Source of the DNA: Anisus vortex
Lineage: Eukaryota; Mollusca; Gastropoda; Planorbidae
Length of the DNA: 64,000 nt
Direction: 5' to 3'
NCBI GenBank assembly: GCA_949126835.1
Contig: OX421493.1
Location: forward strand, 60,063,898 to 60,127,897
Shown: piece by piece, positions 1-64,000 of the stretch
How positions within the stretch are numbered: the stretch's first letter is position 1
Layout: each line of letters starts with the position of its first letter
Notes under the pieces: generated by a model
Seen by the model: only the letters and a program-made list of their open reading frames with translations
Database searches by the model: none
What the model was told of the DNA's origin: nothing
Made by a program: the position numbers and the translations under genes

Positions 1-206
1 TGAACTTACCACGAATTCCGTAAATTGTCCAACAGGTGACAAATAGTTTAATATAAATAGAAAACATAACTTTCACCTTTAGAAAAAAAAAGATGAAAAC
101 AATAAGGAGAGGGTACAACATTTACATTACAATAGTATTACAATTAGTATTGATATTAGTATTGATATTAGTATTGATGTATCGTTAATGGAATTATTGA
201 AACGAT

Positions 207-290
207 ACAAAGGATTCTTCTATACAGAAGATTAAATTTGAACTTCCTGACTTATCAGTGGTCAAAGTCTAGTCTTGAATTTAGACCAAC
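207..290 (-). mobile_element. Decayed LINE 3' tail (possible)
   Basis: This stretch resembles, in degraded form, the 3' tail of the LINE family seen more clearly at 11188, 27395 and 37803: a paired CTTCTATA / AGAAGATTA motif followed by AGTCTAGTCTTG. The match is weak and rests on those internal copies only. Confidence 0.3.
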
Positions 291-479
291 TATCTTTGCC
301 TGTCAATTGGTCCAAATTATTTATTAGTTCAAGCAACCCGTTCCATATCCAAATACCATAGATAATGACGATTAATGAATTAAAAACATTTTTTTCCCTG
401 TCATCAAATTTGTCCTTTAAGTTTCTTTGAGGAACATAGTGCTTCTTTTTTTATCATATAAGAATAAAAATAAGAATGG

Positions 480-1010
480 GCATTTCTAAAGCGCTTCTAT
501 CTATGCTATTAAATTAGCATGCTAAGTGCGATCTTGGTGTGATTTGCAGTGGTAGATGTATAAGCCAAAAGAGAAAGGTCTTCAAGTTCTTTTTAAAAGT
601 TTCTCTTGTCCCAGATTCTCTCAGTGTCTGAGATAGACTGTTCCATAAAAAAGGCGCCACTGACTCAAATGAGCGCACTCCCAGGTACTTCTCTCTGTGT
701 CCATCCAAACTAGGAGTTTTGAGGAGTGACTGTGTTGAAGATCGCAGATCCCTAGATGGTTCATGCCTTGAGATAAGCTCTCGAAGATAAGAAGGAGCAA
801 TGCCCTTTATGCATCCGTATGTAATGGACATAATTTTGTGCTCTATTCGCTTCATCACCGGGAGCCAGTGGAGATCTCTTAGTGTTGGGGAGATATGATT
901 TTGCCTCATCACTCCCGAAACAATGCACGCCGTGGTGTTCTGCACTCTCTGAAATCTCTGCACCTGGTTATGGGGCAAGCCCCACATGCAACTATTGCAG
1001 TAATCCAACC
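480..1010 (-). mobile_element. LINE reverse-transcriptase 3' fragment
   Basis: The - strand ORF at 514-1008 encodes the C-terminal part of a non-LTR retrotransposon polymerase. It has the chain DYCNS...GLP, VQRFQRVQN, HISPTLRDLHWLPV and RSFESVAPFLWNSL, which follows the reverse-transcriptase core in CR1/L2-like LINEs. No catalytic DD motif is present, so this is a 5'-truncated copy. The segment below 514 is its 3' UTR; the same tail recurs at 39648-39745. A LINE of a related type lies at 4256-5455. Confidence 0.8.
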
Positions 1011-1029
1011 TTGACTGGATTAGAGATAT

Positions 1030-1098
1030 ATCTTTTATATATCACAGACGCTCCTACTATAAAGAAGATTATTGCGTCCTACGATCTTTATCTTTATT
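1030..1098 (-). mobile_element. LINE 3' tail
   Basis: A short copy of the 3' end of the Jockey-like family found at 11188-12552. It contains CAGACGCTCC, then AAAGAAGATTATTGCGTCC. Only the tail remains. Confidence 0.55.
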
Positions 1099-1100
1099 GT

Positions 1101-1851
1101 TCGAGGGTGTTGTTGTTTGACCACCCTGCACCAACATTAACACTATGATTACTTTCAATACTATTATTGTATTTTTATTATTATAACAAGATATGTGAAT
1201 TTCCTATAATTTTTAGCTTACAATTTTTTTTATGTTAAAAATAAATGTGCCTTGTTTTTGCACATTTGTTTGAGTGTGGTGCATTAGAAAATATTGTTCA
1301 GTGTATAATTTGAGAAATTTACAGTTTTCACCTTGTAATACAATTAGTTTCCCTACTTAATGCACATATGTTACACATCGCGGTTTATATTTTATAGGAT
1401 TGTACGTCACTAAAGTCAAACATTTTGCATAACAGTTTTAAAAAACATGACCGATAAAATAATGTGACTTCAAACCTTTTCTGTGATGTAAATAAACATT
1501 GAAAATAACTAAAATTGTACATTGTTTTTATAAATATGGATGCGGACATTTTATACCTATTCAAGAATGAACATAAAATTACGCATGACGGAAAATAGCA
1601 AGGGAGGTAACTGGAATAAATTTCACAATAATAAGTCAGCTTCAGTTTTCCTTCTTTGTCTTTGTTACTCAGATTTCATCATAAAAAATTGATAATTAAA
1701 TTATTTTTTTATCCATTTTTAATAAATGATATACTAATGGAATTCTATCTTCAAGACCTGTCTATTGATTTATAGCAAAAATATATTTATTTATTTATTT
1801 TGAAATTGTTCATTTCACATAGCTACTGTTATTATATTTTATATTATAACA
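1101..1851. other. AT-rich intergenic, no gene seen
   Basis: AT-rich sequence with frequent stops in all frames. I see no domain-like ORF, RNA gene or repeat structure beyond short A/T runs and a TTTATTTATTTATT run near 1785. Confidence 0.5.
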
Positions 1852-2580
1852 AACTAAATTGTCCGGATTTGCCCGGGGAAAAATTACAAACATATAGGCA
1901 CAGATGAAAATTGTTTAAACTCCAATGAACAGAAAGCTCTAATGAACAGAAAGCTCTAATGAACAGAAATCTCTAATGAACAGAAAGCTCTAATGAACAG
2001 AAAGCTCTAATGAACAGAAAGCTCTAATGAACAGAAAGCTCTAATGAACAGAAAGCTCTAATGAACAGAAAGCTCTAATGAACAGAAAGCTCTAATGAAC
2101 AGAAAGTTCTAATAACTATAAAAGTATAATTATTATTTATTTACTAAAAACATTAAAGATAGTAAATTTAAAAAAAAGAGGCTATTGTAATTGGGTTTTA
2201 AAATAGCATGTGTTTTTATTGAACAAAAAGTTAGAACTCTCCCTGAGAATCGAGCAACCGTCTCCCACTGGCGTCTAAAATATAGTTATAATTATTTACT
2301 TACTGAAAACATTTTAGAAAAGTTTAAAGTCCTGAAATTCTTCCCAATTTAAAAAACAAAAAAGGAATATTAATAGAAATTTAACAAAAATTACAATAAG
2401 AAAAATAAAGTTATCATTGGGGAATTGAACCCAGGTCTTCAGCATGGCAGTACGCATCCACTCAGCTAGAGAGGACACATGACGGAAGCGAGATCGCAAA
2501 AGTAAAATATGATAAATTAAGGTCACGTGTCTTTAAATTAACCGATGGGGATCCACACATACACATCGTACTTTATATAG
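1852..2580 (-). mobile_element. tRNA-derived SINE copy carrying a minisatellite
   Basis: On the - strand the element starts near 2580 and has a tRNA-like head at about 2410-2476. An A-box-like CTAGCTGAGT is followed by a B-box-like GGTTCAATTCCC. It ends at the other side in the hallmark tail seen on the + strand as CTAAATTGTCCGGATTTGCCC. Related copies lie at 2583-3090, 43870-44370, 44690-46200 and 48508-49065. This copy is interrupted by a 17-bp tandem array at 1920-2106. Confidence 0.6.
1920..2106. repeat. 17-bp minisatellite, 11 copies
   Basis: The unit CTCTAATGAACAGAAAG is repeated 11 times with very few substitutions and no length change. It lies inside the SINE copy at 1852-2580. The flanking text AAAGCTATAGATCTAAT in the neighbouring copy suggests the unit grew from SINE sequence. 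Confidence 0.95.
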
Positions 2581-2582
2581 TT

Positions 2583-3090
2583 ACAAGCTAAATTGCCCGG
2601 CGTTGCCCGGGGAAAAATACAACAGGCCTGTATATGCTACAGAGGAAAATTGTATAAACTGCAGTGAAAAGAAAGCTATAGATCTAATCATTAAACATTT
2701 TTTTTATACTAAAGACATTTAGGAAAGTAATTTTAAATAAATATTGTCATCGGCTTAAAAATAGGCAAGTTATTGATTTTTTATCATTTATTATTATTTA
2801 TTATTATTTATTATTATTTATCAAAAAGCTACATTGCCCGATGGTGCCCGTGAATTGAAATTTTTTTTTTAAAGTAATATTAATTGAAATAAAAAAAATG
2901 TGAAAAAAAAAGGTATAGACTAACTAGGGAATCGAACCGGGTCGAGCTCAAGGCAGTCCGGTACTCAGCTAGCGGGGACACAGATACTAAGTCAAATTAC
3001 AAAGGTCAAATATGAAGCAATAAAGTAATGTGTCTTTACATAAACCAATTTGATTGGTTAAACACACGTACAGAGCTTTATATATATATA
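2583..3090 (-). mobile_element. tRNA-derived SINE, one or two fused copies
   Basis: It begins with the tail CTAAATTGCCCGGCGTTGCC at 2590. A second tail-like motif (GCTACATTGCCCGATGGTGC) follows at about 2826, and a tRNA-like head at 2934-2985 on the - strand. The head has CTAGCTGAGTACC and GGTTCGATTCCC as A and B boxes. The two tail motifs suggest a truncated copy followed by a fuller one. Confidence 0.55.
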
Positions 3091-4255
3091 GGTAGAAAAC
3101 GTATTCTCTAGTAGCTGGATTGCAACACATGTACATGAAACTGAGGGAAATATATTGTTACTATTGTAGTCTTCAAAATTTAAGAAAATCATTATTATAA
3201 TAATATATTTATATTATCATGTAATATACAATTTTACCTTTCGATCTCATTTATACAATAGTAGGCCTATTATATATTACATAATATTACATAGAATCAT
3301 ATTGTCTAGTTTAACATACTTAGACTGCTTCTTTGCTACAATAAAATGAACTTAGAGTTTTAGTCTATCAGTCAGAAACGCGTGCGTGATAAGACACATT
3401 AAGATTGGTAATGTAAACATATGACACAGCGGAGATTTCCTATCAAATGCACATTTCTCTAGTTTGAGTAAAAATAGGGTTATGTATACTTCTAATTCTT
3501 TCATTCCTGGTGTGGCCCTTTAGAATTCAACAATTAAATTCAACGCTGTTTCTCTCACATACGTTGTGGTCAACGTAATGTGTACGTAATTTTATAATAC
3601 CACGTGACCTAATATACTGTTGTAGATATTGCCTTTCCCAAGTTAATAATTATATTGATTGGTTGGTTGAATTGATAATTATATTAAGACAATTGCATTT
3701 TGTTATATTAATTATTTAGTATCAGTTATTAAATATTATACATATGTCAGTGCACTAAATAATATTGTAAGAAAATCTTCTATAGAAAAGATTAAGTTTT
3801 TGTTAGACGGTGAGGGTCGACTTCTGCTCATGTAGGCCCCAAGTGAAAGAACTGATTTAATATCTCCATTGTAAAATTGTTTAATTTAAAGTATATCATA
3901 TGTGCCTACAATTCCTACATAAATATTCATGGAAGAAAATATTTATATCTGTGTCTTACGTTTTGAATAAAGTTTGAAGTAAGTAAAAACTACAATTGTC
4001 ACTTGAATCTTGATCATTTCTCAAGTCTACGTGTTATCGAGTAAAGTGCTGGATAGAATAAATGAAGTCAGTTGTCTGAGTTGGATCTGAATAAAATTTT
4101 AAGTTGCTTATACATATTACCACGCTACCAATAATACAAATATTATAAGCACTAACAACCGAGATTTACTAAAAATACAATTTAAAAAAAGCGAAGCACT
4201 AAATTTTAACTTTAAATATCACAGTACACGTTGTATAATCCTATTTTGTAGAGTT
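3091..4255. other. AT-rich intergenic, no gene seen
   Basis: No ORF with recognisable protein content and no clear repeat. Short A/T runs only; the 3' end abuts the ATA-rich tail of the LINE at 4256. Confidence 0.5.
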
Positions 4256-5455
4256 AAATAATAATAATAATAATAATGAAGCTTATATAGCGCATATCCC
4301 GCAATCAGTCCTATGCGCTTAACAATAACATTTACAATTACAATTACAATTAACAATGATAACAATAACAGACAAATGTTTAAAAATGTAAGTGGGCCAG
4401 GAGTCCATAATAAACAGGTGAGTCTTGAGTCCGGTCTTGAAAATGTTAAAGTTCGAGCTTTGTCGCAGCTGGAGTGGCAGGGTGTTCCATGTGGAGGGGC
4501 CGGAGTAGGTGAAGGCCCGCTGACAAGCTGTCACGAGTTTCGTCCGCGGGATCGTCAAATTGAGTTTGTGAGCAGCCGATCGAAGTGGGCGTGGTTTTGT
4601 ATATATTTCCAGACAGGAAATTAGATAATCCGGGGCAGAGTCATTGAGGCATTTATAGCATAGAGATGCGAGTTTATATAAAATCCTATTTTGAATAGGG
4701 AGCCAGTGCAGAGAGTAGAGCAGAGGTGAAATGTGGTCGGTCTTTAGGACTAGTCTGGCAGCGCAGTTTTGGACGCGTTGGAGTCCTTGAATGGAAGCGG
4801 CAGGAAGGCCGGCCAGAAGAGAGTTACAGTAGTCCAAACGAGAGAAGAGGAGAGTGATGACGAGCTTAATACAAGCTTCCGGAGTGAGGTAGCGACGGAT
4901 AGTGGCAATACGTCGCAGGTGAAAAAAGCAGGTTTTGATCAGGAAGGAGATGTGGGGTTGCATGGACAGAGTGGAGTCCAGAAACATGCCGAGGCTCTTT
5001 ACAGTTGGGGAGAAGGGCACAGTAGCGTCACCCAACTGGAGGTCAGTCACGCTGAGGGAAGCAAGCTTCTGTCTCGTTCCTACCAGTAGGGCTTCGGTCT
5101 TATCGCTGTTGAGCTTCAACTTGTTTTCTGTCATCCAGTTCTTGATGTCCAGGAAACAACAGGAGATAGAAGCAAGGAGCTCGTCGATGTTCTTAGGCTT
5201 GGCGCTGTTTAGGAGCTGGGTGTCATCAGCGAAAAAGTGATAATTAAGGTTGTGTCCCTCGATGACGAAGGAAAGGGGTTGGGTGTACAAAGTGAAGAGG
5301 ACTGGGCCGAGGACGGACCCCTGTGGTACACCATAGCGGACGGTGACGGGCTGGGAGGACAAAGATTCAGTAGTGACGGTCTGGGAGCGACCGTCGAGGT
5401 AAATACAACGTACATAATCTGGAATCCTCTTAGGTATGACGTCATTAACTAACTC
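4256..5455 (-). mobile_element. 5'-truncated CR1/L2-like LINE with RT core
   Basis: The - strand ORF of about 347 codons (4319-5362), with readable sequence up to about 5450, encodes the second half of a reverse transcriptase. It has VRYGVPQGSVLGPVLF, the catalytic box FADDTQL, SDKTEALLVG and KSLGMFLD, then the chain DYCNSLLAGLP, DHISPLLYSLHWLPI and STWNTLPLQLRQS. The polymerase N-terminus and the endonuclease are missing. The 3' end is an (ATA)n tail at 4256-4275, typical of target-primed insertion. The ORF is almost intact, so this is one of the younger LINE copies here. Confidence 0.88.
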
Positions 5456-5885
5456 AACTAACTGTTACGTCTCGTTGTCTAGGATGGACGGTTTATCTCA
5501 ATGACTTGAAGAATCCTTAACTCTCGACTAAACTTTTATTCAAGCAATTTAGAAACGACGTCAGAAATAATTACTAACAACTTTTAATTCAACATAACAC
5601 ATAACATTGAAGCTCAACACATGTCAATAATAACAACACGATTTAAGAAGAACACAAGAAGCATTAAATCACAGCCTAACCAGTCTCTCAATACATTCTA
5701 CTCTCTACTCTAACGACACACCACATGGTCCGGACCCCCACCCCCGCCCTGCTCGCTCATGCCAAACTGACAAGGGTCACTCAAGGTCACCACAACAATG
5801 TGACCATCAGTTACAAAGGAAGGTAATCACAACTAAAAACAAGGGAGTTAATTAATTCTGATCTTATACATTATACATCACACAA
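5456..5885. repeat. Dispersed repeat, second copy inverted at 42505
   Basis: This segment, running from TGTTACGTCTC to AGGGAGTTAATTAATTC, is the reverse complement of 42505-42770. The shared parts include the tracts around ACACAAGAAGCATTA, CATGGTCC and GGGTCACTCAAGGTCACC. No ORF was found. It may be a non-autonomous DNA element; the class is unknown. Confidence 0.6.
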
Positions 5886-6204
5886 CAAATATTATATGTA
5901 TGCCTCACTTAATTTAAATTAGAAATGTCCAGTGTCGCATAATAATTTAATTAAAAATTTTAATTCCATATATAAATATAACACAGTCCAGCTAATGTAT
6001 AACAAACTATATATATTTTATGTCAACACAGTTTAATTTGACATGGTCGTGACATAATCAGAAGTCTTGCACTCCAGGTTTCTAGCAGGAGAATCTAAAC
6101 GTTTAAAGTTCTGCAGATCTGGAGACATTTGAGGTCATCGACATGGCATGGGCATTGTCTCTTCTGTATAAGGAATAGCCCCTGGTAGTGACACCCTGGT
6201 GGGC

Positions 6205-6850
6205 AGTACATGTCGGAACAGCTGGAACAGTCAACCAGGAACAGGGCTGAAATAGTTTGTGTTATGTTAGAGGAAATTGCAATAATCCATCAAGCATTAA
6301 ACTCTAATTTAGAAATTGCAATAATACATCAAGCATTAAACTCTAATTTAGAAATTGCAATAATCCATCAAGCATTAAACTCTAATTTAGAAATTGCAAT
6401 AATCCATCAAGCATTAAACTCTAATTTAGAAATTGCAATAATCTATCAAGCATTAAACTCTAATTTAGAAATTGCAATAATCCATCAAGCATTAAACTCT
6501 AATTTAGAAATTGCAATAATCCATCAAGCATTAAACTCTAATTTAGAAATTGCAATAATCCATCAAGCATTAAACTCTAATTTAGAAATGCGACAGAAAA
6601 AGATTTTGTTACAAAGCTCAGATAAACATAAAGGCAAAGAAACATTCCTTATCCCTTATGCGAGAACAAATGCACATAAGTACTCATTCTTCTCGAGTGG
6701 CATTTGGGCATGGAGTAGGTTACCTGAGCAAACCACGAAAACCAGTAACTTAACATCATTTAAAACATTTGTAAAAATGCAAGAGTAGACTCGGACCACG
6801 GATGAGCAATAATCTTCTTTATAGAAGGAGCGTCTGAAGAAATGTATCTT
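6205..6850 (+). mobile_element. Jockey-like LINE 3' fragment with amplified coding segment
   Basis: The ORF at 6210-6788 ends in FLIPYARTNAHKYSFF, SGIWAWSRLPEQ and TSNLTSFKTFVKMQE. These match the C-terminus of the LINE at 11646-12552 (FLIPYARTNAYKYSFF, SGIQAWNGLPGQ). After the stop come the tail motifs TCGGACCACGGATGAGC and AGAAGGAGCGTCTG. Upstream, the short segment that reads VVIIHKALNSNLE in the other copy has been amplified eight times. The 5' end is not defined. Confidence 0.75.
6273..6584 (+). repeat. 39-bp coding minisatellite in LINE ORF, 8 copies
   Basis: Eight 39-bp units encode the 13-residue repeat EIAIIHQALNSNL in the frame of the LINE polymerase. The corresponding segment in the LINE at 12252-12290 occurs once. 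The unit length preserves the reading frame. Units differ by only one or two bases, so the expansion is recent. Confidence 0.93.
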
Positions 6851-7384
6851 TTGAAATTAGGTTTTATATTTATCAATATAGAATATTAACATATATATTG
6901 GCCTGTTATTATATTAAGTGATTATTTAATTGATATCTAAATAAATAGATAGTAAATTGATAGAAAGATGATAGATAATAGATAATATAATACAGATGAA
7001 AAAAAGAAAGATTATAGATAGATTGTAATATATGTTTGACATTTAGATTTTAAATAGATAATAGATAGATATTTCACGGATAGATAGAAAGATGATTTAA
7101 GGTAAATCGATAAAAAATATATAAAAGAAACATGATAGATAGTAAGTAGATGATTGATAGATGATAGATGAATATATTGTTACGTAACGGAGTTCTTAAA
7201 ATTAATATTCTCTTAAACTTGAAATAATAAGCCGAAACGCGAATACCATGAAGGAAGAATGCTTGCTGTTAATTGTTTACACAATGAGTGCCTCCCGTGG
7301 TAAAATATTCAATATCTGATCCCTTAAGAATCGTCTAGAAGTTATTATCGACTGAAACTTCCGTTTCCGTTTTGGTAATGGATA
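6851..7384. other. Intergenic, GATA-rich simple sequence
   Basis: AT-rich sequence with many loosely arranged GATA and TAGATAGA motifs (about 6940-7170). No gene was seen. Confidence 0.5.
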
Positions 7385-7392
7385 GATGGTTA

Positions 7393-9431
7393 CAGGGCCG
7401 GCTCATCCATATAAGCGAACTAGGCGGCTGCCTAGGGCGCAAACTTTTGAGGGGCGCAAAATTGAGGATTGTTTTAAATTTGGGGATTAAAAAACATAAA
7501 CTTTATTAAAGTTTAGTGCTTCTATGCGATACTAGCATAGGCAGACGAATTACTAGGTAATGAAAGGCGAAGGGTATTTTATTTATGTTGTCTCATAAAA
7601 TAGGAAAGTATGCCCTAACAGTAGCCTTAGTTGGTCAAACTCGCTGTGCGTAGCGGAGTGCAAAAAGTCAACCCCTTACTTCCCCCGGCCACACCTGGAT
7701 GCGATGCGGCAGCGGATTATTATAGTGAAGTCACTGAAGTGACGTGACCTTCATGTCAGTTCGTGAATCGTAAGTCGTGTTGGCGCTGAGTTGCTTGCAT
7801 TGGCAGTGGAGTTGTTGTTTTCGTGCATTTTCAGACTGTTAATTACGAAAACGAATACAGTAAATAATTAAATCCCCTAAGTGGCACAAGATTTGAATTG
7901 CACATGTCGAATTGATGCCCTAACACCTCTGCGGTACCAGTTATCTCATGTTTGTGATGCTTTCGAAGAGATTTCTGAAGACACTCATTGGATCTAGTGG
8001 CAGTATTGTGAAGATGGAAGCACTTGGGTTACTTACAAATATCTCAGACTTCAAGTTTATTGTTGCACTTGTCATATAGAACAACATTTTGTTCAACTAA
8101 ACATAACTAGTAAGATACTGCGAGAAAAAGACTTGAGTCTCCAGAGAGCAGTTAGTTACCTTAAAAAAAACGAAGATTTTTTGGTTACAGCTAGAGTTGA
8201 TTTAGAGTTAAATAGAGTTCTAGTTGATGCTAATGAAGTAGGATAAAAAGTTGCATGGAGTAGAACCAGTATTTGAGAAAGAAAAGGTCCGAATTAAAAA
8301 AAAGAACATGATTGATTACGAATCAACAGATGAATCAGTAAATATTGCAGGTGACCACTCAAAAAGTTTCAAGATCCACTTTTATGTTGCTGCTTTAGAC
8401 ACAGCTGCTTATGTGGTAAAAGAAAGATTTTTCCCAGTTAAATAAAGAGTCTGGTGTCTTTGGATTTTTGTACAACATTCCTGACCTTAAAAACAAGACT
8501 ACATCAGAGGTTAAGTCGATGTGCAAAAACTTGGAAAAACATTAACAATTGAAAAAGATGAAGGTTAGAATGCATCTGACATTGCTGCTGTACGACAGTG
8601 TTCTAAACTTAGAGCAATTTATCATCATCTCCATAACTCAGTATCAAACCCTGAAGAAATCCTAAACTACATTTACCAACAGAATCTTGAAAATGGATTT
8701 CTTATCATATGTAAAGCCCTTTGTATTTTGCTTACGTTGCCACATTCCGTAGCTAGTGCTGAACGAAGTTTTTCAAAATTTAAGCGAATTAAAACCTATC
8801 TGCGTAGTACAATGTGTCAGGAGAGACTTACAGATCTGGCGATAATTTCTTTTGAAAGTGAGGTGGCAAGACTGATAGACTCAAAAGCCCTCATACAAGA
8901 ATTTGCGAAGCGGAAAGCAAGAAAAGTACCACTAGGCTTTTAGTCTTGAGTATAAATACTGGTGATCAGTATTTAAAAGTGACTTTTGGACCGTAGTTAA
9001 GAAACCAATAATCCAATATCCAACAATATCAAGTATCCTTTGTGTATTTTTTAAGTGTTATAAAAACAGAAAAAAAATATATATAATCGCATTGTTAGTT
9101 TCTGTTTGTTATTAAGAGATCTGTACATAATGCAGGTATAAAACCTATAAACCCATATATCTAATGTAAAAGTGTGTGTTGTGTAAATTTTCTAATAATA
9201 ACTTAGATTTCTAATTATTAATCTATAATGCAAAACCAGTGTTACTTTTCATTCAACTGTTTTATTTACATTTCACAGTCATCAATCTAAGGTTATAAAA
9301 TAAAATTCTTTGTTGGACTATAACAATTATTAACAAAAACATATTTTTGAAGTTCCATACCCGGCAGACCTTTAATGAGAGCGCATAATTTGCTTTCGCC
9401 TATGGCGCCAAAAACCCTAGAGCCGGCCCTG
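7393..9431 (+). mobile_element. Decayed hAT DNA transposon with terminal repeats
   Basis: The left end CAGGGCCGGCTC (7393) and the right end GAGCCGGCCCTG (to 9431) are perfect terminal inverted repeats. They continue as an imperfect match (GCCTAGGGCGC against GCGCCATAGGC on the other strand). The flanks are 8-bp near-direct repeats, GATGGTTA at 7385 and GATGGTAA at 9432, as expected for hAT. Inside are broken pieces of a ZMYM1-like hAT transposase: LTPLRYQLSHVCDAFEEI near 7915-7970 and the C-terminal dimerisation domain at 8572-8943. Stops and frameshifts separate the pieces, so it cannot be autonomous. A small relative lies at 36288. Confidence 0.88.
8572..8943 (+). pseudogene. hAT transposase C-terminal domain remnant
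   Basis: An open stretch of about 124 codons with no good start codon; its frame is closed by a TAG just upstream at about 8566. It carries the hAT C-terminal dimerisation signature TLPHSVASAERSFSK, followed by LRSTMCQERLTDLAI. The upstream part, LRAIYHHLHNSVSNPEEILN, fits the spacer that precedes this motif in ZMYM1-like hAT transposases. The N-terminal BED/TTF finger and the catalytic core are split over other frames at 7870-8440. It is a fossil inside the element at 7393-9431. Confidence 0.82.
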
Positions 9432-9439
9432 GATGGTAA

Positions 9440-10735
9440 TGATTAGTTTTCCCCTCTTTAAATTCAAGTGTATCCCTCGTAATCGATGTAACCAAAAGTG
9501 ATAGCGATGGTACCAATTTGCCGATACTTGACCACTATCTAAAGGCTAAAGACACGAGGCCCGCTCCTTTTTTCCATAATGTCTTTACTGGAGAAAGCAT
9601 ATCAACTTGCTCTCTGCACCACTGTAATGTTTATTAAGCTGTTGATTCTTAAAATGGATTATTTGCATTTTATATTTGGAATATGTGTCAAATATTCATA
9701 ATTACTAGATTATACTACTTTTATTATTGAAGACACAGGAGCGCAAATCTAATCGTCTTTCGAGACTATGGAGCCAATGATGATGATTAGTGAAGAGCAC
9801 GTCCTCTTAACAAGTTAATATCCTGTTCTATATTTCATTTTGAATGGATTTGTATATTTTGTAAATATGAAGATTGTCACCCTCGTTCTAACATTTGGAG
9901 TTAATAAATATTCCTCGTTTATTCCATCTGTATTTATTAAATATTTCAATGTTGACTGTGTGTGCAGTTCATATTAACTTTATATAATTAATAATCTACT
10001 TCAACGTTTACACATATACAACTGCTAAGAGCCATTATTTACTAGCATTGTCATACAATAGATTCTACACTACTTGTTACTCATGTTGAGACGCCTAGGG
10101 AGCTGTACTGGACCTTAGACATAATAACTTAATAATCAACATCTTTTACTCATGCTGTGCTTCATTGAAAGAACAATAATAATAAATAATCGGATATCAG
10201 CATAATTCAGCTGTAATCAGATATCTAATGAGAGCTCTGAGCTAAATACATCATACATAATACTCACAGCATAGTAAGTCATCTCTTACATCAATAATAA
10301 CTATTAAATGAACTGGTTAATCTATAATAACATTGGAAATACTATGTATAAAGGATTTGGCCAGGACAATAAATAATATTTTAAATATTCAGTATATACA
10401 ACAGTGTTGGATGACCATTGGTGTATGTCTGAAACAACATCATTAAAACTGATTGATAACTTCAAAAATTATCAAGTTGATGGTCAGTGATGTTGCAAAC
10501 AAAGTAATACATGCTTTAATTAGCAGGTTACGTAATAATATGTTGTATTGATAGGTCTAGACATAGATGATAGATTATAAATAGATTAAAAGATCATAGA
10601 TATATAAAAATAAATAAAGATAGATAGATAGATAGATAAATAGAAGAAATTTATAAATATAACGAAATTAGATGATAACTTGTAATAATTATTGTGAAAA
10701 CTTTATTGTGAAATAATGAAGAAAAAAATCAGTTG
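9440..10735. other. AT-rich intergenic, no gene seen
   Basis: No ORF with domain content was seen. A short stretch near 9755-9790 (GGAGCCAATGATGATGATTA) looks like transposon tail sequence. A short GATA run lies at 10617-10640. Confidence 0.5.
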
Positions 10736-10738
10736 TAC

Positions 10739-10790
10739 CATGAGTAGTTCCAGACAGAATGAGCAGAGCTAACAACAAAACAGACTTCAT
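10739..10790 (-). CDS. Possible first exon of a small secreted peptide
   Basis: On the - strand an ATG at 10790 opens MKSVLLLALLILSGTTHG, a textbook signal peptide with a Lys-bearing n-region, a Leu/Ile/Ala core and a small-residue c-region. A phase-1 donor-like ATG|GTACAA could end the exon at 10739. Without splicing the ORF stops after 33 codons at about 10689. A TATATATA box lies at 10865-10872, about 75 bases upstream, and TAATG-free 5' sequence separates the two. I found no convincing next exon downstream on the - strand within the window. The call therefore rests on the signal peptide and promoter spacing alone. It may be a dead fragment. Confidence 0.4.
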
Positions 10791-11187
10791 GATCTCAGCC
10801 GTAAGTTTCGTAATCTACAATAAAGTCTTACATGAATTGTAACATTTTCAATAGTTCTAAGATCTATATATAGATATAGCCCACCAAACTTTTTATCTTA
10901 TCAGCTTTTACATAGATCTATAAATAGTACATCGGTCGACTTGAATAGTCGCATAATCTTCTAGACATCAGGATTTCGATCTAAAATTAGCACAACGTAA
11001 ATATTCATCAGGAGTTTTGATCTAATTTTAACCATCTTTTCTACAGTCTTTAAAGAATAAGACAGCCCCCACCCCCCACCCCACACACACACCGATAGTT
11101 CCACAATGTATGGTTTCCCTTTCGTAATGTAACAATTTTTCAAGGTAATGAAAGCTGTTCATGTCTCTATAGTAAATCTTATCTTAT

Positions 11188-11645
11188 ATATATTACAGAC
11201 GCTCCTTCCATAAAGAAGATAGATTATTGCGTCCTACGCTTATCCGTGATCTGGGTCTAGTCTTATATTTTTAATAGCGTTTCATATGATTTTTAGTTAC
11301 TGGTTTTCCTGGTTTGTTCAGGCATCCCATTTCATGCCTGGAAGCCTCTCGGGAAGAAATAGAATTTATTTTCTTTTTTTCTCGCATAAAGGTATAAGGA
11401 AAATGTTTTTGTTTATCTAAGCATTGTAAATGATTGTTATTGTGTTGTCTTTCTAAATAAAAATGTAATGCCTTATGTATTATTATTACTTTACCTCTCT
11501 GCCCTTCTGTTCTCTAGTGTTTCTAGGTTTAATGATTTGACTAATGGTGTTAATGTCAGTTGTGAATATTCGTCAGAACCTCGCAGTAATTTTCTAAATG
11601 TGTTGTAATATTTTAATGTTTTCTTTGTTGATGGGTCCCATACAG
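11188..11645 (-). mobile_element. Jockey-like LINE 3' fragment, head-to-head copy
   Basis: Read on the - strand this is the 3' end of the same LINE family as 11646-12552: the polymerase C-terminus, then AGTCTAGTC-type tail motifs, ending in the CGTCCTACGC / CAGACGCTCC tail at 11188. It meets the + strand copy at about 11645, near the shared GGGTCCCATACAG. The two form a large inverted repeat. Confidence 0.75.
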
Positions 11646-12552
11646 ATGCATCAAATTGCATCAACACAGGAACAAATGTAAGATTATTTGCAGATGATTA
11701 CATAATTTATAGAATAATAAAGACAGGAAAAGATAGTGAACTTCTACAAAAAGACCTAGATGAACTATAAAAATGGGAATCAAACTAGAGTATGTCTTTT
11801 CACCCAGAAAAATGCCGACTAATAAGGGTATCAAAGAAAAAGAAACAAATAATAGCAAACTACTTCATTCATGGTAAAGAACTAACTCAAACTAACAATG
11901 CTAAGTATCTAGGAGTGATAATAAATGACAAGTTATCTTGGAACCCTCATATTGGTGAAGTAATAAAAAAAATCTAACAAAACATTAGGATTCATAAGAG
12001 GAACTTTTACAAATGTAATAAGAATATAAAACTAAAATGCTATCTCACATTAGTTAGACCTATACTAGAATATGCAGCACCTGTATGGGACCCATCAACT
12101 AAAGAAAAAATAAAAAAATTAGAACAAATCCAAAAAAAGAGCTGCAAGGTTTATAACTAGTGAATATTCCCAATTAACAAGAGTAACACCATTAGTCAAA
12201 TCACTAAACCTAGAAACACTAGAGGACAGAAGGGCAAAGAGTAAAGTAGTAATAATACATAAGGCATTAAACTCTAATTTAGAAAGACAACCCAATAACA
12301 ACCTGTTGCAAAGCTCAGGTAAACATAAAGACAAAAACACTTTTCTTATCCCCTATGCGAGAACAAATGCATATAAGTACTCTTTCTTCCCGAGTGGCAT
12401 TCAGGCATGGAATGGGTTGCCTGGACAAGCCAGGAAAACCAGTAACTTAACATCATTTAAAACATTAATAAAAATGCAAGACTAGACTTGGACCACGGAT
12501 GAGCGTAGGACGCAATAATCTTCTTTATAGAAGGAGCGTCTGTAATGTATAA
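11646..12552 (+). mobile_element. Jockey-like LINE fragment with RT catalytic box
   Basis: Broken frames on the + strand encode HINTGTNVRLFADDYIIYR (the FADD catalytic box), SFHPEKCRLIRVSKKKK, NAKYLGVIINDKLSWNPHI, LVRPILEYAAPVWDPST, then VVIIHKALNSNLE, FLIPYARTNAYKYSFF and the terminus TSNLTSFKTLIKMQD. This order is that of a Jockey-type reverse transcriptase. Stops and frameshifts (for example near 11769 and 11976) make it non-functional. The 3' tail with GCGTAGGACGCAATAATC and AGAAGGAGCGTCTG ends at about 12552. It is the reference copy for fragments at 1030, 6205, 11188, 27395, 37803 and 55495. Confidence 0.85.
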
Positions 12553-12859
12553 GATGATACTTATTCTAGTATATGTCTAATTATCATAATCATCAAATAT
12601 TAAATTCAGTTGTGGTGTAATTAATTATTTGCTTACAGGTTTTAGAACTTTCTATTTTAAACGAATAGAAATAGATTTACACTAATGCGCACTTAACTGG
12701 ATTTTCCCAACAAACTATTGTCTTCAATATAAAACATGTTTTTAAACTGACGTAATGTGTTGGGAAAATTATTGTTCAAGTGTGTCTTATCTTATCTTAT
12801 CTTATACATTACAGTAACAAGTCTAGTAACAAGTGAAATACGAAACAAGGTATGTAGCT

Positions 12860-13746
12860 ATTTATTTGTAACAGAATATTCTTTTTTCATCTAGTAATCA
12901 ACGTAAAGTATATTTATTTGTAACAGAATATTCTTATTTCATCTAGTAATCAACGTAAAGTATATTTATTTGTAACAGAATGTTCTTATTCAATCTAGTA
13001 ATCAACGTAAAGTATATTTATTTGCAACAGAATGTTCTTATTTCATCAAGTAATCAACGTAAAGTATATTTATTTGTAACAGAATGTTCTTATTTCATCA
13101 AGTAATCAACGTAAAGTATATTTATTTGTAACAGAATGTTCTTATTTCATCAAGTAATCAACGTAAAGTATATTTATTTGTAACAGAATGTTCTTATTTC
13201 ATCTAGTAATCAACGTAAAGTATATTTATTTGTAACAGAATGTTCTTATTTCATCTAGTAATCAACGTAAAGTATATTTATTTGTAACAGAATGTTCTTA
13301 TTTCATCAAGTAATCAACGTAAAGTATATTTATTTGTAACAGAATGTTCTTATTTCATCAAGTAATCAACGTAAAGTATATTTATTTGTAACAGAATGTT
13401 CTTATTTCATCAAGTAATCAACGTAAAGTATATTTATATGTAACAGAAAGTTCGTATTTCATCAAGTAATCAACGTAAAGTATATTTATTTTTAACAGAA
13501 TGTTCTTATTTCATCAAGTAATCAACGTAAAGTATATTTATTTGTAACAGAATGTTCTTATTTCATCAAGTAATCAACGTAAAGTATATTTATTTGTAAC
13601 AGAATGTTCTTATTTCATCAAGTAATCAACGTAAAGTATATTTATTTGTAACAGAATGTTCTTATTTCATCTAGTAATCAATGTAAAGTATATTTATTTG
13701 TAACAGAATGTTCTTATTTCATCTAGTAATCAACGTAAAGTATATA
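12860..13746. repeat. 52-bp minisatellite, about 17 copies
   Basis: The 52-bp unit contains TATTTATTTGTAACAGAATG, TCTTATTTCATCAAG and TAATCAACGTAAAG. Copies differ by scattered substitutions, such as CATCAAG against CATCTAG, with no obvious indels. It is not open in any frame. It lies just 5' of the LINE at 13855. Confidence 0.95.
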
Positions 13747-13854
13747 TATTAAAATTAAGCATCTTGAAATTTATATTTATGTCTTCTATCGATTGTTTAC
13801 ATAATTTATTTAAAATAAATCACTATTTTTTTGAAAACCTAAATAATATCGAAA

Positions 13855-16595
13855 AATATGGAAAACATCAAGATTGTCAATAATAAGTTATTACATGAGA
13901 AAATAAGAGAAATATATGGGAAGAGAAAAAGTACACAATCAAGCTGCATTTAATCAAAAGAAGAAAATATTCTGTTAGACAAAGAAGACATACTATGCAG
14001 ATGGGCAGAATATATTGAGGAACTATTTGATGATGACATACTATGCAGATGGGCAGAATATATTGAGGAACTATTTGATGATGACATACTATGCAGATGG
14101 GCAGAATATATTGAGGAACTATTTGATGATAACATACTATGCAGATGGGCAGAATATATTGAGGAACTATTTGATGATGACATACTATGCAGATGGGCAG
14201 AATATATTGAGGAACTATTTGATGATGACATACTATGCAGATGGGCAGAATATATTGAGGAACTATTTGATGATAACATACTATGCAGATGGGCAGAATA
14301 TATTGAGGAACTATTTGATGATGACATACTATGCAGATGGGCAGAATATATTGAGGAACTATTTGATGATGACATACTATGCAGATGGGCAGAATATATT
14401 GAGGAACTATTTGATGATGACATACTATGCAGATGGGCAGAATATATTGAGGAACTATTTGATGATGACATACTATGCAGATGGGCAGAATATATTGAGG
14501 AACTATTTGATGATGACATACTATGCAGATGGGCAGAATATATTGATGAACTATTTGATGATAACATACTATGCAGATGGGCAGAATATATTGAGGAACT
14601 ATTTGATGATGTCATACTATGCAGATGGGCAGAATATATTGAGGAACTTTTTGATGATGACATACTATGCAGATGGGCAGAATATATTGAGGAACTATTT
14701 GATGATAACATACTATGCAGATGGGCAGAATATATTGAGGAACTATTTGATGATGACATACTATGCAGATGGGCAGAATATATTTAGGAACTATTTGATG
14801 ATGACATACTATGCAGATGGGCAGAATATATTGAGGAACTATTTGATGATGACATACTATGCAGATGGGCAGAATATATTGAGGAACTATTTGATGATGA
14901 CATACTATGCAGATGGGCAGAATATATTGAGGAACTATTTGATGATGACATACTATGCAGATGGGCAGAATATATTGAGGAACTATTTGATGATGACATA
15001 CTATGCAGATGGGCAGAATATATTGAGGAACTATTTGATGATGACAGGAAAGAAAAACCAAGCTTAACCAAAAATATTGAAGGCCCACCAATATTGAAAG
15101 ACGAGGTTGAAAATGCTATCAAGAAAATGAAACATGGTAGGGCCCCAGGGCCAGACAACATTCCAGTGGAAATATATGACGCATTGGGATAAATAGGCAT
15201 ACATGAAATAATTCAACTTGTTAACAAAATATATGATACTGGTAAGATCCCCTCAAGCTTAAGCAGATCAATTTTCATCAAAATACCCAAGGAACCTGGA
15301 GCAACAGATTGTGAATTACACAGAACAATTAGCTTAATGAATCATGTCACAAAAATACTCCTCAGAATAATCATGGAAAGAATAAGAAGTAAAATCCGTC
15401 CGGAAATTTCAGAAACCCAGTTTGGATTCGTTCCAGATAAAAGCACAAGAAATGCTATTTTCACCTTATCTATGTTAATTGAAAGATGTATCCAGATGCA
15501 AAAAGACCTGTATCTGTGCTTTATAGATTATTCTAAGGCATTTGACTAAGTCAAACATCAAGATCTATTTACTTTATTACAAGATCTGGATATAGATGAT
15601 AAAGACCTCAGAATAATAAGAAATCTATACTGGGAGCAAGAAGCTGCCATAAGATATGAAGGGGAGTTAAGTGCATTCAAACCAATAAAGAGAGGAGTAA
15701 GACAGGGATGTGTTTTATCACCAGACCTCTTCAACATATACAGTGAAATAATACTCCGGAATATCGAACACCTAGATGGCTGAGCTATGCAGACGACACA
15801 GTACTAATAGCAGAATCAGAAAGTGCCCTGCAAACTATTCTAAATAAAGTGGTAGAGAGGAGCCGACTTAAAGGATTAACACTCAATCTCAGTAAGACCG
15901 AAGTAATGGTAATCTCTAAGAAAACACAACCTCCAGAATGCTCCGTATACAGTGAAGGAAAAAATATCAAGCAAATCAGTTAGTTTCAGTATCTGGGCTA
16001 TACAATAACACAGGAAGGCAAATGCAACAAGGAAATAAAAAGAAGAATCGCAATATCTAAAAACAGCTTCATGAGCTTAAGCAGCAGGCTCTCATGAAAA
16101 ACAGGAATATCAGAATATGTACCAAAATGCGCATACTGAAGGGATATGTTTGGTCTGTTCTTTTATATGGGTGTGAATGTTGGACTATTGATAATGAAAA
16201 AAGGAAAAGTTTGGAGGCAGTAGAAATGTGGTTTCTAAGAAGGATGATGAGAATATCATGGACTGAAAAGAAATCTAATGCAGAAGTGTTGAAAACAGCA
16301 TATAACCTCAAGCTAACTCATTAACACCATTAGGAATAGACAGATGAAATTCCTAGGACACATCTATTGGAAAAATGGTATTGAAAGACTGGTTTTGTGT
16401 GGGAAAATATCTGGTAAGAGAGACAGAGGAAGGCAAAGGCTGACATATGTAGAAAGCCTGAACGAATAGACCACGAACTACAACATAAGCAATAATAACT
16501 TCCTCCAAATAGCTGACAACAGAAAAGAATGGAGCGTCATGACCGCCGATGTCTGTTCCAGACCTGGCACATAAAGAAGAAGAAGAAGAAACAAT
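13855..16595 (+). mobile_element. RTE-like LINE fragment with internal minisatellite
   Basis: Several frames give a non-LTR polymerase: IREIYGKRKS, ILLDKEDILCRWAEYIEEL (a segment before the RT domain), KMKHGRAPGPDNIPVEIY, FGFVPDKSTRNAIFTL, DLYLCFIDYSKAFD, RGVRQGCVLSPDLFNIY, a weak AMQTT/DD region near 15785, LLYGCECWTIDNEKRKSLEA and the terminus MTADVCSRPGT. It ends in a (GAA)n tail at about 16576-16592. Stops at about 15190, 15547 and 15782 kill the ORF. The conserved RW.EY segment is amplified 22-fold at 13987-15042. The endonuclease part is absent. Confidence 0.88.
13987..15042 (+). repeat. 48-bp coding minisatellite in LINE ORF, 22 copies
   Basis: Exactly 22 units of 48 bp. In the LINE frame each encodes the 16-residue repeat DILCRWAEYIEELFDD, continuous with ILLDKE upstream and DRKEKPSLTKNIEGPP downstream. 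One unit has acquired a stop (TAG at 14785-14787). The other two + frames and the - frames are also largely open, an accident of the unit. Only a handful of substitutions separate the copies. Confidence 0.96.
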
Positions 16596-16904
16596 ATCGA
16601 CAGCTATGTTATAAACTATAGATTAGATTAGTATAGATTTATAGATCAATCAATCATTCAAATTCCGTTATGTCCTCAGTTAGATATAGAGCCTAGACAC
16701 TAATTTCTGTCTTGCCCCAAACTCTTCATCTCTTGCTACTGGATTTCCGCTTCTTTCGGTTCCTTATGCAATGTTCTTCTCCAGGTGGTATTTGGTCAGC
16801 CTCTCTTCCTGTTTCCCTGTGTATTCCACTCTAGTGCTTGGCGAGCTATTTTACCCAGTCATCGTCTTTAAAACACTTTAATACAATTATTTATTGTGGA
16901 GTTT
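16596..16904. other. Short spacer between LINE remnants
   Basis: No gene was seen. This low-information sequence lies between the LINE tail at 16592 and the next LINE tail on the - strand at 16905. Confidence 0.4.
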
Positions 16905-17400
16905 CCCTTCTTCTTCATATTACTGTGGAGACTCCGTTAGGACCGAGGAAAGAGTCTACAATTTAACTAAATATAAAATAATAAAAAAAACATCATAGAC
17001 AGATGACAGAGTTTCACGTTAGGTTTTTAGTCCAGCCTTTCAGTGAAGATTTGAAAGCCTGCACAGTAGGGGCAGTGATGGAGGCCTGATCCAGAGTGTT
17101 CCACAGCCTAATGGCTGACGGAAAAAAAAAGAATATTTGTAGACGTTGGTAGGGGACGTGCGTGTGGGACATGCAGTTTGAGCTGATGACCTCGGGTAGA
17201 ACGGGACACCTGTTGGATTCGACCTGGCTGCGTGTACATTTCCACGTGGCGGTTCATGATCTTGTAAAAAGCGACCTTGTTGACCGCTCTGCGGTGTTGT
17301 AGGGCTCGAGTTGGAGTTTGGACACCAAAGCAGAGGCGCTTGTTTTAATGCGTAGACCTGTAAGACACGACGTGCCACGTGGAGTTGGGTCAACTCCAAC
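16905..17400 (-). mobile_element. LINE C-terminal fragment
   Basis: On the - strand two overlapping frames give SSNCMSHTHVPYQRLQIF, FPSAIRLWNTLDQASITA and PTVQAFKSSLKGWTKNLT, the end of a non-LTR polymerase. These are followed by a 3' UTR with GGAGTCTCCACAGTAATATG and AAGAAG. A relative lies on the + strand at 58540-58905. Confidence 0.7.
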
Positions 17401-17454
17401 TTGAATACCAGGTGTTGTTGATAGAGAACCCATACCGTCGATGCGTACTTTTGG

Positions 17455-20427
17455 TTGGGATTCTTCTAGTTTTATGTTGTGTTATGTCAGTTTGTTTGGA
17501 TTGTTCTAGTTTTATGTTGTGTTATGTCAGTTTGTTGGGATTGTTCTAGTCTTATGTTGTGTTATGTCAGTTTGTTGGGATTGTTCTAGTTTTATGTTGT
17601 GTTATGTAGGTTTGTTTGAATTGTTCTAGTTTTATGTTGTGTTATGTCAGTTTGTTTGGATTGTTCTAGTTTTATGTTGTGTTATGTCAGTTTTTTGGGA
17701 TTGTTCTAGTCTTATGTTGTGTTATGTCAGTTTGTTGGGATTGTTCTAGTTTTATGTTGTGTTATGTCAATTCGTTGGGATTGTTCTAGTTTTATGTTGT
17801 GTTATGACAGTTTTTTGGGATTGTTCTAGTCTTATGTTGTGTTATGTCAGTTTGTTGGGATTGTTCTAGTTTTATGTTGTGTTATGTAGGTTTGTTTGAA
17901 CTGTTCTAGTTTTATGTTGTGTTATGTCAGTTTGTTTGGATTGTTCTAGTTTTATGTTGTGTTATGTCAGTTTGTTGGGATTGTTCTAGTCTTATGTTGT
18001 GTTATGTCAGTTTGTTGGGATTGTTCTAGTTTTATGTTGTGTTATGTAGGTTTGTTTGAATTGTTCTAGTTTTATGTTGTGTTATGTCAGTTTGTTTGGA
18101 TTGTTCTAGTTTTATGTTGTGTTATGTCAGTTTTTTGGGATTGTTCTAGTCTTATGTTGTGTTATGTCAGTTTGTTGGGATTGTTCTAGTTTTATGTTGT
18201 GTTATGTCAATTCGTTGGGATTGTTCTAGTTTTATGTTGTGTTATGTCAGTTTTTTGGGATTGTTCTAGTCTTATGTTGTGTTATGTCAGTTTGTTGGGA
18301 TTGTTCTAGTTTTATGTTGTGTTATGTAGGTTTGTTTGAACTGTTCTAGTTTTATGTTGTGTTATGTCAGTTTGTTTGGATTGTTCTAGTTTTATGTGGT
18401 GTTATGTCAGTTTGTTGGGATTGTTCTAGTTTTATGTTGTGTTATGTCAGTTTGTTGGGATTGTTCTAGTTTTATGTTGTGTTATGTCAGTTTGTTGGGA
18501 TTGTTCTAGTTTTATGTTGTGTTATGTCAGTTTGTTGGGATTGTTCTAGTTTTATGTTGTGTTATGTAGGTTTGTTTGAACTGTTCTAGTTTTATGTTGT
18601 GTTATGTCAGTTTGTTTGAACTGTTCTAGTTTTATGTTGTGTTATGTCAATTCGTTGGGATTGTTCTAGTTTTATGTTGTGTTATGTAGGTTTGTTTGAA
18701 CTGTTCTAGTTTTATGTTTTGTTATGTCAATTCGTTGTGATTGTTCTAGTTTTATGTTGTGTTATGTAGGTTTGTTTGAATTGTTCTAGTTTTATGTTGT
18801 GTTATGTAGGTTTGTTTGAACTGTTCTAGTTTTATGTTGTGTTATGTCAGTTTATTTGAACTGTTCTAGTTTTATGTTGTGTTATGTCAATTCGTTGGGA
18901 TTGTTCTAGTTTTATGTTGTGTTATGTAGGTTTGTTTGAATTGTTCTAGTTTTATGTTGTGTTATGTAGGTTTGTTTGAATTGTTCTAGTTTTATGTTGT
19001 GTTATGTAGGTTTGTTTGAATTGTTCTAGTTTTATGTTGTGTTATGTAGGTTTGTTTGAACTGTTCTAGTTTTATGTTGTGTTATGTCAGTTTGTTTGAA
19101 CTGTTCTAGTTTTATGTTGTGTTATGTCAATTCGTTGGGATTGTTCTAGTTTTATGTTGTGTTATGTAGGTTTGTTTGAACTGTTCTAGTTTTATGTTGT
19201 GTTATGTCAGTTTGTTGAGATTGTTCTAGTTTTATGTTGTGTTATGTCAGTTTGTTTGGATTGTTTTAGTTTTATGTGGTGTTATGTCAGTTTGTTGGGA
19301 TTGTTCTAGTTTTATGTTTTTTTATGTCAGCTTATTGGGATTGTTCTAGTCTTATGTTGTGTTATGTCAGTTTGTTGGGATAGTTCTAGTTTTATTTTGT
19401 GTTATGTCAGTTTGTTGGGATTGTTCTAGTTTTATGTTGTGTTATGTCAGTTTGTTTGGATTGTTTTAGTTTTATGTGGTGTTATGTCAGTTTGTTTGGA
19501 TTGTTTTAGTTTTATGTTGTGTTATGTCAGTTTGTTTGGATTGTTTTAGTTTTATGTGGTGTTATGTCAGTTTGTTGGGATTGTTCTAGTTTTATGTTTT
19601 TTTATGTCAGCTTATTGGGATTGTTCTAGTTTTATGTTTTTTTCTGTCAGCTTATTGGGATTGTTCTAGTTTTATGTTTTTTTATGTCAGCTTATTGGGA
19701 TTGTTCTAGTCTTATGTTGTGTTATGTCAGTTTGTTGGGATAGTTCTAGTTTTATTTTGTGTTATGTCAGTTTGTTGGGATTGTTCTAGTTTTATGTTGT
19801 GTTATGTAGGTTTGTTTGAACTGTTTTTGTTTTATGTGGTGTTATGTCAGTTTGTTGGGATTGTTCTAGTTTTATGTTTTTTTATGTCAACTTATTGGGA
19901 TTGTTCTAGTTTTATGTTTTTTTATGTCAGCTTATTGGGATTGTTCTAGTTTTATGTTTTTTTATGTCAGCTTATTGGGATTGTTCTAGTTTTATGTTTT
20001 TTTATGTCAGCTTATTGGGATTGTTCTAGTCTTATGTTGTGTTATGTCAGTTTGTTGGGATAGTTCTAGTTTTATTTTGTGTTATGTCAGTTTGTTGGGA
20101 TTGTTCTAGTTTTATGTTGTGTTATGTAGGTTTGTTTGAACTGTTCTAGTTTTATGTTGTGTTATGTAGGTTTGTTTGAACTGTTTTAGTTTTATGTGGT
20201 GTTATGTCAGTTTGTTGGGATTGTTCTAGTTTTATGTTTTTTTATGTAGGTTTGTTTGAACTGTTCTAGTTTTATGTTGTGTTATGTAGGTTTGTTTGAA
20301 CTGTTTTAGTTTTATGTTGTGTTATGTCAGTTTTTTTGGGATAGTTCTAGTTTTATTTTGTGTTATGTCAGTTTGTTGGGATTGTTCTAGTTTTATGTTG
20401 TGTTATGTCAGTTTGTTGGGATTGTTA
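17455..20427. repeat. 40-bp minisatellite, about 74 copies
   Basis: The 40-bp unit consists of TTGTTCTAGTTTTATGTTGT and GTTATGTCAGTTTGTTGGGA. Variants carry GTTATGTAGGTTTGTTTGAA, or TTTTTTTATGTCAGCTTATT in the 3' third. The array stays in strict 40-bp register from 17461 until a 1-bp insertion at about 20335. Variant blocks recur, which suggests segmental duplication within the array. It ends 235 bp before the receptor start codon. Confidence 0.97.
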
Positions 20428-20662
20428 TAACTATTTTTTTATTTTTCGTGTTTTTTTTATAGTTATTTATTGTGTTATTTCCCTTGTTTGAGATTTCTAG
20501 ACAAAAAAAATAAATATTCATGTGTTGCTAATGTCGAACATAAAATTCTTATGTACAGGTTACGTATCATAGATTGAGACAAACACAAACTTACTGTTGA
20601 TTAAAAATATATGTTGTTTCCGTTCTGTCAATTAGGTTTCTTGCTTCCAATGACGTAGAAAG
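20428..20662 (+). promoter_or_regulatory. Presumed promoter/5' UTR of the receptor gene
   Basis: This 235-bp non-repetitive segment lies between the 40-bp array and the start codon at 20663. A TATA-like AAATATATG lies at about 20606, some 55 bases before the ATG. No initiator can be named with confidence, and an upstream non-coding exon is possible. Confidence 0.3.
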
Positions 20663-20720
20663 ATGTTTCCTGTGTATTTACTTTTACTTTCTTGCAGTTG
20701 GATACAGTCTGAAGTTTATG
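20663..20720 (+). CDS. Receptor exon 1: signal peptide
   Basis: The ATG at 20663 opens MFPVYLLLLSCSWIQSEVY and the exon ends TATG|GTAAGG, a strong phase-1 donor. A short n-region, the VYLLLL core and small residues before QSE fit a cleaved signal peptide. This start was chosen because it is the only nearby upstream exon that gives both a signal sequence and the phase needed by exon 2 (G|CC = Ala). The TTGCAG inside the exon resembles an acceptor, but its use would break the phase. Confidence 0.78.
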
Positions 20721-23700
20721 GTAAGGCCATAAAGAGTTAATTAGCAGGTTAGCTGTTTTTATTTGTAATAATGTATCATTATTAGAAATACAATAAAACC
20801 TGTTTCTGCGGAATAGGCGAGATCGAGCTAGAAGATGTCAAGGAATTGACCTACCTAGGCAGTACAATGACAACAAATTGTGACTGTCACCTGGACATTA
20901 ACGCCACAATCAGTCAAGTGAAATAAGCTCAGACCATTAAGGCGAACATCAGCCTCGACACCGAAATAAGAATATTCAAGGGCAATGTTCTCAGAGGAAC
21001 GAGTTCCAGACTCGCCACGAAGAGGGGATTTTCAATGACGCGTGACGTGATAGACACAGAAAAAGAGAATTGATGTCTTTTCTACCAGAAATGTATTTGT
21101 GGCGCGCAGTTTTACATTTAGTTCTGTTGGCACGCTTAATGATTTAGAAATTCGTCTCAGGCACACTATTATGAAAAGGTTGGTGGCCCTTGCTCTAGAA
21201 ACCGTGTACGGAAGGGTTGGTGGCAGATATTGTATTCAGGGCCATCACAAGCCTATTTAGCGTCCCAGGGCAAAAATTCAGCGACTCCCCTATTGCATGC
21301 TGTAACTGCTTTGTTTAGTGCCTGTGCTTAGTTAATTAGAAGTGTCGCTCCCCGGGCATATGCCCCCTCAGACCTCCACTTTGTAAGGCCACTGATATTG
21401 TATTGAGCCTTCAATTGTATTCTAGGGTCACGTGTCTATATGACAGTTGGTTGTTACTGGCGCGACCAGGGGTATGGCTACTGTAGTCAGGTTTTAGCTG
21501 TCTGTATTGATATTTACAAAGTCAACACAACAGGTATAACAAACACTAGCAGAAATAAAAAGGTCCACAAATTCAAACAAAATCAGATTATGAAAATAAA
21601 AGGACGTCCGCCCTCACCGAGAAGTGACCAGATGACGTAAGTAGTTAACACACGTGACACACAGACAACCAATCACTGACCCCAACCAATGAGAAAAAAG
21701 GTGACACGATAAAATAAAGGTGTGAGAAATAGGGCATAGTAGTGACCTCCTACGTAACACAGTGACCTCCTACGTAACTCAGTGACCTCCTACGTAACAC
21801 AGTGACTTCCTACGTAACACAGTGACCTCCTACGTAACACAGTGACCTCCTACGTAACACAGTGACCTCCTACGTAACACAGTGACCTCCTACGTAACTC
21901 AGTAACCTCCTACGTAACACAGTGACCTCCTACGTAACACAGTGACCTCCTACGTAACACAGTGACCTCCTACGTAACTCAGTAACCTCCTACGTAACAC
22001 AGTGACTTCCTACGTAACACAGTGACCTCCTACGTAACACAGTGACCTCCTACGTAACACAGTGACCTCCTACGTAACACAGTGACCTCCTACGTAACAC
22101 AGTGACCTCCTACGTAACTCAGTGGCCTCCTACGTAACACAGTGACCTCCTACGTAACACAGTGACCTCCTACGTAACTCAGTGACCTCCTACGTAACAC
22201 AGTGATCTCCTACGTAACACAGTGACCTCCTACGTAACACAGTGACCTCCTACGTAACACAGTGACCTCCTACATAACACAGTGACCTCCTACGTAACAC
22301 AGTGACCTCCTACGTAACACAGTGACCTCCTACGTAACTCAGTGACCTCCTAATTAACACAGTTTTCTGTTCTCTAGCCTTCAAGAAATGTGAAGAACAA
22401 TTCTTCGGCAATGATTGTAATCTAAAAATTAACTGCATCACGTCAGTAAACCTGAATGAAGAATGTCCGAGAAGGAAATGTTCAAGCACCTGGTTTGGAC
22501 ATCATTGCCAATACAGTAAGTGACACCTACAGCGCAGCAGCGCGTTCGACTGGCGTACCGAATGTCCTGGGTTCGAATCCTGGTGAAGACTAGAATTTGT
22601 TTAACCGGGATTGGAGGGTGTCCCTGAGTCTAGCCAGCTCTGAATGGTACCTGCCAAAAGATGGGGTAACGTAAAGGCGGATGGGCATTGTGCTGGCCAC
22701 ACATTTCTTAGTATACCGTGGCCGGTGTTTCCCTCCCTCCCCTTGGTCCAACCGTTACGCACTCGACTCAAGATCCAGAAACTCGTGCTGTTTTTAAAGA
22801 CAATTGGAAATCTATGTCGGATGCCATTAGTTAGTTATTGGAAGATGTCATTAGTTAGGTACTAGAAGATGTCATTAGTGAGGTACTGGAAGATGTCATT
22901 AGTGAGGTACTAGAAGATGTCATTAGTGATGTACTGGAAGATGTCATTAGTGAGGTACTAGAAGATGTCATTAGTGAGGTACTGGAAGATGTCATTAGTG
23001 AGGTACTGGAAGATGTCATTAGTGAGGTACTGGAATATGTCATTAGTGATGTACTAAAAGATGTCTTTAGTGAGGTACTGGAAGATGTCATTAGTGAGGT
23101 ACTGGAAGATGTCATTAGTGAGGTACTGGAAGATGTCATTAGTTAGGTACTGGAGGATGTCATTAGTGAGGTACTGAAAGATGTCTTTAGGGAGGTACTG
23201 GAAGATGTCATTAGTGAGGTACTGGAAGATGTCATTAGTGAGGTACTAGAAGATGTCATTAGTGATGTACTGGAAGATGTCATTAGTGAGGTACTAGAAG
23301 ATGTCATTAGTGAGGTACTGGAAGATGTCATTAGTGAGGTACTGGAAGATGTCATTAGTGAGGTACTGGAATATGTCATTAGTGAGGTACTGGAAGATGT
23401 CATTAGTGAGGTACTGGAAGATGTCATTAGTGAGGTACTGGAAGATGTCATTAGTGAGGTACTGGAAGATGTCATTAGTTAGGTACTGGAAGATGTCATT
23501 AGTGAGGTACTGGAAGATGTCATTAGTGAGGTACTGGAAGATGTCATTAGTTAGGTACTGGAAGATGTAATTAGTTAGGTACTGGAAGATGTCATTAGTT
23601 AGGTATTGGAAGATGTCATTTGTGGGGTACTGGAAGATGTCATTAGTTAGGTACTGGAAGATGTCATTAGTGAGGTACTGGAAGATGTCTTTAGTTGAGT

Positions 23701-26700
23701 ACTGGAAAATGTCATTAGTTAGGTACTTGAAGATGTAATTAGTTAGGTACTGGAAGATGTCATTAGTTAGGTATTGGAAGATGTCATTAGTTAGGCTCTG
23801 GAAGATGTCATTAGTTAGGTACTGGAAGATGTCATTAATTAGGCACTGATGTAATTAATTAGGTACTTTATGATGACATCTGTTAGGTACTAAAAGATGT
23901 AATTAGTTAGGTACTGGAAGATGTCATTATTTATGTACTGGAAAATCTCATTAGTTGGGTACTGGAAGATGTCATTAGTTATGCACTGGGAGATGTCATG
24001 GACAAGTCTTAACGTGTATGCATGCATAAAAGGTCACTTGCAAAAACATTTCCGTTCTTATTCGATCATTTTATTCGAAACAATGTCTGTGTGCTACTTT
24101 ACTGGTTGTACTCAAATTTGTTGGGGATTAAAATTTATTTCATTACCAATAGATGTTTACAAAGCAAAACAATGTATTGTGAAAGTCAGAAGGGAATAAT
24201 CACCTTTTTAAAATATCAAACTTATTGATAAATGCGAAAGAATTTCTGTTATTCGTTTTTATGAATTTACGCATTTTGTTTTTCAATAACCAAGAAAACG
24301 CAACTCTTGACTCATTATTTTGTAAACAAATAAAAATTTAACGTCACGCGACTAACACTTGAGTAATAATGATCGCCTGTTCACTTTTGATGTTAAAAAC
24401 GGATTCCTCATAACTAATATTGTATCCTTTGTATAATTCTAAAAGACAAGAACTGGCCGTCGAGGTTGAAATCAATTGTCAAACACCAGCAAAAGCATGA
24501 TTTTTTTGTTATTAGTTTAAAAATAGATCAGGAAGTTCACGAACATTTGGGTTCAAAAGTTCACGCCTCATTAAGACTTGTCCATTAGTTAGACACTTCA
24601 ATATCGCTGTTCCGCGCATGTCAAATGGGGTCAATTTATAGCCATGTAATTTTTGCAACACATTTAATGGCGTCTGTTAAAATATAGTCTAACACAATGG
24701 ACCATAGAACTGAGTATTTAAATCAAACCACAAACATCCACACATCAATTGATTAAAAAAAAATAACTTTTCTAAACTGTGTCATTAATTTTATGTTAAG
24801 ATCGTTTTTTTCATAAAAAATTAGGATTCATTAACAAGGTAAGTTTAAAGTGCTAAAATTAATATAAAGCGTTCATAAGCGGAAATAGTTAATCTTATTT
24901 GATAAAATATATTATCTATACTCAATTAATTTACTAATTTCATTAATGCCTGATCATGCCTGATTTAGTTATGAATTTTTTTAGAGCAGTCACTGTCTAT
25001 GTTTATTATTATTAGAACATTTTTGTCAACCGACAACTTCCGTTCCGCTACTTTGTTTATTTATAGAAAACATTAAAAAGTGTAATCGCAACTTTGTTAA
25101 AGCAAACGTCTTCTGCTAGTTTTATTAAGTTTAAAATGAATGAATAATTCCTTTTTATATACCGCAGACCTGCCAACCCTTCCGATTTTCTCGGAATTAA
25201 TCGGATTTTTCACCCCTCATTCCGACAAAGCCCTTAAAATTCCGATTTTGGGCAATTTTTTATTTTTATTTTTTTTCCGTCCGGACTGTCGATATTATAG
25301 TAAAGCCACTTCAGTTATTTTTCATTATACCGTAGGCCTAGGCTAATATTTTGATAGCCAAACCTGGTTTTTACGAAACGTTTTCCATGGTGCCAAAGTC
25401 CCATTACAACTTATTTTCATAAAAAAAATGTAGCGATTTCAAAAATAATCTGATATAAAAAAAACAAAAAAAAAACACCGAATCTCTAGGTCTAGGCCTA
25501 CCGATGCAATGCCATATTCATATAAACTAGCCATATTAATGATTAAGCCTACCGAATTACCGGTATTCGCTTTTGTAAAAAATACAATTTTGCGTGACAT
25601 CAGATTTTCTTGGAAAGCGATACATTTTAGCTCTAGGCTTACATTTCTTTACTATAAATGTAAACGCATATTACTCTTATACTGACCATTGAAAAACAAA
25701 TTAGGAATAGGCCTACTACTATAATAAGGAAAAATAATTTTTTTTAGACAAAGTAACTACGGAAAATATTGTATAAAAAATACCTAGGCCTGGGGCCTAG
25801 CCTATAGCATAAGCATATTTAGCCTATCATGTTGCTCAATTATCTAGTACTAGGTTAAATAGGTATGGGAGTATAGGCCATATACGGTATAAATATGTTA
25901 AGGCCTGCTACTAGCATTTTTAGTAAGTCTACTAGTTACTATTACTATTTAGGCCTTCTACTAGGCTATTGACTATAATACTATAGACTAACTATAGGCT
26001 AGGCTATAGTATAGACCTAGAGCCTACTGTATTAACAGTTTTTAGCTTTATAACTTGACCTATTGATTTTCTTTAAAGTTGAATACACAGATATTAATTA
26101 AAACTTAAAACTAATTACATTGACATTAATAACTAACAATACTAGTTATATTCTTTCTAATTGAAAATAAGCCTACAGAACTTGTGCGCGCACGCACTCT
26201 TCCCCCCCCCCCCCAAATACAGATTTTTTTTCTTGGTACGTTGGCAGGTCTGATACCGGTATTATTTATCACTGGAAAGGGCTTGAAAAGAGGATTCCAA
26301 TGGTATATCATTTATTAAAATCGGATTAGAAATAAAAAAGTTTTGAATTTTTAAGTAGTGTAGACAATTAGACTAACAGTTATATTGTTAAAGTTAAGGT
26401 TTCAAGAGGGTGACAACATGTCTTCAATATTAATCTTGTGTTTAAATCATATCGTATTTTTAAGACCCACAAAAACATAATTAAAAAACAACAAAATACA
26501 ACACTAAATGCAAAAACATGAAGAAATGTTAGCCACGTTTATTGAAAAAAAAAAACGCTTACAATACAATGTTTGCCGATCCGCCAAAAAGTTTTTACGA
26601 AAAAAGAAATATATAAAAAACGTACATTTACATAAAATACATAGATCAGTGCTATATTAAAAGTGAATTAATCTACTTCCGGTGCAAAGGTTACAAAAAA

Positions 26701-29700
26701 CTTAAATCACAAAAATGGCTGGGTTTCTCTTCTTTAAAAAACACCTTATTTCCAAGCGCTAAAAAATTTATATCTCCCCTCCCTGTTGACCTAAAAATAC
26801 AAATGAGGTGTCATTTAAAAGATCTCATCTAGTTCTATCTAACAGTGTAGGTTTTTAGGCTAAATTCTTAATATGAATTTTTTATTGAAGTCGCTACATT
26901 AGTTAGGTACTGGGAGACGTCATTACTTAGTTACTGGAAGATGTCATTACTTAGTTACTTGAAGATGTCATTAAGTGTATCCGTCTGTTGTCACGTGACA
27001 TTAGCTACTGGCTACACAATCTCCTAATAAATAGATTTTACTTACAGTAATTTTATTCTAACAACTTGGCCTACCTGAAAAATGTACTTTGTACATAATC
27101 AAATGATCAAGAGAGTTATATTTTGAGATTAATAAAGGACTTGTCACTAACAACTAAATTGACTAATGTGGCAACACCATAGATATTGTCCATCGACGCA
27201 TCAAGAGGTCAGCACGGGGAGCCAGAGTGTGTGTAGAAGGGACAGGAAGAAACACGGTCAAAGTCAGGACCGGTGTTGGTTGGCGAGAGAGTGTGTTCAA
27301 TAAATGAATGGATGGATCCAGATCTACTTCATCTGTGTTGTAAAATAACTTCATGTTCAATGTCGCTTGCTAGAAATTCGCCTTTTACTAGATTCATTCT
27401 TATACATTATAGACGCTCCTTCTATAGAGAAGATTAATGCGTCCTACTCTCTTCCGTGGTCCGAGTCTAGTCTTGCATTTTTATTCTTCTTATACATTAC
27501 ATTACTATTGAGAGTCATGATAGTATAATAATAACTGTATGTCAAAGTCCATTCAAGTCTGTCCCATATAATGTCACATATAACAAGTCAAGAATAGTTA
27601 CAGGGCTAAAGGCAGTGTTCGTTAAATAGACAAAGGGTTAGGCCATAATCATACCATAATCCAGGAGTCGGCCATCTTGTATACGAGGTCCAGTCTCCGT
27701 GACACGCAAATGACCCAGTAAAAAGATATTTCCGGTATTTTAAGTCTACCTTTAACACATAGTATAATGCTAGAGAATGTATTTTATAAAATTAATTGAC
27801 AATATCCGCGGTTCCCAACCTGTGGGTCGCGACCCCCTTGGGGGTCGAATAACCATTTCAAGGGGGTCGGTAAAGATCATCGGAAAACTTATATTTTCTA
27901 TGGTCTTAGAAACCGAAACACAGCTCATCTACCCGTCTCCAGGCGGGTCCACTAACATGTAGATACATCCACATACGAGTAGCCTACCCGGCGTAATGAC
28001 ATACATGTGTATGTGAAAGGGTTGGCATTGTAATGTACGTTTGCGAACCAGTCACACGTCGTGTTTAGAGAGCCTCTTCTCTGTTAAAATCAGCTTTTGT
28101 GTTAACGACCGATACTTCATTAATTAATTGGAACTTACTGTAGATTCTGTTCGGTCTAAACTTCAACGTTTGGTACTGAATACATCCCCAAAAGTAATCG
28201 GAGCTCATTGTATGATACAACCAAAGCATATTTAGTTTGCAGTCTTAAATTATGTTTTTTTTAATAGAACATTAAATCTAATAAATTATTTTGTATTACA
28301 ACTGAATTAAATAAATTATTATGTATTACAACTGAATATTAAATAAATTATTATGTATTACAACTTAAATTAATAAATTATTATGTATTACAACTGAATT
28401 TAATAAATTATTATGTATTACAACTGAAATTAATAAATTATTTTGTAGCTATTACAACTGATAGCACTGCCGCAATGATTGGCCTAAACTAAAAGGATAT
28501 TTCCGACTTGTTTAGAAAAGTGTTGGAAGTCGACCGTTGAATTACAGTTCATAATGCATCAGGCAAACTGGACACGAAGGCCGAGCGGCAGCGCGTTCGA
28601 CTGGCGATACGAAGATTCTGGGTTCGAATCCTGGTGAAGGTTAGATTTTTTCCCGGGACTTGAGGGGGCCCCTGAGTCTACCCAGCTATGATGACATTAG
28701 TTGGGGCAAAATAAAGGCGACTGGACATTGTGCTGGCCACACATCCTCTAATAGCGCAGTATTACCAGCCCTATGATCAGTTTAGTCCGAAGGGTACCTT
28801 AATTTTAGATACAGAGATTTGTGTGCATGTGTTGGTGTGCATGTGTTGGTGTGCATGTGTTGGTGTGCATGTGTTGGTGTGCATGTGTTGGTGTGCATTT
28901 CCTTGTAACTATATCGAGTATAACTTTTAGCGAATATATAATATGATGTTGTTATTGTTTTTTCTTCTAGAAAGTTTAGAAAATCCTGAAGTGACTAAAA
29001 TCACATCGAATGTTGGACTAAGTGCTTCCGCCATTTTGGATCATGACGAGACTTCCTGTGCCCTTCTGAGTTCATCGAAATATATTAATATCACTTTTAC
29101 ATATCAGTTCAGTTTCGCATTCCTCAGGCTTGTTGGCGTTGTTCGTAAGTTGTTACAACATGACACTTTAAAACGCGGGCATATAACCACACGAAACTTA
29201 AATATGAGGCCACTTAACCACACGATACTTAAACACACGGACAGTAAATCAAAGCGACCGATAAACACACTTTTAATATGACATTACTTACTAGCTGCCA
29301 TGCCCGTCCTAATGAAGGGGAAAGAGAAGGGTGTAGGGGGAAAGTGAGAATTATATTTGTGTACATGTATTTAAAGATATAATTGACAGAATTATATTTG
29401 TGTACGTGTAGTTAAAGATATAATTGACAGAATTATATTTGTGTACGTGTATTTAAAGATATAATTGACAGAATTATATTTGTGTACGTGTATTTAAAGA
29501 TATAATTGACAGAATTATATTTGTGTACGTGTAGTTAAAGATATAATTGACAGAATTATATTTGTGTACATGTATTTAAAGATATAATTGACAGAATTAT
29601 ATTTGTGTACGTGTATTTAAAGATATAATTGACAGAATTATATTTGTGTACGTGTATTTAAAGATATAATTGACAGAATTATATTTGTGTACGTGTATTT

Positions 29701-32700
29701 AAAGATATAATTGACAGAATTATATTTGTGTACGTGTATTTAAAGATATAATTGATAGAATTATATTTGTGTACGTGTATTTAAAGATATAATTGACAGA
29801 TTTATATTTTTGTGCGTGTATTTAAAGATATAATTGACAGAATTATATTTGTGTACATGTATTTAAAGATATAATTGACAGAATTATATTTGTGTACGTG
29901 TATTTAAGAATATAATTGACAGAATTATATTTGTGTACATGTATTTAAAGATATAATTGACAGAATTATATTTGTGTACGTGTATTTAAAGATATAATTG
30001 ACAGAATTATATTTGTGTACGTGTATTTAAAGATATAATTGACAGAATTATATTTGTGTGCATGTATTTAAAGATATAATTGACAGAATTATATTTGTGT
30101 ACGTGTATTTAAAGATATAATTGACAGAATTATATTTGTGTACGTGTATTTAAAGATATAATTGACAGAATTATATTTGTGTGCGTGTAGTTAAAGATAT
30201 AATTCACAGAATTATATTTGTGTGCGTGTATTTAAAGATATAATTGACAGAATTATATTTGTGTGCGTGTATTTAAAGATATAATTGACAGAATTATATT
30301 TGTGTACATGTATTTAAAGATATAATTGACAGAATTATATTTGTGTGCGTGTAGTTAAAGATATAATTGACAGATTTATATTTGTGTGCGTGTATTTAAA
30401 GATATAATTGACAGAATTATATTTGTGTACATGTATTTAAAGATATAATTGACAGAATTATATTTGTGTACGTGTATTTAAGAATATAATTGACAGAATT
30501 ATATTTGTGTACATGTATTTAAAGATATAATTGACAGAATTATATTTGTGTACGTGTATTTAAAGATATAATTGACAGAATTATATTTGTGTGCGTGTAT
30601 TTAAAGATATAATTGACAGAATTATATTTGTGTACGTGTATTTAAAGATATAATTGACAGAATTATATTTGTGTACATGTATTAAAAGATATAATTGACA
30701 GAATTATATTTGTGTACGTGTATTTAAAGATATAATTGACAGAATTATATTTGTGTACGTGTATTTAAAGATATAATTGACAGAATTATATTTGTGTGCG
30801 TGTATTTAAAGATATAATTGACAGAATTATATTTGTGTACGTGTATTTAAAGATATAATTGACAGAATTATATTTGTGTACGTGTATTTAAAGATATAAT
30901 TGACAGAATTATATTTGTGTGCGTGTATTTAAAGATATAATTGACAGAATTATATTTGTGTGCGTGTATTTAAAGATATAATTGACAGAATTATATTTGT
31001 GTACATGTATTTAAAGATATAATTGACAGAATTATATTTGTGTGCGTGTAGTTAAAGATATAATTGACAGATTTATATTTGTGTGCGTGTATTTAAAGAT
31101 ATAATTGACAGAATTATATTTGTGTACATGTATTTAAAGATATAATTGACAGAATTATATTTGTGTACGTGTATTTAAGAATATAATTGACAGAATTATA
31201 TTTGTGTACATGTATTCAAAGATATAATTGACAGAATTATATTTGTGTACGTGTATTTAAAGATATAATTGACAGAATTATATTTGTGTGCGTGTATTTA
31301 AAGATATAATTGACAGAATTATATTTGTGTACGTGTATTTAAAGATATAATTGACAGAATTATATTTGTGTACATGTATTTAAAGATATAATTGACAGAA
31401 TTATATTTGTGTGCGTGTAGTTAAAGATATAATTGACAGAATTATATTTGTGTGCGTGTATTTAAAGATATAATTGACAGAATTATATTTGTGTACATGT
31501 ATTTAAAGATATAATTGACAGAATTATATTTGTGTGCGTGTAGTTAAAGATATAATTGACAGAATTATATTTGTGTGCGTGTAGTTAAAGATATAATTGA
31601 CAGAATTATATTTGTGTGCGTGTAGTTAAAGATATAATTGACAGAATTCTATTTGTGTGCGTGTAGTTAAAGATATAATTGACAGAATTATATTTGTGTA
31701 CGTGTATTTAAAGATATAATTGACAGAATTATATTTGTGTGCGTGTAGTTAAAGATATAATTGACAGAATTATATTTGTGTGCGTGTAGTTAAAGATATA
31801 ATTGACAGAATTATATTTGTGTACGTGTATTTAAAGATATAATTGACAGAATTATATTTGTGTACGTGTATTTAAAGATATTATTGACAGAATTATATTT
31901 GTGTACGTGTATTTAAAGATATAATTGACAGAATTATATTTGTGTACGTGTATTTAAAGATATAATTGACAGAATTATATTTGTGTACGTGTATTTAAAG
32001 ATATAATTGACAGAATTATATTTGTGTGCGTGTAGTTAAAGATATAATTGACAGAATTATATTTGTGTACGTGTATTTAAAGATATAATTGACAGAATTA
32101 TATTTGTGTACATGTATTTAAAGATATAATTGACAGAATTATATTTGTGTGCGTGTAGTTAAAGATATAATTCACAGAATTATATTTGTGTACGTGTATT
32201 TAAAGATATAATCGACAGAAATATATTTGTGTACGTGTATTTAAAGATATAATTGACAGAATTATATTTGTGTACATGTATTTAAAGATATAATTGACAG
32301 AATTATATTTGTGTACGTGTATTTAAAGATATAATTGACAGAATTATATTTGTGTGCGTGTAGTTAAAGATATAATTGACATAATTATATTTGTGTACGT
32401 GTATTTAAAGATATAATCGACAGAAATATATTAGTGTGCATTTATTTAAAGATATATTTATCAGAGATCAGATCTAGAGATAGAAGAAAATGGGAACAGA
32501 GTGAGACCTTAAAGTTTGTCTCTGTATACATCCAATAAAACAACAGTGATGTGATACCAGGCCTTAAAATATACAAAAGAACGAGTGAGAGCTTAATTTA
32601 ATTACGGAGAAAGAAATGTAAGAGAGAGAGATAATATTATTGTACATATATTGTTATCAAAGCTTTGTGTCTGTCAAGATGTAAGGGAAAAGACTGAAAA

Positions 32701-35700
32701 ATTGAGAAAGATAGAAAGAGAGCGCAAATATAAAAGAAAAAGGAGAAATGATAGTTATATTTTTCATCTTCAGTCTATAGAGAGGGGTGAGCAAAGAATT
32801 GTTGTGTATATACAAGTAATACTTAAGCGAAAAGTTTGTTAAATAAATGGGAAAACAACAAAATATTATCTCTTTGAGTTTTTTAAATATTTTTTTAGTA
32901 TCGAATCAAAAAATGAATATAACACTCAAAGGAGAAGCAGGATACAGGAAAACATGCACTCTGGATGACCTCTCCTATCAAATCTATGAAGATGTGACCG
33001 ACATCCACTGTCCGAGCACCGAATTAATCTATCAGATTGACCTTGAGCTGGATATTCCGGACATAAGACTTTGTTCCGTTTACGTCAGCAAAGGTCAGGC
33101 TGACCCGTTGTTTTGTTCTTAAAGTGTGAAAAGTATCTTCTTATACAGTACTTTAGGTCATGTAAACTGGGAAGGTTTATGTCATGTAAACTGGGAGGGC
33201 TTATGTCATGTAAACTGGGAAGGTTTATGTCATGTAAACTGGGAAGGCTTATGTCATGTAAACTGGGAAGGTTTATGTCATGTAAACTGGGAAGGTTTAT
33301 GTCATGTAAACTGGGAAGGTTTATGTCATGTAAACTGGGAAGGTTTATGTCATGTAAACTGGGAAGGTTTATGTCATGTAAACTGGGAAGCCTTATGTCA
33401 TGTAAACTGGGAAGGTTTATGTCATGTAAACTGGGAAGGTTTATGTCATGTAAACTGGGAAGGTTTATGTCATGTAAACTGGGAAGGCTTATGTCATGTA
33501 AACTGGGAAGGCTTATGTCATGTAAACTGGGAAGGTTTATGTCATGTAAACTGGGAAGGTTTATGTCATGTAAACTGGGAAGGCTTATGTCGTGTAAACT
33601 GGGAAGGTTTATGTCATGTAAACTGGGAAGGTTTATGTCATGTAAACTGGGAAGGTTTATGTCATGTAAACTGGGAAGGTTTATGTCATGTATACTCAGA
33701 CGGTTTATGTCATGTAAACTGGAAAGGTTTATGTCATCTAAACTGGAAAGGTTTATGTCATGTAAACTGGGAAGGTTTATGTCATGTATACTCAGACGGT
33801 TTATGTCATGTAAACTGGGAAGGTTTATGTCATGTAAATTGGGAAGGTTTTTGTCATGTAAACTGGGAAAGTTTATGTCATGTAAACTGGGAAGGTTTAT
33901 GTCGTGTAAACTGGGAAGGTTTATGTCATGTAAACTGGAAAGGCCTATGTCATGTAAACTGGGAAGGTTTATGTCATGTAAACTGGGAAGGTTTATGTCA
34001 TGTAAACTGGGAAGGTTTATGTCATGTAAACTGGGAAGGCTTATGTCATGTAAACTGGGAAGGTTTAAGTCATGTAAACTGGGAAGGTTTATGTCATGTA
34101 AACTGGGAAGGTTTATGTCATGTAAACTGGGAAGGCTTATGTCATGTAAACTGGCAAGGTTTATGTCATGTAAACTGGGAAGGTTTATGTCATCTAAACT
34201 GGGAAGGTTTATGTCATTTAAACTGGGAAGGTTTATGTCATGTATACTCAGACGGTTTATGTCATGTAAACTGGAAAGGTTTATGTCATGTACACTGGAA
34301 AGGTTTATGTCATGTAAACTGGGAAGGTTTATGTCATGTATACTCAGACGGTTTATGTCATGTAAACTGGGAAGGTTTATGTCATGTAAATTGGGAAGGT
34401 TTTTGTCATGTAAACTGGGAAGGTTTATGTCATGTAAACTGGGAAGGTTTATGTCATGTAAACTGGGAAGGTTTATGTCATGTAAACTGGGAAGGTTTAT
34501 GTCATGTAAACTGGGAAGGTTTATGTCATGTAAACTGGGAAGGTTTATGTCATGTAAACTGGGAAGGTTTATGTCATGTAAACTGGGAAGGTTTATGTCA
34601 TGTAAACTGGGAAGGCTTATGTCATGTAAACTGGGAAGGCTTATGTCATGTAAACTGGGAAGGTTTATGTCATGTAAACTGGGAAGGCTTATGTCATGTA
34701 AACTGGGAAGGTTTATGTCATGTAAACTGGGAAGGTTTATGTCATGTATACTCAGACGGTTTATGTCATGTAAACTGGAAAGGTTTATGTCATGTAAACT
34801 GGAAAGGTTTATGTCATGTAAACTGGGAAGGTTTATGTCATGTATACTCAGACGGTTTATGTCATGTAAACTGGGAAGGTTTATGTCATGTAAACTGGGA
34901 AGGTTTATGTCATGTAAACTGGGAAGGTTTATGTCATGTAAACTGTGAAGGTTTATGTCATGTAAACTGGGAAGGTTTTTGTCATGTAAACTGGGAAGGT
35001 TTATGTCATGTAAACTGGGAAGGCTTATGTAATGTAAACTGGGAAGGTTTATGGTCTTTTACAATGTTTCATATTTCCATAGGTCGCAATTTGGCCTATG
35101 GTCAAACAGTCTCTGTATCAAGTGTTGAACGGGATGGTCTTGCCCAGCTTGCTATCGATGGTAATACCGCTTACCAAAATGGCTGCACTCAAACGGCTCC
35201 AAACGATGCGGCACCACATTTCAACTTAACCTTTGCCGTCCCGGTAACTTTGAATGAAATCAAAATATACAACGGAGGTAAGAGATTTTGGTGACATCAA
35301 CATTCAAAAAAGGAATGTCAAATGTTTTTACTAATATGTTGATGAAATTATACACGCATTGTGTGCTGAATAAACTGACGCGATCAATAATAATATAATA
35401 ATCTCTATAATAAAAGCCCAAATATATCTGTCAGTCAGTGTATCGGAACACTTAGAAACTTGGTTTTGAGTGTATAGACTGAGTGACTAGACGGGTATCA
35501 AACCATGACTTAGACCTAGATTACTTCCGGCTTCTGTTTCCCTACTTTTGAAAAAACATGCCATAAGCCTATACTAAATCGGCCTACAATGCTAAAACTT
35601 AATAATAACTTATTAAACAAAACTCTTTATCCCCTCGGTTTCCCACGGGCTAGTTCTAGTACAGCAATAGTTGTCTGATACAGTAATTATTGTTTTGTTT

Positions 35701-38700
35701 TTAGAAATACCATATGTATTGTCTAATACAGTAATTATTATTTGGTTTTTAGAAAATACCATATGCATTGATGATACAGTAGTTATTGTTTTGTTTTTAG
35801 AAATACCATATGCATGGTCTGATACAGTAATTATTGTTTTGTTTTTAGAAAATACCATATGCATTGATGATACAGTAATTATTTTTTTGTTTTTAGAAAT
35901 ACCATATGCATTGTCTAATACAGTAATTATTGTTTTGTTTTTAGAAAAACCATATGCATTGTCTGATACAGTAATTATTGTTGTTTTTTTAGCAAAATCA
36001 TTTGCAATGTCTCTGAATAAGTTTATCCTGAAACTTTACGATCCAGCGGGTGAAGAAATAGTACAAGTCCAAGATACCTCTGAAGGGGAGAAACTGGTTT
36101 ACACAGTTATCTTGAAGAGAAGGAAGAATGTGAAACGTATGACCATTTGGACTAGAACTTTGAATAATAAAGGCGCGGTGCTAAGTATCTGTGAAGTTGA
36201 GCTGTTCGGAGGTAACGTTTGTATCACCTAGTGTTATTGTGTTTGCATTAAGAAATGGACATCTAATAGACTAATACGAGTTGCATTCAGGACCGGTTCT
36301 AGGGTTTTTGACGCCCTAGGCGAAAACAAATTTTGCACTCTCATTAAATTGCTTTCTGTGGGGAGACACTGAGTAGTGTTGAAGCATACTTTCCTAATTT
36401 CTAAGACAACTTAAAAAAAATACCCTTCACGTTTCATTGTGTAGTAATTCGTCTACCTATGCTAGTAAGTAGCACGCATAAGTTAAACTTTACTAAACTT
36501 TAATTTACTTTATATTTTTAAATCCCCAAATTAAAAAACAATTATGCGCCTTCAAAAAAAGTTCCGTTCTACGCGGCCTCCTATAGGTTGCCTATATGGA
36601 CGAGCCGGCCCTGGTTGCATTGTATAATATGTTAAGTATTTGTTGTGTGTTGGGGACACGAGCGAAGTGGCGGGGGGTGGAATTAATATGCAGCAAGGGG
36701 TGTCTAAGAGATTATTCCCGGGGGTCGCTGTGTAATTCTTGAAGTATGATGCAATGTTTTTTTTAGAGTGAATTCAGAATATTTATATTTTGTTCTTTGA
36801 CAAATCTGGCGTGGCTGGCACAGATTTGTTGATATGATTTGATATAGTAATATCTCAACGTGAACGATCAGATTACAAAATTCAAAATGAATAAATCTAC
36901 TTCGTGGATGAATTTGAAATCTAACTGTTAGTTTGGTGCCTCGATAAGTCTTCTAAACAGTGTGTTGGGGGGGGGGATAAGTAGTCTAATCGTCTGCGTT
37001 CATCATTATTGCGAGTGGGGAGTGGTGAGGGGGGAGGGCTACGTTAATATGGCTCATAGTAGACAGTAAATACGTCAGTACAGATAGAAGAAAATAAATG
37101 TGGACATGTAAATATATCAACCATGAAAAATATGGACATGTAAATATATCAACCATGAAAAATATGGACATGTAAATATATCAACCATGAAAAATATGGA
37201 CATGTAAATATATCAACCATGAAAAATATGGACATGTAAATATATCAACCATGAAAAATATGGACATGTAAATATATCAACCATGAAAAATATGGACATG
37301 TAAATATATCAACCATGAAAAATATGGACATGTAAATATATCAACCATGAAAAATATGGACATGTAAATATATCAACCATGAAAAATATGGACATGTAAA
37401 TATATCAACCATGAAAAATGTGAAGATTTAGATACAGATATTAATTATGGAAGAATGTACATACATAAATCTAAATTAAATTGCAATCGTACAGATTCAT
37501 TCTGGTCAGCACCACTCAAGCTAGAATCCATGTGTAATTTTTAACAAGGTGAAGTTATTTTGAGTTCCTATGCCATTGCGCTAGGCTGAGAAGTTTGGCG
37601 CCTTCCCTAACCTATCACACTATTAGTGTTTTCAAACATTTCACACTGGAAGATTCCATTGTGCGTTAAAATTCTTTTAGACTGTATGGAGAATTTCTGG
37701 GGGTACAACTGCAAAAATGCTTGTCCAAAGACCTGTTATAAAGGTTGCACCATTGACGGTCAATGCCATTATATTACGTATCCCAAGACTGAAGGTAAGG
37801 AGCATTTTTATCTTATCTTATATATTACAAACACTCCTTCTCTAAAGAAGATTATTGCGTCCTATGCTCATCCGTGGTCCTAGTCTAGTCTTGCATTTTG
37901 ATTAATGTTTTAAATGATGTTAAGTTACTTGTTTTCCTGGTTTGTTCAGGAAACCCATTTCATGCCCGAATGCCTCTCGGGAAGAAATAATGCATTTGTT
38001 CTTGCATAAGGGATAAGAAAGTGTTTTTGTCTTTATGTTTATCTGAGCTTTGCAACAGGTTGTTATTAGGTTGTATTTCTAAATTAGAGTTGCCTTGAGT
38101 ATTAATAACATTATTACTCTTTTACACTTAATTACAATTTGTTTAATAGTGATATCGTTTTATTTTTTGTATATAAACAATTAAAAAAAACATAACGTTT
38201 TATCAGAGAAACAATATTAGTAGGAACGCTATAGTGTTTCCCAACCTTCTAAATGCCGCGACCCTAACCCTAACCCTAACCCTAACCCTTAATAAAGCTT
38301 TTCACGTTGTGGCGACCCCCAACCAGAAATATTGTTTGTCGCTATCTTATAACTGTAATTTGCTACAGTTGTAATTTGTAAATGAACACAACTTCTGATG
38401 TTTTTAATTACTTCTTATAACTCTTGTGACAGATTCCTCGATGCTAATATTTGTGGAGGAATCATACAGTGAGTTCCGATTACTTTTGGTAACTCATTCA
38501 GTACCGAACGTGAAATCCAGACCAAACATTATCTACACTAAGCTCCAATATATTCATGAATTGTTTTACAGCCAATACTGCTGCTTTCATCACAGTTGCT
38601 GCTTGTAACTCATCAATTCACTATTCATGTGTGACCTGTTGGCATACGTACACTATGGAGCCAACTTTGTCACACATACCTGTTTTTGTATGGGGTTTAT

Positions 38701-41700
38701 GTGATGGGGTTGGCGCGATGATGTCACCATGTCCAGTACTCGTATGTGCCTGTATATTGGTGGACCCTCCAATAGATGGAGAGACGAGCGGTGTTTCGAT
38801 TCTTACGACTATCGAAAATATGGTGCTCGGTAAATATGGCAAGGGGAAATTCGGCCACGGTAATTTCGGCTAGCTAATTTTGGCAAAGGTCATTTCGGCA
38901 AAGGTAAATTCGGCAAAACTAGCATAACGGTAAAATCGGCAACGGTAAAATTGGCAAACTTATAATATCAACTGTTTTCATTGATACTGGTGATAGGATT
39001 ACACTCTTGTCTACTAAATGAAGTTCAAGGATTGAAACTTGGTTGTCTCCGTGGAAGATTAACAGTTATATGGGGTCCCTTAAGTAAAGTATTAGGGACA
39101 CTTGCAAATAACCGTTTTTTTTGTATTTACTTGTGTAAAATACTCATTCTAAACAGAAATGTTATGCATTGGTGAATTTTAGGGTTCACATCTCTAGCCG
39201 GCTTTTTAAGTCTTTTGAATTTAATGTTATATTGTATCCTACTCTACACGCGTTTACTCCGTTCAGACACGACCATATTAAGTCCTTTACTCAATGAGCC
39301 CAGGTTTGTTTAGATCGTACGGGAAACATCGCAAACACATTACAACCCTCCTACTTTATAGATCTATCAAAAACAAACACAGCCCCTACTCCCCCCTCCC
39401 GAGGTATGTGAATTTTCTTGACCGGTTACGTCAGGGAGAGTTAAAGAATTACTTTGCTGACCTATATTCTCTCAACACGGGTTGTTGAATGGGTAAAATA
39501 CAACACATGGCCACCATAAAACATTTTAACACATTTCATTGTATTTGCCGTCAATTAGTAGCAACATTTTGTCTTTGTAGTTGTTTTAAACCTCGTACCT
39601 TCTATGTTATAAGATACAAGTATACATTACTTAGACATACACGATAAGATAAGAATGGACATTTCTTATAGCGCTTCTATCCATGCTATTAAATTAGCAT
39701 GTTCAGTGCGCTCTTGGTGTGATTTGCAGTGGCAGATGTACTATAAGGCCTACAACAATACAAAAACGTATCAGCATACATATCTATAGTTGGCTACATA
39801 GAAACCTTGATAACTTACAAGAGATTCGTAACTAAATAGCCATATAGCCTAACTAAAATGGTTTAAACATTGAAAGTACTTTTATCCAATTAATTCGGTT
39901 ACCATTTAATGTTTTATTTACAGCTCCCGTTTGCAATATAACTTAAATATATAAGAATAGTAAATAACTAAAAAAAAATCAAAATTGTAATAATAAAATG
40001 AAATCCAATATCAATGTTTTGATAGAAAGAATGATTTGTTTAACTGCAACAACAATGTTCTTGGATTATTAAAGAATTTAAACTAATGGGAGCCGCATTT
40101 ACCTCAATACCCCCCCACACACACACACAAACATCTCTTTTTCTTTTCACTGCTTCACTGCTTACCTGGGGCTACCAAGCTGGTTACTAACACTTACCTG
40201 GGGCTACCAAGCTGGTTACTAACACTTTAATCGACAGCAACTCGGTGCTTTTGTTAAGACGACGAGTCTCATTCTGGTGTTTAAAGGAGAAGAGTGGGAG
40301 GTCAAATAATCTACCTTACGTAATATTGATTTGCCATGTTTCCTTGTGCTATAGACGGAAGGGGTACGTTTGGCGCCAATTTAAAATGTTCGTTTTCATG
40401 CATTAGTTAAATAAGGTAAATGATAAAAGACTACGGTGTTTTTATTCAATGTTTTTCTTAAATTTAATGTTTAGTCAGACGAACTAATTAAATAATTTTT
40501 GTTACCAAATTTATTTGCTTTATATCATTTTTTGTGTGTTATTTTAGCACGTCTCATAAACTCAACGCCTGGGGCCCATCTCCTTGGCCTTCATCTGGTT
40601 ATGCTAGTGCAAACATAATACGAATCAGGCACTTTCTATAATGCTAACTTCATTTCGTGCCATTAGCTTCATTTAGTAGACTAGAGTAGGGGTCGGCAAT
40701 TTTTAGATAATAGTGTGCCAAGAAGCCTTTCTAAATATTTCAAGGTGCCAACGGCCTTAATGTCATCCTGCTCTTTTCATGCAGAAGATACTTAAACTTC
40801 CTTTTATGTGGTCTTTCGTGTGCCGTTTAAAACCGTAATGCGTGCCAAGTCTAGCACGCATTTCGTAGGTTTCCCATCCCTGGACTAGAGTGTAGTCCTA
40901 CCAATACGGTCAATAAAAACAGTGGATATGTTAAGTTTGCCAAATGTACCAGTGCCAAAATTACCGTTTTGATCGTTTTGCCGAAATCACCGTTGCCGAA
41001 TTTACCGTTGCCAAAATTACCTTGCCAAAAATACCGTTGACGAAGTTACCCTTGCCAAATTTACAGTGATTCGAAAATATATGTTTTCTAATGGTATTAG
41101 GCGACCTCCGTGAAATTGCCATTCGACCCTCAAAGGGGTCGCGACCGACAGGTTGGGAACCGCTACTGTAGACTTAGATAACAGCTTCGGCCGCATCTAA
41201 GTAAAGTATCCCGTCGGACCAAATTGATCTCTAGGGTCGGTAAAGCAGAGTTCACCAGTTACATTGGTCACAGTTACAGAGTTCACCAGTTACATTGGTC
41301 ACAGTTACAGAGTTCACCAGTTACATTGGTCACAGTTACAGCGTTCACCAGTTACATTGGTCACAGTTACAGCGTTCACCAGTTACATTGGTCACAGTTA
41401 CAGCGTTCACCAGTTTCATTGGTCACAGTTACAGCGTTCACCAGTTTCATTGGTCACAGCATACTAAAGAGTTGTGTGGACAGTACCATGCCCAGCCGCC
41501 TTTACATTAACCCAACTAAGGTCAGGCACCCATAAGAGCTGGGTAGATTCAGCGGCACCCTCCAGACCCAGGAACAAATCTTAGCCTTTACCAGAATTAG
41601 AACCCAGGACCTTGTGTACGCCTGCCGAATGCGCTGTCGCTCGGCCTCCATGTCCCTACCGAATCTAAGATATGTTTCTATCTCTAAGATTTCAATATTA

Positions 41701-44700
41701 AAGTTTCGGGACAAAATTATCATCAAGTTGGTTACTTTTGTATTTAGTCGACTAGTTATTTCTATCAAAATTTACAGAACAATAATTTGTATATGACAAT
41801 GTTTAGTTTATTTGTAGTATGAAGCAAAGTTTGTTCATTGTAGACATTGACAACGCTGTTAAAAAAAAAAAAAATTTAAAAAAAAAAAAAACAACCTAAA
41901 ATGTATAAAATGGTTGAGGCCTTAGGGTTAGGGTTAGGGTTAGGTATATGGTTGGCTTATAAAAAAAGTTAAAATACTGAGCAACGAATGGAGCTTGTTA
42001 TAAGTAACGGTAGTGACAAATAGGTAATAATAGATCTAGTACCACCAGAACGTCAAGATATTAAGCAACTTATAGATGTTAGCTTACCGAAGAGTGTCTG
42101 TAACATATAAGAAGAGATAGTGTCTTTGAAAGATTAAATAAGATAGTGTCTGTAACATATATGATACTATAGTGTCTGTAACTTATAAGATAAGATAGTG
42201 TCTGTAACATATTATATAAGATAGTGTCTGTAACATATAAGATATTGTCATGGCTGCAAAATGCCTTCATTCTTATTAAATGAACTTTTCCAGTGTCAGT
42301 TGTTGAAGGCACATGTCCAGAAGGGTGGTACGGCAACCAATGTCAGTTTCAATGCCATATGGAAGCTGGTTGTCATACAGTGGGCGACAACAAAAGGTGC
42401 AAGAAGGGATGGTTTGGTCATTTGTGCCAGTACAGTAAGTTTATTGCTCGGCTCTTGTTAAATATTTCTATGTAATTATTCATTTATGTTGTTAGTGTAA
42501 TGTATGAGGTTAGAATTAATTAACTCCCTTGTTTTTTTAGTTGTGATTACCTTCCCTTATAACTGGCAGACACATTCTTTTGGTGACCCTTGGTGACCCT
42601 TGGTGACCCTTGTCCGTTTGGCATGGGGGGAGTTTCAGGACCATGTCGTGTGTAGCTAGAGTAGAGAGTAGAGAGTATTGAGAGAATGGTTAGGCTGTGT
42701 TGTAATGCTTCTTGTGTTCCTCTTAAATCGTGTTATTATTTACATTGTTACGTCTCTCTGTGTTTTGATTCAATTAAGATGATCGGTGCTAATGTACGTA
42801 GGGCCGGCCCTGAATGTATACTTGGAATTATCTCTCTCTGATTCACACTTTCACTCTTGACTAATATTTGACGTCACCGATTGATAGAAGAAATAAAATT
42901 TATTTTTCATTCTTGACGGTCAATTGATATTTGAATACATATGTATGACAGATGTCAGTGTTCCATGATATTTGAATACATATGTATGACAGATGTCAGT
43001 GTTCCATGATATTTGAATACATATGTATGACAGATGTCAGTGTTCCATGATATTTGAATACACATGTATGACAGATGTCAGTGTTCCATGATATTTGAAT
43101 ACACATGTATGACAGATGTCAGTGTTCCATGATATTTGAATACACATGTATGACAGATGTCAGTGTTCCATGATAATTGAATACACATGTATGTGTATTC
43201 AGTGTTCTTTATTCTCTATGACATTTAATTCCTTGAAACACAATAGCATCACATATGTAGCAATAGATCCATCGAGCCACGTTATAATATACATCTTGTT
43301 CAACTTAAATATTCTAATACATGCGTTATAAAATAAACCTGTATCTCTCGTATTCGACCTGGCTTGAAATAAATCTACTGAACTACTGATTGGCTGAATT
43401 TTACAGATAAAAAACTTAAAGCCCCTGATCAATTGGAAAACTCAAATTCTTCCGCCTTTAAAAGTAAGCAATGCGTAATCTGAAACGAAGTTACATATTG
43501 AGACACGCACTCAATCGAAGGGAGATAATGAGGTTTATTCTTCATTGTAAATTCCCGTTGTTTCCCATAGTATCTAAGAATGAACACTAACAACAGTATA
43601 CGGTTGTATCTATTTCTAGTTTTACATATGAATTATTTCTATAGATTAAAAGATCAATTTCTACAAATGATCAACCATTTTTTAAGCTCTCTATGTATTC
43701 TTGTCGGTTTCCTGAACTTGACATGCGCAGTAAGCTATTCGTCTGCTAAACAATTCAATTCTGATTGGATTCCTAGAAGTCGTGTATCTAACTCTAAGAA
43801 GATCTTTGTTTATGGCGTCTATGTCGAACTTGTATGAAAGTCAACTTGTGTGCATTTCGTTCAGCTGTAATAGAAAATTAGCTGCGAGTTTTATATAATG
43901 TGTATATTAAAATATTTAGAAAAAAGTTAGAGGCTAACTGTAAAATCGAACCCGGGACGCCCACATGGCAGTCCGACACGTTAACCACTGAGCTAGCGCG
44001 GACATGTCCGAAGTGAAATCGCCAAAGTATAATATGAGACAATAAGGTCACGTGTCTTTAAATTAACTAATATGATTGGTTGAAGACACACAAAAAATCT
44101 ACTTTATAGAAATAAGGTCACGTGTCTTCAAATTAACTAATATGATTGGTTGAACACACACAAACATTCTACTTCATAGAAATAAGGTCACGTGTCTTCA
44201 AATTAACTAATATGATTGGTTGAACACACACAAACAGTATACTTTATAGAAAATTAACTAATATGATTGGTTGAACACACACAAACAATCTACTTTATAG
44301 AAATAAGGTCACGTGTCTTCAAATTAACTAATATGATTGGTTGAACACAAAAACAGTTTAATCTATTAATATATAGATGCTGCTTGGTTGTGGAAGTGTT
44401 CTCAATTTCTAGATAGATGCTGATTGGTTCTCAATTTATTTGCAGTGGATCTCATTGATACGCCTACAGCATCTGTGACTCCCATAGGTGACGTCACTGA
44501 TACGCTGACAGATTATAACGACACAAGCTGTATAATGAGCGACAAGCCTCTCGCAGTTAATGTGAAGTTTAAACCGTACCAAGTTTTTCATTTCTTACAA
44601 ATACATTCACTTAATGGTTAGTACACCGTCAGAGTCAAACAAACGTCATGTTAATTCTTACTTTAACTTTGTAATATTTTTTTTACTGAAGAATTTCAGG

Positions 44701-47700
44701 AAAGTAATTTAAAATAAATATTTTTTTTAATCGGGTAAAAAACAGATTTTATTTAACAGAAATATAAATTGCTCGGTCTTGCTGGTAGATTTACAATCTT
44801 TTATTTTTGAAAGCACCGGGGTATATTATAAGTAGCGGGTTATATTGTAAGTAGCGGGTTATATTGTAAGTAGGAGGTTATATTGTAAGTAGCGGGTTAT
44901 ATTGTAAGTAGCGGGTTATATTGTAAGTAGCGGGTTATATTGTAAGTAGCGGGTTATATTGTAAGTAGCGGGTTATATTGTAAGTAGCAGGTTATATTGT
45001 AAGTAGCGGGTTATATTGTAAGTAGCGGGTTATATTGTAAGTAGCGGGTTATATTGTAAGTAGCGGGTTATATTGTAAGTACCAAGTTATATTGTAAGTA
45101 GCGGGTTATATTGTAAGTAGCGGATTATATTGTAAGTAGCGGGTTATATTGTAAGTAGCGGGTTATATTGTAAGTAGCGGGTTATATTGTAAGTAGCGGG
45201 TTATATTGTAAGTAGCGGGTTATATTGTAAGTAGCGGGTTATATTGTAAGTAGCGGGTTATATTGTAAGTAGCGGGTTATATTGTAAGTACCGGGTTATA
45301 TTGTAAGCACCGGGTTATATTGTAAGTAGCGGGTTATATTGTAAGTAGCGGGTTATATTGTAAGTAGCGGGTTATATTGTAAGTAGCGGGTTATATTGTA
45401 AGTACCGGGTTATATTGTAAGTACCGGGTTATATTGTAAGTACCGGGTTATATTGTAAGTAGCGGGTTATATTGTAAGTAGCGGGTTATATTGTAAGTAG
45501 CGGGTTATATTGTAAGTAGCGAGTTATATTGTAAGTACCGGGTTATATTGTAAGCACCGGGTTATATTGTAAGTAGCGGGTTATATTGTAAGTAGCGGAT
45601 TATATTGTAAGCACCGGGTTATATTGTAAGTAGCGGGTTATATTGTAAGTACCGGGTTATATTGTAAGCACCGGGTTATATTGTAAGTAGCGGGTTATAT
45701 TGTAAGTAGCGGATTATATTGTAAGTAGCGGGTTATATTGTAAGTAGCGGGTTATATTGTAAGTAGCGGGTTATATTGTAAGTAGCGGGTTATATTGTAA
45801 GTAGCGGGTTATATTGTAAGTAGCGGGTTATATTGTAAGTAGCGGGTTATATTGTAAGTACCGGGTTATATTGTAAGTAGCGGGTTATATTGTAAGTAGC
45901 GGGTTATATTGTAAGTAGCGGGTTATATTGTAAGTAGCGGGTTATATTGTAAGTAGCGGGTTATATTGTAAGTTGCGGGTTATATTAATTTTAAAAAATG
46001 TTAATGTGTGGAAAAAAAGGTAAAGACTAACTGGAGAATTGAACCCTGATCACCCGCATGAGAGTTCGATACGTTATCCACTTAGCTAGTCCGAAGTGAA
46101 ATCGCAAAAGTATAATTTGAGACAATAAGGTCCCGTGTCTTTAAATTAACTAATATAATTGGTAGAATACAAACAGTCTACACTATATAAATATATTCTT
46201 CTGTACAAATGTCTGACTGGGTTTGTCTGTTCTCACAGCTAGGTACTTGAATGTCTCTGTGGAATTAATCGATTCCAATGGAAACAGCATCGAGTGTGGC
46301 AACAACAACAAGGCGTTTGTTACCGGTTTCACTATCCTGGAAGTTTACTGTGATGTCAACGTGACATTGACGTCAATCTACATTTATGTGGACATCAATA
46401 ACTCTGTTTGTTCAATATACTTAAGTGGAGGTAAGCAGTTACTTGATTTTTTTTTTTACATTACATAAGTTCTTTACTTAACAAGTTAGTTTTTTACTTA
46501 ACAATTTTACTTAACAAGTTAGTTATTTTCTTAACAAGTAATTTCTTTACTTAACAAGCTAGTTCTTTACTTAACAAGTTGTTTTTTTACTTAAAAAGTT
46601 AGTTCTTAGTTCCTTACTCTACAAGTTAGTTCTTTACTATACAAGTTAGTTCTTTACTTAACAAATTAGTTCTTTACTTGACTCGTTAGTTCATTATTCT
46701 ACAAGTTAGTACTTTACGTTTGAATTCTGAAAACTTCGTGGAAAATCCATTCTAGTATTTTCTTCATCGAAACTTCTAGAAGTTTTACAGTCCAGTCTTT
46801 TGGATCTTGTGTGTTTCCATAAAGAATTTTTTTTGTTGTTTTTGACCAATGAAATTAAATGTTATTATTACACATAAGATCAAGCATTAAATTCTTCTTT
46901 AAACATTCATCGAGTGTCTTGAGTTTATTATTTGTATGGAACCAGATTCTAGACTAACGACAGAAGACTTATAAAACAATTTGGATGACATAGATTTAGA
47001 AGTGCGTTCCTCAGCAAGAGACTCGCACAATTTATTATCAATGTGCGCCAGAAACACGTCTTTTTTGCAAACGTCTTTAGATCGCAGGCAAGGGCGGCCT
47101 CTTTATCTTGTTCCAACTGCCAGTTCTCCATAGAGCTGGGCTCGTGGGATACGGTCCCTAACCCATTCTGTCGACTAAACCTATCTACCACAGGCGCCTC
47201 TCACTTAGGATTGAGTTGATACTCAACATAGGGCTTCTCCTGAGCACCTCCACATTTGTGACTCTATCCTGCCGTTTGATGTGGAGGATCCTGCGCAAGC
47301 GTCGCAGATGAAAGCTATTGAGCGGTTTTATTTGCTTAGCGTATGTAGCCCAGGTCTCGCTTCCATAGAGAAGTGTGCAGAGAACGCAGGCCTGGTAGAC
47401 AAAGATTTTTTACCTTTCAGTGAGTTGGGCATTGTCCCACACTCTTTGGTTGAGCCTTGCCATTAAGGATACTTCCTTAACATTTCTAGTTTGTATTTCT
47501 TTTTCCAGGGACAGTTAGCTTGACCTGTTACTTCCGAGTTAGTTTTCCAGGGACAGTTAGCTTGACCTGTTACTTCCGAGTTAGTTTTCCAGGGACAGTT
47601 AGCTTGACCTATTACTTCCGAGTTAGTTTTCCAGGGACAGTTAGCTTGACCTGTTACTTCCGAGTTAGTTTTCCAGGGACAGTTAGCTTGACCTGTTACT

Positions 47701-49054
47701 TCCGAGTTAGTTTTCCAGGGACAGTTAGCTTGACCTGTTACTTCCGAGTTAGTTTTCCAGGGACTGTTAACTTGACCTGTTACTTCCGAGTTAGTTTTTC
47801 AGGGACAGTTAGCTTGACCTGTTACTTCCGAGTTAGTTTTCCAGGGACAGTTAGCTTGACCTGTTACTTCCGAGTTAGTTTTCCAGGGACAGTTAGCTTG
47901 ACCTGTTACTTCCGAGTTAGTTTTCCAGGGACAGTTAGCTTGACCTGTTACTTCCGAGTTAGTTTTCCAGGGACAGTTAGCTTGACCTGTTACTTCCGAG
48001 TTAGTTTTCCAGGGACAGTTAGCTTGACCTGTTACTTCCGAGTTAGTTTTCCAGGGACTGTTAACTTGACCTGTTACTTCCGAGTTAGTTTTTCAGGGAC
48101 AGTTAGCTTGACCTGTTACTTCCGAGTTAGTTTTCCAGGGACAGTTAGCTTGACCTGTTACTTCCGAGTTAGTTTTCCAGGGACAGTTAGCTTGACCTGT
48201 TACTTCCGAGTTAGTTTTCCAGGGACAGTTAGCTTGACCTGTCACTTCCGAGTTAGGTGTAATCCTCGCAGACATTCAAGGTGTTTTCTTCAGTGGAGAT
48301 TGCTGGAAGGCAGTCTGTACCTTGCCTCATAATATTGTTATGTTTGAAAATTATTGTTAATATGAATTCCTTACATGCCTCTCAGAATTTACTGACCAGT
48401 TGTTGGAGCCCATCCTCTATAAGAGAAGTTAGAGCTGCATTATCAGCAAAGATGTGCATAGGCACATACATTGTACATGAATTATACATATATAAATATA
48501 TATATATACAAGCTAAAGTGCCCGGCTTTGCCCGGAGAAAAATTAAAAGGGCCGGTATAAAATACTATGAAAAAAAAAATTTTGGCCAGAAGTAATAATT
48601 TTAATAATAAAATTATTAGATTTTATTTACTGAAAACCTTTTAGGAAAGTTTTAAGTCCTAAAATCCTTACACTCTTTAAGAAAAAGTAAGATGAATGAA
48701 AATTTTTTTTAAAGAAAAAAAAAGAAATCTGTCAGTGGGGAATCGACCTCAGATCGCTCGCTTGGCAGTTAACACGTCAGTTTTGTGTCACTGGTCTATC
48801 TAGGCATATATAGTGTCTAATAATATTCCTGAATAATATTCGTCAATAATATCGGGCAATAAATTAATATTGTTTTTTAAATTTCTTTTTAATAACTTTG
48901 TAAATAAATTCATTCAATTCAGTTTGGCTTGATTTACTTTTATCTGGCAAGCCATTAATTAAATCATGCCAATTTGGACATCTCTTTCCGTTACTATAAC
49001 CTTTGACGTGTTTTCAAATTAACCAATGGGGATCGGATTACAGACAAACACTGA

Positions 49055-49149
<95 letters not shown>

Positions 49150-52100
49150 ATTTGCTAGATAGATAGAGAGATAAAAGAAAGAGAAATCTTTACTTCCATT
49201 ATGTAACAGGAAGAAATATGGCCCACGGCCAGGCAGTGCAACTGTCCAGTATTTGGTCTAAAAACTTGACCACAGCGACTGCACAGCGAGCCATTGATGG
49301 TTTCAGGGGTCAACAGGCCAGTGCACGTGGATGCAGTCGGTCAGACGAATCGGACACTAACCCACATTTTAATATCACGTTTGACGCCCCAAGATTTATA
49401 AGGAGAATCATTATACACAATACAGGTAAAATAGAGATGGTCAACGCCGAGCTATTTTACGTACAAATCGATTACCTTTTAACCATTAAGTTAAAGGATT
49501 GAAACCGCTATCATCTATGCCTAATTATAAATACTTTAAATGTATATGACAAAAGTTCATTTCTATTCTATGCACACAATTGTTCTTGTTTTCTTTTTTA
49601 AAAAGAATGTCTAAAAACAAAACATATTTACTGAAACAAATTAACAATTGTTTAACCAATAAAGAAAATGATTTCAAATGTTTACCTAGCAGAATGGCAA
49701 CTGTTTCAGATGTAAAATATAAGCTTACTATGTCTTTTAAATGAAGAAAACAGGAAAATAGACATTGAAATGATAAAAAAAATCATTTTATATTTATAAA
49801 TATAATATATTTACATAGACTTATCATTCATTAAAACATAATATCTTTACATTGACTTATCATTCATTAAAACATAATATCTTTACATTGACTTATCATT
49901 CATTTAAACATAATATATTTATATTGACTTATCTTTCATTAAAACATAATATATTTATATTGACTTATCATTCATTAAAACACAATATCTTTACAGTGAC
50001 TTATCATTCATTAAAACATAATATCTTTACATTGACTTATCATTCATTAAAACCTAATATCTCTACATTGACTTATCATTCATTAAAACATAATGTCTTT
50101 ATATTGACTTATCATTCATTAAAACACAATATCTTTACAGTGACTTATCATTCATTAAAACATAATATCTTTACATTGACTTATCATTCATTTAAACATA
50201 ATATATTTATATTGACTTATCATTCATTAAAACATAATATATTTATATTGACTTATCATTCATTAAAACACAATATCTTTACAGTGACTTATCATTCATT
50301 AAAACATAATATCTTTACATTGACTTATCATTCATTAAAACCTAATATCTCTACATTGACTTATCATTCATTAAAACATAATGTCTTTATATTGACTTAT
50401 CATTCATTAAAACATAATATATTTATATTGACTTATCATTCATTAAAACCTAATATCTTTACATTGACTTATCATTCATTAAAACATAATACCTTTACAG
50501 TGACTTATCATTCATTAAAACATAATATCTTTACATTGACTTATCATTCATTTAAACATAATATATTTATATTGACTTATCATTCATTAAAACATAATAT
50601 ATTTATATTGACTTATCATTCATTAAAACACAATATCTTTACAGTGACTTATCATTCATTAAAACATAATATCTTTACATTGACTTATCATTCATTAAAA
50701 CCTAATATCTCTACATTGACTTATCATTCATTAAAACATAATGTCTTTATATTGACTTATCATTCATTAAAACATAATATATTTATATTGACTTATCATT
50801 CATTAAAACCTAATATCTTTACATTGACTTATCATTCATTAAAACATAATACCTTTACAGTGACTTATCATTCATTAAAACCTAATATCTCTACATTGAC
50901 TTATCATTCATTAAAACATAATGTCTTTACATTGACTTATCATTCATTATAACTTATATTTACATAGACTTATCATTCATTATAACATAATATATTTACA
51001 TAGACTTATCATTCATTAAAACATAATATATTTACATAGACTTATCATTCATTAAAACATAATATATTTACATAGACTTATCATTCATTAAAACATAATA
51101 TATTTACATAGACTTATCATTCATTAAAACATAATATATTTACATAGACTTATCATTCATTAAAACATAATATCTTTACATTGACTTATCATTCATTAAA
51201 ACCTAATATCTCTACATTGACTTATCATTCATTAAAACATAATGTCTTTATATTGACTTAACATTCATTAAAACATAATATATTTATATTGACTTATCAT
51301 TCATTAAAACCTAATATCTTTACATTGACTTATCATTCATTAAAACATAATACCTTTACAGTGACTTATCATTCATTAAAACATAATATCTTTACATTGA
51401 CTTATCATTCATTTAAACATAATATATTTATATTGACTTATCATTCATTAAAACATAATATATTTATATTGACTTATCATTCATTAAAACACAATATCTT
51501 TACAGTGACTTATCATTCATTAAAACATAATAACTTTACATTGACTTATCATTCATTAAAACCTAATATCTCTACATTGACTTATCATTCATTAAAACAT
51601 AATGTCTTTATATTGACTTATCATTCATTAAAACATAATATATTTATATTGACTTATCATTCATTAAAACCTAATATCTTTACATTGACTTATCATTCAT
51701 TAAAACATAATACCTTTACAGTGACTTATCATTCATTAAAACCTAATATCTCTACATTGACTTATCATTCATTAAAACATAATGTCTTTACATTGACTTA
51801 TCATTCATTATAACTTATATTTACATAGACTTATCATTCATTAAAACATAATATATTTACATAGACTTATCATTCATTAAAACATAATATATTTACATAG
51901 ACTTATCATTCATTAAAACATAATATATTTACATAGACTTATCATTCATTAAAACATAATATATTTACATAGACTTATCATTCATTAAAACATAATATAT
52001 TTACATAGACTTATCATTCATTAAAACATAATATATTTACATAGACTTATCATTCATTAAAACATAATATATTTACAGAATTACAGCAATCTAGGCTTAT

Positions 52101-55100
52101 GGACAAATTCGTTCTAAGGTTATTTAACTCAAAAGATGACCTCATACTAGAACACAAAGACAATTCAGAACGCGGGGCACAATACGAATTCACAGTTTTG
52201 TTGCCAACTGTGAAAGTGCCAGTTCGGAGGATAACGTTAGCAGCCACGGCGAAAGTTTCACCAAACACAGGATCGATTCTACATATCTGTGAAATAGAGA
52301 CGTTTGGAGGTGAGATTCAAACATTAAATAAAAGTTTTGTGTGTTTGAAGCATTATTTCGCACATTATTATTTCGTTTAGAATATAAAGCAGTGAAGAAT
52401 ATAAAGCTATTAAGAATGTAAAGCAGTGAAGAATAAAAAGCAGTAAAGAATATAAAGCAGTGAAGAATATAAAGCTTGAAGAATATAAAGCTGTGAAGAA
52501 TATAAAGCAGTGAAGAATATAAAGCAGTGAAGAATATAAAGCAGTGAAGAATATAAAGCAGTGAAGAATATAAAGCAGTGAAGAATATAAAGCAGTGAAG
52601 AATATAAAGCAGTGAAGAATATAAAGCAGTGAAGAATATAAAGCAGTGAAGAATATAAAGCAGTGAATAATAAAGATTCTACTCATGTCACTTAGATATC
52701 TTGCAACTTTCACTTCTAGACAGTCTTGGGCATGCTGTAGTGTTGATAGTATTGATAGATGACCTATAGAAGTGACGATCACTGCCATCATCACTTTACT
52801 CGAATATATTATATAGAATAATCCCTAGAATATACCATAACAATAATTCCTAGCATATACCAAATATAGAACAGTCCCTAGAATATACCATATAAATAAT
52901 CCCTAGCATATACCATATAAATAATCCCTGGCATACACTATATAAAACAATCCCTTGATCATAGTGATTCCCAGACACCCCCCCCCCCTCTCCGCCAACC
53001 CGTCACATTTTTGGAAGTAATAGATCTATACACATGCAAATTAGCTGTATTCAAATTTAGTTTAAAACAATTTTACGGGCTCGTTTTGAATTTATTAGTT
53101 AAAATCAGTTGTGTTTGGCTATTGGTATAACTATAACTGTTATGCCATTGCCGCTACACATTAATACGTTGAAAGAATTGTGCTAAGCCCATACTCTTTC
53201 CCAGACTGCCCACATGGAACCTGGGGTTTTGAGTGTAATAAAACATGTCCTGAACATTGTGAAGGTCGTTGCAATGCCCTTGATGGATCATGTATGGCTG
53301 TTTGTATGTTCAACACCATTCTGCCTAACTGCCATCAGAGTAAGAAAATTTCCTTCATTCATTAAATAATTGATTACTTGAACGATTACTTGATAGATCG
53401 ATTACCTGATTGGTTACTTGATTGATTATTTGATTTATTACTTTATTGATTAATTGATTACTTGATTAATTATTGGATTGGCTAATTTGATTTACAAATG
53501 AAATATAAACTTTCACTGTTTATTTCTGCTATTATTTTAAAAATTTCATTCCAAGTCCTAACCAAATGACTGTTAGATTTCCTGTCAACTGTGATGTATA
53601 CCATGCATTAATTAATTTAGTATTCACATCATTAGCGTAGAAAGAAAATGTCAAGATTTCTGAATAATCCTTTAATCAAAAACTAAATTCCGAATTTCAA
53701 ATCTGCACACAAACTTTAAAATAATAAAGCAAATGCATCTGAAGAAATTACAATATGAGATTATATAGGTGTTTCTTATAGCAAACAAAATAGATTTATG
53801 CTTCTTTCACATTTAAAAATGTAGTTTAACGCTACCATATACATAATTAGTAATTTTATGTGCAAAAATAAACTCAGATGTATGTCTATGTAGTTTTTCA
53901 TCTCACCATTACGCCATTTCATCACCCTTTCATCACCCTGTTGATTTGATTAAAACTAGGAATGTTAATGTAGGATTTTTTTTTAAAAACCCATTTTCGG
54001 TTCTACAATAATGATTTAAAACCTATTTAGGTTCGTCAATCTCTCCCCCTCCCCCACCCCCTCATGTCCATTGTGTGTTTCTGTTTGTTATTATGTATGT
54101 ATAGGTGTGATGATAAAGCTATTGTTTTTAGCCAAGTTTGTCTGTTATGTATGTATAGGTGTGATGATAAAGCAATTGTGTGTTTCTGTTTGTTATTATG
54201 TATGTATAGGTGTGATGATAAAGCTATTGTTTTTAGCCAAGTTTGTCTGTTATGTATGTATAGGTGTGATGATAAAGCAATTGTTTTTAGCCAAGTTTGT
54301 CTGTTATGTATGTATAGGTGTGATGATAAAGCAATTGTGTGTTTCTGTTTGTTATTATGTATGTATAGGTGTGATGATAAAGCAATTGTTTTTAGCCAAG
54401 TTTGTCTGTTATGTATGTATAGGTGTGATGATAAAGCAATTGTTTTTAGCCAAGTTTGTCTGTTATGTATGTATAGGTGTGATGATAAAGCAATTGTTTT
54501 TAGCCAAGTTTGTCTGTTATGTATGTATAGGTGTGATGATAAAGCAATTGTTTTTAGCCAAGTTTGTCTGTTATGTATGTATAGGTGTGATGATAAAGCA
54601 ATTGTTTTTAGCCAAGTTTGTCTGTTATGTATGTATAGGTGTGATGATAAAGCAATTGTTTTTAGCCAAGTTTGTCTGTTATGTATGTATAGGTGTGATG
54701 ATAAAGCAATTGTTTTTAGCCAAGTTTGTCTGTTATGTATGTATAGGTGTGATGATAAAGCAATTGTTTTTAGCCAAGTTTGTCTGTTATGTATGTATAG
54801 GTGTGATGATAAAGCAATTGTTTTTAGCCAAGTTTGTCTGTTATGTTTGTTCCTCGTCCGCGTGGAAATCCCAGTTTTTGCTTCTTAACTACGTAGATGA
54901 AAAGGATGTGCCGCAGACTCGCGTTAATGGTAACTTAACATTTGCGTTTCTTGTAATCTTTGTATAGCAAGCAGTATTTGGGATTAGAAATTAAAAAAAC
55001 AAAAAAAAGTCCTATTAGTCGACTATGGCTTGTCTAATTAATGTTTGCAAGGCATTTAATGTTAAAACGTTAAGAAATTGTTTAGTGCGAATCAAACATG

Positions 55101-58100
55101 GTTTTAAAATATTTATTTGAGAACAAAACAGAACAAGTCGTGGGAACCATAATTCATTAAATTTTCTCCCTAGTTTCCAACAAAATAAAAAATCGGGTTT
55201 AAGTTTGAAAACTGATTTGTCTTTTTTTTTACCATCCTAAAATCCAAACCCTAACCCTAACCCTATTTTATCTGCCAGATTGTCGCGCTGGTACTTATGG
55301 CAACAAATGTGAGTTGAGCTGTACCGTTGGCTGCTACAAGAACACCTGTCACTACATGACAGGAGAATGTCTAGCGGGCTGTAATGGACACAGCGACCCA
55401 CCGCATTGTAAAAAAAGTGAGTACGAATAACACACTATGAGCAGGTTTCATACTGATACCTTATATAGGGTAGCAGATACGATAAGATACGTTGTATGTT
55501 TCCTTATCTCTTATACGAGAACAAATGCATATAAGTACTTAAGTACTCATTCTTCCCGAGTGACATTCGGGCATGGAATGGGTTGCCTGAACAAATCAGG
55601 AAAACCAGTAACTTAACATCATTTAAAACATTAATAAAGATTCAAGCCTAGACTCGAACCACGAATGAGCGTAGGACGCATTAATTGCAAAAAAAGTTCA
55701 TTTTTGTTTTTTTCTTCCTTCTAGAGTGTACTGGCGGGAAATATGGCTACAATTGTTTACTGAATTGTCATCATAGCTGCAAGAATTTATGTGACCATAT
55801 CACGGGTGAATGTTCTCAAGTGTGTACCGGATTTTCTAATCCACCTGTTTGTAATCAAGGTAAATCTACTAGTCAATGTTTTATTTTCTTTAAACATGAG
55901 TAACAAATCTTTAAATTTGATTCAATAAAACAATGCTTTGTTTTAGTGTAAAGAATAATAATTGGAATAATTAAATAGTTTATAGTCATTATTAGCACTC
56001 AGTTTCATGTCTCCTAAACTAAAGTCATATTTATTAAAAATGGGGGAATTATTTGAGAGGGCCAAATAACTTATAGCGTATACTAATTAAGCTCGGGCGA
56101 AATTAGTTTATTGGGTACACGGTGGCCGTGAGGCAGCGCGTTCGGCTGGATTACCGAAGTCCTGGGTTCGAATCCTGGTGCAGGCTAGGATTTCTTTCCC
56201 GGGTCTGGCGGTTGCCCTTGAGACTACTCAGCTCTGATGGGTACACAACCTTAAAATAAAGGCGGCTGTGCATAGTGTTGGCCACACAATCACCTAGAAT
56301 GCCGTGGACACAGAAACTGGTGAATGCTGTTTCATCGGCCCTATGGATCAATTTGGTCCGACGGGATACTTAAAAAAAAATTAGTTTATCACTTAATGAC
56401 AAGAGTGGCCTGATTTGTTTTAACTATGATCGTCTTTCTGTGTCCAGACTTAGCATTTCAATATTACATCGTCGTTTCTTCTATTTCAGTGTGTGATAAA
56501 GGGTTTTATGGCAAGAACTGTGAAATGAAATGTTCACATTGTTCCAACCACTCCTGCCATCACGAGAATGGGAATTGTACGTCTGGCTGTGCAGGATTTA
56601 CAGACTTTCCCTTTTGTAAAAAAAGTATTTGGAGATTAGCATTATTATACTATTCAAACACTGTATTATACTATTCAAACACTGTATTATACTATTCAAA
56701 CACTGTATTATACTATTCAAACACTGTATTACACTATTCAAACACTGTATTATACTATTCAAACACTGTATTATACTATTCAAACACTGTATTATACTAT
56801 TCAAACACTGTATTACACTATTCAAACACTATATTATACTATTCAAACACTGTATTATACTATTCAAACACTGTATTATACTATTCAAACACTGTATTAT
56901 ACTATTCAAACACTGTATTACACTATTCAAACACTGTATTATACTATTCAAACACTGTATTACACTATTCAAACACTATATTATACTATTCAAACACTGT
57001 ATTATACTATTCAAACACTGTATTATACTATTCAAACACTGTATTATACTATTCAAACACTGTATTACACTATTCAAACACTATATTATACTATTCAAAC
57101 ACTGTATTATACTATTCAAACACTGTATTACACTATTCAAACACTGTATTATACTATTCAAACACTGTATTATACTATTCAAACACTGTATTATACTATT
57201 CAAACACTGTATTATACTATTCAAACACTGTATTACACTATTCAAACACTATATTATACTATTCAAACACTGTATTATACTATTCAAACACTGTATTACA
57301 CTATTCAAACACTGTATTATACTATTCAAACACTGTATTATACTATTCAAACACTGTATTATACTATTCAAACACTGTATTATACTATTCAAACACTGTA
57401 TTATACTATTCAAACACTGTATTATACTATTCAAACACTGTATACATTTGTTTAGTTAAGGCAAAGGAATGAAAGCGACTGTCTTCTATGTAGACAGAGA
57501 CTTGTAAGTCGGTCTTTATAACTCAGTCTTGTTCTTTCTACTTCTAGTATTTAAAAACAAAACTGGCATACCGAAGTTTCTGGGTTCGAATCCTGGTGAA
57601 GGCTAGGATTTTGTTCCCAAAACTAGAGCATGTCCCTCATTCTAGCCAGCTGTGATGGGTACCTGACTTTAGTTTATTGAAAGTAAACGCGGCTGGGTGT
57701 TGTGCTGGCCACACAGTACTCTAGTACGCCTTGGCCAGAAATATTGCTGACAGCTGCTTCACCGGCCCTATGATCAATCTGGTCCCACGGGTACTTTACT
57801 TACATCATCTGTACTATTTCTACTATTTCTATTATACACAAACATATAATGGATGCCCATTGTAAATCAGTATATCTATGAATTATTTCAGCAAAGCAAA
57901 GGTCTTTGATTTAAACAAATATTTACTCTTGTAAACATAAAGGTGACAATTATGTGATTTTATTGGAAAGTTTTAGAAGGATTCCATTTTGCAGACAAAT
58001 ACGGATTAAAATTTCAACCATTATATTATGAGATCCATTGTTTACAATTTCGAAACATTGACAGAAATACGACCAATAAAATCACATAATTTGTATCACT

Positions 58101-61100
58101 TAAAAAATAGTTGTACAATGAAATATTGCAATGTCCTTAAAATGTTAAAATTGTTGTACAATGAAATATTGCAATGTCCATTAAAATTGTTAATTGTTGT
58201 ACCATGAAATATTGCAATGTCCATTAAAAATTTTAATTGTTGTACCATGAAATATTGCACTGTCCATTAAAATTTTTAAACCCTCAATTGTAGTTTTTTC
58301 TTCCACTTGATGTTTGTCTTGAACTCAGAATGTCCTACAAATACATATGGAGACAAATGTAACAAGCGTTGTCCGGCAGTATGTTACTTGAGGCTGTGTC
58401 ACCATCTTACTGGAGAGTGTGATTCTGGCTGCAACAACTTCGAAGATCCACCACTCTGTAAAACACGTAAATTACATTCATAACTTTTTGTTGTTGTTTA
58501 TTTTGGTTTTATTATGTCGTAGGTTGATCCAAATATATTTGACTATGTCCTGCTCTACCAAATGTCATCAGAGGTCATCAGCTCAAACTGCGTGTTCCAC
58601 ACGCACGTACCGACGTCTACAACTATTTTTTCCCGTCAGCCATTAGACTGTGGAACTCACTGTACCGAATCTCCATCGCTGGCCCTTCTGTAACAGCTTT
58701 CAAATCTTCAATGAAGGGTTGGACTAAATACCTCAAATGAAACTCCGTCGTCTGTTTATAACTCGTGTTTGTATATTATACAATATTATAAGTAGTTAAT
58801 GCATACTTTTGAGCCTATTGCTTTCACAATCAAATCACCCTTAAATTGTGGACTTTTTCCTCGGGTTTAATGGGGTCTCCACAATACAATGAAGAAGAAT
58901 AAGAAGAGGCATAACAGAATTTCTATAGGTAGAAAAAAGGAGACTTGTGAAACATATCCCTTAATGCAAGACTTTCTGAATGCAAGACTTTCTGAATGCA
59001 AGACTTTGTGAATGCAAGACTTTCTAAATGCAAGACTTTCTGTATGCAAGACTTTTCTGAATGCAAGACTTTCTGAATACAAGACTTTCTGAATGCAAGA
59101 CTTTTCTGAATGCAAGACTTTCTGAATGCAAGACTTTCTGATATGCAATACTTTCTGAATGCAAGACTCTCTGAATGCAAGACTTTCTGAATGCAAAACA
59201 TTCTTAACGTTAACCCAATGGATGTGAGGCTGAAATTTCTGATAATTTTTCTGGTCGATTTTTAGGATAAATATTTTTGCCTGTACGACTGGTAACGGAT
59301 TGAATTATCTTTGTTTCCAGCATGTACAACTGGTAACGGGTTGAATTATCTTTGTTTCCAGCCTGTACAACTGGTAACGGGTTGAATTATCTTTGTTTCC
59401 AGCCTGTACAACTGGTAACGGATTAAATTATCTTAGTTTCCGGCCTTTACAACTGGTAACGGATTGAATTATCTTTGTTTCCAGCCTGTACAACTGGTAA
59501 CGGGTTGAATTATCTTTGCTTCCGGCCTGTACAACTTGTAACGGATTGAATTATCTTTGTTTCCAGCCTGTACAACTGGTAACGGGTTGAATTATCTTTG
59601 TTTCCAACCTGTACAACTGGTAACGGATTGAATTCTCTTTGTTTCCAGCCTGTACAACTGGCAACGGATTGAATTATCTTTGTTTCCAGCCTGTACAACT
59701 AGTAACGGGTTGAATTATTATTGTTTCCAGCCTGTACAACTAGTACCGGATTGAACTATCTTAGTTTCCAGCCTGTACAACTGGTAACGGGTTGAACTAT
59801 TTTTGTTTCCAGCCTGTACAACTGGTAACGGGTTGAATTGTTCATGTCATGACTACTGTAAGCGATGTGAAATTTTTAGTACTGCATGCGCCGAGTGTAA
59901 GCCTGGATTTAAATTTCAAAATGTGACCAGACTTTGCAGCACAAGTAAATGTCTCAATCGTTTAATTTTTTATTTCATCTTTCGAAGTTTTATAATTGTT
60001 GATCTATAGGATACGAAAAATTTATTTGTAAACAATTTATTTATTATTGTTATATATTTGAAAACCTATTGTTATATTATTGTTAAATAATTGTTATATT
60101 ATTTTTAAATTATTGTTATAACCTTGTTAAATTATTGTTACATTATTGAAACATTATTGTTATATTTTTGTTATATTATTGTTATAATATAATATTTGGA
60201 TAATATAGCAATTGCAACAGGCGTAACTTAGGTTTATTGGTTGACGTAATTATGTAAAAAGCGGCCATGATGATGGTAATGATGAATAGCATTGTTCGTT
60301 ACCATGTGTATTTTAAACCCAAAATATACGAATTTGGTTTGCATAAATTTTGATATTTAACTGTAATACTACTCCTTAGTAGTCCGTCCACGAATTGAAC
60401 AAGATTTGAGGCTTTTATAATTATTCAATAGATCTTGTGAAACATTGCAGAGCATGCCTTATGCTTTACATCTAAACTGGATAGTACGTTAAGGCTAACT
60501 TTCGACAATCAATTAAATATTCTGCACTTACGGAACCTTTTCCATTGATTATTATTTGTTGAAATTTTAGCTTAAAATGTTAATTTTCATCGCATGACAG
60601 TGTTTTATATATTTTTACATTGTTGAAATTATGAAAATTAAAAATAAAACCTTCTTAAGCCTATAGCTGACATCGTTCACCACTAGACTAAGTAAACAAA
60701 CATCACGTGATTTTTGTCACGTGATTGCAAATGCTCTATACCCAGATTCAACAAATAGTATATCCGAATACTCGAATTTACTACTCAGTATTTTAGTTGC
60801 GTTGAGAAATTAATGACCATCAATGTCTTTTTCTTTTTTTTTTGTATCTGCTTTTTCTAGGTCCGTTCCTATGGAAAATGTCAGAGGCCAATTTAAGTGA
60901 AACTGAGTCAAGTGTGTTGGTTTATATTCCAGTCATTATTTTCTTTCTGGGTCTTTTCGTGGCCGGTCTTGCAGTGGTCATATTCCTTGGGCTACAAAGA
61001 GCTAAACGATGTGAGTTCTTACACATTCAATAGATTGTATACATTCAAGCAAAGATGTTTTAGCTTAAGGCTCTTATGCATTCTATAGTCTTTGGGTTGT

Positions 61101-61861
61101 ATACATTTAATGAGAGAGATTTTTTTAGCCTAGAAGTGAGGGATATTTGGCCTAGAAGTGAAGGGTATTTGGCCTAGAAGTGAGGGATATTTATCTTGTG
61201 TTGAATTAAACACTAAACATACGTTCGTTATTGTTATTGTTTATAATGGTATATTTTAATTTCATTATATGAAAGGAGAAAACCGAAATAATGAAAATCT
61301 TAGGGACTCTAAGGGTCTAAATCCGGCCCTGTCCTGTACCATAAGAAAAGTAAGTAAGTATACCTTTTAGACACAGTTAATCTATAGGACAAGTGAAACA
61401 GTGTTCATTTCTTTCTATGACACTCAATGACCAGCAGACTTACCTATACCCGCTGGTGTGGAGGACGTTGGTGTGGTTCCTGCGCTTCCACGTGTGGCGG
61501 AGAGGGAAACGCCCCAAGATGTGGCGTGTAACAGGGGAAATATTAATATCACAATAAAGCGAAAGTTACGTCTCCGTATTCATTTAGATCTCGTATACGA
61601 CTTATAGGCCACCAAACACCTATAAGTTATTGGGAAACTTAATCTTCATCGGGATTGAATATATATCTCTAAATACTATCTGGCACCCATCAAGGCTGGG
61701 TTGACTCTATTAACAATTCATTGCTCTTCAGCAGTATACAAACCTTGAACAATACATTGCTTTAAATAAGCTTATAGCTTTGTGCTGCGGTACATAACAA
61801 AATGTTTCGTTTTTTCTTTGCAGTCTCCACAATAGTTGACAATGATGAGGGTTGGTCCTAA
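20663..61861 (+). CDS. EGF / F-type-lectin-domain single-pass membrane receptor (20 exons)
   Basis: Assembled by hand from 20 exons that are all joined in phase 1; coding length is 3045 nt, 1014 residues. Domain order: signal peptide (1-19); EGF-like (20-65); degenerate galactose-binding-like region (66-189); FTP (fucolectin/tachylectin-4/pentraxin-1) domain (189-327); EGF-like (327-365); a second set in the same order (EGF 365-412, galactose-binding-like 412-533, FTP 533-682, EGF 682-727); four MEGF-type EGF-like repeats (727-909); a Cys-rich exon (909-953); a transmembrane helix at about 970-997; the tail QRAKRFSTIVDNDEGWS. What is seen: signal sequence, Cys spacing, NLAYGQ..S..AIDGN and LSICEVELFG signatures, TM. 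Family knowledge: FTP domains bind fucose or are glycan-binding folds, and MEGF repeats occur in phagocytic receptors. Inference: a surface recognition receptor. No kinase or phosphatase domain is present. Introns are rich in minisatellites, some bearing splice sites. Confidence 0.85.
20808..20998 (+). mobile_element. LINE polymerase fragment in intron 1
   Basis: The + strand reads IELEDVKELTYLGSTMTTN, then LDINATISQVK, a stop, and AQTIKANISLDTEIRIFKG. This is the segment after the RT catalytic box in RTE-like LINEs. It is the same conserved YLGST motif that has been amplified into an array at 47508-48256, here in single copy. Confidence 0.65.
21237..21393. mobile_element. Small hAT-like MITE (possible)
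   Basis: A 157-bp segment begins CAGGGCCATCACAAGCC and ends TTGTAAGGCCACT. It is flanked on both sides by the 11-bp direct repeat GATATTGTATT (21226-21236 and 21394-21404). The ends are weakly inverted. The direct repeat is longer than the 8 bp expected for hAT, so the boundary is ambiguous by a few bases. Confidence 0.5.
21741..22360. repeat. 20-bp minisatellite, 31 copies
   Basis: The unit AGTGACCTCCTACGTAACAC is repeated 31 times in perfect 20-bp register. It ends 17 bp before the acceptor of exon 2. Each copy contains the palindrome TACGTA. The array fills the 3' end of intron 1, where the branch point and polypyrimidine tract should be. Confidence 0.97.
22378..22515 (+). CDS. Receptor exon 2: EGF-like, start of module A
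   Basis: Acceptor TTCTCTAG at 22371-22377, donor ACA|GTAAGT; 138 nt, phase 1-1. It encodes CEEQFFGNDCNL, a Cys-rich middle and the end CSSTWFGHHCQY. The same ending (WFGHLCQY) closes exon 8, the partner exon of module B. The GxxC and WFGxxC spacing is typical of MEGF-type EGF repeats. Confidence 0.88.
22537..22790 (+). mobile_element. tRNA-derived SINE, family 2
   Basis: The head contains CAGCGCGTTCGACTGG (A-box region) and GGGTTCGAATCCTGGTGAAG (B box). The body motifs are CCTGAGTCTAGCCAGCTC, AAAGGCGGATGGGCATTG and TGCTGGCCACACA. Further copies: 28569, 41478 (-), 56110 and 57563. Confidence 0.8.
22819..23999. repeat. 24-bp minisatellite, about 49 copies
   Basis: The unit is AGGTACTGGAAGATGTCATT plus AGTG (or AGTT), 24 bp, open on both strands over long stretches. 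The array is cut by a TIR element at 24000 and reappears as three degenerate units at 26893-26975. The original array was therefore split by nested insertions. It lies in intron 2. Confidence 0.96.
24000..24583. mobile_element. TIR DNA element inserted in the 24-bp array
   Basis: Perfect 13-bp terminal inverted repeats, GGACAAGTCTTAA at 24000 and TTAAGACTTGTCC at 24571-24583, bound a 584-bp element. The interrupted array unit continues across it (GATGTCAT before, ATTAGTTAG after), giving a 2-bp AT duplication. Inside, 24084-24199 reads SVCYFTGCTQ, LKFISLPIDVYK and KVRRE. This resembles the start of a THAP zinc finger (C.x4.C, then a Phe/Leu-Pro motif). The domain call is tentative. Confidence 0.72.
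24593..26890. mobile_element. Larger element nested in the same array (possible)
   Basis: The sequence between two array remnants (ATTAGTTAG at 24584-24592 and 26893 onward) begins ACACTTCAATA and ends TATTGAAGTCGCTAC. This is an inverted pair with a 9-bp exact core (ACTTCAATA / TATTGAAGT). The duplicated ATTAGTTA on both sides fits an 8-bp target duplication, but it is also simply the array unit. No coding content was recognised. It contains a second TIR element at 25165-26252. Confidence 0.5.
25165..26252. mobile_element. TIR element with AGGCCT-rich interior
   Basis: The left end CAGACCTGCCAACC and right end CGTTGGCAGGTCTG are inverted repeats. Both sides are flanked by ATACCG (25159-25164 and 26253-26258). 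The interior lacks a recognisable ORF but is dense in AGGCCTA/TAGGCCT motifs between about 25335 and 26015. It is a non-autonomous DNA transposon of unknown superfamily. Confidence 0.68.
27395..27487 (-). mobile_element. LINE 3' tail in intron 2
   Basis: The tail of the Jockey-like family: TATAGACGCTCCTTCTATAG, GCGTCCTACTC, GTGGTCCGAGTCTAGTCTTG. No coding part is attached. Confidence 0.6.
27808..28260 (+). mobile_element. hAT-like non-autonomous element, fragment
   Basis: It begins GCGGTTCCCAACCTGTGGGT and CGCGACCCCCTTGGGGGTCG, the well-known hAT-type end with a short hairpin. It is homologous in inverted orientation to 38425-41168, including the parts near CATACGAGTA and GTACTGAATACATCC. 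That second copy is split by another transposon. Confidence 0.65.
28270..28450. repeat. 27-bp AT-rich tandem repeat, about 6 copies
   Basis: Units contain AATAAATTATTATGTATTAC and AACTGAA with small length differences. Intronic (intron 2). Confidence 0.85.
28569..28803 (+). mobile_element. tRNA-derived SINE, family 2
   Basis: A well preserved head (GGCCGAGCGGCAGCGCGTTC, GGGTTCGAATCCTGG). Body motifs CTGAGTCTACCCAGCT and TGCTGGCCACACATCC; it ends CCCTATGATCAGTTTAGTCC. Intron 2. Confidence 0.82.
28821..28898. repeat. 14-bp TG-rich tandem repeat, about 5 copies
   Basis: The unit GTGCATGTGTTGGT is repeated perfectly just 70 bp before the acceptor of exon 3. Confidence 0.85.
28971..29144 (+). 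CDS. Receptor exon 3: galactose-binding-like, first half (module A)
   Basis: Acceptor TTTTTTCTTCTAG, donor GTTC|GTAAGT; 174 nt, phase 1-1. It encodes NPEVTKITSNVGLSASAILD, HDETSCALLSSSKYINITF and the end FLRLVGVV. The pattern of a variable start, an xLD.ets.C segment and a hydrophobic I.L strand resembles the first half of a discoidin/FTP fold, but it is too diverged for a firm family call. Partner: exon 9. Confidence 0.8.
29346..32460. repeat. 41-bp minisatellite, about 75 copies
   Basis: The unit contains ACAGAATTATATTTGTGTAC, GTGTATTTAAAGATATAATT and G. Variant positions (TACG/TACA/TGCG and TATTT/TAGTT) recur in blocks. Not open in any frame. It fills most of intron 3. Confidence 0.97.
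32899..33093 (+). CDS. Receptor exon 4: galactose-binding-like, second half (module A)
   Basis: Acceptor TATTTTTTTAG, donor AAAG|GTCAGG; 195 nt, phase 1-1. It encodes MNITLKGEAGYRKTCTLDD, YEDVTDIHCPSTELIYQID and DIRLCSVYVSKG. Its end has the L.xCxVxV..G form of the last strand of FTP/discoidin folds. Partner: exon 10 (SVCSIYLSG). The frame stays open past the donor for only nine codons (stop TAA 33120-33122). Confidence 0.82.
33150..35055 (+). repeat. 24-bp minisatellite, about 79 copies, open in exon frame
   Basis: The unit is TTTATGTCATGTAAACTGGG plus AAGG. All 79 units keep the 24-bp length. The frame of exon 4 reads LCHVNWEG repeats without a stop from 33126 straight into exon 5. A second + frame (FMSCKLGR) is open to 34948. 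A variant pair of units (ATACTCAGACGG) recurs several times, showing block duplication. It fills intron 4, whose length (1989 bp) is a multiple of three. Each unit carries a donor-like ATGTAAAC. Confidence 0.96.
35083..35277 (+). CDS. Receptor exon 5: FTP domain, first half (module A)
   Basis: Acceptor ATTTCCATAG, donor GGAG|GTAAGA; 195 nt, phase 1-1. It encodes RNLAYGQTVSVSSVERDGL, AQLAIDGNTAYQNGCTQT and PHFNLTFAVPVTLNEIKIYN. The NLA.G..V..SS and A.DGN signatures mark the start of fucolectin/tachylectin-4/pentraxin-1 domains. The usual WWRVDL strand is HFNLTF here, so the Arg often seen in sugar binding is missing. Partner: exon 11. Confidence 0.9.
35402..35653 (+). mobile_element. Helitron-like non-autonomous element (possible)
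   Basis: It starts A|TCTCTATAATAAAAGCCC and ends CCCACGGGCTAG|T, which fits Helitron rules (5' TC, 3' CTAG, insertion between A and T). No target duplication is seen. The hairpin expected before CTAG is weak, so the class is uncertain. Lies in intron 5 just before the acceptor array. Confidence 0.4.
35658..35992 (+). repeat. 48-bp array of 3' splice sites in front of exon 6
   Basis: Seven acceptors of the form TTGTTTTGTTTTTAG occur at exact 48-bp spacing, with exon-like starts at 35705, 35753, 35801, 35849, 35897, 35945 and the real 35993. Each is followed by a variant of AAATACCATATGCATTGTCT, which resembles the first bases of exon 6 (AAAATCATTTGCAATGTCT). All are in the same phase, and the frame is open from 35671 through exon 6. 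The array therefore arose by tandem duplication of the intron-exon junction. Confidence 0.93.
35993..36211 (+). CDS. Receptor exon 6: FTP domain, second half (module A)
   Basis: Acceptor TTGTTTTTTTAG, donor GGAG|GTAACG; 219 nt, phase 1-1. It encodes KSFAMSLNKFILKLYDPAG, KLVYTVILKRRKNVKRMTIW and VLSICEVELFGG. The SICEVELFG ending is the classical last strand of the FTP fold. Six further in-phase acceptors lie upstream, so longer forms of this exon are possible. Partner: exon 12. Confidence 0.9.
36288..36613. mobile_element. Non-autonomous hAT element with perfect 8-bp TSD
   Basis: The ends CAGGACCGGTTCTAGGG and CGAGCCGGCCCTG are related to the termini of the hAT at 7393-9431. The flanks are an exact 8-bp duplication, GTTGCATT (36280-36287 and 36614-36621). 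The interior carries CGCCCTAGGCGAAAAC and GGTTGCCTATATGGAC, matching the subterminal parts of the larger element. Intron 6. Confidence 0.88.
37099..37420. repeat. 32-bp minisatellite, 10 copies
   Basis: The unit contains TGGACATGTAAATATATCAA and CCATGAAAAATA; the copies are almost identical. Intron 6. Confidence 0.95.
37681..37794 (+). CDS. Receptor exon 7: EGF-like, end of module A
   Basis: Acceptor AAATTCTTTTAG, donor GAAG|GTAAGG; 114 nt, phase 1-1. It encodes CMENFWGYNCKNACPKTC, then YKGCTIDGQCHYITYPKTE. The WGYNC and CP..C spacing is MEGF-like. It is seven codons shorter than its partner exon 13 and lacks the final Cys pair, so this repeat may be incomplete. Confidence 0.86.
37803..38110 (-). 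mobile_element. Jockey-like LINE 3' fragment in intron 7
   Basis: On the - strand: polymerase C-terminus remnants, the tail GACTAGACTAGGACCACGG and GGACGCAATAATCTTCTTTA, ending in TATAAGATAAGATAAAA at 37803. It is homologous to 11188-11645. Confidence 0.72.
38262..38289. repeat. Interstitial telomere-like repeat (CCCTAA)n
   Basis: Four to five copies of CCCTAA follow GCGACCCTAACCC inside the left end of a hAT-like element. The hAT end normally reads CGCGACCC, so a local expansion may have produced the telomere-like run. Confidence 0.85.
39648..39745 (-). mobile_element. LINE 3' UTR copy
   Basis: The segment with ATAGCGCTTCTATCCATGC and TGTGATTTGCAGTGGCAGA is nearly the same as 470-560, the 3' UTR of the LINE at 480-1010. 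Confidence 0.7.
40687..40882. mobile_element. hAT-type MITE with perfect 8-bp TSD
   Basis: A 196-bp element with ends TAGGGGTCGGCAATTTT and GTAGGTTTCCCATCCCTG, flanked by exact 8-bp repeats GACTAGAG (40679-40686 and 40883-40890). No coding content. Confidence 0.85.
41248..41460. repeat. 31-bp minisatellite, about 7 copies
   Basis: The unit contains AGTTCACCAGTTACATTGGT and CACAGTTACAG. Open in several frames by chance. Intron 7. Confidence 0.92.
41478..41650 (-). mobile_element. tRNA-derived SINE, family 2, inverted copy
   Basis: The - strand reads GGCCGAGCGACAGCGCATTC and GGTTCTAATTCTGGTAAAGG, then motifs matching CAGCTC and GGCGGCTGGGCATGG. Intron 7. Confidence 0.72.
41923..41945. repeat. 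Interstitial telomere-like repeat (TTAGGG)n
   Basis: Three to four copies of TTAGGG, opposite in orientation to the run at 38262. No flanking element was recognised; a poly-A tract lies 40 bp upstream. Confidence 0.8.
42100..42245. repeat. About 28-bp degenerate tandem repeat, 5 copies
   Basis: Units contain TAGTGTCTGTAACATATAAG and AAGATA with variable length. It ends 48 bp before the acceptor of exon 8. Confidence 0.82.
42294..42434 (+). CDS. Receptor exon 8: EGF-like, start of module B
   Basis: Acceptor AACTTTTCCAG, donor ACA|GTAAGT; 141 nt, phase 1-1. It encodes GTCPEGWYGNQCQFQCHM, EAGCHTVGDNKRCKKG and WFGHLCQY. Strong likeness to exon 2 in length, phase and ending marks the second copy of the module. 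Confidence 0.9.
42505..42770. repeat. Dispersed repeat, inverted copy of 5456-5885
   Basis: It runs from AATTAATTAACTCCCTTG to TGTTACGTCTC. A 10-bp motif TGGTGACCCT is locally triplicated at 42578-42608, unlike in the first copy. Just downstream (42793-42807) AGGGCCGGCCCT looks like two hAT ends joined. Confidence 0.6.
42925..43190. repeat. 41-bp minisatellite, about 6 copies
   Basis: The unit contains TATTTGAATACATATGTATG and ACAGATGTCAGTGTTCCATG. Intron 8. Confidence 0.93.
43870..44370 (-). mobile_element. tRNA-derived SINE with tandem 5' region
   Basis: The head on the - strand lies at 43945-44003 (GCTAGCTCAGTGGTTAACG as A box, GGGTTCGATT as B box). The stretch upstream of the head (AATAAGGTCACGTGTCTT, AATTAACTAATATGATTGG, TTGAACACACACAAAC) is repeated five times at 44041-44360 with a period of about 65 bp. 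It lies 75 bp before exon 9. Confidence 0.72.
44446..44616 (+). CDS. Receptor exon 9: galactose-binding-like, first half (module B)
   Basis: Acceptor TTTATTTGCAG, donor AATG|GTTAGT; 171 nt, phase 1-1. It encodes DTPTASVTPIGDVTDTLTDY, NDTSCIMSDKPLAVNVKF and FHFLQIHSLN. It aligns with exon 3 around the D.TSC motif and the final hydrophobic strand. One codon shorter than its partner. Confidence 0.82.
44690..46200 (-). mobile_element. tRNA-derived SINE split by the 19-bp array
   Basis: The right part (46010-46190) has the head on the - strand (CTAGCTAAGTGGATAACG, GGTTCAATTCTCC) and the 5' segment AATAAGGTCCCGTGTCTTT. The left part (44690-44795) has the tail GAAATATAAATTGCTCGGTC. Between them is the 19-bp array at 44818-45985, as the 17-bp array sits inside the SINE at 1852. 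Confidence 0.6.
44818..45985 (+). repeat. 19-bp array of consensus 5' splice sites, about 61 copies
   Basis: The unit GGGTTATATTGTAAGTAGC is repeated about 61 times with few variants (GTAAGTACC, GTAAGCACC). Every typical unit contains GTAAGTA, matching seven positions of the U1-complementary donor consensus. Intron 9, upstream of exon 10. Confidence 0.96.
46239..46430 (+). CDS. Receptor exon 10: galactose-binding-like, second half (module B)
   Basis: Acceptor TGTTCTCACAG, donor GGAG|GTAAGC; 192 nt, phase 1-1. It encodes RYLNVSVELIDSNGNSIECG, FTILEVYCDVNVTLTSIYIY and NNSVCSIYLSG. Partner of exon 4: same Cys placement and closing strand. Several N-x-S/T sites are present (NVS, NVT, NNS), as expected for an exposed ectodomain. 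Confidence 0.85.
46460..46720. repeat. About 22-bp degenerate tandem repeat, about 11 copies
   Basis: Units contain AGTTCTTTACTTAACAAGTT with indels. Intron 10, just after exon 10. Confidence 0.85.
46960..48465 (-). mobile_element. RTE-like LINE fragment interrupted by a coding minisatellite
   Basis: On the - strand from 48465: ADNAALTSLIEDG, a segment with ENTLNVCEDYT, then the amplified LGS motif (47508-48256). It continues with KEVSLMARLNQRVWDNAQLT, YQACVLCTLLYGSETW and SFHLRRLRRILHIKRQDRVT, down to a damaged end near 46960. This is the order of a non-LTR polymerase after its catalytic box. Intron 10. Confidence 0.82.
47508..48256 (-). repeat. 42-bp coding minisatellite in LINE ORF, 18 copies
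   Basis: In the LINE frame (- strand) each 42-bp unit reads LGSNRSS, stop, LSLEN, stop, which aligns with the family motif LGSTISSNLSLD seen once at 20808-20998. Unit length preserves the frame. Other frames are open by chance (TCYFRVSFPGTVSL on +, NSEVTGQANCPWKT on -). Copies are nearly identical. Confidence 0.94.
48508..49065 (-). mobile_element. tRNA-derived SINE, family 1
   Basis: Tail motif AAGCTAAAGTGCCCGGCTTT at 48510; a damaged head at 48730-48790. The 5' end near 49020-49060 (AATTAACCAATGGGGATC) matches the copy ending at 2580. Intron 10. Confidence 0.6.
49063..49146. repeat. (AT)n-(GA)n compound microsatellite
   Basis: About 15 AT units, then about 25 GA units, ending 63 bp before exon 11. 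Confidence 0.98.
49210..49425 (+). CDS. Receptor exon 11: FTP domain, first half (module B)
   Basis: Acceptor TTATGTAACAG, donor ACAG|GTAAAA; 216 nt, phase 1-1. It encodes RNMAHGQAVQLSSIWSKN, TATAQRAIDGFRGQQAS and NPHFNITFDAPRFIRRIII. The N.A.GQAV.LSS and RAIDG signatures match FTP domains. As in exon 5 the WWRVDL strand is replaced by HFNITF. Seven codons longer than exon 5. Confidence 0.9.
49822..52078 (+). repeat. 36-bp minisatellite, about 62 copies, ends in an acceptor
   Basis: The unit contains ACTTATCATTCATTAAAACA and TAATATCTTTACATTG. A subset in 50950-51170 and 51820-52078 reads TAATATATTTACATAG. A higher-order period of 360 bp (ten units) is clear between 50161 and 50880. The last unit has TTTACAG in place of TTTACATAG and is the acceptor of exon 12. 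Intron 11. Confidence 0.96.
52079..52309 (+). CDS. Receptor exon 12: FTP domain, second half (module B)
   Basis: Acceptor ATATTTACAG, donor GGAG|GTGAGA; 231 nt, phase 1-1. It encodes RLMDKFVLRLFNSKDDLI, AQYEFTVLLPTVKVPVRRI and GSILHICEIETFG. Partner of exon 6 (SICEVELFG). Two more AGs follow within 14 bases (TTACAG, ATCTAG), but only the first and those a multiple of three away keep the frame. The acceptor itself is the end of the 36-bp array. Confidence 0.88.
52386..52670. repeat. 17-bp minisatellite, about 17 copies
   Basis: The unit GCAGTGAAGAATATAAA; it lies in intron 12 directly after exon 12. Confidence 0.94.
52800..52960. repeat. About 30-bp degenerate tandem repeat, 5 copies
   Basis: Units contain AATAATCCCTAGCATATACC with variable spacing. 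A poly-C run follows at 52977-52988. Intron 12. Confidence 0.75.
53205..53339 (+). CDS. Receptor exon 13: EGF-like, end of module B
   Basis: Acceptor CTCTTTCCCAG, donor CAGA|GTAAGA; 135 nt, phase 1-1. It encodes CPHGTWGFECNKTCPEHC, EGRCNALDGSCMAVCMFN and LPNCHQ. This is a complete MEGF-type repeat with eight Cys. Partner of exon 7, but complete where exon 7 is short. Confidence 0.9.
53340..54063. other. Intron 13, first part: no feature
   Basis: AT-rich intron sequence with a loose TTGATTACTTGATTGATT region (53370-53470). No exon-like ORF or mobile element was recognised. Confidence 0.5.
54076..54845 (+). repeat. 54-bp array with in-phase acceptors, about 14 copies
   Basis: The unit contains TGTCTGTTATGTATGTATAG, GTGTGATGATAAAGCAATTG and TTTTTAGCCAAGTT. 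Most copies carry ATTGTTTTTAG|CC, a plausible acceptor; three copies have TGTGTTTCTG there instead. The unit is 18 codons and the frame is open from 54071 to 54967, in phase with the exon candidate at 54828. Intron 13. Confidence 0.95.
54828..54929 (+). CDS. Candidate cassette exon 13b
   Basis: Acceptor ATTGTTTTTAG, donor AATG|GTAACT; 102 nt, phase 1-1, so it could be included without a frameshift. It encodes KFVCYVCSSSAWKSQFLLLN and YVDEKDVPQTRVNG. I recognise no domain. The first part is repeat-derived, the rest unique and of coding-like composition. It may instead be a decayed exon or a chance open stretch. Not counted in the 1014-residue product. Confidence 0.4.
55246..55266. repeat. Interstitial telomere-like repeat (CCCTAA)n
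   Basis: Three copies of CCCTAA, ending 13 bp before the acceptor of exon 14. Confidence 0.75.
55279..55416 (+). CDS. Receptor exon 14: MEGF-type EGF repeat
   Basis: Acceptor TTATCTGCCAG, donor AAAA|GTGAGT; 138 nt, phase 1-1. It encodes CRAGTYGNKCELSCTVGC, YKNTCHYMTGECLAGCNG and DPPHCKK. The G.YG..C and TGEC..GC pattern is that of MEGF10/CED-1-like repeats. Confidence 0.92.
55495..55685 (+). mobile_element. Jockey-like LINE 3' fragment
   Basis: It encodes remnants of YARTNAYKYL, SDIRAWNGLPEQ and TSNLTSFKTLIKIQA, then the tail AGACTCGAACCACGAATGAG and GTAGGACGC. It lies in intron 14 directly before exon 15. Confidence 0.75.
55725..55859 (+). CDS. Receptor exon 15: MEGF-type EGF repeat
   Basis: Acceptor TTCTTCCTTCTAG, donor CAAG|GTAAAT; 135 nt, phase 1-1. 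It encodes CTGGKYGYNCLLNCHHSC, KNLCDHITGECSQVCTGF and PPVCNQ. Eight Cys in MEGF spacing. Confidence 0.92.
56110..56370 (+). mobile_element. tRNA-derived SINE, family 2, near full length
   Basis: GGGTACACGGTGGCCGTGAG, GCAGCGCGTTCGGCTGG, GGGTTCGAATCCTGGTGCAG, AAAGGCGGCTGTGCATAG, TTGGCCACACA. It ends TTTGGTCCGACGGGATAC. Intron 15. Confidence 0.85.
56490..56624 (+). CDS. Receptor exon 16: MEGF-type EGF repeat
   Basis: Acceptor TTCTATTTCAG, donor AAAAA|GTATTT (weak); 135 nt, phase 1-1. It encodes CDKGFYGKNCEMKCSHC, SNHSCHHENGNCTSGCAGF and FPFCKK. The frame stays open past the donor through the whole 21-bp array to a stop at 57470-57472. Confidence 0.9.
56638..57442 (+). repeat. 21-bp minisatellite, about 38 copies, open in exon frame
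   Basis: The unit TTATACTATTCAAACACTGT plus A; variants TTACACT and CACTATA recur in blocks. In the frame of exon 16 it encodes LYYSNTV repeats, then YICLVKAKE and a stop. Intron 16, starting 13 bp after the exon. Confidence 0.96.
57563..57797 (+). mobile_element. tRNA-derived SINE, family 2, 5'-truncated
   Basis: It starts at CTGGCATACCGAAG. It keeps GGGTTCGAATCCTGGTGAAG, TTCTAGCCAGCTGTGATGGG and TGCTGGCCACACAG, and ends ATCTGGTCCCACGGGTAC. Intron 16. Confidence 0.8.
58100..58285. repeat. About 45-bp tandem repeat, 4 copies
   Basis: The unit contains GTTGTACAATGAAATATTGC and AATGTCCATTAAAATTTT. It ends about 45 bp before exon 17. Confidence 0.85.
58329..58466 (+). CDS. Receptor exon 17: MEGF-type EGF repeat
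   Basis: Acceptor CTTGAACTCAG, donor ACAC|GTAAAT; 138 nt, phase 1-1. It encodes CPTNTYGDKCNKRCPAVC, YLRLCHHLTGECDSGCNN and DPPLCKT. Closest to exon 14 in pattern. Confidence 0.92.
58540..58905 (+). mobile_element. LINE C-terminal fragment in intron 17
   Basis: Broken frames read SSAQTACSTRTYRRLQLFF and AIRLWN-like remnants, then a 3' UTR ending GGGGTCTCCACAATACAATG and AAGAAG. It matches 16905-17400 on the opposite strand. Confidence 0.7.
58965..59203. repeat. 16-bp minisatellite, about 15 copies
   Basis: The unit CTGAATGCAAGACTTT with 1-bp indels. Intron 17. Confidence 0.93.
59270..59812 (+). repeat. 41-bp array duplicating the acceptor of exon 18, about 13 copies
   Basis: Each unit has CTTTGTTTCCAG followed by CCTGTACAACTGGTAACGGG and TTGAATTAT, which are the acceptor and first codons of exon 18 (CCTGTACAACTGGTAACGGG at 59813). 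The 41-bp period is not a multiple of three. Copies vary slightly (GGCCTTTACAAC, CTAGTACCGG). Confidence 0.95.
59813..59944 (+). CDS. Receptor exon 18: Cys-rich juxtamembrane repeat
   Basis: Acceptor TTTGTTTCCAG, donor ACAA|GTAAAT; 132 nt, phase 1-1. It encodes CTTGNGLNCSCHDYCKRC, EIFSTACAECKPGFKF and VTRLCST. The ..CAECKPGF element resembles furin-like/GF-receptor Cys-rich repeats more than MEGF repeats. About a dozen copies of its acceptor lie upstream. Confidence 0.87.
59945..60860. other. Intron 18: no feature
   Basis: AT-rich, with an irregular ATTGTTATATTATTGTTAAA region (60040-60190). No exon or mobile element was recognised. Confidence 0.5.
60861..61010 (+). CDS. Receptor exon 19: transmembrane segment
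   Basis: Acceptor CTTTTTCTAG, donor CGAT|GTGAGT; 150 nt, phase 1-1. It encodes PFLWKMSEANLSETESS, then the helix VLVYIPVIIFFLGLFVAGLA with VVIFLGL, then the basic stop-transfer QRAKR. About 27 hydrophobic residues followed by Arg/Lys give the N-out, C-in topology expected after a signal peptide. Confidence 0.9.
61129..61195. repeat. 23-bp tandem repeat, 3 copies
   Basis: The unit GCCTAGAAGTGAGGGATATT plus TG. Intron 19. Confidence 0.8.
61824..61861 (+). CDS. Receptor exon 20: end of cytoplasmic tail and stop
   Basis: Acceptor TTTTTCTTTGCAG; it encodes STIVDNDEGWS and TAA at 61859-61861. The phase fits exon 19 (T|TC = Phe). The whole tail is 17 residues, QRAKRFSTIVDNDEGWS, with no Tyr motif. 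A possible polyadenylation signal follows 82 bases later. Confidence 0.82.
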
Positions 61862-62090
61862 CATTTATCACATTGAGGCTGACCTGAGAGAAACACTGGA
61901 CACTTCGAATATGTCCAAGACTATGTCCATTAATCTCATTGTATTAAAGTTCTAATCTTCAGATTTAATAACTTTGAATTTATTTGGAAATAGTGTCAAA
62001 ATATTTTGAAATGTTTCATTCATTTTCACCACTTTAGTTACAGATGTAACTCATTATTGTTGAAGGGACTAGTTGATGAATGATCAAAAA
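61862..62090 (+). promoter_or_regulatory. 3' UTR with ATTAAA polyadenylation signal
   Basis: ATTAAA at 61943-61948, in the context GTATTAAAGTTCTAATC, is the first plausible polyadenylation signal after the stop. The transcript end is expected within about 30 bases. The sequence is unique up to the array at about 62105. Confidence 0.5.
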
Positions 62091-62104
62091 TATTGTTGCA
62101 TGCC

Positions 62105-64000
62105 ATTACATCAGTTGATTGTCATTAGCAGATTTTATGTTGATATAGCAGATTTTATGTTGATAATAGCAGATTTTATGTTGAGAATAGCTGACTTTAT
62201 GTTGATAATAGCAGATTTTATGTTGATAATAGCAGATTTAATGTTGATAATAGCAGATTTTATGTTGAGAATAGCAGACTCTATGTTAATAATAGCAGAC
62301 TTTATGTTAATAATGGCAGATTATATGTTGATAAAAGCAGATTTTATGTTGCTAATAGCAGATTTTATGTTGCTAATAGCAGATTTTATATTGATAATAG
62401 CAGATTTTATGTCGATAATAGCAGATTTTATGTTGATAATAGCAGATTTTATGTCGATAATAGCAGATTTTATATTGATAATAGCAGACTTTATGTCGAT
62501 AATAGCAGATTTTATGTTGATAATAGCAGATTATATGTTGAGAATAGCAGATTTTATGTTGATAATAGCAGATTTTATGTTGATAATAGCAGATTTTATG
62601 TTGATAATAGCAGATTATATGTTGAGAATAGCAGATTTTATATTGATAATAGCAGACTTTATGTTGATAATAGCAGATTTTATGTCGATAATAGCAGATT
62701 TTATGTTGATAATAGCAGATTTTATGTTGATAATAGCAGATTTTATGTCGATAATAGCAGATTTTATGTTGATAATAGCAGATTTTATGTCGATAATAGC
62801 AGATTTTATGTTGATAATAGCAGATTTTATGTTGATAATAGCAGATTTTATGTCGATAATAGCAGATTTTATGTTGATAATACCAGACTTTTTGTTGATA
62901 ATAGCAAATTTTATGTTGATACTAGCAGACTTTATGTTTATAATAGCAGACTTTATGTTGAGAAAAGCAGATTTTATATTGATAATAGCAGACTTTATGT
63001 TGATAATAGCAGATTTTATGTTGATAATAGCAGATTTTATGTTGATAATAGCAGATTTAATGTTGATAATAGCAGATTTTATGTTGATAATAGCTGACTT
63101 TATGTTGATAATAGCAGATTTAATGTTGATAATAGCAGATTTTATGTTGACAATAGCAGATTTTATGTTGATAATAACAGATTTTATGTTGAGAATAGCA
63201 GATTTTATGTTGATAATAGCAGACTTTATGTCGATAATAGAAGACTTTATGTCGATAATAGAAGATTTTATGTTGATAAAAGCAGATTTTATGTTGATAA
63301 TAGCAGATTTTATGTTGATAATAGCAGATTTTATGTTGATAATAGCAGATTTTATGTTGATAATAGCAGATTTTATGTTGATAATAGCAGACTTTATGTT
63401 GATAATAGCAGATTTTATGTTGATAATAGCAGATTATATGTTGAGAATAGCAGATTTTATATTGATAATAGCAGACTTTATGTTGATAATAGCAGATTTT
63501 ATGTCGATAATAGCAGATTTTATGTTGATAATAGCAGATTTTATGTTGATAATAGCAGATTTTATGTTTATAATAGCAGATTTTATGTTGATAATAGCAG
63601 ATTTTATGTCGATAATAGCAGATTTTATGTTGATAATACCAGACTTTTTGTTGATAATAGCAAATTTTATGTTGATACTAGCAGACTTTATGTTTATAAT
63701 AGCAGACTTTATGTTGAGAAAAGCAGATTTTATGATGATAATAGCAGACTTTATGTTGATAATAGCAGATTTTATGTTGATAATAGCAGACTTTATGTTG
63801 ATAATAGCAGACTTTATGTTGATAATAGCAGATTTTATGTTGATAATAGCAGATTTTATGTTGATAATAGAAGGTTTTATGTTGATAATAACAGATTTTA
63901 TGTCGATAATAGCAGATTTTATGTTGATAATAGCAGACTTAATGTTGATAATAGCAGATTTTATGTTGATAATAGCAGATTTTATGTTGATAATAGCAGG
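62105..64000. repeat. 21-bp minisatellite, about 90 copies, continues past window
   Basis: The unit GTTGATAATAGCAGATTTTA plus T. Variants GTCGATAAT, GTTGAGAAT, GACTTTAT and GATTATAT recur in the same order around 62500-62980 and 63370-63740, so long segments of the array have themselves been duplicated. It starts just beyond the receptor 3' UTR. Confidence 0.97.

Follow-up and report, generated by a model that had tools for sequence, protein, structure and literature searches.

The intron-exon junction in front of the second half of an F-type-like domain is covered by a minisatellite with a 48-bp unit, most probably a 'mirage', i.e. a minisatellite that duplicates an intron-exon boundary; the spliceosome would mainly use the last of seven acceptors, 35993, and the copies would be intron. 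Positions are those of the window, the whole stretch of 64,000 nucleotides that was analysed. The anatomy and the phase of the array could be followed throughout, a second array was found across another junction of the same gene model, and no amino-acid conservation was seen among the units.

Gene model and F-type-like domains

An 18-exon model (22378-61010) was built from splice signals and reading frames, in which each exon is a multiple of three (18/18) and the joined exons give 983 codons without a stop. The model, which may represent one gene or two successive ones, contains two F-type-like domains that are both interrupted by an intron at the corresponding position, together with cysteine-rich exons, EGF when judged by eye, and a hydrophobic segment in 60861-61010 that by eye is transmembrane-like. 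Two of the cysteine-rich pieces were compared with Pfam and neither matched an EGF family; exon 59813-59944 matched no family at E up to 1.

Similarity to the F-type / F5-8 jelly roll was found for the first F-type-like domain, both in an alignment with the fucolectin-related 2j22 (E 9.3e-5, residues 2-136) and in Pfam scores of 23.3 bits for PF22633 and 18.4 bits for PF00754, both below the gathering scores. The lectin domain proposed in an initial annotation of this DNA can be kept as F-type-like by sequence, without the published fucose motif: HX24RXDX4(R/K), as given in the accessible part of PMC5712786, is found in neither of the window's two F-type-like domains. When searching one protein database for homologues of the two-exon domain, seven word-sharing candidates appeared, none of them with E up to 10, and the searches for Rfam families and tRNA gave 0 matches each.

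Table 1. Features of the two junction arrays and of the exons and introns around them.
Feature	Position	Strand	Description
Upstream exon (exon 5)	35083..35277	+	195 nt, phase 1 at both ends; acceptor CCATAG/GTCGC, donor GGAG/GTAAGA; first half of the F-type-like domain, 2j22 homology spanning both halves
Intron removed with the last acceptor	35278..35992	+	715 nt
First module	35657..35704	+	CTGAT resembling a branch point 27 nt upstream of the AG, followed by a T-rich tract and the AG; exon from 35705 would be 507 nt
48-bp minisatellite, 7.1 copies	35671..36012	+	spans the intron-exon junction, 20 nt into the exon; from Tandem Repeats Finder, unit alignment and exon-start similarity
Six 48-bp units	35705..35992	+	every unit starts like the exon and has a yUnAy motif (27-30 nt upstream of the AG), a T-rich tract and the AG
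Alternative exon starts from the six units	35705, 35753, 35801, 35849, 35897, 35945	+	
Exon 6 from the last acceptor	35993..36211	+	219 nt, second half of the F-type-like domain; judged the authentic junction from alignments with 2j22 (no gap there) and 4gwi (one gap residue) and from Pfam scores of forms with or lacking an insert
Second F-type-like domain	49210-49425 / 52079-52309	+	
36-bp array, 63.5 copies	49798..52077	+	stops 1 nt short of acceptor 52079; lies in the intron that splits the second F-type-like domain at the corresponding position
Second junction array	59279..59839	+	41-bp unit, 13.7 copies, TTATCTTTGTTTCCAG/CCTGTACAACTGGTAACGGATTGAA; copies the acceptor and the first 27 nt of exon 59813-59944
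Exon with its junction copied in the 41-bp array	59813..59944	+	132 nt, cysteine-rich

Anatomy and phase of the 48-bp array

Tandem Repeats Finder gave the array a period of 48 and 88% matches (Table 1). Its seven TTTTTAG sites are spaced by exactly 48 bp and open exons at the six starts listed in Table 1 and at 35993; 7/7 acceptor choices match the phase of the upstream donor (after 35277, phase 1) and are free of stops to 36211, the open reading frame running from stop to stop over 35671-36231. The initial annotation was therefore right to the base in placing seven acceptors from 35705 to 35993, exactly 48 bp apart and all in the donor phase, and its frame open from 35671 through exon 6 was found again. 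It had also described a good tract and TTTTTAG or similar at all sites, and all seven copies do keep the AG and the T-rich tract as well as a yUnAy motif at 27-30 nt.

When comparing units 1 to 6 with the start of exon 6 over 21 nt from the acceptor G, 15, 9, 15, 9, 16 and 17 matches were found, and no position on the + strand of the window outside the array matches unit 6 at 17/21 or better. Four units clearly resemble the exon, whereas the resemblance has disappeared from the two with a +1/-1 change, so the earlier proposal that each unit repeats the start of exon 6 applies, over about the first 20 nt, to four of them. In the unit alignment the +1 and -1 changes of these two units (2/6) cancel, keeping both the 48 bp and the frame, and the units fall into two types, EIPYALSD-like and ENTICIDD-like, for which reason the 16-residue pattern quoted previously fits one type and not the other.

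The resemblance of the units to the exon start, together with a repeat reaching 20 nt into the exon, strongly indicates that the junction itself was duplicated. A BLAST comparison of the 48-bp unit with the exons gave no match at E 0.05, since the exon part of the unit has diverged; with this result, and with even the nearest unit matching exon 6 at only 17/21, the duplication should be old or the units have drifted.

A second junction array

The array at 59279-59839 is longer than the 48-bp array and belongs to the same gene model, and its period of 41 bp is not a multiple of three. The 12 upstream copies that were scored agree with the real junction in 23-27 of the 27 nt compared; nine of them keep the AG and score 9.5-11.4 bits, where the real site has 11.9, and three have lost it. 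Reading from the upstream starts met stops in 11/11 cases tested (2 to 15 stops each, the in-phase ones included), the 11 being the 12 copies minus the one at 59526, which the pattern used had missed. According to the predicted frames only the last acceptor here leaves the gene readable, and the strong-looking 41-bp copies must therefore be passed over. With one array out of phase it also follows that junction arrays form here regardless of phase and need splicing past.

Both arrays thus consist of tandem units lying across an intron-exon boundary (35671-36012 spans acceptor 35993, and 59279-59839 likewise spans its own) and keep splice signals in their copies, the AG being present in 7/7 copies of the 48-bp array and in 9/12 upstream copies of the 41-bp array. 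As judged from its sequence, the 48-bp array conforms to the anatomical definition of a mirage.

Selection on the open frame

An open read-through frame of at least 7 codons upstream was found for 17/18 acceptors of the gene model, which makes the open frame at the 48-bp array unremarkable, and random substitutions in the observed numbers leave the frame of the array open with a probability of 0.59. The open frame was consequently rejected as a sign of selection. The common phase of the seven acceptors follows from a period of 3 x 16 and from phase-1 introns in which AG/N read-through rarely meets a stop, and a period divisible by three is in itself a one-in-three event.

Amino-acid constraint on the alternative segment, which would be expected of regulated tandem 3' splice sites and had been proposed as a check on the units, was not seen: all variable codon columns of the array are nonsynonymous (10/10 among six units, a small sample), and 8/8 nonsynonymous changes are expected under no constraint with P 0.12. 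There is accordingly no sign of purifying selection on the 48-bp units, codon data of this kind not proving that selection is absent.

Choice of acceptor

Scored with a small matrix made from 16 other acceptors of the gene model, which themselves range from -4.6 to 10.2 bits when left out one at a time, all seven acceptors of the 48-bp array fall at 4.5-7.6 bits with the last one at 5.4, and matrix scores cannot single out one of the seven. A branch-point criterion was tried as well and dropped; yUnAy at 27-30 nt is present in 7/7 modules of the 48-bp array, and it does not discriminate because the real acceptor 59813 has no such motif in the scanned range.

Other evidence points to 35993. An exon starting there is 219 nt, compared with 267-507 nt from the six other acceptors and 114-231 nt for the other 17 exons of the model, and alignments to solved relatives pass the junction without a gap (2j22) or with a gap of one residue (4gwi). 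A single insert lowers the score of PF00754 (F5/8) from 18.4 to 13.6 bits and PF22633 is lost. With the ordinary exon size, the near-gapless alignments and the poorer Pfam fit of an insert, 35993 is probably the authentic splice site.

Explanations for the array

The array would have arisen by tandem duplication of a 48-bp stretch consisting of the intron end (branch-point-like motif, T-rich tract and AG) together with some 20 nt from the beginning of the exon, an origin suggested by the repeat itself, in introns full of unrelated minisatellites of which two may have happened to start across an acceptor. The spliceosome would mainly choose the last acceptor, 35993, and the copies would stay intronic since this site lies directly in front of genuine exon sequence and yields a normally sized exon; splicing to 35945 or another copy at a low level would probably be tolerated as the frame is kept. 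Against this reading stand the AG, T-rich tract and yUnAy motif at 27-30 nt that are kept in 7/7 copies here, the AG having been lost in 3/12 upstream copies of the 41-bp array, as well as the cancelling indels and the limited resemblance of the units to exon 6 (17/21 for the nearest unit, no exon match by BLAST). Where modules are equal, an early branch point could also direct splicing to the first AG that follows it.

An isoform ladder, in which several of the seven acceptors are used in phase and between zero and six segments of 16 residues are added at the edge of the F-type-like binding-loop region, has in its favour that every one of the seven sites fits the phase and reads open, that their matrix scores are equal, that each has a branch-point-like motif, and that the two units with cancelling +1/-1 changes stay in frame. 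This is considered unlikely, as the variable codons are all nonsynonymous, the array at 59279 is unable to work in such a way because of its stops, the Pfam fit suffers from one insert and the strongly hydrophobic unit (GRAVY 1.2-1.7, the TVII..FL half 2.8-3.4) would fall in a loop of the beta-sandwich. The proposal in the initial annotation that acceptor choice adding 0-6 segments serves the lectin is left without positive support by the out-of-phase second array, the nonsynonymous codons and the fold fit with zero inserts. Slightly less likely still is an in-phase mirage acting as a protein-length dial, in which each of the seven acceptor modules would be used at some rate, one allele would yield a ladder of surface-receptor isoforms carrying from none to six hydrophobic inserts of 16 residues next to the binding loops, and a repeat number that differs from one individual to another would alter this ladder.

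An error of assembly or sequencing, giving a wrong copy number or a false array, has to be kept in mind as such arrays are hard to assemble, and according to the accessible part of PMC3902484 the PGBD5 arrays of lancelets differ between two assemblies (7 vs 2 and 6 vs 3 copies); with distinct substitutions in the units, a consistent order and similar arrays in 15/17 introns of the model, it is very improbable here. Least credible of all is a constitutively coding array with the exon starting at 35705 and six units in the protein, for which the open frame 35671-36231 and the complete first module speak, since its exon would far exceed the other 17 in length (507 nt) and nothing equivalent to the 96-residue insert is seen in the aligned solved relatives or in the window's other F-type-like domain.

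Minisatellites in the introns

Arrays occupy 16.0 of the 35.7 kb of intron and are present in 15 of the 17 introns of the model, while only 47 exon bases lie in arrays compared with 1164 expected under random placement. Two arrays, the 48-bp and the 41-bp one, span an acceptor, and among 21 array units examined these two alone contain an acceptor-like motif by the rule of the script used; the 36-bp unit at 49798-52077 has none by the same rule. With placement within introns (28 arrays, hand-picked from the Tandem Repeats Finder rows), six arrays end at most 60 nt from, or lie over, an acceptor compared with 2.4 expected (P 0.015), and the same count at donors is four compared with 2.4 (P 0.18). 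When 29 arrays picked in the same manner were dealt over the whole span including exons, 7 were observed near acceptors and 7.1 expected. A general seeding of arrays at acceptors was not established, the difference between acceptors and donors not being significant (P 0.22).

Several other repeats of the window were recorded. A 48-bp array of 22.1 copies (13987-15046, 98% matches) is open in several frames and runs in frame into an ORF that by eye resembles a reverse transcriptase (DILCRWAEYIEELFDDD repeats, 13954-15192), and a 39-bp array of 8.1 copies (6273-6589) has an open frame inside ORF 6192-6788, which by eye resembles the transposon-like ORF 12123-12485. At 47501-48256 a 42-bp array of 18 copies, with TTTTCCAG/GGACAG in each unit, lies in an open 280-codon ORF (47490-48332); no exon was recognised in it and it fails the acceptor-motif rule. 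A 54-bp array of 14.4 copies (54083-54850), intronic in the model, contains TTTTTAG and TATAG/GTGTG motifs and long open frames on both strands. Short CCCTAA-type (telomere-like) repeats are found at 38261-38289 and about 55243-55265, the second just upstream of acceptor 55279.

Comparison with known systems

Tandem acceptors of the NAGNAG type are 3 nt apart and share a branch point; as in the 48-bp array they are neighbouring acceptors of one exon and keep the frame, but here the spacing is 48 bp and each copy is a complete module. For human genes, Zhuo in 2007 reportedly described introns that formed out of tandem arrays. The human arrays resemble the present ones in having minisatellite-type repeats at intron-exon edges, possible alternative splice sites and a frame that is often kept. 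As far as the accessible part of the report on internal tandem repeats in human segmental duplications extends (PMC2812944), they differ in being recent and supported by transcripts, and no new intron is seen here.

The initial annotation expected a seven-fold in-phase junction array of this size to be unusual; it has a precedent in the mirages of lancelets, which are the same kind of structure. In the accessible parts of the two reports (PMC3087553, PMC3902484), their tandem units likewise combine the end of an intron, its AG and the beginning of the following exon, splice signals are kept in many of the copies though not in all, and the copy at the exon edge differs from the inner ones; RT-PCR of globins and data on Adh3 suggest that regular splicing is undisturbed, and the copy number varies between haplotypes. 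The present array departs from them in keeping AG and phase in 7/7 copies and in its unit of 48 bp, compared with 150-160 bp in BflGb6, 157 bp in BflGb9 and 10-72 bp in Adh3, and it is known from one DNA sequence whereas length polymorphism and transcripts were seen in lancelets. No report of mirages in molluscs or bivalves was found in the limited literature covered.

The sperm bindin of oysters, in the accessible part of PMC5712786, has an F-type lectin domain with a variable mid-domain intron tied to diversity, and alternative splicing of the number of domains. Its F-type domain is, as here, split mid-way by an intron, but its diversity stems from intron recombination and splicing of whole domains and not from repeated acceptors, and the present model differs in having cysteine-rich exons, a hydrophobic segment and no fucose motif.

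Junction minisatellites are natural tests of how the spliceosome chooses among near-identical acceptors, and the gene model pairs an in-phase with an out-of-phase array, the latter serving as a built-in control for the former. If the host is not a lancelet, mirages would extend beyond the cephalochordates.
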